NCBI GenBank assembly: GCA_951394045.1
Contig: OX595987.1
Coordinates: forward strand, 248,001 to 312,000
Origin: Nitzschia sp. DOCU1
Lineage: Eukaryota; Bacillariophyta; Bacillariophyceae; Bacillariales; Bacillariaceae
Length of the DNA stretch: 64,000 bases
Direction of reading: 5' to 3'
Shown here: piece after piece, positions 1 through 64,000 of the stretch
Layout of the letters: every line of letters begins with the position of its first letter
Position numbering within the stretch: position 1 is the stretch's first letter
Made by a program: the position numbers and the translations under genes
Notes under the pieces: generated by a model
The model's input: only the letters and a program-made list of their open reading frames with translations
Databases searched by the model: none
What the model was told of the DNA's origin: nothing

Positions 1-59
1 GACATTGATGATGATTCGTCTTCTTGCATTGTAGAGGTAGTAGAAGTAGTAGAATCCAT
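1..59 (-). CDS. 5' end of a gene running off the left edge (partial)
   Basis: An ATG at 59 opens a frame that stays free of stops to the window edge (19 complete codons). The peptide is rich in Ser and Thr and contains the acidic stretch MQEDESSS, a composition typical of the disordered N-termini of diatom regulatory proteins. A TGACGTCA palindrome lies about 230 nt upstream of this ATG. Nothing identifies the product. The frame is so short that chance is a real alternative. Confidence 0.3.
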   Translation of the reverse strand, partial: MDSTTSTTSTMQEDESSSM

Positions 60-921
60 GTCTGCAGTATACTGTAGGACTAGAGTGCATTGAGCATAAG
101 TCGTGTCCATGGTCGCATGGTTCTCAACGCTTGTCTTCTCTTCATCACGTCTTCTTGTCGGATGCAAATCCACCTGTACGTCGATCCGTCACAGATTTCG
201 TCCTCCACAGAGAACTCGAAGGATTCGACTCACGGATTCATTCCACAGACAGCTCCCGCCAGAATGAATCATCCCAAACGCTGTCATGACGTCATCTTCA
301 TTCATCCTTAGGCGTCCTCAACTTGAACTTTTGGATACGGCCCTCCGCGCTTGAAAAAGCCCCTTTGTTATGCCCAAGGAAGACGAAGGCCTGCGAACTC
401 ACTGCTGCTCGTCCGATTAATACCAGCCCACGTCAGCCCTTTGTTACAAACCCGAACTCGAACCTGCTTCTACATCTTCTACGGAAGGGCTAGAGAACTA
501 AGGATAAGGCACCAAGTCGCAATGCGCCACCAATCTGGCGACGAAGTGTCTGGTTCTATCCTCCGTCCGAGAGCGGGGCCGGATTCCAGTGAACTACTGA
601 TCAGGATCGTTCGAAAAGAAAGATGAGGATCCGCTATCAGGCTAGCAAGACCCCAAGTCATGTCAGGAGACTTGCTTGCTACCGGCAGCTAGCTAGCTTA
701 GAGTAGAAGCTTTGTTAGACCAGAAACAAGTTAATAGGTGATAACGAACTACTCTAGTAAAAGAAACTAGATGTTGTAGATGTAGATAATAAAGAAGTCT
801 AAGTTACTGTATCAATTGAATGCATGAAATGTAGTCGTGCATGGGACCAACGCGGCCCGTAGTGGCCTAATAGATTGTCATCGATCGGATCAGCGAATGA
901 TGCATATACACTCCATCGTGC
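60..921. other. Intergenic, no gene recognised
   Basis: No ATG-initiated frame with convincing composition was found here. The stretch holds a TGACGTCA palindrome at 287-294 and, near 690-700, short GCTAGCTAG-like runs. It probably contains the 3' flank of the heat-shock factor to the right and the promoter of the gene leaving at left. Confidence 0.5.
287..294. promoter_or_regulatory. TGACGTCA (CRE-type bZIP) palindrome
   Basis: A perfect 8-bp palindrome of the kind bound by CREB/ATF and aureochrome-class bZIP factors. It lies 228 nt upstream of the partial minus-strand gene at 59. The role is inferred only from the motif. Confidence 0.35.
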
Positions 922-2010
922 TTAGGCAATCATCTGTTCTAGCAAGTCGCCAAAGACGGCATCGTCTTCCACATCCGCGATATCAACCTTATCTTCGGGG
1001 AACTCAAAGTCTTCAAAGAAGGCATCGGCCTCCTGCTCCAACAAAGCATCAACACTAGAGATCGTCCAGTTACCGGCCGAAGGCTGGAAAGGATCCAAAT
1101 AATGGAAGGGCTTGGTGAAAGCATCCAAAACATCATCATTGTCGTCACCGGCCTGGAAGGCGCTAGCGGGGATCATCATGGACATCATGTTCTTAGCTGA
1201 TAACGGCACCGGAGGAGTCAGTTCCATCGGTAATTGAGCGATAGTCTTATCCATGCAGATACTTCGTTCCAGCGATGAGACGTAATCAGTACTTGATCCG
1301 CTGAGGAAATCGTTCTTCTCGACTGACACCGCCGGCTTCTCCATGCTGGGGTTAGTAGTCACCCATGGCATGGCCCAAAAGTCGGGCTCTTGTTCAGGGT
1401 TGGATCGGGCGCGGACACCGGTTCCCTTGACTTTGATGCGCTGAATGTTATGCGACAAAAAGACACGATCGCGGAGGAAGAGCTCATGGTAGTAGCCACC
1501 TCGATCGCGTCCGCGCGTTAGGCGTTGGAAGCCATAAAGATTCAACTGGCGCTGGAAGCTAGCGAGTTTGGAGAGCTTGAAGTATTGAGGAAGCAGAGAC
1601 ACAAACTCCTTTGGCTTGTGGACCAAGAAGCAGCGTCCGTGGGGTTGCCAAGAGACGATGTCTTCCATGCCAAGCGCAACAGCGGCGTCTAGCATATCAT
1701 GGAGTTTTAGCGGGAATGGTGTGGTGACACCCCCACGCACTGGATGTTCCTCTTCATAATCGGCAGAGTCATCATTAGCGTGGTCATGATAGTCGTGTTG
1801 CACTGTGATGTGGTGGTGCTGGGCCTGAACCTTCTGGAGGGGGGATTCAGATTCCGCTTGCTCCGAGGAAGAGTCGTCCGAAACAGATTGAGCGAGCTCC
1901 TTGAAAAGAACCGACGATTGCTGCTCTTGCTGGAGCTGTTGCTGCTGTTGAAACAGACGGATGGCCGTGGCCGGATAAGGACGGCGGTTGCCAATGTTCG
2001 AAATGCACAT
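922..2010 (-). CDS. Heat-shock-factor-type transcription factor A
   Basis: A single-exon protein of 362 aa. The start at 2010 (MCIS) is the first ATG in the frame and matches the start of the paralogue at 10435. Residues 22-32 are Gln-rich. A full HSF DNA-binding domain covers about 97-196, with the recognition-helix signature FQRQLNLYGFQR followed by the HELFLR wing region. A shared block HITVQHDYHDH lies just before the domain. No clear HR-A/B trimerisation coiled coil follows, which is common in diatom HSFs. The C-terminus is acidic with aromatic residues (FEDFEFPED) and ends EDDAVFGDLLEQMIA, like an AHA activation motif. Expected to be nuclear and to bind nGAAn repeats. The DNA-binding assignment is secure; the target genes are unknown. 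Confidence 0.93.
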   Translation of the reverse strand: MCISNIGNRRPYPATAIRLFQQQQQLQQEQQSSVLFKELAQSVSDDSSSEQAESESPLQKVQAQHHHITVQHDYHDHANDDSADYEEEHPVRGGVTTPFPLKLHDMLDAAVALGMEDIVSWQPHGRCFLVHKPKEFVSLLPQYFKLSKLASFQRQLNLYGFQRLTRGRDRGGYYHELFLRDRVFLSHNIQRIKVKGTGVRARSNPEQEPDFWAMPWVTTNPSMEKPAVSVEKNDFLSGSSTDYVSSLERSICMDKTIAQLPMELTPPVPLSAKNMMSMMIPASAFQAGDDNDDVLDAFTKPFHYLDPFQPSAGNWTISSVDALLEQEADAFFEDFEFPEDKVDIADVEDDAVFGDLLEQMIA

Positions 2011-3311
2011 GGTCAAAGATGCTAGCAAGGTAAAAAGAGGATTTCAGATTTGTGTTCTAGTGGATAACACCGCCGTGCGAGGCAAACACCATAAAAGAGT
2101 GAAACGCAGACGCAAATCCACGAACACAGAGATCGCATGGGCCTTGTATTGGGGCAACGTAGAATCTTTACCGCTCTCTACTGCGACACCTGGTTCCGGT
2201 ACTTCTCGGCCGTCCGATTTAGAAGATCCCATGCGGGGAAGTTAACATCAGCGCGTTCGACCCCGAGGCTTATACTTCCGCTTTGGCTAGGTTCGTCAGA
2301 TTCCTCAATAGAACCTCTGAAATACAACATTGCGACGATACATGACAAGGGCTTATTGCGCATTCAATAGATAGGGGCAGAACGGCTGAGAACTTTTTCT
2401 CGCTACGGTCGAACACCTTTGAGAAACGTTAATTCTAAAGTATCCAAAAGTTCGATAATTTAATTGTCTCTTCTTTCCAGTCATCGGTGGTATTCCTTCC
2501 TGCATGGGCAATTGAGGACGGACGGGGTCAATAATCCTGAAGAGAGAAAGTTGATGTTGAAGGTTCACCGGCATCTACTTTTTGTTGTTTAAGGACGGCA
2601 TCTCCGCCACTAAGACGTTAAAGGAGGGTAGGCATTTTATGTCCAAGCAAAGGAAGAACCGGTATTCGCGCTCTCTTTCTAATCCAAGAAGAAGAAGATA
2701 TCTCACTTACATGGTACCTATAGTACCTAGTAGGTTGTAAAGGTTTCCTAGCTGGTAGAATGATGGCGGCCAGGGGGATCGGACCTAAGACTATGATATC
2801 ATACCTGATAGTGTTATGGCTTAAAAACACCGTGGTATTCTTCGTCCTCCCTCACTCTCCTGTTTTCTTTGGACATGGGGTGATGTGTGGGCATGAGAAA
2901 ATCGGAAAAAGCAGACGATTAAAACGCCCAAACAATCGCGATGCCGCTGAGCAAGAAGGAATACTACGCACGACGGCGGCGGAGAGCGTCGAAAGGGTCG
3001 TCGCTACTACCTATGATAAACAAACAATCGGAATACTAGTTTTAATGGCTATCTCAGTACTCCCCATAGGGATAGCATTGGACTGCTCACCCGGGCATAG
3101 TGGCATAGTGTACCTATCATAGGTAACTCAAGCGATTGGGGGGGGTTATGAGCTTGCATGCGCTTACTTCGCGCGAGACCTTGTCACACGGACGGTCGCG
3201 GTCTGCGACCGCAGCGATACATCCACGAGAGCCTTTGGTTGAAACGACATGTTATTGTTGTTGTTGCGATAGACATAACCTTCTTCCTATTGTGAGACTT
3301 TGGAAGCGACC
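2011..3311. other. Intergenic, no gene recognised
   Basis: Contains the promoter of the leftward heat-shock factor and of the rightward gene at 3312. Several short open frames on both strands have no domain-like composition. Repeated TACCTA/TAGGTA words occur around 2700-2740 and 3010-3125. Nothing else is seen. Confidence 0.5.
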
Positions 3312-3932
3312 ATGGCATCTGCTCCTACATCGACAAATCGCCTGCTGTTGGTGCTGCGAGGCTTTTCGGATCGAACGGCTACTTTGAATAGCACGAAAAA
3401 GAGAAGCCGTGCCGACGCTGTGGATCGTTTTGTGTCTTTGGCGCCGACATTTCTTGCGACGACTGTGCCCAGCGCTTCGTGCGACAGACCCTCTTTGAAA
3501 CGAATCAAGTCGGAACCTACCAAAAGCTCGACTGATACCCAAGCCGTCGATGCGTCACATAAAGAGGTCAAGGAAGCGTCTTCGCCGGATCCAAATCCCG
3601 ACTCTGAGGCCGCCGATAAACAGACGGAAGTTAACGAGAAGGTTCCTGGAGAAACCGCAGAGCACGGCGTAGCCAAAGAGAAGGATGAAGAAGAACAAAG
3701 GGATATCGCTGAAAAGTCGTTAATGGAGGACTTGCCACTAGCCGATTTGAAACGCTGCCAAGCCACATATCAAATTCAGCGAGAAGAGTTGGAGAAAATG
3801 GAGAATACGAGACAGAAAATACTTCAGGAAGTTGTCGAGGTATGGGGAGCTTATCGGTATGGCCTAACGCAAATTGCGGGGTTGACCGATTTGAGCGAAG
3901 CCCCGGATGCTATCATGCCCGGGAATTTCTAG
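3312..3932 (+). CDS. Hypothetical acidic protein with C-terminal helix
   Basis: A 206-aa single-exon protein; the first ATG of the frame, in a good context (GACCATGG), is at 3312. The N-terminal third has basic patches (KKRSR and LKRIKSEP) that could serve as nuclear localisation signals. The middle is an acidic, Glu/Asp/Lys/Ser-rich disordered stretch. Residues ~140-185 form a predicted amphipathic coiled coil (LKRCQATYQIQREELEKM onward). The end AYRYGLTQIAGLTDLSEAPD looks like an ordered tail. No family is recognised. The combination suggests a nuclear adaptor or chromatin-associated protein, but that is inference. A 159-aa frame opens on the opposite strand and is taken to be a shadow. Confidence 0.6.
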   Translation: MASAPTSTNRLLLVLRGFSDRTATLNSTKKRSRADAVDRFVSLAPTFLATTVPSASCDRPSLKRIKSEPTKSSTDTQAVDASHKEVKEASSPDPNPDSEAADKQTEVNEKVPGETAEHGVAKEKDEEEQRDIAEKSLMEDLPLADLKRCQATYQIQREELEKMENTRQKILQEVVEVWGAYRYGLTQIAGLTDLSEAPDAIMPGNF

Positions 3933-4863
3933 ATTGGTGGGCCGATCTTTGCATCGCTCCTGACTTTGCCTCACGCTCTTGCCTGAATCGCCCGACGGCC
4001 AATTCCCCGGGCACCAATCGGAAAATGGATTTGTTAGATAAACGATTTGATGGAAGAATGGGTTTGCTCTGTCATCGCTCATTTTTCTAGGTTTGATGCA
4101 CATCTGGGACGAACCTACTACAAGATGATCAAACCGTCGGACGCCCGACATCCTTACAGTCTTGAAATTGAGATTCCCGGCCGCCGTGCCTCTTCCTTTC
4201 TGTAGCACAGCCCCGAAAATATAGGTTTCGCAAGAAGATTCGTTGTTCGCAACCATACTTTTAGAGTCTATCGTAGCGGTAGATCTCGGTGAGGAACTCG
4301 TTCCACTGGGCCCGCCGTGTCCTTCGTTAGCACTGGGGCTAGAACTTCTACGCATTCTTCAGCGATAGATTTTGATTCCGATGAGGGTCTACTAGTCAAA
4401 AAACAATATCCTCTTTTCACTAGCACCCACTCAGTCGCAATTTGTCACCCTAAAACTCACGGCAGAGATTACAGGGTTCAACGAAACTCGAACCAAGGGG
4501 GGTCAAGTTGTAATGATTGTACATAGATCTGCCACTTCTAAAATCGTTGCGGCGAGAAGAAGAGTTTAACGCCATCAAATTCGATTGTATCCTCGTTTAG
4601 TCGTCGACTATACCTATTCTACCGTCAGAAGAAACATAATCTTCCAAGTCGAGAAGATTTGGATTAAGCAAGAACCTAGTGGCGCTTCAGTGAAGAATCA
4701 ATACATTTTACGGGAGCGGAGTTTAAAGGGGGTTGTTGAGGGTAACTCCAATATTCTCTGACGTGAAGCTGGTTGCGTGCTGTAGAAAGACACTCAGAGA
4801 TGTGCACCGGGGTCCGTGACTTCCCTCAGTGAGCATGTATGAGCCTTCTCCCACCAGTCAACA
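3933..4863. other. Intergenic, no gene recognised
   Basis: 3' flanks of two convergent genes. A 163-codon minus-strand frame (3864-4355) overlaps the end of the gene at 3312 but shows no recognisable domain. Nothing else is supported. Confidence 0.45.
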
Positions 4864-7800
4864 TCAACATTTGTAAACAACATCCCCAGCGTCGCCAGCT
4901 TCAATCGACATCGATATTTCATTAGACTTTGAAAAAGTTGCTTCAATGTCAGCTCCCGTAGGCACACCGAATGAACCTGGTTTGGTTGACGGAAAGGGCG
5001 CTTTTTCTTCTTCGGCGATTGCCGAGGTCCACTTGGTTCCCGATGGTCCGTCCAAAGATTGCTCGTCTGCCGACCCCACGTTTAAAACTACGGGCGTTTC
5101 TTTGCTTGCTTCTTCGGAAGACGTCGTGACACCCGGTGCTTGGCCTTGCGCAGAGTCCGTGCTCGCTATGTCAGGCATCTGGCATTGCTTGGGGGGCACA
5201 GTAAATAAAACTGATGAGCCATTCGACCTGCTGCTGGAGAGATAATCAAGATGCTGGGAATTGTTTGTGGGCTTTGTTTCGTCGAAACCTGCTAAGGCTA
5301 GTCTCACCGACGACGCCTTGCCTTTTCTCTCGGACAATTCGTCACTAGATGGGATATTATTATTCTTCAACCGCATGTTGCCACTCGAACCGCGAGCCGC
5401 ATATATCATGACTTGACTTCTCAAATTCTCGTCACGTTGCTTGTGGGCCAGAATGGGCACGAAAATGACCAGCAGCATGGACAAGCATACTGCAAGTAGA
5501 AGTAGAAGGTGGAGAGGGTGTGTTAGAACACGCTAAGCTCGGCCTTTCACGTCTCCGGTCACTCTCTACTTACCAGCGATTAGTAGTCCCACGACGAGAG
5601 AGTACTTCGCCACAACATTGTCGTCGTCCACCAAGAACAAAACAGGAACGCCAACCAGCAGCAATTGAACCCAACTGAAAACGGCTATTCCGAGATACTT
5701 GCTCTCACTGAATTCGCTGCTGATGTTTCGCGCTCGAAAGGCCTGCCACACGGTCATTATGAAGCTGACCGCGCAAACTACAATTATACATGACAACATT
5801 GTTTTCGCCGCCACTCCTTGTCCTAGGCTGCATTTTCCGTAGGTATTCCAGGGTTGGTTTTTAACTTCCTCGCGTTCCCAAGTGAGTGGATCCATAAAGG
5901 TCCAGATAAGCAGGAGTACAACGTTGACCAAGATGAGGATTCCTGTGGGCAACACAACATCGCGTTCACGAACTTTGACTCTGCGGAACTGCTGCGAACT
6001 GAACAGTTTGTTGATACGGCTAAGCTTGGAGTAAAGGGCTGCCACACTTATCGTGAAGCCCAAAGACAAAGTCCAAGGACGCGCCATGCAAGCAATGTCA
6101 CAACCACGTTGCGATGCGACCCCGTCGTCAATGCTCAAGGCAATCAACGAAGACCCAATTAGCGAGACGCCGACGCAAATGGTTACCAGGAAAAAGGGCT
6201 GCATCGCGGAGACCACTCTCGTCTTTCGACGATAGTGTACCCACGATGCAAGAAAGATGGACGCCAGAATGATTATCGCTGCCGCAGCGTACCCAAAGGC
6301 AGCCACGCGGCCCAAATTGTTCGAAGTTGTGGAAAGGGAGAGTCCAGCGACGATCTGGTATTGTAATTTGAAAGTATCTGTACAATTCCCGGATCGATTG
6401 AGTTCTCTGACGGCAAAGACAACGCTGGACGTATCCGTTCCAGGGTTTCGCTTCGAAGGATCGAAGTAGATGTCCAAATGAATCGATTCCCTCGGCTCCA
6501 AGGTATAAGCAGCAGAGAAAGCCAGCGGGTCATCCGAAAAGTATTCCTCCGATGCGTCGGCAATAGACTCATTGGAGAGGATTGGTGCCGAAGAATTGAA
6601 TGCGAGAATCGATGAAGAGTTTTTCCCAGTCGGCGACGTAAGGATGAGCTCAATATTCTCGGGCAACGCCAACGTTTCAGGCGAAACTTGAATTGCAAAG
6701 TTCTCTCCATTCATCAAAACGACGTGATGATGAATTCGACCTATCGAGTAGGCTCGCCCAAACATTTCAGCACCGGTGTCAGAAAATCTGACACGATCGT
6801 AGGTCGGACAAGGAACGCATTCCAAGATAATCGAGTCCCAAAAGGTTTCGCTCGGCTCACACTTGTGGGCCTCGTGGACGAAGAGTGCATTCGAGCGGGA
6901 AAAGTCAGCTTGTGATCGACCTTCAACTTGCGGTCGATAGGTTTCGCGCTTCGCGTAAAAGTTTGTTAGCAGGTAACTTTGGGCTTCGTTTTTGATATCC
7001 GTGTCTGGGTATGCAACAGCTGGGACCTCGCCTTCTTCCACCAGAAACGACCCCAAGTAATCAGGAAAGTCCAAAAATGTAAAGCAAAGATGATTGCAAG
7101 AGGCCACAGTATACAAGCGCGTTCGATTTATGGGAAGATATGCTTCTTTTTCGCGATCCCAAACGTCCAGGGAAAGAATATTACCCGTCTCGGGATCTAG
7201 TTCGTTGTTGTAGACAAATCGCAGACCTGATACTTGCAAGAGGCCTCCGGCGGTCTTCTCATCGTCGTAGGGTCCAAACGACGCCGTCGTAATAGAATAT
7301 TGCAGTACCCGAAGCAAAGAATTTCCCGTGAGCGTGAGGCTGCACCAAGGAGCGGCATATGGAACATTCTCTAGGAGCTCGAGTGTCCGTATTTCTCCCG
7401 CCCTCCATCCGGGGCCGTCAAACATAAAGCTCGGCAAAAGGGCCACATCCGTTTGACCTGTCCATCGCATAGCATCGGCAAATAAATTCCCAAGTTCGCA
7501 TTCCCCAGCATAACATCTTCGGAATCCATCCACAGCACTGGTCATTTCTGGCATGTTTTCAGTGGCAACACCTACTTCGTTGATTAGAGACGATTGCAAT
7601 GCCTCACGAGCATATTGCCGCAATTTGTCTAAATCTTGATAGTATTCCTCCGTCTGCGCATCCGGCGGAAGGTTTGTGATATCGTCATGGCTTGTCACGG
7701 TCACTTGTTCTATTCGTTTCTGATTCGAGGCGATGGACATTTCCACCTGATGATAATTGGTTGTATTCCACACAAAACTGACGAGCCATGTCTTGGGCGA

Positions 7801-8769
7801 GGATGAATTAGCGGAAGCTCCATCATTATTCTCCGCAATTGATGAATCATCAGTAGTATTGAGTATCGAAATAGATATAGCTTGTCCTTCTTCCGACAAG
7901 CCGTGCCCATAGAGATCGACTAGCAAATGTGGCCGAAGCGTTGGTGCCCCGTCGGCGATGTCTGGTTGAATCGGCTGCCGTAACGACTCCATGAACAAAT
8001 CATATTGTGTCTTGTTCTTGTCGTCAAAGACAATTACTGGGATATAGCAGTTTTCGACATTATCGTCTGATATTGGAAAGGAAACATTTCGATTTGGATC
8101 TGGATTCGAACGAAACCAGTCACTAAAAGATTCCGACGAAAAGGCAGAATAACCACTCCGGGGTATCGTATAAGAGATCGGCTGATCGTCCAGATTACAC
8201 CCATGAGCCTGGTTTCTCTTGTAAATGAATTGTAAGAGGCGTTGCGACGAAATGACTTGCGAAGGCGTGTTTTCGAGCTCGGCTTTGGTCAAGTAAATGA
8301 GGGCCAGTTTCGTTTCTTCGTCGAAATGAACTGACTTAATATAAGGATGCGGTCCTTCAATCGGCGACGTGACCACATTGCTAATGACGGCAGGAAAGTT
8401 CGGATCTTGTGCATGATACAATGCGTCTTCTTCTAGGCGCCCTGGCCATAACGTGTAGGCAGGTAGAGTCCATGTGCGAAAGCCCAATTCTCCAAAGATC
8501 AAAACATTCACCCCAAAGCCAAATCTGGACATTTCCGTCAAGGGGGCCTTGAAATCCCCCGTTGGCACCACCAGTGATGGAGTGCTGCTGTTTGCGTTAT
8601 TAGCAGAGCTGTACATGCGATTGAGAGCTTTAACGGCAGCCAGCCCCCCTCCTGAGCAGACGGAATCATCGAGTATCACTTCTTCAGGGTTGTTCAAGTT
8701 CTCGATCTGTGCACAATCTCGCAAAGTCCCAGATAGCAAAGGCGCCTGGGTTATTATTAGATTCACCAT
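4864..8769 (-). CDS. Class C (GABA-B-like) receptor with degenerate 5'-nucleotidase ectodomain
   Basis: Two exons, 8769-5574 and 5489-4864, joined across an 84-nt GTAAGT..TGCAG intron, give 1273 aa. Residues 1 to ~410 align in outline with a 5'-nucleotidase metallophosphatase domain, but the metal ligands are gone: the DxH site reads TQAP and the GNHE site reads FGELGF. Residues ~415-590 match the 5'-nucleotidase C-terminal domain (AGECELGNLFADAMRW). A Cys-containing linker leads to seven transmembrane helices (~820-1085) of the class C type: ACMARPWTLSLGFT at TM3, ESKYLGIAVF at TM6, and conserved extracellular cysteines in DIACMAR and YGKCSLG. A cytoplasmic tail of about 190 aa follows. It probably senses a nucleotide or other small ligand and signals through G proteins; the ligand is inference. 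The frame has no signal peptide at its start; see the short frame at 8816-8950. Confidence 0.85.
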
Positions 8770-8815
8770 TGTGCCTTTTATAATGCTGCGGATGATGGGA
8801 TGAACCTTCTTGCCC

Positions 8816-8950
8816 TTAAACTTCTGGCTGTATTATCCTTTGGGCCTTGTCGACGACAACGAGGAAGGTGATCAATAGAAGGGTGACGAGGAGAATCGGG
8901 GCGAATCGAATGAATCGGCAGCCGGCGGCGATTTTCCTCCGCCTCTTCAT
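8816..8950 (-). other. Upstream frame encoding a signal peptide/anchor, out of frame with the receptor
   Basis: A 44-codon frame starts MKRRRKIAAGCRFIRFAP and continues into a strongly hydrophobic core (ILLVTLLLITFLVVV), exactly what the receptor's ectodomain needs. It ends at a TAA 47 nt upstream of the receptor ATG and is shifted by +1 relative to it. The receptor frame itself stays open about 21 codons above its ATG without another Met. No GT-AG pair of plausible length that would join the two frames was found. It may be an unusual small intron, a frameshift, a sequence error or a uORF. Confidence 0.5.
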
Positions 8951-9451
8951 TCTACTACAGGGTAGTTTTCGAATGTACCCACAGCGCGCATATGCGCTTG
9001 AAATATCGCCCCAGCAATGCGAACCAACTTCATAGCATTGCCCCTCTGCCGATGACCCTACGAGCTCTACCCATTACATTACATAGATCAAAAACGCTAT
9101 CACACGAAAAGACAAAACGTGGTGTGGGGCAGCTTGGGACTATGCCGGTACGGCATTGATCGTCGCTTTCGTCCTACTTACTAAAAGAATTGCACGTGTG
9201 TATATCACATTCTCTATTATCGAAGATGCTTGTTCTACCATCTATTTTTATTTGTTTGTTGTTGTACTGATTGTACAATCCGCCGGCGATAATGAGGCAC
9301 GTTTGATCCTTTCGGGACCCTGACGGTCGTTTGGAAAGGCGATCCTCGGTTGATCGGCGAGCACGTGAATGGTGCGTATTACTAGGAGGCTGCACAGTTA
9401 GGCCTCGTGTCACGAAAAAGACATTCGTCCGATCCGACCATGGTAGTCGTC
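8951..9451. other. Intergenic between receptor and heat-shock factor B
   Basis: Upstream flank of the leftward receptor gene and 3' flank of heat-shock factor B. A small Met-containing frame (MKLVRIAGAIFQAH) near 9030 ends quickly. No other gene or RNA is recognised. Confidence 0.5.
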
Positions 9452-10435
9452 TTAAGCAATCAATTGCTCCAAGAGACTTCCAAAGACAGCATCGTCTTCG
9501 ATCTCAGCTCCCAAGTTATCAGGGAAGTCAAAGTCCTCAAAGAAGGTCTCGGCCTCTCCGTTCATGAGCTCGTCGATTCCACTCCAGGCGAGGTCTGCGC
9601 TGGGCTTGACCTTTTCCATAACAGGTTGGGGTTCAGGCTGTTGTTGGAAGGGGTCCAAGTAGTGGAAGGTCTTGTTGCCAAAGGCAAGGACGATGTCTTC
9701 ATCAAGCTTGCTGTTGTAAAGCATGCTTGGTTGGTGTTGGGGCACCATCATGGTGGAGACGGGCGAAGATTGGTGAGCGTTTGCAATCATGGCATCGTCC
9801 TCACTGACCCAAGGCATGGCCCAGAAGTCAGGCTCTTGATCAGGGTTGGATCGGGCACGGACACCGGTTCCCTTGACCTTGATGCGCTGAATGCTGTGCG
9901 CCAAGAAGCCGCGATTGCGGAGAAAGAGCTCGTGGTAGTAGCCACCTCGATCGCGTCCGCGAGTTAGGCGCTGGAAACCGTAGAGATTCAACTGGCGCTG
10001 GAAGCTAGCGAGTTTGGAGAGCTTGAAATAGCGGGGAAGCAACGAGACGAACTCCTTTGGCTTGTGCACCAAGAAGCATCGTCCGTGGGGTTGCCAGGAG
10101 ACGATGTCTTCCATGCCTTCCGCGGCGGTGGAGATCAACATTTCGTGAAGCTTCAGGGGGAAGGGCGTGGTGACACCTCCGCGAGCAGGATGCTCTTCTT
10201 GGTAGTCAGCACGGTTATCATAAGAGTGATCGTGGTAGTTGTGTTGCACCGTGATGTGTCGATTTCTCTTCTTTCCAGCGCTGGGCATGGATGGTTCTTC
10301 CTGAACATGGAACTGCTCAAGCGATGGGGCGACGAGCTCGGGCTTCATGTTAACTTGGCTTAGCAAGTGAGCGGCGTCAACAGCCGGTCTGCGTCCGATT
10401 GAGGCGGCATTGCGGGGAGTAGTGGAGATGCACAT
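9452..10435 (-). CDS. Heat-shock-factor-type transcription factor B (paralogue of A)
   Basis: A single-exon protein of 327 aa starting MCIS. It shares with factor A the pre-domain block HITVQHNYHDH, the junction EEHPARGGVTTPFPLKLH, an almost identical HSF DNA-binding domain (~89-188, recognition helix FQRQLNLYGFQR), the post-domain block GTGVRARSNPDQEPDFWAMP, and the acidic tail ending EDDAVFGSLLEQLIA. The variable regions (Gln-rich N-terminus in A, poly-Pro/Gln linker in B) have diverged. The two genes lie in the same orientation 7.4 kb apart with only the receptor gene between, so a local duplication is likely. Nuclear, nGAAn-binding by family knowledge. Confidence 0.93.
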   Translation of the reverse strand: MCISTTPRNAASIGRRPAVDAAHLLSQVNMKPELVAPSLEQFHVQEEPSMPSAGKKRNRHITVQHNYHDHSYDNRADYQEEHPARGGVTTPFPLKLHEMLISTAAEGMEDIVSWQPHGRCFLVHKPKEFVSLLPRYFKLSKLASFQRQLNLYGFQRLTRGRDRGGYYHELFLRNRGFLAHSIQRIKVKGTGVRARSNPDQEPDFWAMPWVSEDDAMIANAHQSSPVSTMMVPQHQPSMLYNSKLDEDIVLAFGNKTFHYLDPFQQQPEPQPVMEKVKPSADLAWSGIDELMNGEAETFFEDFDFPDNLGAEIEDDAVFGSLLEQLIA

Positions 10436-12128
10436 TGTCAGCGGGAGATGGTTTCGATTGGAATAATATTAGTTCCGGCACCAAAAGTGTTCGCAAGGTG
10501 TGTTGCTGATGATGTAGTTGGAGATTTTATGAGCAAAAGCAAACTTCGGATTTGTGCATCTCCTGGGAAAACTAAAACCTTCTTCGATAGCGCGGATTTG
10601 AGGAAAGGTTCGCATTGTTCCACACCCCGAGACGTCGGACAAAGAATTGCCAAGAACGGGATCGGGAATATGCCACACCATTTTTCGGTACCTGGTACTG
10701 TACTGGTCTGTACCGGTAGTTGAAGAGGCCTTTCGGCTTGTTCTAAAGGCCTGGTCGTTCGACCCGCCACGAACTTGTGACTCCTTTGCATAAGCCCCAC
10801 CATCTGTTGAGGTTAGCTGGCGCTTCGCACGTTCCGAAATTTTTACCACCCTTCCTCGGCCACAGTCAATAGCGTTTCAAGGAACAATGCCACGAGTTCA
10901 GTCTTGTTAAATACGAGCTTTGGAGAAGCTGCGGAACTTCCCCATCAATGTCATCTAATATGTCCCCAGTTAATGTTGATGGATGCGGAAGAGTTATTGA
11001 TTCGCCGCCAGCGTCATCTACAATGGCTTCTAACTTCAATGATTCAGATAATGAACGTAGAACTGGAAGGTGATGATCCCCTACCAGGTACGTCAAACAC
11101 TAACTACCGTCCGTTTGCGCGCGGAAAATTCAAATTCTGCAAAACCGGTGTAGAGAGCGACCACAACACGTACCTACCCCCATGTAGAATAGTAGAACGA
11201 TGAAGAGCACCGAAAGCCTTTGGAAGAAAACGGAAGAAGCATTCCGCCACCGGCCGAGCCACCGATAGCGAAAAAGGCCTCACATATTCCGGAATGAGGC
11301 TTTTCAATTATTAACATCACGGGCTGCAAAGGAGCATTTAGGCGTTGTCGGTGGTATTCCAAAACCAAACCGCAAGTGCGTAAGAAGAGTGGCGCCAATA
11401 GAAGCTACATGGTCTTGCGCTATTGCAAGGCCGGCTACCACTATAAACCTTTCGTCTACCGGTACTTGCGGGAAACGAATCTGACGCGTTTACAGATAAG
11501 TACAGAATAATACATAAAAAATGAGTCCCGGGGCTTCCACCAATTCCTATCCTTGGATGGAATTGCAAAATATAGCTAGTGCCGTTACAAAAGTGGACCC
11601 CATTAGTAAGCGGCAACAGTCTTGACGACTTCGCCTTGGTGTCGCAGTTACCGCTACTTTGGTACCACCAATTCCATGAAAGCGCTCCAGAGGACAGCGA
11701 ATGTTCTGTCATCCAGCTTCAGCTTCTTGGAGAATCGGTTAAAGTGCCACCCCCACCCACCCCAACCCCGGCGCCTGCTACTAATATGAAACGTCCGGTC
11801 CAAGAAGAAAGCAACTCAATCGTGTGCCGTGTGTCGGCAACGAAGTAAAGGCGGAAGCTCGAAATGGGGAAGAGATGAATTCGTCATTCTTCATTCGTGA
11901 GGGGAAAGGAAACGCAGGGAAGGCCGTCTCCCAGCTAGTCCAGATCACAAATGATTACATCATGCTTCTGTATCATTCCCCACCAGGCCGAAATCGTCGT
12001 GCATGAACACGAGCGCATCGGAAAACACAGCCGCCAGAATGTCGTAGTTTCTAATGCAAGACGAGAGAAGGGTGATCAGTATGAGCGCAAACAATGACGG
12101 GGTTAGAGCCGGGGCGTAGCGCGATCAT
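10436..12128. other. Long gene-poor stretch
   Basis: About 1.7 kb without a supported gene. It holds two TACCGGTA palindromes (10711-10718 and 11457-11464) and a C-rich tract near 11745-11775 (CCACCCCCACCCACCCC). A frame at 11579-11848 on the plus strand encodes a Pro-rich peptide across that tract and is judged to be chance. The PDAT gene may extend in here if the GTAAAT at its stop is used as a splice donor. Confidence 0.45.
10711..10718. repeat. TACCGGTA palindrome
   Basis: A perfect palindrome, one of six TACCGGTA copies noted in intergenic DNA of this window. It is about 275 nt upstream of the heat-shock factor B start. Function unknown. Confidence 0.35.
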
Positions 12129-15100
12129 TTACCTGGTGGTTTCCTTGTGTTCTACCCCGATTGCTTCGATGACAGTGGTGGTGTATTCAACTCCTGTTGT
12201 TCGAGAAATCCCCACATTGTGATACCGTGTCATCAACGGCTTGTAACGCGTGCCGTGCGGGTGATCGGTCCCTGTGTCGCCCTTGTCTACAAGCTTGGAG
12301 GGATCTAGAATTTCTGCCTCCTCCAGAGGCGGGCCGTCTACCCAATCTGTAGTGCCTTGTGGCCGATGGCTGATGGAAATGTGGTCCAGAACATTCTTCC
12401 TATCGGTGCGAGGCTGATTTCCATACTCTTCTCCGAATCGCCTTGCCCGCGCCGCGTGAAGCAACCAGGTGTGCACCCAAGACAGCGATAAATAGGGGAC
12501 TGAACCGTCGCCGCTGTGTTTCAAGCGTCCCTTTGTGTCATCTGGTGCATGGAATGGTATCTTCTTACTCTTCTTTTTGATAAAGTGATCTGCAATACTC
12601 CCCCTTGCGCTATCTAGAGGCTCCACCGTGATCTTTCCTTTTGGTTCTTCCCAGAGAACCGCTTTGAGATCGGGCAGGCCGGAAGTTACGTTCGTTCCTC
12701 TAGTTGTCTCGTCATTGTAAATCTGCTTCTTGTAGATGTATCCCACTTCAGTCGGAACATCTACTCCGTACGAAAAGACAACGTGCTTGATGGGCGGTCT
12801 CCTAAACATAGTAAATGAAAATGGTTTGAGAATACAATGGCTCGTGACTCCACACTTTCCCTTTCTATGAGGTCGTACTTACTCCCAAGTACGATCCAGG
12901 ATATTTGCGACTTTGGTGTTGATAAAGGATTCTTCGAGCTGCTCACGTTTCACAATCAAGGGGGCGCCATCCTCTGGCCACAGCGAATGAAACTCATCGA
13001 AGATTCGCCCATTTTCGACGTCTTTGGGCCCAAACTTCAACGTTTCCTTTTCGATGCAATTCTTCTTCTTCTTGTCGTTTCCGCTGTCACCACTGGGTTT
13101 GTCACAAAGCTCCACCTTGACATCCACCATCGGCTTGGTCGTATCCCAATCTATGCGGTCCCGAAGAAGCGCTTTCAGAGCGGGGAAATTCTTCCAAGGA
13201 TCTCTAAATGGTGAGCTGAATTCAATGTCGTTCGCTATGTCGTCCAAACACGCAAGTCGTTTGTCGTTCTCCTGGTTTGCCAGCCGATCCTTGCTGGAAG
13301 ATGTCGTCGTTGTATCCTCGGAGCCCCAGTCATCAAAGTCCCACTGGTCACAAAATCCAGTGGCGATAGATACTGGATTGATCGTATGAGTGGAGCCGAA
13401 TGCTGGAAGTGACGAGAGGTTGTGGTTTTCGTGAGTTAGATGCATCAAAGCAGCACCACCAGACAGCGGATTCTGGCTCGCGTCCACTTACTAATTTCCA
13501 TGTATCTTGCAACATCGTCGGTGATGGGAAGACCCATGTTTTCTCCACTAAGAACAGCTCGGAGGGGATTGACGGCGCCCAGTAAAGGCGCACTCAGACC
13601 GATGTAAGTCCAAATATGTTTCTCAATCCACTCCCGCCAATTCGCATCCCCTTCTTCTTTGGCCAATTCTCGCAGCTGCACATCCCGTTCTTCCGATTCC
13701 TCATCCATTGCGGACTTTCCAGCCATCGATTCTTCGTCGTCACTTTTATTGATGTTTGACACATCTGGGGAGACACGGTCATTCGTTTGACTGTAATGGG
13801 TAGCACCTTCTGGCGTTGCCGTTTCTTCAGGCGTTTCCTTTGTCCCTGGGTCGATTTGTTCGTCCTGCCCCATTGTCGAAAACCAGCCCAATACATTTTC
13901 CAGGCCCGGTATAGATGCCGCCATCCAGCCAGGAATAATCGACGCAAGATCTTCTGGTTCCGGATCGGTTTCTGGAACGGGTAGGGAAGCTCGAGATTCC
14001 TGCACCTCTTCCTTCCGTCCCTCCATTTCCTGAAAGTTTTGCCGCTGCTGTTCCAGACGTTCTAGCTCTTTCTGTTGTCGGGTGTTCTGCTCACTTTCTG
14101 CCTTCTTTCGTCGTTGTTCCCTTCTCTTAGCTCTAGCAATGTATTCGTTGTATGCTTCTTCTCGCATCTGCACCCGCAGCCAGTCCAGAAAGTATCGAAA
14201 AACTAGATTCCCCATGGAATGAGCCACTGCAATGCCCGGCAGCCCGCCATTGGATGCCACAGAGGCTTCGATGCGTCGTCGCATCATGCTCAAGAATCCA
14301 TCCCGTGCTTCCATCTTGTCAGGTGACAGACGCCAATCGTAGGGCAATCCAACCATATTCGTAACATCATACCCCAGATTTTCAGAGAGCCATTGAATCA
14401 ACCAGGAATAAACCGTATTCGTGCCGCCCACTAGCAAGGAAGATCCGATCCCACCAGGTGCTAGAGATGCAATGGCATCCAGTCCTTCGTCGGGTCTCAG
14501 TTTGCAGCCAACGTTCCAATCGTCGGTATCGGATTGATTGAGCCCCAGTCGTAGGCACTCTGTCATACATTCGACATTAACGGTTCCCATCTGAATGACT
14601 AGATTAATGTTCAGCCAGACATTGTCCTGCACTCGGATATCCGTACTGAACATGCCGGTACACCTTTTCAATTTCCAAGCGACTAGCCGTGTTGACGCCA
14701 GCCCCGGCAACAAGAATATAGGCGGTCGCCGATCATTGAGAGGCTGCTCGATTGCTTGTAGTCGTAACTGATCCCTCATTGCCAGCAATGTAGGATCACT
14801 TCCCCAGTGCTTATCCACAACTCGTTCTTCAGTAGAACATTGATCTTCGCTGACTACACGATCGGAGGTAGTGTCTCCTTCCAACTCGGAGTAGTCTTCG
14901 CCCCCCTTCAAGCATGTCGCATCTAGCAGTGTCTCAGTTTCAATTGAAGATTCGGGAGGACTGTAGCAGTCATCGCCTTGACCCTCTTCCGTGCTGCAAG
15001 ACGGGTCGGCGGCGAGAGGATCATAGAGACTATCTTCGATCATGTCCTGGTGATGAACTAACACTTCCTGTCGCTGGGCGGTATCTTCATGCGAAAGATT

Positions 15101-15205
15101 CTGCGAGGACTTGCTTTGGGCATGGACGAGATAACACCAGTGAAAGAACCCCACAAGGAACAACAGGGCCCTAAAGACACGGGAGGTGAGGCGTCGAGGT
15201 GTCAT
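12129..15205 (-). CDS. Phospholipid:diacylglycerol acyltransferase-like (LCAT/PDAT family)
   Basis: Three exons, 15205-13492, 13402-12883 and 12801-12129, with introns of 89 and 81 nt, give 968 aa. An N-terminal hydrophobic segment (~12-30) acts as signal peptide or anchor. The alpha/beta-hydrolase fold begins PPIFLLPGLASTRLV. The nucleophile is Ser330 in AHSMGN; the Asp is in SGDGSVP (~841) and the His in LDHISI (~884). The lid region YDWRLSP is present. Family members transfer an acyl group from a phospholipid to diacylglycerol to make triacylglycerol, usually at the ER. A ~170-residue insertion after the nucleophile contains a charged coiled coil and an acidic stretch, making the protein longer than yeast Lro1. 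The start at 15205 is the first ATG. The terminal codon is next to GGTAAAT, so a further exon cannot be excluded. Confidence 0.87.
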
Positions 15206-15459
15206 CGTGCTTCGCGGTCGAGGCAATTGGAGGCGCGCCTACAGCAGCCAGGGCGCAATCGTTCTCTGTTTTCACAAACGATCGATGACGCCGGGACGCT
15301 TCTGTTTGCCCCGAGCGACAATATAGTGCCAAGGGGGTGTTCTAGTTGCGACCTTGACAACGTCGAACCTCTTATTAGTTTGCAACTCTCATCATTGTTG
15401 TCATTAAAATCGTGATTGACGCACGACGAGCGGGGGGGTTCATCGAGCGAACGTCGAGC

Positions 15460-15467
15460 TGACGTCA
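15460..15467. promoter_or_regulatory. TGACGTCA palindrome upstream of the acyltransferase
   Basis: A perfect CRE-type site 255 nt upstream of the PDAT-like start and just 3' of the tRNA gene. A role in PDAT expression is inferred from position only. Confidence 0.35.
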
Positions 15468-15504
15468 GGACGGTGACATTCCAGCATAATAGAGCAAAAC
15501 GAAA

Positions 15505-15575
15505 GCTGGAGGCAGGATTTGAACCTGCGATCTTTTGATTACAAGTCAAATGCCTTACCCCTTGGCCACACCAGC
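15505..15575 (-). tRNA. tRNA-Thr (anticodon UGU)
   Basis: A 71-nt cloverleaf read by eye. The acceptor 5' strand GCTGGTG pairs with 3' CTCCAGC, with one U:U mismatch at the sixth pair. The D arm is GCC..GGC with a GGGGTAA-type loop. The anticodon stem is TTTGA/TCAAA with loop CTTGTAA, giving anticodon TGT. The variable loop is AGATC. The T arm is GCAGG-TTCAAAT-CCTGC. There is no intron. A short T run (GTTTTG) follows within 15 nt and could terminate Pol III. Decodes ACA. Confidence 0.93.
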
Positions 15576-16044
15576 AATCATACGCACCTGCTGAAAAATT
15601 GGTATAGTATCTTTGCAATATTCCTTTGGAAGAAACTTTCAGCTATCTCCATATAGTAGGTGTTTAACCGTAGCTACTAGGAACAGATTCCCTACGAGGG
15701 ACGAGGTAGCCAACGCACACCTTTCTATTCCGGAGACAAGGCAGCCATGACGCAGCCCGCCTCTGTCCCCTCTTGGTAGTAGTAGCAGTTGCAAGAACCT
15801 ACCGGGCGGTGCTCACTTCTGGCTCTAGAGGCACAACTACAGGAAATCCCCAACGCAGCCCTTGTTGCTACCTCGACTACCTGATTTCTTTCTATATATC
15901 ACGTAACAGCTACTACGCTCCCAGATGCACTAGTGTCAATTGATTTTCTGCAACATAATTATATTGCTTCCCGTAGCATCTCGAGTTTGTCGCGGATCCC
16001 TTTCGAAGTTGTTTTGTAAGAAGACCACCATATCCTGAGACTGC
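15576..16044. other. Intergenic, no gene recognised
   Basis: Upstream flank of tRNA-Thr and 3' flank of the lumen-targeted protein. No open frame of interest. Confidence 0.5.
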
Positions 16045-17103
16045 TTATTTTTGCGCCGACTTCATCTTTTCAAGTGACTTCTTCTCGGCTTCAAGGAGTT
16101 TTGCTTTCTTTTCCAGCTCCTTTGCCGATGTTTCTTTCAGAGCTGCTAGCTTCTTTTGTTCGGCCTCGATCGCCTTGATCTTCTTCTCTTCTTCTTGCAA
16201 GGCCTTCTGAGCCGCAGCCTTGGCTTTCTTTTCCATCTCAGCTTCCTTCTTCTTATACTGTTGGTACTCCTTTTCAGCCTTTTCGAGCTTCTTCTTTGCC
16301 GACTTGATGGCCGATTTGGATTGTTCCACACTGTTTTCGGCACTCTTCAAGTCGCTACTCGCCTTACTGGCCGCCTTGGACAAGTCTGCCAATTTCTTTT
16401 CTTCGGCCTTTTGCACATCCTTCGACTTGGCTGTGGTGAAAGTAGTAGAAAAGTGTGAGACAGCCAAAATCCAATGTCATGCGAGAATGATGACGACTCC
16501 AACAAAGACTGCTGACATATATGCCACAAGGACGAGAACATGCTACGTACCAGCTTTGACCGTCAATTCCTTAATAGCAGTCTGGGGCATCTTTTGATTC
16601 TTGGCCGACGATAGCTTGTCAGAATCCGCAATGGCAGCCTTCTTGGATGCTGCAGCTACCTTTTCTTGCGCCTTGAATGCGGCGGACGCCTTGGATTCCG
16701 CTCCCTTGGCCTCGCTAACGTACTTTTGGTATTCCTTCAAGGTTTGCTCTGCCAAATCCAAATTCTTCTTGGCCGTAACCTTGTTGCGTTCCTCGGGAGC
16801 AAGCTTTTCCACCTTGACCTTTTTGACTTCGACCTTTTCCACCTTGGGGGCGGAAGCAGCAGCAGTAGCAGTAGCGGCAAATGCGGGTTCCACTGGCAAG
16901 ATTGTGTTTGACGCCGACACTGCCACTACCGACGCGGCCACAAAGGACAGGGCGGCCTTGCCCAAGAAGTCAAAGTCATTGGATGGTTGGCGAGCAGCCA
17001 TGGCAATGGCCGTGACCGGCCGTTGAGAAATTGGGGCAGGGCAAAAGGCAGCCGCCCCTGATGCCAAACCCAAGGCAACTACAGTTTGGACTTGGAACTT
17101 CAT
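16045..17103 (-). CDS. Plastid (thylakoid-lumen-type) coiled-coil protein
   Basis: Two exons, 17103-16551 and 16430-16045, joined across a GTACGT..CACAG intron, give 312 aa. The N-terminus is a signal peptide ending ASGAAAF-CPAPI, the diatom plastid cleavage context with Phe at +1. After a short transit-like stretch comes a second hydrophobic segment (KAALSFVAASVVAVSAS) ending EPAFA-ATA, a typical thylakoid processing site. Together these predict import through the four plastid membranes and then into the lumen. The mature protein (~75-312) is almost entirely Ala/Lys/Glu-rich coiled coil without a recognised domain. A structural or scaffold role is inference. It is divergent from the phosphoglycolate phosphatase gene, sharing a 508-nt intergenic region. 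Confidence 0.82.
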
Positions 17104-17611
17104 TGTATTGTTGCTATCGTGGGGGTCGATCCGATACCGAGGCAAGTTGTTGCGTCTGATATGAGAAAATTCTACTTTTGCGTTTTGGATGGAGGCTAGA
17201 GCTATTGCGATTCCTTCCCACCACAATTGTCGTCCCGTCTTGGTCTGACTCAAGAGGCAACAGCTCACATGCGGCAGTGCCTACATCATCATCGGCACAC
17301 CTCCCGCGTTTGGATTCTCAATGAGGTATCCAATAGGGCACTTCGGATACAAACTATGACGTAGCTTGAAGGGGGATCCAAAGCATATGATTGGACTGTT
17401 TGGATTGACTCCGACCAGTCGATCGGCGACGGCCAGACAAAGACCGCATGACGTCATGTCACGTTTTCATGTTGTGACGTGTTCCAAAAATCGATCGTCG
17501 CCCCGAATACGAAACGACGACGACCATGACCACATGACCACTGATAGCCCTATGCACACGTCGATTCCTGTCACACAACATATATAGTTTGCTCTCTTGT
17601 ATTACTGCACC
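17104..17611. promoter_or_regulatory. Divergent promoter region of two plastid-protein genes
   Basis: 508 nt separate the start codons of the lumen-targeted protein (leftward) and phosphoglycolate phosphatase (rightward). It contains a CRE-type cluster at 17449-17480 and a TATATA box at 17581-17586, 26 nt before the rightward ATG. No separate gene is present. Confidence 0.6.
17449..17480 (+). promoter_or_regulatory. CRE-like cluster (TGACGTCA and TGACGTG)
   Basis: TGACGTCA at 17449-17456 is followed by a GTCACG word and TGACGTG at 17475-17481, all within 33 nt and 132-163 nt upstream of the phosphoglycolate phosphatase start. TGACGT elements are established as CO2/cAMP-response sites in the promoter of a carbonic anhydrase gene of the diatom Phaeodactylum and are bound by bZIP factors. 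Their use here is inference. Confidence 0.5.
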
Positions 17612-18732
17612 ATGAGATTCGCTGCTGCCGCCACTCTCTTTGCCTCTATGGCCTATCAAGCCTCGGCGTTTGGAGTCCGCCATCAGCACGTGGCGAAGCG
17701 ATCCTTCCTGTCGACAACAACGACTCGTTTGAACGCCAATGTGCTCAAGTTGAGCGAACCAAAGACGCAGCTGCTGGACGCGGTCGATGTCTTTATTTTT
17801 GACTGCGATGGAGTCATTTGGAGGGTACGTTCACCTGGTCGTCGGTGTGCTTCGGCGTCTGCCGTCAGGTTGTGGCTCATTTGTTACTCTTCGATGTACT
17901 GTACTACTAGGGCGATTCGTTGATTGAAGGAATTCCTGAAACGCTGGAAAAACTCCGAAAGGCAGGAAAGAAAATGTTCTTTGTCACCAACAACTCGACA
18001 AAGAGCCGCAAGGGATACAAAAAGAAGTTTGACGAACTGGGATTGAATGCCGTACCAGCCGAAGAAATCTTCTCTTCTAGTTTTGCGGCCGCGGCTTACT
18101 TGGAAAAAACCAAATTCAAGGAGACGGGAAAGAAAGTTTATGTGATTGGTGAGATTGGTATCTGTGAAGAGTTGGATCTTATTGGCGTGCCGTACATCGG
18201 CGGACCCGCTGATTCCAAGAAGCAACCCGATATGGGACCAGGAGCAAAACTAGAAGTCGACAAGGATGTCGGTGCCGTCATTGTTGGATTCGATCGATAC
18301 GTCAACTATTACAAAATTCAATACGCACAACTTTGCATCAACGAAGAAAATGCTCAGTTCATCGCTACCAACTTGGATGCTGTTACACACTTAACGGATG
18401 CTCAAGAGTGGGCTGGAAATGGAAGTATGGTAGGGGCCATCAAGGGGTGCACGGGAAAGGAGCCTTATGTCGTTGGAAAGCCTAGTCCTTTGATGATTGA
18501 ATACTTGGAGACCAAATATGGCGTCGACCGAAAGAGAATTTGCATGGTTGGTGACAGATTGGATACTGATGTATTGTTTGGTACTGACAACGGCTTGATG
18601 AGCTTGCTCGTGTTGAGCGGCGTCACCAGCGAAGAAAAGCTGCTCAGTCCTGAGAACACTATCACACCTGACTATTATGCCGATGATATCAATGCTTTCT
18701 TCGCGGAGGAAACCGCTCATGTCAAAGCTTAA
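17612..18732 (+). CDS. Plastid phosphoglycolate phosphatase-like HAD hydrolase
   Basis: Two exons, 17612-17824 and 17911-18732 (86-nt intron), give 344 aa. The signal peptide ends QASAF-GVRH, the canonical diatom plastid motif. All four HAD motifs are present: FDCDGVIW with the nucleophilic Asp, VTNNSTKS, the Lys in VGKPSPLM, and MVGDRLDTD. The arrangement with a C2-type cap matches eukaryotic phosphoglycolate phosphatase/4-nitrophenylphosphatases. The expected reaction is 2-phosphoglycolate to glycolate, the first step of photorespiration after Rubisco oxygenation. The start at 17612 places the signal peptide correctly; no in-frame ATG lies above it in the exon. Substrate assignment rests on family and targeting. 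Confidence 0.9.
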
Positions 18733-19637
18733 AGCTATGGTGCTTCTACCTCGGTGAACGCTGCGTCCCATGGAGCCCCGTCTATTTTGTATCTTACTAG
18801 TACGCAAGTGAATATTATCGTCCACCTTTTCATCCAAATAGGCTATGACTTCGCTAGTTTGGCTAACTTCTAACAGTCAAGTCCAACGACGATTTATTGT
18901 TGCATATGTCAAGAACTGCGCCTCCATATTACTAGTACGGGCAACTTTTTTCTGTCTGGTTACGTTCGAACCACTCGACCAGTCAGTTGTTGGTCTCTTT
19001 GATTGCTACAGTGATCATTCTCACACTACTCTAGTACCTGTACCAGGACGAGGATACCAAGCAAGATGTAGACTTATCTCTCCACGTACTACTTCTTCAT
19101 CACCATGCGCCTATACCCGGGACCACGGACCGCCGCCCCCGGTTGGTGGCTCTACTACTAGCATGAGCCAACCAAATCTGAAATCTCTTGTTGCAACAAG
19201 TATTACTAGACAGTAGAAGGCTTCTTGAGACCCCCAGGAATTCTAGCAATTGGTGCACTGAAAAAAGATGCTGCTAGTAGTGACGACTTTTCATTTGTCC
19301 GGATATTAGTAACAAATGAAAACAAGGATTCGCATCAGTCATCCTATGCTATTTACGTACATCACTCCACCCCCTCCTACCTATTCGTACCCACAAGCAT
19401 ACCCCTTTCGTCCACGCAGTCCTTTCTCGCGGTCGACGACGACGACGTTTCTCGCCGACACGAACGAACCCTTGAAAACGCTCAACTGTCGTCACCCTCT
19501 CCCTCCCACACCTTTTGAAGACATCTGCTCTTCGACCTAGCGTCTGCAAGTTTCATTCTTCCTGGGATCTTCAGGCTAGCTTGGGCCCTGCATCGATTAT
19601 ATGGTTGTGTTGTTATCTTTCCTGTTGTAGTGAAAAA
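18733..19637. other. Intergenic, no gene recognised
   Basis: About 900 nt between two plus-strand plastid genes. Several TACTAGTA-type words occur (for example near 18795 and 18932), common in this window. The frames at 19225-19540 are Ser/Thr-rich and overlap each other; none is supported. Confidence 0.5.
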
Positions 19638-20919
19638 ATGAAGCTTTGTCGTCAGGTCGCCGTATCTCTTCTGCCTGCCCTGAGTCTCGTCGTGTTCTGC
19701 GAACAAGCAAAGGCGTTTTCCTTGGTTCCGTTGACTGTTTCAAGCCCCAGTATAAAATGCCGTGGTCCAACAACTTCGATGAGGGCGTCCATAATGGATC
19801 CAGCAACCGCCAGTGTTGAAAATCCTTTATTTCGGGGTGGTGCCCCCGATGTTAAGCCACTGGGAAGGATTTCTGCCTCATTGACAAAGGTACGTCGGGA
19901 AATTCTTGGGCTTTCACAATGGAATGGATCATATGAACCTCGCCAGCCTCTAATATTTGCAATACGCAGATTGGAATGATGGCGTACATTGTCGCGATGT
20001 GTCTGGCGTTGCCGATGGCGCTCTTTCCTCCGTTCGTTCTCCATCGATTAGGAGTCATTTCGAAGGTTCGGCAAGAACAAATGTCCCTCTCGGCTGGTCA
20101 GTTCTGTGCTCGGTGGCTTCTTCGATTAATTCCATTCTGCAAGATCAATGCTGTTCCGCATCAAAATCATGATCCCGAGCCATCGATCTGGGTCTGCAAC
20201 CATACATCTGCCTTGGACGTCTTCATGCTGCTAGCCGCCGACAAGACCTTGCGAGGAAAGCGAAAACGACCAATCAAGATTGTTTACGTAAGTCCAGATA
20301 CGAGATGAGCTGGGAAGTATCCTGCTGTGTGATTTTGATCTGTCGCCCTGACCTCCTTCTGAAACGGCTGCCTTCGAACCTCTAGTGGAAGCAATTGGAG
20401 AGCAATCCGATCACCAAACTCCTCTTTCAACAATGTGGTTTCATTCCCGTTCAGATGGCTGCGAACAAGGCAGGGGAAGATAATGATTATGATCTCTCGT
20501 CTTTTAAGACTCTGCTGAAAGAGTCGAAGAGGGCATTTGATGAGGGATTTGATATTGGGATCTTGCCAGAAGGGCAACTGAACCCCAACCCAGAGGACAG
20601 CCTCTTGCCGTGTTTTCCCGGTGCGTTCACTTTAGCCAAAATGTCAAGGAGACCAATCCAGATGATGGCTTTGCACGGCACACATCGGCTCTGGCATGCA
20701 CGAGAAGATATTGGAATGACCGTCACCGGTAGAGAGGTGCGTATTCGAGTCTATCCCAATGGCCGCAAGTACAATTCCGGTGACGAATTTTTAGCGACGT
20801 TCAATGCTGTAGTGGGCCAATTCGCCACCAAGGGGTTCGATTTGCACGAAGAGGAACTTCAGGCTTGGCTGGACGGAGAAAAGTGGAAGGAACTGAAGAG
20901 TACTGAGACCCAATGCTAA
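19638..20919 (+). CDS. Plastid 1-acyl-glycerol-3-phosphate acyltransferase (LPAT)
   Basis: Three exons, 19638-19889, 19970-20287 and 20386-20919, with introns of 80 and 98 nt, give 367 aa. The N-terminal hydrophobic signal ends EQAKAF-SLVP, consistent with diatom plastid import. A membrane segment follows (MAYIVAMCLALPMALFPPF). The PlsC catalytic motif is NHTSALD (~161-167, HX4D with His and Asp). The substrate-binding block is LPEGQLN (~250), a variant of the usual EGTR. The enzyme is expected to acylate lysophosphatidate to phosphatidate for plastid glycerolipids. The start is the first ATG and gives a complete signal. Another acyltransferase of the same superfamily is possible, since the EGTR block is altered. 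Confidence 0.87.
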
Positions 20920-21004
20920 GTTTAGGAGCCCTGCGTAGCCCCAATATCTGGTCTACACAAAATATATAAGAGGTGGTGGCTTGAATCAAAATTAAATAGT
21001 ACAG

Positions 21005-21964
21005 TTACAACTCAACTTCGACTGGTGTCGATGAAGATGGCGTTTCTCCATACGTTTCTTCCAGGGATGGCTCTGTAAGGAAGATAGAGCACATTTTCTC
21101 CGTTACCTCGGCGGCGTCCATGTCCTCATCGGCAGTGCTGGCTGGCGCGAGACCGGAAGATGGGCCGCGAAAGTCAAGAGGTTCGAAGTCGCACTGCTCA
21201 AAGGAGTTACTCAACAATTTGGCTTTAGCTTCAACCCTGGCAATCTCTTTCTGGATGTCCCAGATGAGCTGCTCAGTCCCACCGTTCGTTAACAGCGACT
21301 TGGGTGCGCGGGGTGCGGCGGCAAAGTAGCTGCCGCCCGTTCGTCCAAGCAACGAAGAGGCCGGAAACAAGTCGAAGCTTGCATTCTTTGTCGAAGGTCT
21401 GTTATGGTTGTCGAACAACTTCTTCTTTGTGGAAAACCCGGACAACTTGGATCGCAGAAGGGTCGGCGCTGATGTGGTAGCGCGCGCACAATCTTGCTCG
21501 TCATTGTTAATCGCGAGGGCTTGGTTTAAAAACGATCTTGATTTGCTCGTTGACTGATGATCCCTGAGGTTGTCTGCAGAACTCCACTTCTTGATTCTTC
21601 GCATGTTTTGGCAAAGATCACGGCGACCCCTGACGAACAGGTCGTGGGTGCACCTGCCTTTGTGGGGGCCTCTGATTTCGCGGCGGAAACCGTAGTTTTG
21701 TAATTGGCGAAGGAAAGACTTCCACTTGCTCTGGTTGAAACCACAAGTCTGAAGGATAGGGAGCATGGCCTCGGGATCATGAATTTGGAACCCATTCCCT
21801 TCAGGAAGCCAGCCTACGACGTGCTGGTATCCATCTCTTTCTGCCTGGTCGAGCATATCGTGCAGACGAATGGGAAACTGTGGGGGCGCCGGGGGCAGTG
21901 CAGTTGAAGCGACTGCCGAAATGACATTGTCGGTAGACAAAGGATATTCTTGTTGATAAATCAT
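21005..21964 (-). CDS. Heat-shock-factor-type transcription factor C
   Basis: A single-exon protein of 319 aa. The HSF DNA-binding domain is near the N-terminus (~28-125): FPIRLHDMLDQAERDG, VGWLPEGNGFQIHD, and the recognition helix SFLRQLQNYGFRR. It differs clearly from factors A and B, lacking their GTGVRARSN block and the DDAVFG tail. A Ser/Lys-rich linker is followed by a helix (~225-250, LIWDIQKEIARVEAKAK) that could oligomerise and by an acidic end. Nuclear DNA-binding role by family. Convergent with the LPAT gene, whose stop lies only 85 nt away. Confidence 0.9.
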   Translation of the reverse strand: MIYQQEYPLSTDNVISAVASTALPPAPPQFPIRLHDMLDQAERDGYQHVVGWLPEGNGFQIHDPEAMLPILQTCGFNQSKWKSFLRQLQNYGFRREIRGPHKGRCTHDLFVRGRRDLCQNMRRIKKWSSADNLRDHQSTSKSRSFLNQALAINNDEQDCARATTSAPTLLRSKLSGFSTKKKLFDNHNRPSTKNASFDLFPASSLLGRTGGSYFAAAPRAPKSLLTNGGTEQLIWDIQKEIARVEAKAKLLSNSFEQCDFEPLDFRGPSSGLAPASTADEDMDAAEVTEKMCSIFLTEPSLEETYGETPSSSTPVEVEL

Positions 21965-23229
21965 TTTATCGTGTTTTTGTGTTTTAAGTCAATAGCGTGT
22001 TGCGAAATTGTAAGACTTGGATTTGAAAGTCATGGGCCCACGCGAAACGAAGAAAAGAAGAATTGCGTTGTTGGCGCCTTGCGCTTCCGTGGTGGCGGAG
22101 GAACCCTCGCGAAACCGGGTGCAAGATCTCCCGAGGGGCATACTTTGCATTCTTGCAGTTCAACAAAATACAATGGCTCTAGGAAAAATCATACATCAAT
22201 CAAAAGCTTTAAGTTTCTCCGTCAATCTCATAACTCAGCCCCCTTGGGGACTTTAGTTTTCTCCGACAACATAGTTAGTAGTATGTAACATAGGACTTTT
22301 CATTAGTATTTTGGTGGTATCGACCAACCCACCGCGCTTCGCCACCATCGGAATGATGCAACATTAAAGCCACCTTTTCTCCGAACTATGAGGATTCGTT
22401 TTGAAGTCTGGACCGAGATTTAATAAAATTAATGGTTAAACGGACGACTGATTGATACCGACCGTAATTCACGGAAAGATGTAAACGGTTGCGTAGCCGT
22501 CGTCTGATTGACGAACCGGTATTTCGGCTTCGGCTTGGCTCCGACCGTCCGTCTACTGCCGGTAGGTGGCGAATCTCTAGCTACCGGTAGCGAGGTAGTT
22601 CTAACCTCAAGGCCTACATAGCTGGATAGTGCGTATGGTAACAGTATTCTGCGCTGCTTTAACTACCGGTAGAGACTATTCGAGACCATCAGGACCTGAT
22701 GATTGCAAAACTTTTCGTGCGTCATTGTCGGTAGGCGAACGGCGTGGCATCATCACCAGCAGCGATAGCAGTATCAAATCTCAGCTCCCAATAAGTATGA
22801 CGTGACCTCATTCATATGAAACCAATTGCACGCGACAGCGTGGGCGAAGAGGAGCCGGATTATCGTAAATTTTGTTGGTTGACGTGGTGAATCAAGATAG
22901 GAGTAACTTTGCGTTCATGACAACGTCATTTGACCTGGTCGTGCCTCCGCTGGCCCGAAGACGGCAAAGTTAATTTGTCACAGGTACTACTAGAGTCGTG
23001 ATGAGTGATAGCAACCTTGTTGTAGGCGACCCCATTGCAATATCGGACCTTGACTCGAGCTTCGGGGAAATTCGCATCCTGAGTAAACAAGACACAAAGT
23101 CTTAAGAGGACTATTGACAAACAAACGCATCTTCTGAAAGAATTATACGTCTGCGTGATCGTGGTAATATCTTCTCTCACATGGTGAAAACATCCTCGGC
23201 TTGGGATGTGATGATGGTGACCCCCCTCG
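21965..23229. other. Intergenic with two TACCGGTA palindromes
   Basis: No gene recognised. CTACCGGTAG occurs at 22581-22590 and TACCGGTA at 22664-22671, only 75 nt apart. The region is the promoter side of heat-shock factor C and the 3' side of the selenoprotein gene. Confidence 0.5.
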
Positions 23230-23285
23230 AAAAGACGTCAGCAGCGCTGTGTTGGTGGTTACATCAGCCATGTCATTTTGTTCTC
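23230..23285 (-). promoter_or_regulatory. Candidate SECIS element of the selenoprotein mRNA
   Basis: About 120 nt after the selenoprotein stop, the minus strand reads ATGAC, then 11 nt, then AA at the start of an 8-nt apical loop (AACCACCA), then a returning strand ending TGAC. The opposed TGAC/TGAC could form the tandem G.A quartet. The AA lies one helical turn away, as in a form 1 SECIS. The stem is imperfect (two G-U pairs, one A-C mismatch, small bulges), so this needs folding software to confirm. Confidence 0.42.
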
Positions 23286-23396
23286 CCAGCAAGGCCAACT
23301 TGAATGCCGGCCTCCCCTCGGGCTATACAAGAATCAACGTGGCATCATTAAAATCCATGCAAACGCAGACTAATCCTGACCGACCGCAGCGAGGCG

Positions 23397-24362
23397 CTAG
23401 AACTCGCTTCTGGCTCCATCCATCGTGTCGTCTCCAGTCCCCTCCGCCGCAGCCGTGACTCCGTATGTTAGCTCATGAGAACTATCATCAACAACATTTC
23501 GCGTATCTTGTCCATGCCCCGACGACCCAGTTCGATCTGGCTGCATCATCTCCTCTTGCATATGCTCATTTCGACCTTCTTTCACGCTCATGCCAATGTG
23601 CCAGTCATCACGATCTTCATCGATGGAGGACTTGGTTCCACTTGATTGCTGTGCTCGTCGTGAGTCCATTTCATCCAAGTAAAGTTTCCGTGGAGCTTCT
23701 CTCTCTTCCAGGTTTTTCTCGAGATTGTAATATTCAGAATCTACATTTCCTTTTCGAACGCCCTGCTGATTATGAAATTCCTGTCGTTGTCGCTGTTCTG
23801 CTCGTTTCAGTGGTAGGTCGGCAAACTTCATGTGACGCTGCCGATCGTGTTCGCCCTTGCTTCGAGTGGCACCCCCTTTCTCCCGCTGTTCTTCCAGTTC
23901 TCCTCTTCTTTGGATCCGTTCGTCCACAAGCTTACGGTTGCTCCAGACTTGTTCGCGCCGGTTCCGAATCGTCTCAACTTCATCGTCGGATTTACGAACA
24001 AATCCTTTTTCTTGCATGAGGGCATGGATTTCTTTGACAGTCTCATACTTCCGCAAATCAATGCGTTCTGTTTCCTCGCCGAACAAATACAAAGTCATTA
24101 CGGGTGGCTTGCCATGAACCCAATCCACATTGACGTTTTCGTAGTATTCCACCTCCCCGCCCCTTAGAAACTGCTTGGCGGCGGGGAAGCTTTTCAGCTG
24201 TCACCCCGAACAGGATTCAATTACAGCCGAGATGGCAGGGAACTTCTTCTTGGGGGCGTCGACAATCTCGACGAACCCGGGGGCCAAACCGATGGCGTCT
24301 TGCTGAGCGATGGAGGGACACGTGGCAGCCAAGACTACGAACGCCGAAAGCCAAGCGATCAT
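23397..24362 (-). CDS. Selenoprotein M/Sep15-like protein with in-frame UGA (Sec54)
   Basis: Reading TGA 24203-24201 as selenocysteine gives one exon of 321 aa. The start at 24362 is fixed by an in-frame TGA four codons upstream. Residues 1-19 are a signal peptide ending PSIA. The Sep15/SelM thioredoxin-like domain spans ~30-124, with the redox motif CSGU (Cys51, Sec54) in the context VIESCSGUQLKSFPAAKQF, and continues through EYYENVNVDWVHGKPPV to VKEIHALMQEKGF. Coding continues strongly after the UGA, which supports recoding over termination. A charged ~197-aa C-terminal tail, absent from animal SelM, follows. Family role: ER thiol-disulfide chemistry. The tail has no ER-retention signal (ends ARSEF). 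ORF callers that stop at TGA lose the redox centre and signal peptide. Confidence 0.88.
24201..24203 (-). other. UGA selenocysteine codon
   Basis: In-frame TGA at codon 54 of the SelM-like gene, at the exact position of Sec in the CxxU motif of animal SelM. Coding with family similarity continues on both sides without a splice site that would remove it. Confidence 0.85.
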
Positions 24363-25293
24363 CCTTGCCGATCAGCGAGAAAACAACACAGGCAACACCA
24401 ACATCTTCAAGTTGCAATCCACCAGGAGCAGAAAGCTTGGTCTGCAGACACTCTAATAGTAATGCTTTAATAGTAATACTAGCGGCAGAGTAATCTTGAT
24501 CTGTTTTATCGGATTTCAGTGGCGCGGCTAATGGATCGTCTCATCGCATACAAAAGGTGCTACCATGATGTCTTCGTACGTACGTGCGAACAACATCTCG
24601 GTTTGTCAGAGATGCGACCGTGTCAGAGAAATGCTTTACTTTCCCAAATACTTAAGGAATCATCAGAGAATGACTTTCAAACTCATTCTATGGAAGACTT
24701 GCGTACGTCATTTTGTGTGCACCAATCAAACGAACAACAGCGTCGATCTGCCTTTACTGACTGAATTCGAAAATGACGTCACTTGGAAATTTCGGACCTG
24801 TCCAATGTACAGGAAATGGATACTGTCAAATACTGATAGGGATCGCCTTCTTTCGCATCCGGAGCGCTTTGGGGCCAGATCCCCACAATGCCCAGTTCAT
24901 CGCGAAGGGAGGTAGTTCTGTCAGCAACGCCGTTCCAACGCGGCAAGAATAGGAAGGTGAGTTGTCAAGCGGCGCAAGGTGCTAGAGACAGGTCATCGAC
25001 CCGTCATCCACTCTTCTTCCTCTTTGACTTAAAGTTACACCAACATTATCACTCGTCCCATCGAGATCGTACCATTTTGTCTACCCATAACGCTGTACCA
25101 CCATTGCATCTCGCATATAAAGTAAGAGATAACTTCTGATCTGGAGACAAGGTAGGATAATGGCAAACTAAAAGACCCGCGTTTCCCACTTCTCATTGAT
25201 TGATTGGCTCTTACGCTTATGCTTGGTTTATTTTCCCGCTTTGGCAGCGTTTATGTCTGTATTATTTCCTTCGCTTGAAAAGCATTCACTAAA
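24363..25293. other. Intergenic; possible bZIP promoter
   Basis: Holds a TGACGTCA palindrome at 24774-24781. A 116-codon frame at 24565-24915 has a CQRC pair and scattered cysteines but no recognised domain and is left unsupported. The last 150 nt are the immediate upstream region of the bZIP gene. Confidence 0.45.
24774..24781. promoter_or_regulatory. TGACGTCA palindrome
   Basis: A perfect CRE-type site 513 nt upstream of the bZIP gene start and 412 nt upstream of the selenoprotein start. Autoregulation by a bZIP factor is possible but unproven. Confidence 0.3.
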
Positions 25294-26439
25294 ATGAGCG
25301 ATAAAGGAGACGAAGAAGATAACTATAACGCCGACACGGCTGGCAGTTCGGCAGTATCGGCATCATCTGCCGGTGCAGACGGCGACGATGAGCCACTCGA
25401 GGGCGAAGGCGAGGAAGATGTTGCCAAGCGGCGAAGCAAAAATCGTGTCAATGCTCGTCGCAGCCGTGAACGAAAACGCCTCATGTTAGATACCCTTCAG
25501 CAGGAGCACTGGCAGCTCCATCAAGAAAACAAGCGAGTTAAGCTGGACAACGACAAGCTCAAGGAAGCGATTGAAACGATCAAGTCTCTTCAGGGCGTGG
25601 GCAACTTGCCCACCAATGGCGGCGGACCGCCGATGCAAAATCTTGGCAATATGTTCCAAAATACGAACAACAACAACTCCACCAATAATGATATCTCTGG
25701 AGGTGGCCTGGGGATCAGCAACAACTCTGCTGGTGCTAACAGCGTTGCTAGTGCTCCTCAACCGAGCACTGGGAATCCTCTGATGGACCTGTTAGCGAAA
25801 CAGATGATGATGCAGCAGCAGCAACAACAACAAGCTGCGCCGCCAGCGGGGAACAACATCAACCTGGCGCAGCTCGCCATGGGAGGGGGTTTAGGAGCGC
25901 TAGGAGGCGTGAATCCTGTGGTAACTCAATTGCTTCTTGCGAATGCTTTGCAGCAAGGAGGAAGTGGGGGTGGATTCAACCCGGCAGCTGCCGTCCTTTT
26001 GAATCCAAACCTGCTGTCATTGATGCAACAGCAGCAGCAGCAGGGCCAGCCGCTTTCAAATAAAAGTGCCGGGCCGCAGCAACAGGCTCCTATGAGTACT
26101 GGGCCGGCCGCTGACTCCAAGCCACCGATTCCTGGCCCCGCAAATGGAAACAACGGGAACAACCAAGACTTTGATGGCTTCAACAATAACAATGCGGGGG
26201 CCAATTCAGCGGCAGGAATACCGCCGAATCTTGCGGGTCTACTACAGTCGCTTGGAGGCGGGAGTAACCATCCCATGCTAAATCAGGCAACTCTGGCCAG
26301 CGCCGGTCCAGCCGGGTTGGCTTCCCTACTCCACGCCCTTGGAAGCCAGCAACAGCAAAACGCGCCTAATATGATGCAGTCGGGCAACAACAACAATGGT
26401 AACCCTTCTGCTTCATCTGGGAACGGGCCGTCAATATGA
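25294..26439 (+). CDS. bZIP transcription factor with Gln/Asn-rich tail
   Basis: A single-exon protein of 381 aa. The N-terminus is acidic (~1-44). The basic region is AKRRSKNRVNARRSRERKR (~44-62), with the invariant Asn and Arg of the NxxAxxSR signature. The leucine zipper follows with heptad positions L68, L75, V82, L89 and I96. Residues 110-381 are low complexity: Asn-rich, a short polyGln run, Gly- and Pro-rich blocks, likely a disordered activation domain. A nuclear dimeric DNA-binding protein; the basic region is compatible with TGACGT-type sites such as those seen in this window, but specificity is inferred. No LOV domain is present, so it is not an aureochrome. Confidence 0.92.
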   Translation: MSDKGDEEDNYNADTAGSSAVSASSAGADGDDEPLEGEGEEDVAKRRSKNRVNARRSRERKRLMLDTLQQEHWQLHQENKRVKLDNDKLKEAIETIKSLQGVGNLPTNGGGPPMQNLGNMFQNTNNNNSTNNDISGGGLGISNNSAGANSVASAPQPSTGNPLMDLLAKQMMMQQQQQQQAAPPAGNNINLAQLAMGGGLGALGGVNPVVTQLLLANALQQGGSGGGFNPAAAVLLNPNLLSLMQQQQQQGQPLSNKSAGPQQQAPMSTGPAADSKPPIPGPANGNNGNNQDFDGFNNNNAGANSAAGIPPNLAGLLQSLGGGSNHPMLNQATLASAGPAGLASLLHALGSQQQQNAPNMMQSGNNNNGNPSASSGNGPSI

Positions 26440-26895
26440 TGCCGCGCCGGGTTAAAGCCTGCCATGTTGCTTCATTGACTTTTACAATTGGTACCCTTTT
26501 CGAAAGGTAGTTGTATGGTCGTATTATTAGAGCCCTTAATCCTGTTTCGGTGGCTGAAATATTACAGTAGCAATAGTTGAGGCGGGACAGTGGCCAGGGG
26601 CGGCGCTTCCTGATCTAATTTTGTAGCTGCTGCTCCCACCAAGTCCTAATTGTTCTTGGCGACTGGCTTCAGACTTGCTATAGTCCTACTTCGACGACTA
26701 GAGTAGATATTAGCAGTTACAGTAGTGGTAGCTGAACCAAGTAGTTAGCGACAGTAGTATCGTAGCTATCCGGGCACGCATGCATCAAGATTCTTCCGAG
26801 AGGAGAGGGAAGCAGCAATTGACCGACCCGGTTCAGAATGTGCCGGGTGACTGTGGCCAGCCATACGCCACTCTAGATAGTATTGCATAAACTTG
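26440..26895. other. Intergenic, no gene recognised
   Basis: 3' flanks of two convergent genes (bZIP and TMEM97-like). Only short TAGTAG-type words are seen. Confidence 0.5.
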
Positions 26896-27435
26896 TTATG
26901 CAACTTTTTGTACCTCGGCTTTAGACCCAGTTTTCTTTGCCGATAGCATCATGCCTTCAAAGTCGTCCTTCGCTGCTAGGTAAAGTATTCCGAGTGGAAA
27001 GAGTAGATATGGTAGGTAAACACTCGTCGTGGCCACGATTTGTGTTGTTGTCATTTTCGGGCTCGTCCAAAACGCCGCTAGAATCGGTACCAGAGTTGTG
27101 GCGACATGAGATCCGTAAATGATACAAGACGTTTGAAACCAGCGCGGGTAGTGTGCCGATCCCTGGTAAGGCTGGGTCATTTGATGTAATGCCACTAGGA
27201 AAAAGGGCATCTGCAACACGATTTCGCCTGCCACAAGACTTTGAAACCACGGCGGACTGGGGTATTGCATAAGGACGTCTCCAAATAATGCACAATACCA
27301 GGCCACCAAATCTCGAAGCCGTTGAGGATAGAGCGTCGAAAGGACAGCCTGGGCGTCCACCAATGCTGTAATGACGACATGCGAGCCGAAAAAGATCAAG
27401 TAAGCTGTCTTCCAGCCGCCTTGCAAAACGTTCAT
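26896..27435 (-). CDS. TMEM97/sigma-2 receptor homologue (EXPERA domain)
   Basis: A single-exon protein of 179 aa with four transmembrane helices, the usual length for TMEM97. Diagnostic features include YPQRLRDLVAWYCALFGD (compare the YP..FRNLLKWY region of animal TMEM97), the PPWFQSL loop, GEIVLQMPFFLVA with its acidic residue in helix 2, IIYGSHVATTLVPIL in helix 3, and VYLPYLLFPLGIL in helix 4. EXPERA proteins bind sterol-like ligands at the ER or endolysosome membrane; TMEM97 affects cholesterol trafficking through NPC1. The C-terminus is Lys-rich, as in ER residents. The sterol role in this organism is inferred from family. Confidence 0.88.
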   Translation of the reverse strand: MNVLQGGWKTAYLIFFGSHVVITALVDAQAVLSTLYPQRLRDLVAWYCALFGDVLMQYPSPPWFQSLVAGEIVLQMPFFLVALHQMTQPYQGSAHYPRWFQTSCIIYGSHVATTLVPILAAFWTSPKMTTTQIVATTSVYLPYLLFPLGILYLAAKDDFEGMMLSAKKTGSKAEVQKVA

Positions 27436-28009
27436 GGTTTAACCAGCCAGCAGTATTAGATCAAATCTTTGATAATGGAAGCCGACATCAGCTCCCCATC
27501 GAAGCTATCAGGTCTATAGAAAGAGAGGATATGAATGCCTTTCGAAGGGTCGAGGTTTCCGCAATGATGCTACCGGTAGCGACTGGAGTTTCGCTCGGAG
27601 TAGTCCATTGAGGCGCAACCAGACCGACGCAGGACGAGCGGCGGCCCAGAATTTCGCGCTTTGTCGTCATCGTCGTTCTGTCATTTTTTCAGAAAGGGCT
27701 GACGTGTTGACGCGAGAGATGCCACAAAACGCATCAACCTTTGAAAACCTCAACGACGACAAGCCAACAGTGGCCATTTCCATGGATGTCATCTTGCACT
27801 GACGCCACCACGAACGTCTACAGTCCGCAATACGTCTAGCATCATTGACGGCAAGAGCGTACAACAGCCTTGATATTGTCCACTTGCTGCTGTTATCGTC
27901 GGTGGTAGCTTGCACAGAACAAATACGATCAAACACTGCCTCGGAGTGTAACGCACGACATCACCTTATAATTCCGCCAAAGAGCCCACACCGAAGGAAA
28001 TCATTCATC
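27436..28009. other. Intergenic with one TACCGGTA palindrome
   Basis: Divergent upstream region between the TMEM97-like gene and the small gene at 28010. CTACCGGTAGC lies at 27570-27579. No separate gene is recognised. Confidence 0.5.
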
Positions 28010-28440
28010 ATGACTTCTGTCGTTACATTTGTACGATTTCTCGAGTCCGTAAATGGGAGAATGGGCTCTGTCACCAAGGCGTCAACCATGACGCTCCAGC
28101 AAAGTAATAGTAGTGGTGCATTCCGAGCGCCAGGACAGGCGTTGGTGAGCCGCCCGCGATGGGGTCTTACCCGAAGCAGAAACGTAGGATTGTTCACTGC
28201 AGGCTGTCTGGGAATATTTCTGGGTGGATTTGATGAGAAGTCTTTAATCATTCAGGAAACGGGGTCGTCTGCCCCTCGTAAGGTGAGCGATTGCTGCAGT
28301 TTTTTCAAAACTCTTTTATCGGTCGTTGAATATCCCGCGCTCATATTTCATTCCGATCAATTCAGTCTTCGTATCATCAGGTGGAACTAAAGGAAGTACC
28401 CAAAAGTTTGGACCCGCGCTATAGGAGCCTTCAAGAGTAG
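28010..28440 (+). CDS. Small two-exon membrane protein of unknown function
   Basis: Exons 28010-28282 and 28366-28440, joined across an 83-nt GTGAGC..TTCAG intron, give 115 aa. The second exon continues the frame for 25 codons to a TAG and reads VELKEVPKSLDPRYRSLQE, which looks coding. The first exon has a basic, Ser-rich N-terminus lacking acidic residues (possibly a mitochondrial presequence) and one hydrophobic helix, NVGLFTAGCLGIFLGGF. An alternative acceptor 15 nt downstream also keeps frame. No family is recognised; a small mitochondrial inner-membrane protein is one possibility. Confidence 0.5.
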
Positions 28441-29905
28441 ATTCCCTATAGAATTGGTGGGCGGGTTTGCTCGAAGAATTGTGCGACGTACACGCCTGCT
28501 ATTTCGTCATGTGGAGGCATTCTTGGTATTTGGACGGCAGATGTGGCACCTGAAACGGTTGAGGCCGTGTCGTTGCGCAGTTTGGAAACTAGCTGAAGAT
28601 CGAGTCGTTGAATGTCCCTCTTTGTCGGGGTATTTTGGCGTGATGGTGGCTTTGTAGGCATCATTGTTGTCTTGCGGGGATGATTGGCCCAGTTTATCAT
28701 TTTCGGGGGCGGCTGTGCATGGCGAGCAGAAGGAAAGAGGAACAGATTTTGAAATTTTGAAAGCTTAACTAGCAGAGAATACGTTGTAAATATAGAGCCT
28801 GATGCTGTAGCAGCGACGACGCACTTCCGACTACCGACGAGCCATGGTCAGTCATGGAACAACTATGGGCAAGTACAAGAGCATTATCGACAAGAAGTTT
28901 GCACCATTCTAGTGGGACGTTGCAATACAGCAATTAACTCTGCCTCTTGTTGACGATGCAAGGAGACTTTGGCAAGGGTCATCTCATGCCACCCGCCCTG
29001 CTTTGACACCAGCCCCTTCGCCAAGCAAGGATGCCCCTTCCGTCCAATAAGGGCATCTATTCCATGCTGGTAGTGAGATATAATAAGTAGTACGATCGTA
29101 AAATCGCCTGATACCAGCGGCCAATGTGTAGTGTTAGTACTAGGTAGTTGTTTCGTTGTGCCGCCATCCTGATTTTACTCTAGCGATCATCATTTTACTA
29201 CCGGTAGGTTAATACTAATCACTAGTACAACCACAGCTCGAACCCAGATTCTCTTATTGTAGATGGAGCTCCATTCATTGAATTGCCGCCAGAATTTGCC
29301 CAGCCTTCCATCTCTCCAAACGTGCATCACCAGCATCCTTGCTTTGCACTCCTGCCTTCTTCGTCGCCTCCAGCACGACAACCATAATCAATGACCTGTT
29401 TGACCTCTTTGACCAAAATCGACTCCCTTAAAGGACGGTCGGTGTCGGCGGGACCATGTGAAATACGAAATAGCAAAATTGTCTGCCGATCCATATGGCC
29501 CCGAAATTCAATCAGAAGTGTTTTAGTTATATCAGAAGAAGATTGTCTGAGTTCTTCGAGAACTATGTACAGACAGTAGATACCTGGTATGTTTTATTTG
29601 CAAAGCAGTTATTTAACAAACGCGAAGCAGTCATAATAGAATTTTGGACATCGGATGGCCTTCGCCACCGGGTTCCTTTCAGCGAAATTTATGTTTGCTT
29701 GTGGCCGAAAAGCCGACCCAAAAGTTGCTGGGTGATTACGAATAGCTGTGATGGCGCGACGAAACAAGAATCCGTTTACGCCAGAGTAACCTCTAAAGAA
29801 AGCTGCATACCCCGACTCTGAATAAGGCCTATTGCTCCAAGCAAGAGTCTGTCTGCAGTATCTACGATCCCTTGATGTGCTGTCCCGCTCTGCCCTGACT
29901 TGTTA
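28441..29905. other. Gene-poor stretch
   Basis: No supported gene in about 1.5 kb. CTACCGGTAG occurs at 29198-29207. A 108-codon frame starting at an ATG at 29495 (MAPKFNQKCFSYIRRRL) has a protein-like composition but no recognised domain or neighbour support. Confidence 0.4.
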
Positions 29906-32900
29906 ATGGGAACGATGGAAAAACCGCCGCGAGTCCGAAGAGCCCTCACCTGGGGCGGCAATCCGAGTTCCCCGGCCATACCTGGCGGAAGCGACAGTAG
30001 GAGTCGTGCTGATTCTTCTACCGGTCATATCCCGAGAAGCTTCTCGGCCATGTTGCCCGGTCGAAAGAATTATGCTGGCACTGGATCGATCGATTCGATT
30101 CCCGAAACCGCCGACGTGGGTAATGCTTTGAACGAAGTTGCAGTTGAAATTGTCCGATCGAGTGTAAATTCTTCCCCACCAGTGTCACTGGAAGGAGCTC
30201 TGCAATTTCGAAAGTGTGGAGCATCCGAGAATTTGAAATCCTGGCGTCTGGGCTACGTCGTTTTCGACATGCGAAACAGGGGGTCACTAGCGTGTTATAA
30301 GAACAACCCGCTAGAAAGTAACACCGCCAGCAATGTCAGCAACAACAAGGACACTTTGAGGGGATCTCTGAAGAGGCAACCGACGGCTCGATTATCTGAT
30401 ATTGTTCCGAATTATGACGATTTCCTGCCACGAATTTATTTACCAGAGCACGTGAATTGGGTAGTGAAGGACATTCAGCATAATGAGTATGGATTTATTA
30501 TTGAAATCCCAGCCGACGAACCACTTCTATCCGTTGAGCCTCTGGGCAATACTGGCAGCCCTCTGGAAGAAGAGCAACAACTTCCAGATGATCTAAAAGA
30601 CGACATTGAACGTGCCCAAGCAAGAGGCCAAACCTTCCGAATCTACTTCAGATGCTCACGCAGTGGCAACGAAAAGATTTTATGGCTACGGGCCTTTGAA
30701 CAAAATGATCGACTTTCATACCAACTCCATCGACAACGGGGCCTTGGAAGTGTATTTCGCAATCCCAATCTACAAATTTCACATTCACGAATCCGGTCGC
30801 AAATGGCGCGATTCTTTGCCCACGAAGGCAAAGTACTGGAAGAATCAAACAGGATGCACATCGACGACGATGATGATCGCAGTGCGTCGTCGATACATGA
30901 CGATCCTGGAATGCGATTGCGGGAACGAACCACAAAAGTTGTGGGAAACGACATCAAGGAACACCTAGTCTACCCACTTTATGCCTATCCAAACCGGTGG
31001 ATGACGGAATCGGAATTATATGCGGAAATGGTCAAACCTTCCGATCATTATTTTGACTTGCGACGACCAGATGCGCCCCAAAAGGAAATCGGAACGCTAA
31101 AAGTGGAGATTTTACAGTGTGTGGGCTTGCCAGCGTTGGATTTTGCCTCCGAGACAGATGCCGTTGCCTACATGGTGTGCGGGTCGTATGCGTTTACATC
31201 CGATGTGATTTGGAATCGACTCAACCCCATGTGGCTTCCTCGATCTCGACGAGCATGTATCTTCCCACTCTTTCATGCGTATGCGAGACTATATGTGGGC
31301 ATATTCGATGATGATGGCAAGGGAGAAAAGGATGATTTTGCTGGACGAGTGGTATTGGATCTGGCACGTTGTCGACCTCGAACTACCTATGACGTGACAT
31401 TGCCGCTACGACTTTCCGCCCATGTGTATTCACGACGACCCCGGGGGGCGGTTAGACTTCGATTCAGTATCGATTACAATTCGGAGCGTGAGGCGCTTTT
31501 GTCGTACATTCCCAAGAAAATTCGCCCGCCGTCTATTTCGCGACCAGATGATGATGTTACTGTTGTTTGTGCCGATGAAAAGGCCTTTCGAAACATCGTC
31601 ACAACTGTTCATGGCATTCACATGCCAGGTCGCTTTTCGTTTGCAGAATGGAGAGCGACCATGCGGGAAGCCAACTTTGCGAGAAAAGTGGCACAGAACG
31701 TTGTGACCTCTTTGATGCGGGGAATTATCAAATATGAAAATCCTTCTCTTTCCATGTTGATATTTTGTGCATGGATGCATGGTGTCTACAAGAACGCTTT
31801 CTCGCTTGTTCCATTGTATTTGGTGTCCTTCTTGCTCCTAATGATGGTGCGTTCTTATGCATTCTACGGAAGCGATGGACCTATTCAGGACGGTTTCATT
31901 CCTCCAAGCTGGGAGGAGATGTTCATGGCCTTGGTTAAGGGCGGGAAGAAGCCCAGGATCGAGCCGCTCAAGACCAAGATACAACGTCCTTCTCGTCGAG
32001 GCTTTAGCACGGACACAGATCGGCGAATTGTGGTTGAAGCGCGAACTCATGTGCAACGAGGGAACTGGCTCTTTTGGTTGTTGGGATTCGAGAAGAATCT
32101 GGGCCCAGAGGCCGACCCAGAAGAATACCACATGGAATTTCCCTATTCCCGGGGATTGTGCAATCCAGCGACGCGGAAGACGCACTATCCGAAATTCACA
32201 GTTACGGAGTCTCTAGTGGCGAAATCCAGCATCATGGGGACCACCAACAAGAGCAAAAGAACGGTATTTGACGACGGCGATGAAAATATACTTGGGGATT
32301 TGTTTTCGGGCGGGTCGCGATCAAAGAAAGCCGAAAAGAGACGAACACTGGACTTTCTGGGTTCTTCCATGAAAGTTTCATTCGACTCTGGACGACGCAA
32401 ATCACACCCTCCGCAGCAGGTATCCGTGGATGCACAGACGATACCCTTAGACAGGCAGGCGGCATCACCGGAACGCAAGCCAGATAGTAGCAGGGTTTTA
32501 CGCTGGGATAGCATGCGCACCAACTCAGGCGACGAAGCCTCAAATTTTAACTGGGATGACATCCCGCCTCGGTTAAGAATCCCAGAGCAAAATGCCGATG
32601 CCAAGGGCCCGACCCGAAAGAAGAAACTCGGTGACGAACTTGCGGAACTTCGGGACAATCTTCACAGACTCACCCTTCATTTGTTTAACGACAGAACGCA
32701 TCGGGTCCGCAGGAAAGATGCCTGCTATTTTGGGACTGCGGATAGGGGACGACCGGGTCAAGTCGACAATGAATTGGAAAGGTTACTGAACACCGGACAG
32801 TATTCGAGTGCTAATCCAGTGGTAGCCCGGGTTGGGCTCTACGTGGAGCCAATCATTAGTGCTGCTCACAGTGGCCTGTGTTTGACAAGAGTCGTCTACA

Positions 32901-33502
32901 ACGTTTTCACTTGGAGGGACCCGTTTTTGTCATTCTGGGTAACCATTGTATTGCTAGTAGCTGCTGTCATTCTGGCAATCTTCCCTTGGCGTTTGTTTCT
33001 CTTTGTCACTGGAGTCATTGTTGTGGGTCCCCAAAACTACGCCTTACGGGTCATGCAAGAACGCGGGACAACACCGACGTTCATCCAAGACTTGATAGAA
33101 AAGCGCGAGAAACAAATTCAGGCTCGAAAGGTCAAGAGGGAGCTGGATCTTCGCCAGGCCGATATCCCCAAGAACCAGCCCATTATCAGCTGCCATACAT
33201 CGGACAATGCGCCACCCCCAATGCTATCGTTTGAAGATGTTGACCCTCGCGAAATCCACGAAGTTGTCGTCCCATATTCCCAGCTTATGTACCAACGAAT
33301 GTACGATTGGCCACCAGAACCCAAGTTTGCCAAATGCGAGCCGACTGGTGATTTGGAACGAGCCTCTCAACGATTACAGCGGGTTAGGACGGCCAGTGGT
33401 GGGTTTTCTTCGTCATTGCAACGCCGCCATGTAGTTGGCAAGATGAACGGCGCTGCAACGACTACCTCCAACGACCGCTTGGGAACTAGTTCCTTTCATT
33501 GA
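29906..33502 (+). CDS. PH-C2-transmembrane protein (MCTP-like C-terminus)
   Basis: A single-exon protein of 1198 aa; 29906 is the first ATG. Residues ~94-268 form a split PH-like domain (LEGALQFRKCGASENLKSWR to EKILWLRAFEQ) with a long insertion. Residues ~395-523 are a C2 domain (LKVEILQCVGLPALD, then IFDDDGKGEKDDFAG) with an acidic loop, so Ca2+ binding is plausible. A membrane hairpin lies at ~614-653. A basic, Ser-rich stretch and two helices at ~1004-1046 (FLSFWVTIVLLVAAVILAIF, then WRLFLFVTG) resemble the C-terminal region of MCTP proteins. This points to a membrane-anchored protein binding phosphoinositides and anionic lipids, perhaps at ER-plasma membrane contacts. The contact-site role is inference. 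Confidence 0.82.
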   Translation: MGTMEKPPRVRRALTWGGNPSSPAIPGGSDSRSRADSSTGHIPRSFSAMLPGRKNYAGTGSIDSIPETADVGNALNEVAVEIVRSSVNSSPPVSLEGALQFRKCGASENLKSWRLGYVVFDMRNRGSLACYKNNPLESNTASNVSNNKDTLRGSLKRQPTARLSDIVPNYDDFLPRIYLPEHVNWVVKDIQHNEYGFIIEIPADEPLLSVEPLGNTGSPLEEEQQLPDDLKDDIERAQARGQTFRIYFRCSRSGNEKILWLRAFEQNDRLSYQLHRQRGLGSVFRNPNLQISHSRIRSQMARFFAHEGKVLEESNRMHIDDDDDRSASSIHDDPGMRLRERTTKVVGNDIKEHLVYPLYAYPNRWMTESELYAEMVKPSDHYFDLRRPDAPQKEIGTLKVEILQCVGLPALDFASETDAVAYMVCGSYAFTSDVIWNRLNPMWLPRSRRACIFPLFHAYARLYVGIFDDDGKGEKDDFAGRVVLDLARCRPRTTYDVTLPLRLSAHVYSRRPRGAVRLRFSIDYNSEREALLSYIPKKIRPPSISRPDDDVTVVCADEKAFRNIVTTVHGIHMPGRFSFAEWRATMREANFARKVAQNVVTSLMRGIIKYENPSLSMLIFCAWMHGVYKNAFSLVPLYLVSFLLLMMVRSYAFYGSDGPIQDGFIPPSWEEMFMALVKGGKKPRIEPLKTKIQRPSRRGFSTDTDRRIVVEARTHVQRGNWLFWLLGFEKNLGPEADPEEYHMEFPYSRGLCNPATRKTHYPKFTVTESLVAKSSIMGTTNKSKRTVFDDGDENILGDLFSGGSRSKKAEKRRTLDFLGSSMKVSFDSGRRKSHPPQQVSVDAQTIPLDRQAASPERKPDSSRVLRWDSMRTNSGDEASNFNWDDIPPRLRIPEQNADAKGPTRKKKLGDELAELRDNLHRLTLHLFNDRTHRVRRKDACYFGTADRGRPGQVDNELERLLNTGQYSSANPVVARVGLYVEPIISAAHSGLCLTRVVYNVFTWRDPFLSFWVTIVLLVAAVILAIFPWRLFLFVTGVIVVGPQNYALRVMQERGTTPTFIQDLIEKREKQIQARKVKRELDLRQADIPKNQPIISCHTSDNAPPPMLSFEDVDPREIHEVVVPYSQLMYQRMYDWPPEPKFAKCEPTGDLERASQRLQRVRTASGGFSSSLQRRHVVGKMNGAATTTSNDRLGTSSFH

Positions 33503-33734
33503 TTAATCCGCGCCCTCCTTTTATCTTATACCCAAATACTGGGTTTCATACCGGGACACTGGGGTAAAATTATAAAACTTGAATGTTTAATTGATTGAAA
33601 CTTCACGAAGAAACCAAAGTGGTCCCTCCTTGCAGTCAAATGCTCCTTTAGTAGTGATCCAAGTAGTAGATTATTTGTTCCAACGCTATTCACCCCGAAA
33701 CTCTGGAAACGGCGGTACAGCCTGAATGCACTTA

Positions 33735-34089
33735 TCATGCAGTTCGAAGAGGCGGGCTCACCAACACCACGATATCTCCCCGCACAAATAACATGCCGAC
33801 TTTTCGTGTCTGTTTCTTGACAATCTCTTCATCCGTCTCTTCGTCAATTTCCGTACTCGTGACCGTCTCCTCCACTTCCCCCAGAATCATGTTGAGATGC
33901 TGATCGTAGGCCTGGCAATTGAATACAAAGAAGAAATTGTCAATGAACGGTATCACACAAGACAAAAAAGTATTGCCGCCATTATCCATCACGTACATGC
34001 AATCTTCCCCGCAATTCTCGGTCGCCCCGACATTTGACATAGACACGCTCATCAATCGATAGTCGAATCAGATCCAGAGGTTCTTCCAT
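33735..34089 (-). CDS. LSM3: LSm3, U6 snRNA-associated Sm-like protein
   Basis: Exons 34089-33997 and 33911-33735 (85-nt GTACGT intron) give 89 aa, the usual LSm3 length. Exon 1 encodes [20 protein letters not shown], the Sm1 start; the junction [15 protein letters not shown] is the hallmark of the Sm1 motif. Sm2 is [15 protein letters not shown]. LSm3 is a subunit of the LSm1-7 ring (cytoplasmic mRNA decapping and decay) and the LSm2-8 ring (nuclear U6 snRNA stability and splicing). Without the first exon the open frame begins with unrelated intron-derived residues. Assignment is near certain from sequence identity in both Sm motifs. Confidence 0.96.
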
Positions 34090-34641
34090 CTTTCACAACT
34101 TTTGTGGATACTTTCAATAGGAAGCAGGCAAGAGAAGACTATTGTAGTAGTGGTCAGTCTTTGGAATGGAGGATGATGGTGCCAAAGGGGGTCAAAAGAC
34201 AGCGATGCCCTACTACGACAACGAGAGAGGCTCATCGCGAGAGATGAGGACATGAGCCTGGCTGATGACAGACAGGCGCATCTGCCTCGAGGTCTCCGAG
34301 CGGGAAAAGATCGGGAAAAGATGCAACACACTCCCCCCCCGACGATTTCAGTGACGTCAGAAAGTTCTGTCTGTTCTCGAAAAAGTTCGCTCATACGAGC
34401 TCATAACCTGGAATTGACATGATGGATTTCTCGCACCAACGACGATGACGAGGACACCCTAGCGGTGCATCAGATTCGATTCATTCAATGACCATGATGG
34501 TGAAGTAGTATCGACTTTTTCTTCCAACGTTCCCCATCGTCGAAGGCTGGAGCGCGATGGACTATGTATGCACTGGTGGTACTGTGACTTGACGGTGGCG
34601 AAAACACGTCTAGAAGCACAGGCAGACCGTCATCCACCATC
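34090..34641. other. Divergent intergenic region
   Basis: Shared upstream region of LSm3 and the membrane protein at 34642. It contains a C8 run near 34333-34340 and TGACGTCA at 34352-34359. No gene recognised. Confidence 0.5.
34352..34359. promoter_or_regulatory. TGACGTCA palindrome
   Basis: A perfect CRE-type site 263 nt upstream of LSm3 and 283 nt upstream of the divergent gene. Confidence 0.3.
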
Positions 34642-35841
34642 ATGCCTCTCCATCATCCCTCCGCGTCGGGTCTATTGTCGCCCAAGACCCGATCGTGTCT
34701 TGCACGTTATATCATAACACTTCTTGTTGTGTCGCTTCTACTTCGGCCTATTCTTTGGGCTGCCAAAGGACCTGGTGGCGTGGTCGCCGCGTCGAATGCT
34801 GCCACCCAGTCCGTTTCTAAAGAACAATTACCACGACCTCTGTCCTCCAACAGCAAGAACAAGGAGTGTTCTATCCTTGCTACTTCTACTACCAGTAGCA
34901 ACATGGAATCGATACACACTCTTTCGCCACCGTCTTCCTTTCAAAATGTATACATTCCGCCATCGCTTCCCGTCAAGACACTGGTGGTGCTCATTGGAAA
35001 TTTACGATGTGGGGAAGTGGCATGGACCAGCCTCTATCAAAATCTATTGGACTTCAATGCAAATAATGCAATGGATCTAGCACTAGCGATTGGAGATGTG
35101 GTCGATCCGCTCTATGCCAATGCGTCACTCTACCAACGCGCCAACTACGTATTTACCTTTAAAGAGTACGACGACTGGTCCCAAGCCTTGAATCAGATTG
35201 ATCCCTCCTGGAAGCAAAAACTGGACTCTGTTATACCAGCCGATTCTTCTTCATTTGCCCTGGGAGGAGTGGGGAATTGGAAGGGATCGGGGGCGATTTC
35301 CTTTTGGTTTCGATGGTTTTTGTCAAACAAGTTGGTGGAACATGACTTGATATCTAGATATGATCGCTTTGTCATCACAAGAACCGATCATTTCTATATG
35401 TGTCCACATGACTTGTCGGTCTTGGATTTACGCTACTTGTGGGTACCCTTGGGACAAGATTGGGGTGGAATCAATGATCGACACTTGGTTGTCTCGAATC
35501 AACATGTGCTGGACGCTCTCAATATCTTGCCAGGGTTATTTGAAAATGTCTCCCAATATCCATTCCTGGCATGCGATGGGTACAATCCTGAACGGCTACT
35601 GTTGGATCGATGGAAGCAAATGGGACTGGCCGACAAGGTGCGGCGGTTTCCGCGTGTCATGTTTACGTGTGCCAATAATCCTACCCCTTCTAGTGGTACT
35701 AATGGCGACGACGACAACAATGATGCGACTCGATGGCATACAGGGGGGCATTTAGTTTCGGAAGGGGTACTAATGAAGTATCGGAACGAGTATAGGCAAA
35801 GCGTTGATACATGCCACGGAGACGAAAGTGGACGGCAATGA
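34642..35841 (+). CDS. Type II membrane protein, probable glycosyltransferase-like
   Basis: A single-exon protein of 399 aa. A short cytoplasmic N-terminus is followed by one signal-anchor helix (~19-41, YIITLLVVSLLLRPILWAA), a Ser-rich stem and a lumenal domain. That is the layout of Golgi glycosyltransferases. The domain contains TLVVLIGNLRCGEVAW, a Tyr/Arg/Asp-rich core YDRFVITRTDHFYMCPHD and WGGINDRHLVVS. The short TRTDHF acidic motif resembles the metal-binding DxD region of glycosyltransferases, but with only one Asp. I recognise the pattern as a widespread algal/stramenopile family without a confirmed activity. Function is therefore inferred from topology only. Confidence 0.7.
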   Translation: MPLHHPSASGLLSPKTRSCLARYIITLLVVSLLLRPILWAAKGPGGVVAASNAATQSVSKEQLPRPLSSNSKNKECSILATSTTSSNMESIHTLSPPSSFQNVYIPPSLPVKTLVVLIGNLRCGEVAWTSLYQNLLDFNANNAMDLALAIGDVVDPLYANASLYQRANYVFTFKEYDDWSQALNQIDPSWKQKLDSVIPADSSSFALGGVGNWKGSGAISFWFRWFLSNKLVEHDLISRYDRFVITRTDHFYMCPHDLSVLDLRYLWVPLGQDWGGINDRHLVVSNQHVLDALNILPGLFENVSQYPFLACDGYNPERLLLDRWKQMGLADKVRRFPRVMFTCANNPTPSSGTNGDDDNNDATRWHTGGHLVSEGVLMKYRNEYRQSVDTCHGDESGRQ

Positions 35842-36472
35842 AGAAGGACAAGGGCCGTCGTGGTGTTTTGCTGGGACAGCAGTGGTTGCCAAACCCAATT
35901 CTATTATAGGGACCTACTAGCTTGTTCAAGACTGGCTAGCTCCTTTAGAACTTGTATCAACGACGAAACCCGGCGCACGACACCCGCCCACCGTGCATCT
36001 ACAACGTCTATGTGCGTCTAATACGATCTCACTGCGACCTCCCACAACTCTAGCAAAAGATGAACGTCGCTTTAGAGCCACAAGTGAGATACTTCATCAT
36101 TCTAGGACTAGTAGCAAGAAGTAGTCGAGCATTTCTGGTAGCGAGGGATAAGCGTCAGGGTTGGCAGATTTACTACTTTGTGGGTTGCCTGCCCGGCAGA
36201 TAGATCGGTGGTGGAGGCGGCACGGTTCCGTGCCTTAGGTCATAATGTCCGTTCTGTTCGCGCAGTCATTACAAGGGCTATTACTTTGCCATGCGTGCCA
36301 TCCTTTTGCCACGAAATTGGCGTCCACTGCCGAAAATTGAATTTTCGTCCCATTACTGCACAGAAGCAATCAGGTAGTAGCGGGCGCGGCACCCCACAAC
36401 AGCAAAACTATGACATTGAGTCAAGTGCAGGGAACTCAGAGCCGATGATCACTCGTCTGCTGCCGTATCACC
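35842..36472. other. Intergenic, no gene recognised
   Basis: Between two plus-strand genes. A frame at 36178-36504 overlaps the start of the next gene in another register and is discarded. Confidence 0.5.
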
Positions 36473-37204
36473 ATGAGCGCCCCGAGTTCCTTTGGCCTTC
36501 GTGAAAATGTAAAGCTAGGGGTGTCCAAACGAACCGACTTTCCGCTGCGGCGAAGAAAAGTGGCGTTGTTGATTGTGGATATCCAAGTTTATTGCTGTGA
36601 TGGAGACTCCGAGTATTACCAAGAGGAGTCCCTACCCAGGATGCTCTCTAACGTCGAGACGCTGCTTTATACCTTCCGACGATTCCGAGATTCCAGCCCT
36701 CCCAACAACAACGCCCCGCAAAACGCCGAACTCGCTGCTGGGGGTTGCGAGGTGATCTTCACTGCAATTCATTCCCTTACCAGTGACGGACGAGACGTTT
36801 CACTGGACTACAAGCTCTCTGGACCGTACTTTGCAAAGTTACCAAAAGTCCGGGAGCCACTAGATAAGATTTTCCTGCCATCTATTCGACCAGAGATCGC
36901 CACGGGAAAGGGCGACATTTACATCCCGAAAACGGCAAGCTCGGTCTTTCATTCAACCAACATCGACTATATCTTGCGGAATCTGAACGTGGAACAATTG
37001 GTGGTCGTTGGCCAGATAACAGAACAATGTGTTGAGTCTACTGTCCGCAACGCGGCAGATATGGGATATCTAGTGACTTTGGTTCACGATGCCTGCGCCT
37101 CGTACTCGAGTGAAAAACACCAGCAAGGCCTTGCTGGTATGAATGGATATTGCCGAACAGTCAGCACCCAACAGGTAATTGACGAACTTGAAGCCGATAC
37201 CTAG
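36473..37204 (+). CDS. Isochorismatase-like cysteine hydrolase
   Basis: A single-exon protein of 243 aa. The alpha/beta isochorismatase fold starts KVALLIVDIQVYC. The catalytic triad is visible: Asp36 (VDIQ), Lys153 (IPKTASSVF) and Cys186 (ITEQCVESTVR), with the hydrophobic strand QLVVVGQ before the Cys. Family members include nicotinamidases, N-carbamoylsarcosine amidases, ureidoacrylate and isochorismate hydrolases. The metal-binding Asp-x-His of nicotinamidase is not evident, so a nicotinamidase call is not justified. No targeting signal, so probably cytosolic. Good start context (CACCATGAG). Confidence 0.87.
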   Translation: MSAPSSFGLRENVKLGVSKRTDFPLRRRKVALLIVDIQVYCCDGDSEYYQEESLPRMLSNVETLLYTFRRFRDSSPPNNNAPQNAELAAGGCEVIFTAIHSLTSDGRDVSLDYKLSGPYFAKLPKVREPLDKIFLPSIRPEIATGKGDIYIPKTASSVFHSTNIDYILRNLNVEQLVVVGQITEQCVESTVRNAADMGYLVTLVHDACASYSSEKHQQGLAGMNGYCRTVSTQQVIDELEADT

Positions 37205-37403
37205 AGGACATCAGAACCAATGGATACTACTACGACCGCGGCCTGCCACATATGAAGACAGGATAGTAAGCAGAAAATAATTTCTAGTAGTGTAGTTCTA
37301 TGACATTATGAAAATAATGAGGCCGCGCAGCTCGGCAAAACAACATGACGCTCCCAGGACGTCATCTTGGATCTAGTTTCTTTCTATTGCATGGGATATC
37401 GGA

Positions 37404-37712
37404 TCAGGAATTTTGGTCGTCGCTGTTCTGCTCGTCCTCGCCGTCTTCTGCCTCGAGAAGTGCCAGAACTTCATCCAGTGTCTCGATCGTACTTGATGAA
37501 TCCCATCCCGACTTTCCTGACTTGCGATGTTGTCGCCCCCCGATGCTCAAGTCTTGAAGTTTAACCATAAAGTCGCGGTGTTGTTGCTCTTCATCGTCTT
37601 GTTGTTGCGTTGAGCGTTGTGCGGTGGTGGCTGGTGCCCGAGACGCGGCATTTTCGGCAGAGCGCTGCAATTGCGAGAAGATGGAGTTGTTGATGGTTTC
37701 TTGGTACTTCAT
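37404..37712 (-). CDS. Small acidic protein of unknown function
   Basis: 102 aa from the first ATG at 37712 (MKYQETINNSIFSQLQ). The protein is hydrophilic: a short N-terminal helix, a Gln-rich middle (QQQDDEEQQH), a helix MVKLQDLSIGG, a basic GRQHRKSGKSG patch, then IETLDEVLALLEAEDGEDE. No domain recognised. The amphipathic C-terminal helix is reminiscent of interaction motifs. Moderate confidence that it is a gene because composition is coding-like throughout. Confidence 0.5.
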   Translation of the reverse strand: MKYQETINNSIFSQLQRSAENAASRAPATTAQRSTQQQDDEEQQHRDFMVKLQDLSIGGRQHRKSGKSGWDSSSTIETLDEVLALLEAEDGEDEQNSDDQNS

Positions 37713-38771
37713 GATGATTGGGAAGAATGAAAAATTATGAGACGATTCGAAACAAATGTGGTTTGTTGGTGGGGTAGTTCGTTCTCTCGACTTGATGGTT
37801 CGATTTTGTGACCCCAAACGCTTCGAGGGTTTTCGGTCGTTGGTGGCATTTCTCTCGGTTTGGTGGCAATTATCGGAGCGGGCTGTTCTTTCGATCGTGT
37901 CGCTTCAGCTACTCCCAAGCCCCTCATGCCACCAAAAGGAAGCGAATGGGAGAAGTGCATAATTGCGTAATACTAGGATTTATGGCTATCGGGCCCATCA
38001 ACTCCCGTTCCAAGGAAGAACATTGTGGGCGCAGGCAACACTCCGAACCCTCTATGTTTCTTTATCTTGGTTGGCGTGAATGAGAATTTGACTTGGTCAT
38101 GTTGATGAGGCCCAACACGATACGATTCTATATCTGCGCTTATTCTTCCACCGAAGTTCTCTATCTGGTGACGACGTTGAGTTCAGAAAATGATATATGC
38201 AGGGCTATTCCAAAGAAGTTCCTAGAAATATCATCTCTCTCCCACTTTCCACTTTCCCTGGATAGACAGCTCATACTATTATGCCACTTTGGCAGCTAAG
38301 CATGATTGCGATTGGATGCCATCTCGCTATCGTACATAAAAGTGCATGCAACCACCTTGAGTTCAAGTTGAGCTGGTGATCGCGTTGACGGAACACGAGA
38401 TTTGTTAGACTCGAATGAGTCGTTGACAACGCCTTGGCGCGCAGTCGCGCAAGTGGATCTTTGTGCCAAAGATCGCTTTTCGAGCACGGAACAAAATTGG
38501 AGCGGAATCCATCATACAGCCGAGCTCTTCGTTACTGTCGCACCGGCGAGTGGGTGAAAGTATAGTATCAGTAGCTCCCTAGTAGCTTACTACCAAGGGA
38601 GGAAACAAGAGACTCAGGACAGGAAGCAAGATCAAACAGCAACCAGAGATTGCGGACGCCCCTACAGCGAAAGATCCGCTTGTCGGCATTAAAAACCTGT
38701 CAGACTTCTGGTGAGAGAGGCGCGCGAGAACCCCATCCTTCCAGGTGCTGTGCCAGCTAGACATTCCTACA
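37713..38771. other. Intergenic, no gene recognised
   Basis: About 1 kb separating the small acidic gene from the glutamine synthetase-like gene. Short frames only. No repeat or RNA is recognised. Confidence 0.5.
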
Positions 38772-40195
38772 ATGTCAGGTCAAGACATTTCGGGCTACAC
38801 TCTCGCTTTACTCCGTAGTCTTCACTTTGGTGGGGTGAAGTTTGTTCGATATTTCGCGTTGGATGCCTACGGCAATGTCCGCTGCAAAGTCCGGCCAGTC
38901 GATACGTTGCTTGCCCAGGGAACGTTGAAGGATCAAGTGTCAATCGCTACCGTTTGTTATGCGGGGCTTCCCTCCTATGCCGACTTTATGATCGAAGGGA
39001 CGGGCATGAATGCCAGACACGTGTTGAAAGTCCAGCCTGACTTGACAACGCTAAGGCCTCTCCCTTACGCTCGCAAGACGGCGATTGTCATGGGGAATGC
39101 CGTGGATCAATACACGAACGAGCCGAGTCCATACTGCAGCAGAGGATTGCTTCATCGAGTTGTCAAGGAAGCCGCCGAAAAGCACAATATTGCCTTTGTA
39201 CGTCGTCACACAGATGAAAGAATTGTTGTATCAAGAGATTCGTCTCCCTCAATCCATTTTTCTTTTGCTCTCCAAAGTCTATTGGTGCTGAAATCGAATT
39301 TTGCCTCGTGCGTGCCAAAGATGAAATGCCGATTGATCGGTCTATATTTGCAAACTCGGTGACACTTAATCACCAAGAATCCTTTATTGAAGAATTGTAT
39401 GAACAACTCAAGTCGCAGTACATTCCCATTGAACTCATTCACGCCGAGTCGGGTCCTGGTCAACTAGAGATTGTGCTGGAATATTCTGAGGATCCCATGA
39501 TCATGGCGGACAATATTGTACTGACCCGTGAAACCATTTCTGCAGTGGCACATTGCCACGGATTCAAAGCCTTATTTACGCCAAAGTACGACATGTCGGC
39601 GGCTGGAAATGGAATGCACTTGCATCTTTCCACAAGAAATAGTGTGACAAATGAGCCAATCTTTTGCCATAAAAGCTCTTTAACGGAACAAGGCGGTTCG
39701 TTTGTGGAAGGAATCTTGGAGCACTTGCCAGGCTTGATGGGATTGACATTACCTACCGTCAACTCGTTTCGGCGCATTGGACCTGGCTGCTGGACTGGCA
39801 GTGCCGTCGGCTGGGCGGTGGAAGACAAGGAATGTGGTGTACGCGTATGCTCCAACTTGGCGACGAAAGCATGGGATCATGTGGAAGTCAAATTGATTGA
39901 TCATACTTGCAATATTTATCTCGCAATGGCCGGAATTCTGTTTGCGGGCATGAGTGGCATGGAGAAGAAGCTACCGCTTCGGTATCCATTGGGAGAAGAC
40001 AGTACAACTTCGGCGCCTCCGTTGCCAGCGTCGATTTCCGTCGCCCTCGATGCCCTGGAAAGCGACGAACTGCTAATGTCGCTAGTGGGACCGAAACTGG
40101 GCACAGCCTATTTGGCAGTTCGAAGGCACGAAGTAGAGCGCGCCAATAAAATGGACTTTGCAGACGAGGTCAAAGAGTTTCTATCGCGTGCATAA
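38772..40195 (+). CDS. Glutamine synthetase-like enzyme (type I-like)
   Basis: Exons 38772-39197 and 39278-40195 (80-nt GTACGT intron) give 447 aa. The beta-grasp domain occupies ~1-105. The catalytic domain shows the metal-binding pair GAEIEF (Glu147, Glu149), ESGPGQLEIVLEY, GNGMHLHLS (~252) and NSFRRIGPGCWTG with the active-site Arg. The length and motif spacing fit the GS-I/PuuA/FluG/lengsin branch, not the short eukaryotic GS-II or the long GS-III. The branch ligates ammonia or an amine to a glutamate gamma-carboxyl using ATP; some members act on polyamines or ethanolamine and some are inactive. The main metal and ATP residues are kept, so an active enzyme is likely, but its amine substrate is unknown. 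No plastid signal. Confidence 0.87.
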
Positions 40196-41369
40196 AAATT
40201 CGCTTGATGGCTGTGGAGGGGAACAAACTTGATGAAGTCAATGTGAGTTGTAGAGGGGTTTTGGGGAGGCTGGACGAACGGGTAGGCGGGCGGATCCTAC
40301 TCTCTTCATTTCAATGTCTGCCACCCATCGATACCACTGCACTGTTGCGGTAGACGGAAGCAAGCACGGAGACTCTAGGTGTCTGGAACCCGGCCGTGGT
40401 CTGAACAAGTACTACAACCAGACTAGCTTCCATGATTCGTCCGTATAATGTGCAACTAGTATACTGCTGGTTTATGGGTTACCAAAATGGAGGACGAGGC
40501 GGATAAAGGGACTGCCAAGAAGCTACGAGTTTCGTCAAACAAATCACCCTAGTAGTAGTAAAACAGAAAGCTATGGTAGTAGTTCTTCTTTGACCAGCAG
40601 CGTAGCAGCAATAGCTAGCTTCCAGCACTGCTGCCGCGATTTTGTCATGGAATCACCACTACAGACCGAGGGATTATCTAGTTGCCTTTCTAGTTACCAT
40701 ATCTAGTTTTATGAACTACTCTAGCACCACCCTGGCTCCCGTCGCTGGCTTAGACCTACTAACCCTATCGGGACTTTCGACCTCAAATTCTAAGGTAGTC
40801 GCGTCGGTAGGCGTATTGTGCTGTGGCGGAAGTCCCACCAACGGGGAAATCAGTAACGATGCCATTGATATAATTGGAGAACGCATGTGCAAGAAAGAAA
40901 TATAGAGTTCCTATTGCACCGTGACCTTTCAACGATTAGCGAATGCGAGCTCTTACCTTAGGGCTTAGGCATGTTGTCTTGGAAACCACGTAACGCAAGC
41001 ACAGTACAGTGGGAAGATGTTAAATAAGGCGGCCTACGAGCAGCACAATGGCAGAATTACGTTGTCGCCGATGGTATGTTGTGTCTCTCCTTATTTTTTA
41101 CATAAGGCGAAAGTGTCGGTAGGGACGGGAGAAAAGATAAAAATACTGTAGAAAAGCCCCAAATCAGGTGCTCCAAGAAAAACCCGGCGGATGGCGAAGT
41201 TTTTGGCCCCGCCTACGCATAGCGTGTTCGGCGACAGCGTGTATGTTCCGTCCGTAGTCTCGTGCGAAAGCAAAAGGGACCGCTATTCTATCTCGAGGGA
41301 GTTCACGCACCTCTACCGGCAGTTCCGTCTCCTCCGACGACAGAACTTTATTACAGCAAGACGAAAGCT
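40196..41369. other. Intergenic, no gene recognised
   Basis: About 1.2 kb. A frame at 40642-40905 (87 codons) is Ser/Thr-rich with no domain and is not supported. The last ~100 nt precede the CRAL-TRIO gene start in an open frame lacking ATG. Confidence 0.45.
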
Positions 41370-43135
41370 ATGAGCGCTGCTAATCCAAGGAAAGTGATGA
41401 AAGTTGTTGAGACGACACTAGCCACGACACCTGGCGATGACGAGAACGACGACATAGTCCAACTGGAGAAGAAAGAGGAAACGGACCTGACCCGGATATT
41501 CGAGTTAATGGTAGAGGAACGGCCCGTCGTGAACGATGGATCAGCATTGTTCCCCAAGCTGTCGCCTGAAGCAGACCAAGTCCTGGACAGGTTGTTGTCT
41601 GATGAAATTGAAAAGTTAAGTGTTGCGGAACGAGAGCAGGTGGCATTTGACGTTCACGGCATGACGCAACGTGATGATCCTGAGGATGTGGATCGTTTGT
41701 TAGAAGAACTCGAGCAGGAAATCAGGAAAATCCACAACCGAAAAGATTACGAAAAGGCAAAATACGTCAACGAAGAATATGTCAACGACCGAGACTTTCG
41801 CCTTTTGTTTTTGAGGTGCGATCTTTATGATACGAAATTAGCAGCGCAGAGATTCGTCAAGCACTTTGAAGTGAAACGGGAACTGTTTGGGGACAAATGT
41901 TTGGGCAGACCTGTTCGAATGAGAGATTTGTCCGAAGGAGATCTGAAAGCACTCGATTCTTGCCTGTTTGCTTTGCTACCAACCCGGGACGTGGTGGGTC
42001 GGAACGTGATTGTGTATGACCAGAGCCTGAAACCAGATGTTTCGGTGCACAATGTTGTAAGAACCGCAGAGGATAAAGTGTGCCGGCGGCGGATAAATGC
42101 AGAGCTAACGCGCTGTTGTCCTATTTGGGTCATCGTTTCAGATGAGGTCGATTTTTTACGTGTTGATGACCCTCTCTCGAGACGAAAGCTACCAAAAGCA
42201 GGGGTTTGTTGTGGTTTCTAGAAACTTCAAAGGCACGTCTGGTACTTCTCTTAGTCTTGCTGGAATGGCCCGATTTGCGCGGGCCCGTCAGGGGGTGCCG
42301 AGACTGGTCACCGGGGTGCACTATTGCTACCACAACCCTGCTCTCAGACCTCTCGTAGCCTCCTTTATGCTTTTCATCCAGAGTGACGCAAGAAAACGCT
42401 TTGTAGCACATTATGGAGACGCACGCCAGGTGAAATTCGCACTTCAGACCTATGGTATTCCCACGGAGCATTTGTTTGCGGACGATAAGGAAATCATTGA
42501 CTATGTGGAATCGCACCGGGAATGGCTGAAGGCAATCCGCGCCAGGGAGGAATCGGACTCGAGTGCTCTCATCGATGTCATCATTCCTAGGCGATTCGAT
42601 GTTTTGTTTGGTCGACACAAGAATGCCAGAGAGCATTCTGGTAATCTCCGTGCGCTGCATTTGTGTGAAATGGTTCGACCGACGTACGAAAAGGTAAGCC
42701 CGTCTTTAATTGTGATACTATACAACATTGAAAACAATGATGACGACAATCTCGGCTCACCCGTGTCCACCCTTGACGCAGGCGTCCAAGTTTGAAAAGA
42801 CGGCAATCGCCGAGAGAATCGTGACCTCGATCCGAGAAAGTCATGGTCGCTTTTTGAAATGGGAAGAAAATACGTGGGTTGAGGTAGATTCCGAGGCCGC
42901 TCGAGAGAAGATTTCTCATTTTTTCCGTCACTTTCGAAGCAGAGCGCCTGAAAACCCCAATGCCGCCCAGCGCATCCCCAAACCCAAACGAAGGAACTCC
43001 TTTGACAAGCAGCCTGACCTGACGTTTTCAGAAACGGAACAGCCGCCTCGAGCATCCAAACAATTGTTTAGAGATCAACAGACCGGGGACGCAGATTGTA
43101 CCTTCGAGGCTGGGCTCGGCTTCAGAACCGTATAA
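41370..43135 (+). CDS. CRAL-TRIO (Sec14-like) protein with DUF6824-like domain
   Basis: Three exons, 41370-42056, 42142-42693 and 42782-43135, with introns of 85 and 88 nt, give 530 aa. The start is the first ATG. An acidic N-terminus leads into a helical CRAL-TRIO-N-like part (FLRCDLYDTKLAAQRFVKHF). The lipid-binding part includes RNVIVYD and RQGVPRLVTGVHYCYHNPALRP, ending near a TYGIPTEHLF motif. From ~372 a second domain begins IIPRRFDVLFGRHKNAREHSGN and continues TAIAERIVTSIRESHGRFLKWE to the HFFRHF end, matching the GRG..GN..F / GGRFL..W..V pattern of DUF6824, a domain abundant in diatoms. A lipid or tocopherol-type ligand transfer role is inferred for the first part; the second is uncharacterised. 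Confidence 0.82.
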
Positions 43136-43578
43136 GTGTTAACAGCACGTTCAATGGACCTCTATGTCATTTGCATAAACGACGTTTCATATCTTATCGA
43201 TGCTCCATCAATGCGTTTTGAGTGCCGAAAGACAATTCAGTAATCAGTACTACTGCCAACTATACTTTTGTGGGGTGCATAGTAGAATCTACTACTAGTA
43301 GTAAACTTCTTTTGAAATGATTGAAAAATTTCTCTGTTGCTGTTAAGTAGTGGTTAGTCCACTACTTTATGTGTTGACGCGGTATTAGAGACCGCGTGGT
43401 GCTTGTAGCACGTTGGATCGCCAACGAGAAACGGATAGTATTCCGTTCTCTGATGCTACTACTACTTCTACATACTTTTAAAACGTGTAGCCTGCTTTCT
43501 CGTCGCCCGGCACAGGTAATGTTTGACATGACATTTTTCAGTTTGCCTTCTTGTTTGCTGCTTCCATGCTAGTAGTAG
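43136..43578. other. Intergenic, no gene recognised
   Basis: Convergent 3' flanks. CTACTACTAGTAGTA lies near 43290. No gene. Confidence 0.5.
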
Positions 43579-45561
43579 CTAGAGCAATTCCGCTCCTTGT
43601 GGTTCGTCGTGACTACCATTGGATAACGCCGTGTCCACCGCTGGAGGAGCACTTGCTTCGTGCTTTTCGTCGGCTTCCTTGTAGTCCTTTTGTACGTGTT
43701 TGGGAAGTCGTTCGACATCGGTTCGATGTCTCCAAAAGGTCACTCCAAACAACAATAGAGCTACCGACACGGGAATGACGGTCGCCAGAATCACGACGGT
43801 TTGATCCTTTTCGTCCGAGTCTTTATTAGAACTTCCAAAATCTGGAATTTGAATATTCCCATCGTACAAGGCACTGTACAAATCATTGCTTCCCGTCGTA
43901 GGATCCAAATCCAACAAAAAGACATCATTTTGTCCCGTTTGTAGATTCATGGAATTCATCAATACGAGTACCTTTCCTGCTGTGGTCATTTCCATTCCAA
44001 CAATGACTTCACGTCGTTTATCGCCATTTTCTTGTAGAGTGGTATCTAATGGTTTGGTCCATTGGACTTGTCCGGTCGATGCAGCAAGTTTGGTCACAAA
44101 GGCATCTGGCGATAGAGTTGGTTGCACATTATTTCCACCTGCCACGGTACTTGTCCACAAGTCGGATTCTGTGGAACCTCCCAAATAGACGGCATCGGCG
44201 TCGGCCGTACAAGTTAAGCCTTGTACATTGACGCCACTCACTTGATACTGCCATTCCATAGTCACCGCAGCTGTCGTATTGCCGCCGCCATTGAGAATGT
44301 CAGTCATGTCATACTTGATGACAAAGGCACCTCCCTTGTGAATTCCTTGAAGAATCCCTTGAGTGGTTCCCACCACATAAAAGTAGCGTTGATCTGGCGA
44401 CACACATATTCCTTGAAGGTAATCATCGGCGTCTCCAATCGAATTGATTCGAATGGGCATTTGATGAGGATGTGCATTGTTGGTATCTTGACTACTTCCA
44501 AAAATGGCTCCTGTTTCTGGATCCAAAAAGAGAATGTATCCATCAAAGTCAGTTTTGTCGTCGCTCTTGGGAGCCGAGTTTTGTCCAAACAAGGAATTGG
44601 ACGCATCGGGTCCATTGGTCGATCCCACCACAATCAACGGTGGCAAGGAAGTTTCACCGAGTTTTTGAGGCAAGGCCAGTGCGGCAATCAAGGCCGTTGA
44701 TGATGAGGAGGACGTTGCCCCATCCGTTCCGGTTTCTCCCAGTGATATATCATAGGACAATATTCCCGTAAACAAATCTTGTTTGCGAATATGAGGAGCT
44801 GCCAGAGTCAGTGGAGGTCTGGATTGTCCATCGGCTAAGAGAAGATCTAGATTGGGTGGATAAGTGGATTGCCACCAAAATTGCATCAATGACTTGAGTG
44901 GATACTTTTGATCGGCAAAGACTGCGCTGTCGGATATTCGATGCAATCCCACAAAGATTTCGGCGGCTTCGCCAATGGATTTGGTGGAAGCCACCGGCAA
45001 CAAATCCACCGGCAACTCCACGGGAGCATCCGATGTCAATTGTACTTGCCCCAAGTAATAGAGCACCGAGTGCACAAAGCCTGTGCTACTAGTAGTAGAA
45101 GAAGAAGAAGAAGCTGGTAGTCGCATGCCTAAAAGACTCGCGACTCCCAGACCACCTTGATTGTCATCCTCCAGAGTCGCCGAACCCCCAAAGCATATCG
45201 CTGCGGGTAACTCTGGTTGATCATTCCATGCAATGGCTAATCTCGCAAAGTTGTTTTCTGTAGCGGCTGAGGCCTGACCCACAGCGACAAAACACTCGCC
45301 CTGCTGATTTGCAGCTTTCATATTCCAAAACGACGACTTGGCAAAGGTGGTGCCCACGACGACGGCATGATCGTCACGAACATTGTAGGCTAGACCGGTA
45401 GCCAAACCACCGCTGCCTTGGGATCGTATCAACAACGACTCAGTCGGAGTGCTGCACAATGACAGTAACCACACCAGCGATAATGATAATCGCGTCGTTG
45501 TGTTGCTGTTGCTGCTGGATCTGCATGGAGGCGTCATTGTCATTCTACCCTTTGGATTCAT
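43579..45561 (-). CDS. Type I membrane protein with propeller-like ectodomain (paralogue 1)
   Basis: 660 aa from the first ATG at 45561. A signal peptide ends around TPTES. The ectodomain (~45-580) has repeated blades such as TGLAYNVRDDHAVVVGTTF, DFDGYILFLDPETGAIFG, YLQGICVSPDQRYFYVVGTT and GGAFVIKYD, spaced like SBBP-type beta-propeller repeats. One transmembrane helix (~585-608, VVILATVIPVSVALLLFGV) is followed by a charged cytoplasmic tail of about 50 aa. The same layout, motifs and tail position occur in the protein at 54404. No enzymatic motif. A cell-surface receptor or adhesion role is inferred from topology. Confidence 0.75.
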   Translation of the reverse strand: MNPKGRMTMTPPCRSSSNSNTTTRLSLSLVWLLSLCSTPTESLLIRSQGSGGLATGLAYNVRDDHAVVVGTTFAKSSFWNMKAANQQGECFVAVGQASAATENNFARLAIAWNDQPELPAAICFGGSATLEDDNQGGLGVASLLGMRLPASSSSSTTSSTGFVHSVLYYLGQVQLTSDAPVELPVDLLPVASTKSIGEAAEIFVGLHRISDSAVFADQKYPLKSLMQFWWQSTYPPNLDLLLADGQSRPPLTLAAPHIRKQDLFTGILSYDISLGETGTDGATSSSSSTALIAALALPQKLGETSLPPLIVVGSTNGPDASNSLFGQNSAPKSDDKTDFDGYILFLDPETGAIFGSSQDTNNAHPHQMPIRINSIGDADDYLQGICVSPDQRYFYVVGTTQGILQGIHKGGAFVIKYDMTDILNGGGNTTAAVTMEWQYQVSGVNVQGLTCTADADAVYLGGSTESDLWTSTVAGGNNVQPTLSPDAFVTKLAASTGQVQWTKPLDTTLQENGDKRREVIVGMEMTTAGKVLVLMNSMNLQTGQNDVFLLDLDPTTGSNDLYSALYDGNIQIPDFGSSNKDSDEKDQTVVILATVIPVSVALLLFGVTFWRHRTDVERLPKHVQKDYKEADEKHEASAPPAVDTALSNGSHDEPQGAELL

Positions 45562-46043
45562 TTTGATGCTATGGTAACTAACGACCACAAGCTATGATAT
45601 CATACATGCAATTCCGTCAGTACAAACGTAGAAACCGTCCAAGGAGATGTATTGATATGATAGAGGTGCTCTCCTGTCTGGCTTTTGCTGGTGTGTGTGT
45701 GTGTTTCCCTTCTCTCCTCTCTTCAAAAGAGGTCACGCTTTGTCTTTTTGATAAATACTCGCGTCAGTACGCGAAACGCTGTGTCTCGTCAGAGGCATAA
45801 ATTCCATGTGTATCATAGTCGGAGTAGAAACAATGAGGGGCCCCGCCAAAACAATTCCATACAACTACAACTGCGAGCCAGCCAAGCAGGATCGGTATGC
45901 TTCCAATGCTGTCTGTCCTTTGTAAGTCTTTGGAGGAGAAAGCTCTGATTAGTCCATCGGGTCATTACTACCGTTGCTGCACTTTGCCAGCAAAATCACA
46001 TTGCATCTAATCAACAACAACCACAACAAAGCAAAAAAGCAAC
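45562..46043. other. Divergent intergenic region
   Basis: Upstream regions of the membrane protein and the TBC gene. A GTGTGTGTGTGT microsatellite lies near 45690-45703. No gene recognised. Confidence 0.5.
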
Positions 46044-47593
46044 ATGACTTCTAGAGGCCTTCCTGGGTTCTTACGAAGGACACGGCGGAGTGACTTTGAA
46101 GAATCCGATGATGAAATCGATGACAATGCGAATGCGACGGATATTAACCGCGCAGTCGGCAAAGTCGAGGAGCCAGCCAGTAGCAGTATTGAGACATCCA
46201 ACGGCAAAGCGGCTGCTGCGTCTACGACTATTGTCACGTTGACTCCTGCGTCCCATGCACAAGTAGTAGAAGAGAATGATTCCTCTCATCGTCGGGGCAA
46301 GAATCGTCAATCTCCTGTCTTGCAGGATGATATCAGTGCCTTGGGCATGTCGGGCATTACAGATAACTCGTTGCATTCCTTGTCCAGTCGCACCGACACC
46401 AAGACAAGACCGAGTTATAGAGATTCGCAATTCACCAAAATTTTGAGTGCTCCCGTTGTCAAATTACCAGAATTACGAAAAATTGCGTGGAATGGAATAC
46501 CGGTAAGTCCAGCTGTGCCGAGTGCTACGATACAAGATCGTCCGTCCTGATTCTTGCCTTCTTTTTGCCCCATTCATTCATTAGCCCGAACATCGGGGCA
46601 TGGCGTGGAAGTTACTCTTGGGATACTTGCCCACCAATCAGGCACGACGGAAACAAACTCTCGAAAGAAAACGCGCCGAATACAAGGATGCCATGGCACA
46701 GCATTATCAGATTGATGATAATACGAGAACGCTGCAAGAACAAGAAACTCTAAGGCAAGTTTTAGTGGATGTTCCTAGAACAGCACCGGAAATTCCACTC
46801 TTTCGCAACGAACGAATCAAACGTTGTTTGGCGAGGCTCTTGTATATTTGGGCCATGAGGCATCCGGCGAGTTCCTATGTACAAGGCATTAACGACTTGG
46901 CGACGCCACTCTTTGCCGTCTTTTTGAGTGACTATTACAATGGAGAAGATGTGCTGGATGGGAATGTCATGGTGGTCATTGCGGAGGATCGATTAGAAGA
47001 AGTAAGTATTGCATTGCATGACATGTATGACATCTTTCAGAAATCAACTCACAATGTACATTTACTTTCAGGTGGAAGCAGATGTGTATTGGTGTTTGAC
47101 CAACATTTTGGCAGGCATTCAAGATCATTATACGGCTGATCAACCTGGAGTTCAACGCATGGTCATGAGGCTAGAAGAACTAGTTCAACGCATTGATGCC
47201 AATTTGTGCCAGCACCTCGAGTCGGTAGGAATTCAATTTATGCAATTCGCCTTTAAATGGATGAATTGTCTCTTGCTACGAGAATTCAATTTGCGGTGCG
47301 TCATTCGATTGTGGGATACCTATCTATCGGAAGAAACTTCCACCACAGGATTTGAAGACTTTCATGTCTATGTGTGTGCGGCATTTCTGTGTCAATTCAG
47401 TGCTCAATTACAAGCGATGGATTTTGACGAATTGTTTGGATTTATGCAACAAGTACCCACGGAAGATTGGTCGGAAACGGAAATTGAAATGCTATTGAGT
47501 CAAGCCTACGTCTTGAATACCTTGTTTGGCGGCAGCGAAGCGCATTTGAATGCCAGTAGTAGCAATCGAAACAGCGCGTTTTTGGCAACTTAG
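46044..47593 (+). CDS. TBC-domain Rab GTPase-activating protein (TBC1D22-like)
   Basis: Exons 46044-46502, 46585-47001 and 47072-47593 (introns 82 and 70 nt) give 465 aa. Residues 1-140 are disordered and Ser-rich. The TBC domain starts PELRKIAWNGIPEHRGMAW. The arginine finger is Arg218 in LVDVPRTAPEIPLF and the glutamine finger is Gln253 in SSYVQGINDLATP, both intact, so GAP activity is expected. The wording DVPRT..IPLF and YIWAMRHPASSYVQGINDL are characteristic of the TBC1D22A/B subfamily. Such GAPs accelerate GTP hydrolysis by Rabs; TBC1D22 proteins act at the Golgi. The 70-nt second intron is the shortest in the window. Confidence 0.93.
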
Positions 47594-47793
47594 AGAAAAG
47601 AGTTAATGGGCTGAGTCTATGGCATCTAGAAAGCTGTCGTAGAAGAAGTAGAGAATCAATTTCTCTCGCTGGTAGTCCCACGTGCTGCATCGTCATTGAT
47701 CAGGTACTCTAGGTGATACAGCGTAAGAAACAGAAACAACACGGGATGATTTGAATGCCCCTACTTTTAGTCTTGGTTTTTGATTGTCGTTTC

Positions 47794-49581
47794 TCAATCG
47801 TATTCGAGCTGTGCCAATTCTTCCCATTCGGTCAAATCATCGTGAAGCTTCTGGTTGAATTCCTTTTCGTCTTTTGTTTCAAACGAGGTAAATCCCATGA
47901 TTTGACCCGAAATACGCTTGTTCACCTCCGACTGACGTGAAAAGGCTTGATCAATCGCAATGACACTCGAGCGACGCCTTTCCCGAGCACGTCCGGTGGT
48001 GGGTAAAAGACCCGTAGCCTCCGTCGCTACAGTACCTTTTTCTTCAGCCGCCTTCTTGAGTTGTTGCTGTTCCTTGCGATAGGAAACCCACAAGCCCGCC
48101 AATGGCAAAAAGGAAAGAATTGGAACATAGAGAGCAAGTGCGGTCAACTCTCGATTGTCACTACTGGCTGTGACTTGTTCGGAGGATCGGATAATGTACG
48201 TGGCAACAAACCCTGGAGTTCTGTTTGCGAAAGGCGACGCAACAAGATTGACGCATTGTGAGCACATGACGCTGCTCCAAGCAAGTATAATAGTATACAC
48301 TGGCAACTGACGAACTGTACTTACACAAATCCCGCTACACTAGCGGACATGGACAAGATGGATTGCATCAAGGCTCCCGATTCTTCCAATTCGGGTTTAC
48401 ATGCCACAGCCCTTGTAAAATTGGATCGATTCGCTGCGGCAATAAAGGGGAACCCCATACAAGCCACCATGACCGGCAAGACGTAATGTAGAAAGGTTGT
48501 ACCGCGTTGCCAATACAAGTACATCCCGAGACCTCCAATGATCCAACAAATGTTCCCAAAGCCTACCAAAGCAGTATCGTGCACCTTGCCCGACAAGAAA
48601 ATAGTCAAAACCATGCCAAAGAAAATGACAAAGGAAGTCGTTCCCAAGACAGCTGACGTTTGAACGGGACCCCAACCGAGACCATCGGCGGCTGCGGGAG
48701 GCAACGCCGTTTCGATACTACACAATAAAGGCAAATAGACGAGCCGAGTGAGAGAATTGAGTGGTGCATCTAAGCAACGATAGCCACCACCTTCTTACGT
48801 ACAGTTGAAAGGAAGAATTGACCACCAACAAGATAAAGATGGGAAGCCAGATTTCAATGGTCGAGACTGCCTTCCAAATACTTTGCCGCGATGCATGCGC
48901 AGGTTCCCCTTCAAATGCTGCCACACCCTTGACAATATCGGCGAGTTTTTTCTTTTCAGGAGGTTCGTCCAAGAAGAAAATGACGCACATCATGGTAAAC
49001 AAATTTCCTGCTGCCAACAAGAGACCGACGGCATTGAGTGGATCCACTTGCATAGTAAAGACGCTTCCAATGGAAATGGTAGAATGGATTTTGGCCAAAA
49101 ATACATTGACTGCTGGCCCAACGGCCATTCCGACAATACGCATCATGGACAAAATGGAATTTGTCTTGGTTTGCTGTTCGTGAGGGACGACAGAGGCAAT
49201 GTAGGCATATCCCAGAGCTTGATTCGCGCCACCAATTCCACTAAAGAGACGACCCACCAAGATCAAACCAAGTGCTGTATTTGAAGACTTGGCGCCGTTG
49301 GCGAAAAAGTACACGAATGCCCCGAAAATGGCCAGACAGAAACTGGAAACGTACGGCATTCGAAACTTGTTGCCTCCCTTGTCCACCCAGAGTCCGTAGA
49401 CGGGCTTGCCGAGAAAGCTGGTAAAGCTAAAGGCACTCATGATCAACCCGTAAATTTCCTTTCCTCCACCCACTTGGTAGACATAAAAGATCAACGACGG
49501 AGCGACGGCCATGTAGGAAATCGAGTCGACAAAGTTGATCAGCGAGAGGACCGCCATGGACTGAAAGACCGACGGCGCCAT
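47794..49581 (-). CDS. Major facilitator superfamily transporter
   Basis: Exons 49581-48803, 48717-48325 and 48220-47794 (introns 85 and 104 nt) give 532 aa. The start is the first ATG (MAPSVFQSMAVLSLINFVDS). Twelve hydrophobic segments can be traced, with the MFS loop GKPVYGLWVDKGGNKFRMPYV between TM2 and TM3 (variant of GxxxDRxGRK) and GRLFSGIGGANQALGYAYIA at TM4. The layout resembles MFSD8/CLN7-type and other SPX-less algal MFS proteins. The cytoplasmic tail is charged and ends LAQLEYD; an acidic dileucine-like stretch could direct it to vacuoles. Substrate unknown. Frames of the three exons join cleanly (..SSFQ-L-IETALPP.. and ..VAGF-V-TPGFVATY..). Confidence 0.87.
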
Positions 49582-50344
49582 GATGTTGATGGCGATCGAC
49601 GACAGGAAGATACAATGAGCAATGTGAGATCCTGATTCTGCCTTCGGTGGTGATGCCAAGCTTGGTTCGGTAATCAATGGCTTGTTGCTATGTTGCTCTT
49701 GAAGTCAGCGTCAGGATGCTAAGGCTTCTGACGAACACCACTCGAAAAGGCCGATCTTGGGACTGAAGTTCCGGCGAAAAGATATGCACCGCATCCAAAA
49801 AGGCAGCATAGACTCATCCGAATCAGAGCAATTCACTTTTGTGGAAGATCCACACTGCACAATTATCATCATGACCATGACACTTCCGCTTTCGTTATTT
49901 CTTTTCATTGAGCGCATTGCTCTAGTCTTTCCTTCACGGCATCGTCTATTACAAGAACTAGCTATTGTTAGCTACTTTCAATGGCAAGTACGATACTACT
50001 GTCTGTGCATGACGCGGGAGGAAAGGGCGCAATACAGTCCAAAGAGTCAAAAGGTTTCTAGTCGGACAATCAACAAACAGACGCCACGTGGAAGATATCC
50101 GCGCGGCGTTTCAGTCCAACGAGTCACTAGCTAGCACTTAAAATAAGGGGAGATTGATTCGATACGTAGTTTCTTTGGGACCCCTTTGTTTCATCGAGGA
50201 ACCTTCGACAGCCATCGTTGGCTTTCAGCACGGATGAGAGACGCCGAGACCATGGCACTCTCTTCCAAGGCTTTGGTCGATGATTGTGCGGATTGAGTAC
50301 ACATCCGTCTTGTCTTTTTACTTCTAATATATCCAGATACAATA
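49582..50344. other. Divergent intergenic region
   Basis: Between the MFS and UMP1 starts. No separate gene is recognised; an open frame at 49757-50134 has no domain and is discounted. Confidence 0.5.
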
Positions 50345-50862
50345 ATGATGAGCGACAATGGTCTCCCGGTAATGAACAAGCCCGTCAATATGATGGAAGC
50401 TGGGCCAAATGGCAACAACTTGCAAGCGCAGGCTATGCAAAGACACCCGATCGATGAAATGCAGCGACGAAATGGTGAGTGAAGGATCAGAGTATTGTCT
50501 GCAAGGATTTTAGTATAATGTTGAGTCTCATACTGTATGCCCTCTACTTGTTGTTATTACTGTTCATGTTAGCGACGCAACGCGTCTCCTTCTTGGGCAC
50601 GGACGAAGAAGAGGAAGTTCGTCGCTTGTATGGCAGCGGCTTTGCCATGAAACTGGCAACGGAACGTCGCATGGCACAAGATACGTCCAGTATGGTGGCT
50701 GCTGGAATTCCCACAAGTAACATGATGCAAGAAATCCTAATGGGCACCGACATGAAACTTGGATTTGAAGACGTCTTGAACTTGCCCCAGCACCGCCCCA
50801 TTTTCGCCAAGCATCTCGAGGATCCTCATGCCATGATGGAGCGAAAGCTTGGAATGATGTAG
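50345..50862 (+). CDS. Proteasome maturation factor UMP1/POMP
   Basis: Exons 50345-50474 and 50573-50862 (98-nt GTGAGT intron) give 139 aa, the normal size. The N-terminus is Met/Asn/Gln-rich and disordered. The conserved C-terminal half carries FAMKLATERRM, PTSNMMQEILMGTDMKLGFEDVLN and the closing DPHAMMERKLGM, which match the GFEDILN and PH..ME.KLGL signatures of UMP1. The chaperone guides 20S proteasome half-mers to dimerise and is degraded as the first substrate. Two ATGs in tandem (50345 and 50348) are possible starts. Confidence 0.92.
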
Positions 50863-51268
50863 TTGACTTCGATTCTTGATGATAGTTGGACGAATAGAGA
50901 ATCGAATTAGGGTGACGCGTGCGTATATCGATGCGATTGGAATTTAGGGTTCAATGTCATGAACTACAGGAGACTACTACTAGCAATCGGTGGGGTGTAT
51001 CCCGTCGATCATTGTGCCGCACTTTTCGATAGGTTACTCGAATAGATTGCATTCGTCTTTTAGTCTTTCTTTCCCTGGATCGTTCGATCTTCCGCTCCCC
51101 TTCTTTCCGGCTAAGCTTTGCCCGCCTTCAAATGGACCGCTTCTTCGTCGCATATCATTCCTGTTACTCAAGCTAGCTAGCGAGCTAGTCGGCCTGAGGG
51201 ACCAATGTACTGTGTCTATCGAGCTAGCTAGAATCGTTTATATCTCTATTCTGCTGCGATGTAAAACA
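50863..51268. other. Intergenic, no gene recognised
   Basis: Convergent 3' flanks of UMP1 and the ABC transporter. Contains AGCTAGCTAGC-type words near 51170-51230. No gene. Confidence 0.5.
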
Positions 51269-53758
51269 CTATCGTCTCTCTTTCTGAATTGACAAAAAGA
51301 CAATCGACAAGCTGGCGAAGCAGGCAAACATGGCCAGCAAAATTACCAAATTCATCGAAATGGTGTCAGGAGTATCCAGTTTCAACATCTCAATCAACGT
51401 CACGCTCGTTCCCGAAAACGCCGTAAGCATAAACATTTGAAGGGCGTACTTTATGGCGCTGATCCACTGAAGCCACCGCAACCAGCTTGGCATTACGTCA
51501 AAGGGGACGAATCCTCCCGATGCTGCCAAGCACAGCGTCACATAAGATGATCCGAGCAAAAACGCAAAATCTTGAGAGAAGGAAACCATGGAAATAAACA
51601 GAATGATAGAGTTTCCAACCAATCCACTGATGCAAAAGAAGGATAGCATACTAAAGAACGAACTCGCTCTGGACCAGACGGGATTCCACAAGCCGATCAT
51701 AGGAATCGAAATCGATGCCTGGACGCAGGCACTCATCACCAAGACCCACGCTTCCAAGAGAAACTGGGACAGGGCATACATCCAAGGAGCATAGAGTCCC
51801 AACGCATTTTCAGCCGCAAAGACTTTCTTATCGAAAAAGAAAGTACTAATCTGAGCAAATGGCAGTAAGATAGAAGATTGCGCCAAGAACAGGCCAGCAC
51901 CCAACAGAATTTGAGCGTCCGCGTTGGTGACTGTTTCTGTATCGTGGCCTCCGACCTTCCAAAAGATGAGCCCGAGTAACACCGCCGTCATGGCGTAAAT
52001 GAATATCCGAGCCGCCAAGTTGGTCAAGTTTCGAACGTAGTGATTCTCCAAGTTGCGGAAAAAGATGCATGAAAAGGTAAAGAGAGTGGAGGCGCCCATG
52101 TAGTTTTCAGACGAGACTTTGGGCTCTACAGCCTTGGTGGGGAGTAGCTTGTTGTGTTTCGACTTTTTCTTCTCTTCTTTCGGAACCCACTTCATGCCTT
52201 TCTGGAGCAAATCATCCGCCAGCACGTGGCTAGGAGGCAGGTCACATTTCAGAGTTCGTTCATACCAGTCAGGAATGTTGCTCGTCTGATCCGAATAGAT
52301 GCATCGGCCCATGGACAACAAGATCAGCTGATCAAATAATTCAAATACTTTGCCGCTCGGCTGATGAATGACAACGGCGGCTGCGACATCCATATTCTTG
52401 CAGAGTCTCTTGAGAAGCCGAACAACTTTGACTGCATTCTCCGAGTCCAAGCCACTTGTAATTTCGTCCAAGAACAGAATATTTGGCCTCATCGCCACGG
52501 CACAGGCCAATGCCAATCGTTTGCGCTCTCCTCCCGAAAGTCCACGAATGGCAATACCTCCCGCCAATCCCCCACCAATAGGCCGCGACCTAGCTGTCAT
52601 CGATAAGCCAACTTGATCTAACAACCCCGAAATGCTTTCGTAACGATGGGCGTCCCCTCGTCGGTCACGGCCTAGTTTCAAATTGGCAAAAAATGCAACA
52701 GCTTCCTCGGGTGTTTGTGTCGGAAAGAACATTTCACTCTGGGGAACATAGGCCGCCACATCTCTCAAGATTCCTCCAGCCTCGGCGATGGGAACGACTT
52801 GCCCCAAAATTGACATTTCTCCAAGTAGCGTTCCTAGATTCTTTCGCCCCGACAAAATATCCAGCAATGTCGACTTTCCTCCACCAGAACCACCCATGAT
52901 AGCCGTCAATTCCTTGGTCCGCAATGCCCCGGAGGCACCCTGCAAAGTTACTATTGGTGGCCCCCCAGCAGTTTTGGAAGGATACGAACACCCGAGATCT
53001 TTCCAGGAGAGGATGACTCGTTCATTTAGTTTCTTGGTTTCCGTCTTCTTGGCCTTTTTCGCTTCTTTCTTGGCCTTCTTCTTTTCAAGCTTCAAGGCCT
53101 CCTTTTTCGAAAGCTTTTGCTTCGCCTCGTTGTCGTTACCGTCATCATCATCCCCCAACTCTTCCTCTTGGGCTTCATCCAGCTTATCCAAAATACTATT
53201 CCTCAGTACTGGAATCCCCTTGGACGAGCCACTCGTTAGTTCTCTTGAACTTTCCCTATAAATGTAAGAGCCAACCCAGGACGACCGCTTCATCATTTGT
53301 GCTCTTAATGATTCGTCTGGCAGAGTTCCGCTGTTAGGAGCGTGCTCCTTGTTTGTGGTATCCTCCTTCGAACTGGTATCCTTGTTTTTGTTGTAATTGG
53401 TCGTCGTCCGCACGGCAACCAGAATTGTAAATAGTACGGCGATCGCCAAACACGTGGCAGAAAAGATGATGGGAAAGGCTTCAGGAGACGATCCATCGTC
53501 ATTTTGTTGAAGATGTCTTCGGTTATCGATCAATCGACCAAATCCCCATGAGGGGCCCTCTTGAATAGCAGCCACCGCCACACGAAGTTCGCAAATGTCG
53601 TTGCCTTGAAAGCAACCTTGTTCTTCCATATCTGTCAAGGAAATGGATACCACGACGTCATTATCATCAACTCCATCGTCTCGGATGGACGATGATGAGA
53701 CGACGGCCGTAATGACGAAGAACTTTAACAGTAGAACGATTCCACGAAGTAGCAGCAT
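51269..53758 (-). CDS. ABCG-type half ABC transporter
   Basis: A single-exon protein of 829 aa from the first ATG at 53758 (the open frame extends 67 codons further up without ATG). An N-terminal hydrophobic segment (signal peptide, MLLLRGIVLLLKFFVITAV) and a second segment (~115-140) precede a Lys/Glu-rich coiled stretch. The nucleotide-binding domain has Walker A GGSGGGKST (~289), signature LSGGERKR (~406), Walker B ILFLDEITSGLD (~426) and the H-loop IHQPSG. Six membrane helices follow (~560-825). NBD-before-TMD order defines ABCG; it should work as a dimer. The extra N-terminal membrane region resembles ABCG24/28-type plant proteins. Likely lipid, sterol or xenobiotic exporter; substrate not predictable. 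Confidence 0.92.
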   Translation of the reverse strand: MLLLRGIVLLLKFFVITAVVSSSSIRDDGVDDNDVVVSISLTDMEEQGCFQGNDICELRVAVAAIQEGPSWGFGRLIDNRRHLQQNDDGSSPEAFPIIFSATCLAIAVLFTILVAVRTTTNYNKNKDTSSKEDTTNKEHAPNSGTLPDESLRAQMMKRSSWVGSYIYRESSRELTSGSSKGIPVLRNSILDKLDEAQEEELGDDDDGNDNEAKQKLSKKEALKLEKKKAKKEAKKAKKTETKKLNERVILSWKDLGCSYPSKTAGGPPIVTLQGASGALRTKELTAIMGGSGGGKSTLLDILSGRKNLGTLLGEMSILGQVVPIAEAGGILRDVAAYVPQSEMFFPTQTPEEAVAFFANLKLGRDRRGDAHRYESISGLLDQVGLSMTARSRPIGGGLAGGIAIRGLSGGERKRLALACAVAMRPNILFLDEITSGLDSENAVKVVRLLKRLCKNMDVAAAVVIHQPSGKVFELFDQLILLSMGRCIYSDQTSNIPDWYERTLKCDLPPSHVLADDLLQKGMKWVPKEEKKKSKHNKLLPTKAVEPKVSSENYMGASTLFTFSCIFFRNLENHYVRNLTNLAARIFIYAMTAVLLGLIFWKVGGHDTETVTNADAQILLGAGLFLAQSSILLPFAQISTFFFDKKVFAAENALGLYAPWMYALSQFLLEAWVLVMSACVQASISIPMIGLWNPVWSRASSFFSMLSFFCISGLVGNSIILFISMVSFSQDFAFLLGSSYVTLCLAASGGFVPFDVMPSWLRWLQWISAIKYALQMFMLTAFSGTSVTLIEMLKLDTPDTISMNLVILLAMFACFASLSIVFLSIQKERR

Positions 53759-54403
53759 CGCAATATCTAGCAGAGGTAGGGTAAATGGCGTCACATTCGA
53801 GTCTCCAGCAACGCGAATCGGGAGGAAGCCACTGGTTCGCAATAGAATGGTTCGAGTTTCTTTTAGTTTTCGTCGACTTTCGTTTCGAGAAAGTGTCGGC
53901 CTAAAATGGAGAGAGTAGTGATGTGTGCTTTGGTCATTTTTTTGGCAGCCACGTGTCACTCACCTCTGGTTGGTCGAAGTGGTCGTTTCGTCCTATCAAT
54001 CCCCGTTCATGTCATTGTTCGCTCGGAAGTGCATAAATAAAACAATCCTTGGTCGTGCGCCCGTTAAATGGGTCTTACATAAGGACATGGGCGAAAGTGG
54101 GAATTTTGCACGTCATTTCTTCTTGCCTTGCTTCGCTCCGGACTGCCGGACTCGACTGACTCGACGGACTGCCGATCCACACCAGGTGTGACGTTGTCGA
54201 AACCCCCTTCGAACCACATGTGTCTGCAAGTAGATCCATAAGCATTTTGCCTCATTTTGCGCACCAAAACCTCTGCTCTGTGGACCTCTTGGAAAGTCTC
54301 ACACATCAACTGGTGATTGCCCTCTGTTATAGCTGCCTCATCTGTTTGTCGTTGTGGTTTACCTGTGAGACGTCAGTAAACGTTAAGAAGTAACATTGAC
54401 ATC
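53759..54403. other. Divergent intergenic region
   Basis: Upstream regions of the ABCG gene and propeller paralogue 2. An AGACGTCAG word lies 35 nt before the rightward ATG. No gene recognised. Confidence 0.5.
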
Positions 54404-56131
54404 ATGAAGTTGTCCAAGGAGTGTTTGTTGCCTCTGTTGTCGTTGTCGTCGACGCTTATCCCGGCGGTCGATTCGGCCTTTATCGTACGATCGCCCGAGG
54501 ATGACAACTGGGCGACGGGCCTGGCCCGCTACGATGCCCTGCGTCGCTTAATGGTGGTTTCGACTGACTTTCATGACGGTACGAATGACTTGGAGTCAGA
54601 TGGAACCATGGATACGGATTGTCGCGTTTTGGTGGCCGACGGCACCGGCCTATGGACCGAGATTCCCTTTGAACACCCTCAACTGTGCGTGGGTGGGGCC
54701 CTAATCGATCAAAGGAACAACGGCACCGGGTTTGTCGTAGGTATTGATGCGGATCAAACGACTCTCTTGAATATAGAGGGGATCGGAACAGAGAATGCCA
54801 CTCCCGGTGTATCCTTTCCCTTGCCCCAAGGCAACATACCAGTGGCTGTCGATTTTGGAAACAAGGATGATGACTGGGTCTACATCGCCATGCATGATAT
54901 TAACGGAGAAGTCGTCTATAAAGGATTTGGGGTGGATCGACCCAGCAATCTAGTGGGAATCATGGCCTACTGGGACAAGTTTTCCAATCCTATCAGTCTC
55001 GCCCAAGATCAACCAAACCACGTTCCTCAGATCATCAAAATGAACCCGAAAACCGGCGAGACGGGTTGGCTGGCAATTTACGAAGTGACAGGGGGAGCTG
55101 CCACTATTTCGGCCATGACCTATGGCGACTTTTCTTTGATTGTCGCTGGATCTACTTCGGGGTCGGGAGAATCCTACGGAACCGATGATGACGGAGACTG
55201 GGACGGTTACATCGTGTTTGTCAATCCTGTGACGGGGAAACCGGATTTGGCCTTTATTGATCCGGATACCCAAGTTGTTCAAGAACGGGCGTACGTTCGA
55301 ATTACGTCCGATAGCACAGGAAAAAATGATTTTGTTAACGATATGTGCATGACAGGCGATGACCTCTACGTGGTTGGAACGACCGAAGGCAAGTTTTCAG
55401 GCGACCAAGACGGGGGAGCCTTTATCGTCAAAATTGACATTATCAAGCGTACCATTACGGCTCAACGACAACTGAGTGGGAGAAACAAGACGGGGCTGAG
55501 GGTTGTGTGCTCGGCTAATAACGTCTTTGTAGGCGGACACAAGAACTTCGATCCGACGTACTTTGACAACCAGCAAAACGTTTATGTTACGTCTCTCACC
55601 AATGATCTGACACAGGTAAACTGGTCTGTGGACATCGATAGTACGCCATACTTTGGTGAGACTCGACTGGATCAGCTAGTTGCTATGGAATTCAACCCGG
55701 CGGGTGATGTGAATGTCCTTTTCAATTCTTTGATCATCACGACCGGTATTTGCGACATCGTCTTTCTGGATGTACAAGGCGACTCTGGGGCCAACGAAAT
55801 CCAAAAAGGTGCCCAAGCGGGCAAAGCTGGCATCCCCGACGGTGGACTTCAGGGCGTCGAAGCTGTTAAGCCAGATGTCCCTATTGACAATTCTATGGGG
55901 AACCAAGTGAACGATGATCAGCAGGCCCAGGAAGCAAAGAAGCAGCGGATAGTCTTGGCTCTCTCCATCACCATTCCAGTGACCCTAGCATTTGCAGTTA
56001 TATTGTACACGGTTCTTCACACCAAGCGCCAAGCGAAGGATTTGAAGGTCAAACCCAGGGAACCGATTGTGGAGGAGGATGTCCCCCAAGATGCTCCGGC
56101 TGCCACGGCCGGCTCGGTAGGAGTGGTATAG
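54404..56131 (+). CDS. Type I membrane protein with propeller-like ectodomain (paralogue 2)
   Basis: A single-exon protein of 575 aa. The signal peptide ends near AVDSAF. The ectodomain repeats echo paralogue 1: NWATGLARYDALRRLMVVST, DWDGYIVFVNPVTG, NDMCMTGDDLYVVGTTEG and GGAFIVKIDI, the same order and similar spacing. One transmembrane helix (~515-538, IVLALSITIPVTLAFAVIL) precedes a short tail ending EEDVPQDAPAATAGSVGVV. Several NxT/NxS sequons are present. No enzymatic motif. It is shorter than paralogue 1, with fewer low-complexity insertions. Surface receptor or adhesin role inferred. Confidence 0.75.
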   Translation: MKLSKECLLPLLSLSSTLIPAVDSAFIVRSPEDDNWATGLARYDALRRLMVVSTDFHDGTNDLESDGTMDTDCRVLVADGTGLWTEIPFEHPQLCVGGALIDQRNNGTGFVVGIDADQTTLLNIEGIGTENATPGVSFPLPQGNIPVAVDFGNKDDDWVYIAMHDINGEVVYKGFGVDRPSNLVGIMAYWDKFSNPISLAQDQPNHVPQIIKMNPKTGETGWLAIYEVTGGAATISAMTYGDFSLIVAGSTSGSGESYGTDDDGDWDGYIVFVNPVTGKPDLAFIDPDTQVVQERAYVRITSDSTGKNDFVNDMCMTGDDLYVVGTTEGKFSGDQDGGAFIVKIDIIKRTITAQRQLSGRNKTGLRVVCSANNVFVGGHKNFDPTYFDNQQNVYVTSLTNDLTQVNWSVDIDSTPYFGETRLDQLVAMEFNPAGDVNVLFNSLIITTGICDIVFLDVQGDSGANEIQKGAQAGKAGIPDGGLQGVEAVKPDVPIDNSMGNQVNDDQQAQEAKKQRIVLALSITIPVTLAFAVILYTVLHTKRQAKDLKVKPREPIVEEDVPQDAPAATAGSVGVV

Positions 56132-56309
56132 AAGCTATCGTGGATCATGAAGCGGGGCTGACCTGTATTTTGCAGTATTCATGCCACTTCACCTCTTTCC
56201 TACATATTTCATCATTGCGAAATAATTGAAGAACGTAATGTACAGTTTACCTTGTCGCACGAATAAATCCGACAACTTTATCGCGTCTAGTAGTAGCAAA
56301 GGGCCGCCG

Positions 56310-57686
56310 TTACAAATTATTTTTGGCTTGTTCTGCTAGCATCTGGTCGATGCAAGGATATCCACAACCGCTATCGTCCGAGTAGCAGTTCAGAGATGAC
56401 AAATCTCTTTGCACCATCCCTTCCGCGGAACAATGACCAATGGTTTCATTGCTACAGCGTTCCTTTGCCATGAGCTTGAGCTGTCGATATTCTTGGAGAG
56501 CTTTCTGGAAACGCGGACGCCCCAGTCGTTCGATCGTCAAGTCGAGACTTTGCAGAGCAGCGGCATGCAACAGATAATCTCCCATATTCTTTGCAAACCA
56601 CTCCATGGATTCCAAGTGAGATTGGACGGCGGCAGAGCGAAAGGCTCGAACCGACAAGCGGCATGTTTCTACCAGCTTTTGAGACTTGTGATCGTGATTT
56701 GAAAAGTATAAATATTCTTTGCCCATGTTTTGCTTGGCGTCCATGACCAACACATCGCTCAAGTCCAGGCCTAGTATCAAGGCGAGGACGACAATGCTTT
56801 CGTCCATGCGTTCCGCGACCATGATAAAATCGTAGGCATGAATAATTTCTCGAACATTCCGTTCGATTTGCTGCGGATCTACCACATAATTAGGTTCCTC
56901 GGGTGCCCACGAGGTATTCAGTTCCTTGATCATGGAGACGTATCGAACTTGGTAGCCGCCGCCCTCATGAGACACGGCGCCGTATTGACGATGATTCCAA
57001 CGTAGCTTTTGTAGCAAGTTTTCATCCGTAGGACGTTCTCCTTTTTGCGTGATGGACGTATAGAAGATGCGGCTAATGGCTCGTGCTGCCGGGTCTCTGA
57101 GTGATGTAAACAAAACACTCCTTGCCGGATCTCGACCGGCGTATTTGAAACCTCTGACATGAGAAAACTTGACCCAAGCATGATCCTTTTTGCGCTCTCC
57201 TCCATGCTGATAGGCAATGCGTAGGGCGATTCCGGCTGCGGTAGACGATGCCGCCTTGAAGTTCTTGACATAAATGATTCCAGCGCACTCATATCCTTGA
57301 GATTGAGGGTTGTAATCGTCTTGTGGGGTAATGATCCAGGCCGATCGATTCGTCTTATCCGGGTAAGCGCGAGCTAGCCGGGCAGCCGTTTGAGCAATGC
57401 ATACAGGAGACAAGCAAACATTGGAAGTGGCGTTGATAATGGGCGAAATAATGCTGCTCTGGTCAACAGCGTCGGCAGGCTGACGCTGGGACGAGGAGGA
57501 GGCTCCCGTGTTTAGCGACTGAGACTTTGGTGCATTCTTCTCCACCCCTAGTAGGCCGTTCACACCACCAGTGGTGTCATGTTCATATTCCAGCCTGTGG
57601 ACGCTGAAAAAGGGAAAGAGGACCGACAGTCCAACCAGCAAAATTAGGCCCACTCGAAGCCATCGGGCACTGGAAGCGTTGCCCAT
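56310..57686 (-). CDS. Golgi-type carbohydrate sulfotransferase
   Basis: A single-exon protein of 458 aa with type II topology: a signal anchor at ~9-29 (WLRVGLILLVGLSVLFPFFS), a Ser-rich stem and a lumenal domain. PAPS-binding motifs are present: 5'-phosphosulfate loop YVKNFKAASST (~143-153, variant of PKxGSTT) and 3'-phosphate motif LFTSLRDPAARAISRIFY (~192-209) with the key Arg and Ser. The C-terminal Cys-rich segment (CSNETIGHCSAEG and DDSGCGYPCID) is probably disulfide-bonded. The family transfers sulfate from PAPS to sugar hydroxyls; galactosylceramide sulfotransferase-like enzymes are nearest in style. In diatoms sulfated polysaccharides are plausible products; the acceptor is unknown. 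Confidence 0.83.
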   Translation of the reverse strand: MGNASSARWLRVGLILLVGLSVLFPFFSVHRLEYEHDTTGGVNGLLGVEKNAPKSQSLNTGASSSSQRQPADAVDQSSIISPIINATSNVCLSPVCIAQTAARLARAYPDKTNRSAWIITPQDDYNPQSQGYECAGIIYVKNFKAASSTAAGIALRIAYQHGGERKKDHAWVKFSHVRGFKYAGRDPARSVLFTSLRDPAARAISRIFYTSITQKGERPTDENLLQKLRWNHRQYGAVSHEGGGYQVRYVSMIKELNTSWAPEEPNYVVDPQQIERNVREIIHAYDFIMVAERMDESIVVLALILGLDLSDVLVMDAKQNMGKEYLYFSNHDHKSQKLVETCRLSVRAFRSAAVQSHLESMEWFAKNMGDYLLHAAALQSLDLTIERLGRPRFQKALQEYRQLKLMAKERCSNETIGHCSAEGMVQRDLSSLNCYSDDSGCGYPCIDQMLAEQAKNNL

Positions 57687-58974
57687 TCCCTTGGTCCACT
57701 TGTAGGCGTTTTGGCATTCATTAGGCAGTCATGATTCCACCTTACTCATCAAGGAGACTCACAGAGAGTGAACAGAACAGGACGGTCTCTAGTAGAGAAG
57801 TGCTTTTTGGAGATGTTGCTGAAGAATAACACCGCCGAAGCCTCCCATCCAACCATGGTCATTCGCTGATGGCGCCGCATCGGTATCAAGCATCGAGGTG
57901 CGAACCTATCACCGCGCCCCAAGGCTCTCAGTGGTCGAAGAGGTCAAAATATCTTTGTTCGCGAGGTGAAGTTAGACTGATGTTTGGACTTCTTCAGGAA
58001 GTAGTAGTATTAATTGAAATATTGTTTTCGATTAGCGCCACTCGTCAGTGATCTGGTTCTTTGTCGTCTTCTATCTCCTCGCCCTTGGTGCAGTACCCAT
58101 GGCCGAGCACTTGAAATGGGCAGCTAGCTACTACAAAAGGTAAATCAGCACAACATACCAGGTATCTTTTTAACACTTGGTAGTCTGTCGAAAGCCGCAG
58201 TTCTCGTTGCAGCTAGCAGGACGAAAACAGCCGCATCGAATCAAGAACCGCTATTTACCGCGGCGTCGCCGTCCTCTAGAGTTTAACTATTGTTAAAGTA
58301 GCTGTCTATAGTTGAATCGAGGAGACCTGACGTACTCGGGACAGTCATGCTCACACATGCAAAACGCCAGATAAATGACTGGAGAACCGACGAGTCGTTG
58401 GCGTCTCACCCAATGCAAGACATTGTCTTCTCGTCAAGAAGAAATTAAGCCATCAAGGCAAGAAAATTGCAAAACGCTAGATCGACGGGATACCGGAGAA
58501 ACGACGAGAACACGACGATGTTGCACAACGAACTCTCCCACCTTTCTTCTGTTCGGTATGCACGATAAATATTTTATTCGCATTGCCCCACCACATTGTG
58601 GCATATATGATAAAATGACCAACGGAGTACTCTAGCCATAAATGTTTTTATCCAGGAGGCCCAAACCGATTTGTCTTCTGCTTTTTTCAGTAACATCTAT
58701 AACTTCAACAAGGGCAGTCCAAGAGCAACCAAACTTGGGCGTCTTATTCTACGCAACAACCCCTTCCAAGAAGAGAGGCAATAATATCACCAAACCCGAC
58801 CTCTACCGTAGCTTCGAATACCGGAAGGTCTTTCTATCGCCGACGACGACGATCCCGGCATCGCCACGACTTTGACATAAAAAGCTATTTCCGCTTTTAA
58901 TTCTCCGCAGCATTTCACGATCTTTCGATCTCTCGATACTAATACTAACACCGACGAGATAAACCCTGTTTACC
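57687..58974. other. Intergenic, no gene recognised
   Basis: About 1.3 kb upstream of two divergent genes. An 86-codon plus-strand frame at 58375-58635 is charged and repetitive (KTLSSRQEE, CKTLDRRD) but lacks support. Nothing else is seen. Confidence 0.45.
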
Positions 58975-59805
58975 ATGGAGCCTTCTTGCCCCTGCCGTGT
59001 TTGTGTCCAACTCGCCAAGCTTAATATTCCTGAATGGCTTGTGGAACCAGCCACAGAGTCCGAGCTGATAGCTGAAACAAAATTTGGGTGTGGCAACGTT
59101 TCGTTCTCAAGTCAAGTTGCTCATAGCTTGAGCTCTAAGGATTCATCCCGTACAAGCCCGACTCTTTCAGAATCATGTGATTCGTCTTCATCGTCGTCGT
59201 CTGTTCCTGAACAGGAAATGACTGTGGAGTTAAAATCAAGTCTATCGTCGACATGCCGCAGCTTTCGGTTATCCATGGACGGCACCATCACAGAGCAAGT
59301 CGCCGCCTCCCCTATTTCCGCGCAGAATCGCCCCCTACGCCGAGTAGCATCCAATAATGCATTTGATTCGACGTCTGACTTTATGGATGACGACACAAGA
59401 CCAAAATCCTTGTCGCGAATCTCGTCACTGCCCCCAAGGACAAGGCTTCCCGAGCGCCCAAGGATGCAGAGGCGTTGTTCGGTCACCAAGTTTAGCTTGG
59501 AAAACAGTTTCAAACAAGTTCAGACGGAAGATCGCAACGAAGAAGGGTCTCAACTCGACGCTCCTGAGGTGCCTCGTCGCCCACGAATGCAACGAAGGTG
59601 CTCTGTGACGAAATTCTGCTTGGATGATACTCTTCATCAAGTACAAGAAGAAGACGAAGAGGAGAAAAAAACGGCCATCCCTCCTCCTCCACCACTTTCT
59701 CCGGAAATGCTTCTAGTGAAAAGTGAGCTCAGTCAAGGACTGGTAGCAACCCCCGAATCCAAGGATCGATTCAAGGCTAGACTTCTTTGGGGCCGAGCCG
59801 CTTAA
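58975..59805 (+). CDS. Ser-rich protein with duplicated RRCSVTKF motif
   Basis: A single-exon protein of 276 aa. The N-terminus has a short Cys pair (SCPCRVCVQLAKLNIPEWL) and a helix. Ser-rich disordered stretches follow. The block RPRMQRRCSVTKF[S/C]L[E/D] occurs twice, ~41 residues apart (about 161 and 202), each followed by a helix-like LxxxxxQVQ. RRxS is a basophilic-kinase (PKA-like) phosphorylation consensus, so the motif may be a phospho-switch or docking peptide. The C-terminus (LVATPESKDRFKARLLWGRAA) is basic. No known domain; the function is unknown. The exact repetition argues that the motif is functional. Confidence 0.65.
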   Translation: MEPSCPCRVCVQLAKLNIPEWLVEPATESELIAETKFGCGNVSFSSQVAHSLSSKDSSRTSPTLSESCDSSSSSSSVPEQEMTVELKSSLSSTCRSFRLSMDGTITEQVAASPISAQNRPLRRVASNNAFDSTSDFMDDDTRPKSLSRISSLPPRTRLPERPRMQRRCSVTKFSLENSFKQVQTEDRNEEGSQLDAPEVPRRPRMQRRCSVTKFCLDDTLHQVQEEDEEEKKTAIPPPPPLSPEMLLVKSELSQGLVATPESKDRFKARLLWGRAA

Positions 59806-60218
59806 AGATAGTTCATTGCTATTGTATCACCTATTCATATGTTTCGAAATCCTACTATACCTAGTGCTAAGGGACAGTGGATTAGAAAGTGTAATCGCTC
59901 ACCCCGCTGTCACCCTAGTAGCTATAGTTAAAGAGGTGCTGAGTACGCACTATCCAGTTAGCAGTTACCTTGGCGAGCGAAGAGGTTTGCCGAGGAAACT
60001 CAGACTTCACAATCGGACTCATAGTCTGCCGATCTCGGGAGCGCGAAAGAACCTAGAGCTATACATTGTAAGCAACACTACACGTAAGGAACGACTTGAG
60101 GTTTGATATGACAGGTACTTATAGTCATACTCAGCACGAATTGGAAATGAAATGAACAGAGTCACAGAGTTTATGGAAGCAGTTCTTCCAAGTATCGAAT
60201 CGCACGCCAAACAGCTTT
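59806..60218. other. Intergenic, no gene recognised
   Basis: Convergent 3' flanks of two genes. No RNA, repeat or gene recognised. Confidence 0.5.
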
Positions 60219-61095
60219 CTAGGCCGCACCGACTGATGAAACGTTTGGAGTAGTACTAGTGTCCATGGCAACAGCCTCTTGGGGCGAGTCCATTTCGGAA
60301 AAGGAAATGCCTTGGCGGCGCAACTCACGGATCAAGTCTTCATTGACCTTGGCAACTTGCCTGGCTTGCGCCAAGTACATTTCAGCCTTTTCTTCCATCA
60401 ACTTGGGAAGAGACTCCCACTGGAAAAGCATACAGTTCAACTCTCGCTCCAAACGTTCCTTCTTCTTGCCGAGTTCCAAGGCCGAGGAATCGTCGGCATT
60501 TTTCTTCTTGTCGCCACTAATCCGAAAATGTTCGAGTTTCGCCTTGCTTTGCTGTTCGTTCTGCTTCTCCATGGCATTGACCTTGAGACGACGCTGATGA
60601 GCGACTTGACGAATCGCTTCAAGCTTCTCTTGACGCTTCACAGCCGTCTCTTTCATATCAATTTCCTTTTGGTGAATCTTTGCACGGGAAGCAATGAGTT
60701 CATTGTGCTGGAATTTCACCTGCAAGCAACCACCAAACAGTATGTACACAGTGAGTCAACAGCTACGAGCAAAACAATCTTGCTTGCTTGTACGCACGCA
60801 CCTTCTTGGTCAAGTCATCGACTTGCGCTTCCAGCGGACCCAAACTCGCCTCAACAGTTGCCTGGTCCTTGACGAGCTTTTCATGTTGAGCTTTCAAGTC
60901 GGCAACAATCTTGGCGATAGCTTGCTGCTCTTCTTCGGCAAGACGGAGACGTTGCTCCGCTTCTGCCTTGTCGCGGTACTCTTGGTCTCGCTCGCGACGG
61001 AGCGTTTGAAGCGCTCCAAGAAGCTTTTGCTCGAGCGGCTTGTTGTTTCGAGCGGCCGCCGCGACCGACGTATTGTTCGTGGAGTCACGGAACAT
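60219..61095 (-). CDS. Coiled-coil protein of unknown function
   Basis: Exons 61095-60802 and 60719-60219 (82-nt GTGCGT intron) give 264 aa. From ~18 to ~225 the protein is nearly continuous charged heptad coiled coil (LEQKLLGALQTLRRERDQEY; QHNELIASRAKIHQKEIDMK), interrupted at ~155-170. The tail is Ser/Thr-rich (MDTSTTPNVSSVGAA). No targeting signal and no domain recognised. It could be a cytoskeletal, centriolar or vesicle-tether component, but nothing in the sequence decides this. Confidence 0.72.
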
Positions 61096-62832
61096 GGTTG
61101 CAAGGCAAAGGGAAGGATGAAAGTGAAATGAAACAAGAATGTGTCGTGTGTTTGTGTTGTTGCCGAAGGCATGCAAGTCTCCAATGCTGTGCGTTCTCGT
61201 CGGTGATGGGTGAAAAATCGTGCTTTGTTCCTCTCGTTCCATGAAATTTGTCGGCGCGAACTTTTGGGATGTGGCGCGGCCGGCTCGCGCCGGTCGACCA
61301 CCCACCGACCCGCCGCCGTCACATCGCCTATCTCTCATTCCAGACCCCGCCTTGATAGGTAGTACCTATCCTTTTTTGCCTCTTGACAGCGCCCAATCGA
61401 AGAAATGCTTGCTAGTCGACTAACAAAGTTTTGGTTGTCAGCAATGAAATGAGGCAGCGTGTCCTATCTCATGGGTTTCGAGCATCATCGCATAGCCCAG
61501 GCCCTGATTCATTGACCAGAATCGTCCCATTTGCGGCCTCTTCGTTTTTGCAAGAGATAATAGCTTTCCGACTAATAAAGTTTTGGTTGTCAGCAATGAA
61601 ATGAGGCAGCGTGTCCTATCTCATGGGTTTTGAGCATCATCGCATAGCCCAGGCCCTGATTCATTGACCAGAATCGTCCCATTTGCGGCCTCTTCGTTTT
61701 TGCAAGAGATAATAGCTTTCTAGCATATTTCGAATGTATTTGAGAGGATCTCAGGCTCTTTTTGTCATGATCGTCCCGAGTCGGTAAATTGTGTCGCTTG
61801 CAGCAAGAACCAGTCCAATGGTTCATCTTCAAGCAAGGATGCTGCTACCTTCTATCGATCACGTCGCCAACACCGGGTCGCAAGGCACTTCACTGTTCCC
61901 CTAGCAAAGCAAGCAATAACTTTCAAGAATCTCGTTTTGGCGTTTCGGTGCAGGATGGCGGATTACCCCGAGTCAAATCCTCATGACTTGCCGTAAAGTC
62001 CACATACTCGCCGGCAAGTCTTCGTCATCGGACGTAGTATCCACCATCAACCAAACAGATTATATACCGAGAAAGCTCTTTGCCTTTTGTAATCCATTGT
62101 TGATTTGGAGCATTCTCTCGGTGGAATCGTGTAGTTTCGCTGCGAAACAGGCCACCAGTCTAGAGTCTCCTCCAACAAGAAGAAGAACACCCAAACGGGC
62201 AACGCATAGCGATAGCAACATACAATACGCCCACACTTCAGCGAACCTTCCAAAGTGCTCTTCATACTGGCCCCAGAGTGAATCCTCGGATAATGTATTG
62301 TTGTAGTTGGTGTTGTTGACTGCAAAAAGAACCATCCGATCAGCCACAGCCTGCTGGTGCTATTCGCTCCTGCTTATTAACCCAACTCCCACCATTGAAA
62401 GAAAGCGATGATTCTTCAACCCCAGCATAGGAGTATCATTCCTCAAATAAGTTCGTATCATGGTGTTTTCCCAGAGATGTTGTGATGGGCGCTTTATTAG
62501 AGGATAGCAGACGCCTTCATCATGGTCGAGGCCTTTTGTGGCGATGATGAAAAGAAAAACGCTCGAGAGTGGGTCAAGAGGATAGAGGCGAAAGTCGCTC
62601 TGATGACGTATTTTAGCGCGAGATGACACGTGGCGGGTCCTGTTGCGGTCTTTCGGTGTGCCTACGTCACATATGTATGCCCTCCAAACTTATAGTCCAC
62701 GGAGTCATCTGTCCTCCTGTGCGTAGAACAATGCTGGCGCATCACTCCTTTTCTTTTTGTCGTTGTTGCGGTCATCATGCCTTTACATGAGTTTACAACA
62801 TCTGATGCTCATGCTACAGTAGATCTTCGTCC
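61096..62832. other. Gene-poor stretch with a tandem duplication
   Basis: About 1.7 kb. It holds the 152-bp tandem repeat at 61417-61720. Minus-strand frames at 61590-61832 and 62060-62335 overlap the repeat or have one hydrophobic run (WAYCMLLSLCVARLGVLLLV) but no supporting homology. ACGTCA and TGACGT words lie at about 62585-62665, 170-250 nt before the next gene. Confidence 0.5.
61417..61720. repeat. 152-bp tandem duplication
   Basis: Two adjacent copies, 61417-61568 and 61569-61720. They differ at only two positions seen by eye (taaC/Taaag and gtttC/Tgagc). Near-identity implies a recent duplication. No coding frame is conserved in a meaningful way and no terminal inverted repeats are seen. 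Confidence 0.9.
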
Positions 62833-63990
62833 ATGCCAACGACAAAACTGCAACGCATCAAACTTGTCTTTGTGTTTGTGATTCCCTTGTTGAGCGTGCG
62901 CTCGTTTGTCTATCCAGTTTCGTCGTCCTTGCGATCCCTGTTAAACTCCCACAAAATGGTCGCCTTGATGGCCGCTGGCGTCTTGAAGGATGAGCCCATT
63001 ACGGATCCTTCGGTGCCTATTCCCCGCTTTTATCCCATTGGCACTCCTGGGGTTCCTTGGACTTGTACAGAAGACGCGGAATGGAAGAGTCAAACGGAGC
63101 TACAACGTTCCTATCAAGAACAAGTCGTGGACAAGTTGATCGCGTCGTTTCAAAGTCACCCGCATTTGACCCTCCATTCCTACGGCGCCTTGTCTCACAA
63201 TCCTGCCAGATATCCACTGTACGCGGTCACTTCGAAAGCTTTCGACAAGAATCTCCCGACATTGCTCGTGACGGGCGGTGTTCATGGCTATGAAACATCA
63301 GGAGTGCAGGGCGCCATTTTGTTCTTAGAGGAACATGCCGCCAAGTATTTCTCCAAGGTCAATATTGTAGTGGCACCTTGCATCAGTCCATGGGCTTATG
63401 AACACGTACAAAGATGGCAAGCTGATTTGCAAGATCCAAATCGATCCTTTGTTCGGGGCACAACAAACCAAACGACTACCGAAGAAAGCAGGGCATTCAT
63501 GAACTATCTCGACTCGCTACTAGAGAAACATGGAATTTCCATCCAAGTACATTTGGATTTGCATGAAACAACCAATACGGATGCTACAGAATTCATGCCT
63601 GCCAAACACGCCAAAGCTGGTTTGGCCTACAAGGGAGAAGAAATTCCCGATGGATTTTATCTCGTGGCCGATAGTGAAGCCGAAGTTGCACACTTGGACT
63701 TTCAGACGGCTATTATTCAACGAGTCAAGACTGTCACACACATTGCTCCACCAGATGCCAATGGCGACATTATTGAAGTACCACTGACACGCGAGGGCCT
63801 TATTTTGGTGCCTGCCAAGTCTTTGGGGTTGTGCTGTAGTGTCACATCGGCAAAGTACAGGACGACCACCGAAGTCTATCCAGATTCGCCACTAGTTACA
63901 GACGATATCTGCAATCAAGCTCAAGTAGCGGCGATTGAAGCCGCATTGGACTATGTCCTACAAGAGCATCACGGTAAGGATGAATTGTAG
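62833..63990 (+). CDS. Secreted M14-family metallocarboxypeptidase-like protein
   Basis: A single-exon protein of 385 aa, complete in the window. A signal peptide covers ~10-30 (LVFVFVIPLLSVRSFV). The zinc motif HxxE is GGVHGYET (His151, Glu154), followed by DPNRSF (Asn-Arg substrate pair) and the third zinc ligand in HLDLHETT (His240/His244). A late RTTTEVYPD supplies the candidate catalytic Glu. The pattern fits the M14 subfamily that includes succinylglutamate desuccinylase/aspartoacylase-like peptidases, and not classical digestive carboxypeptidases. Expected to remove a terminal residue or acyl group from a peptide or amino acid; the substrate is unknown. VRSFV at the signal end could also be read as a plastid-type cleavage context. 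Confidence 0.83.
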   Translation: MPTTKLQRIKLVFVFVIPLLSVRSFVYPVSSSLRSLLNSHKMVALMAAGVLKDEPITDPSVPIPRFYPIGTPGVPWTCTEDAEWKSQTELQRSYQEQVVDKLIASFQSHPHLTLHSYGALSHNPARYPLYAVTSKAFDKNLPTLLVTGGVHGYETSGVQGAILFLEEHAAKYFSKVNIVVAPCISPWAYEHVQRWQADLQDPNRSFVRGTTNQTTTEESRAFMNYLDSLLEKHGISIQVHLDLHETTNTDATEFMPAKHAKAGLAYKGEEIPDGFYLVADSEAEVAHLDFQTAIIQRVKTVTHIAPPDANGDIIEVPLTREGLILVPAKSLGLCCSVTSAKYRTTTEVYPDSPLVTDDICNQAQVAAIEAALDYVLQEHHGKDEL

Positions 63991-64000
63991 AAACCAGGCA

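Follow-up and report, generated by a model that had tools for sequence, protein, structure and literature searches.

The window, which is the whole 64,000-nucleotide stretch of DNA that was analyzed (C3:248001-312000, from an assembly of 52.1 Mb made up of 63 contigs), carries on its minus strand a selenoprotein M (SelM)-like gene whose frame is interrupted by a single in-frame TGA (24203-24201). The gene and its 3' flank comprise the following features:

23397..24362, minus strand: SelM coding sequence, 321 aa with selenocysteine at residue 54 (U54) when TGA is translated as U; TAG stop at 23399-23397
24303..24362, minus strand: probable signal peptide, residues 1-20 (ending ...PSIA before QQ), judged by eye
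24201..24212, minus strand: CSGU redox motif (C51-S-G-U54); a Cys paralogue has CGLC at the equivalent site
24000..24227, minus strand: Sep15_SelM thioredoxin-like domain, residues 46-121, from Pfam, fold prediction, and a structure match
23640..23987, minus strand: charged tail, residues 126-241, from composition and structure prediction
23400..23639, minus strand: tail end, residues 242-321, predicted mostly disordered, from the open frame only
23224..23290, minus strand: SECIS-like hairpin, 120 nt after the stop codon, with AATGAC at 23277-23272 and the 3' TGAC at 23240-23237

The original prediction, a CSGU with U encoded by TGA and SelM-like coding on both sides of it, is borne out by this 321-aa frame. 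Another in-frame TGA lies 4 codons upstream of the start ATG (24362), and the third-position GC of the frame is 0.72 5' of the internal TGA and 0.49 3' of it. It was also anticipated that ordinary annotation would begin after the UGA; the code-11 ORF listing of the locus indeed holds only 23397-24152 (251 aa), which starts downstream of this codon, and the metagenome entries P0006 and P0008 fit the same expectation. According to Pfam, the neighboring genes encode an HSF-type DNA-binding protein (21005-21964, minus strand), a bZIP protein (25294-26439, plus strand), and an EXPERA/EBP-domain protein (26896-27435, minus strand), while three other tested ORFs nearby have no Pfam match.

The profile search that had been proposed as a check, run with the U54 product, aligns the whole Pfam Sep15_SelM profile (1-75 of 75) at an E-value of 3e-14 and 53.3 bits (cut-off 26), with just 8 of the matched residues lying 5' of the UGA. 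When the same model is run on the six-frame translated genome, this gene, with one TGA inside, is the one place above the cut-off, and none of 14 control genomes has a match at that level. The predicted fold is the SelM-type thioredoxin-like fold, and phmmer retrieves mouse SelM (2a2p; 2.1e-8) as well as fly Sep15 (2a4h; 8e-4). With the CxxU motif and the better match to SelM, the assignment "SelM/Sep15" can be narrowed to SelM.

Downstream of the stop codon, the 3' UTR contains a computationally identified SECIS candidate in the form of an AATGAC hairpin. This flank was compared with those of six other genes (one SelT-like, three GPx, and two MsrA; names beyond the Pfam label are our own reading), in all of which reading of the frame places U at the catalytic position. 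AATGAC can be read within about 180 nt after the stop in all seven flanks. Under a rule demanding an AUGA core, a TGA partner, and a helix II with 8 or more pairs that starts and ends no more than 3 nt from the core, SelM and five of the six comparison genes pass, always at an AATGAC; the GPx gene L019 has the AATGAC and no hairpin by this rule. The SelM candidate has the weakest helix II among those that pass (-7.5 vs. -8.0 to -24.6 kcal/mol). Among 3000 dinucleotide shuffles of the 300-nt SelM flank, an AATGAC hairpin arose in 10 and was as good as the real one in 5; with the AATGAC restriction dropped, 95 of the 3000 were as good. The Rfam SECIS-type families match neither the SelM element nor the six comparison loci.

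Both strands of the entire window (128,000 bases) hold 24 ATGA hairpins at E of -6 or lower, two of them with AATGAC: the SelM element (-12.3) and another (-10.1) within the SelM coding sequence. A control scan of 51 other loci (350,802 bases over both strands, some overlapping) gave five AATGAC hairpins. Three of these (L023, L027, and L049) look false on reading; the other two lie 26 nt after the stop of a gene with a GUFW MsrA motif in the upstream frame (L030) and 73 nt after the stop of a U-containing SelU-like frame (L032). The AATGAC-based rule has thereby flagged two more selenoprotein genes among the control loci, these loci having been fetched through families that contain selenoproteins. 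Five further loci were considered: hairpins follow the stops of the selD gene L066 and the AhpC-TSA_2 genes L033 and L035, and no such hairpin follows the stop at L047 or at the second selD, L065. L066 (on C10), a selenophosphate synthetase gene with an in-frame TGA, has three similar AATGAC hairpins (at 2731, 2954, and 3255), 160, 383, and 684 nt 3' of its stop; among the papers listed by a literature search on multiple SECIS elements in SPS2, none dealt with this. L033 and L035 are near-identical, with an in-frame TGA, and lie on C3 and the small contig C38, perhaps as a duplicate or the other haplotype.

The genome encodes machinery for selenocysteine insertion, namely tRNA-Sec, SepSecS, the eEFSec domain, and selenophosphate synthetase. 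Rfam gives five tRNA-Sec matches above its cut-off (74.3-72.3 bits) and five more below it, with 5 of the 14 controls passing, and ARAGORN reads all five as TCA. tRNA-Sec is single-copy as a rule; here four copies (L004, L005, L006, and L008) stand in tandem at C5:639526-640069, and the fifth (L007) is at C6:887673-887758. SepSecS (3/14 controls) and the eukaryotic SelB domain III (0/14) are both present, and selD occurs at two places, one containing a TGA (above cut-off in 2/14). A TGA also lies inside 3 of 4 GSHPx, 1 of 4 Rdx, 4 of 15 PMSR, and 3 of 15 AhpC-TSA matches, and inside 2 of 8 AhpC-TSA_2 matches, both of which contain a TAA as well. The silicic acid transporter family, which appears under its cut-off in 1 of the 14 controls, has 18 matches in this genome, as would fit a diatom.

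The anticipated Sec/Cys column is present in the relatives, with Cys in P0002, P0003, and P0004, and W in P0007. P0002 is a 253-aa Cys paralogue from the same genome (match C2:4355585-4355995), which shares the SelM-like domain and a long charged tail without Cys, is 29% identical to SelM over 140 columns, and aligns CGLC to CSGU. At 19.5 bits against Sep15_SelM (cut-off 26), it illustrates that the Cys paralogues fall below the Pfam cut-off, and the 600 nt after its stop contain no SECIS-like hairpin by the rule. Its relatives P0003 (98%), P0004 (61%), and P0005 (58%) retain its tail. A core-domain profile search returned P0005 again along with P0006, P0007, and P0008; P0005, P0006, and P0008 start 3' of the Sec/Cys column. 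P0007 has CSGW at that column, and its similarity extends upstream of the UGA (...ITGKIVSCSGWQLNRFP), where ...ITGKIVSCSG aligns against ...AISAVIESCSG. This W is read as a UGA that the source's gene caller rendered as Trp, but could instead be a true TGG. Over 80 residues, P0008 and P0007 share 94% identity.

The similarity of P0007 on the upstream side speaks against a TGA that serves as a true stop or is intronic, with an expressed protein that begins downstream or omits the codon by splicing. The 251-aa code-11 ORF would suit such a reading, and three frame-preserving GT-AG pairs do span the TGA (CDS offsets 24-165, 24-192, and 138-192). However, these pairs are unlikely to be used, because splicing at them would remove the CSG(U) motif and because a SECIS-like element is present 3' of the gene; a true stop or intron is accordingly considered highly improbable. 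There is an equally slight chance that the locus is a decayed selenoprotein gene, in which the UGA was kept and recoding was lost. The low helix II stability of the SECIS candidate and the availability of the Cys paralogue as a stand-in are what decay would lead one to expect, but apart from the UGA the frame runs uninterrupted through 321 aa and matches the domain in full, and P0006, which is 96% identical to SelM and starts at the identical valine codon 3' of the UGA, retains the remainder of the domain together with the tail as far as approximately residue 199 of SelM. The end of P0006 may have been cut by its 893-base contig.

The long, coiled, charged tail of the original prediction stands in part. 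Residues 122-321 are 40% D/E/K/R with a net charge of -8 and no Cys, and helices are predicted at 126-162 and 170-241 with moderate to low confidence, whereas the last 80 or so residues are predicted to be disordered. The tail had been proposed as an ER tether, an idea that the analysis does not support, given the absence of a KDEL-like C-terminal end and this disordered stretch. Nor is the long tail special to the SelM gene, since P0008 has one, as do the Cys paralogue and the relatives of that paralogue. The extra C-terminal part matches no Pfam family, and no relative aligned closely to residues 242-321. Most likely, the ~197-aa tail would position the redox domain by contacting other proteins inside the lumen.

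The UGA-interrupted gene is, with near certainty, a genuine selenoprotein M, an identity supported by the domain, fold, Sec machinery, SECIS-like element, and Sec/Cys column. Very probably, it is an intact diatom gene whose UGA would be recoded via a SECIS to give a secretory-pathway redox protein with a putative positioning tail. The 3' UTR element would cause the ribosome to read codon 54 as selenocysteine, drawing on the genome's tRNA-Sec and eEFSec; the probable signal peptide would direct the product into the secretory pathway and presumably the ER; the thioredoxin-like domain with its CSGU center would act as a thiol/disulfide oxidoreductase; and the probable helices and disordered end of the tail would place that domain by contacts with luminal proteins. 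A more speculative and rather doubtful extension is that diatoms keep a distinct long-tailed SelM subclass in Sec and Cys forms, whose rapidly changing helical tails bring the redox domain to a variety of luminal partners (e.g., for silica or cell-surface protein maturation). The long-tailed Sec/Cys paralogue pair in this one diatom allows direct tests of what selenium and the tail each do. In vertebrates, selenoprotein genes have been documented to be widely misannotated (PMC12822975). The present locus is a clear case in which code-11 gene finding splits the protein at the UGA, and relatives in protein collections show truncated forms and, once, W at this codon.

Among known proteins, mouse selenoprotein M (SELENOM, 2a2p) is the best sequence and fold match, sharing the CxxU/C center and thioredoxin-like domain. 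Mouse SelM has an N-terminal signal; in the diatom protein, a probable one is judged by eye. However, the mouse chain has 129 residues, with the match ending at 116, compared with 321 aa and no KDEL-like end in the diatom protein. SELENOM is described as having a CGGU center in a thioredoxin-like fold, in place of the CSGU seen here, whereas Sep15 (SELENOF), of the same thioredoxin-like subfamily, has CGU (CxU) (PMC10668967) and, as fly 2a4h, matches more weakly than mouse SelM. Diatoms are reported to have 20-44 selenoprotein genes (Jiang et al., 2020, PMC7539508), and Lobanov et al. (2007, PMC2375036) list two Sec-containing SelM proteins, like the one described here, for another diatom record, that of Thalassiosira pseudonana. 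Jiang et al. (2020, PMC7539508) also describe algal SELENOM fusions that likewise join the SelM domain to extra sequence, namely pVHL in Aureococcus and ShKT in E. huxleyi, whereas the extra part here has no Pfam match. As the T. pseudonana proteins and algal fusions are already known, this diatom gene therefore joins a known family, with its long tail as the sole unusual feature.
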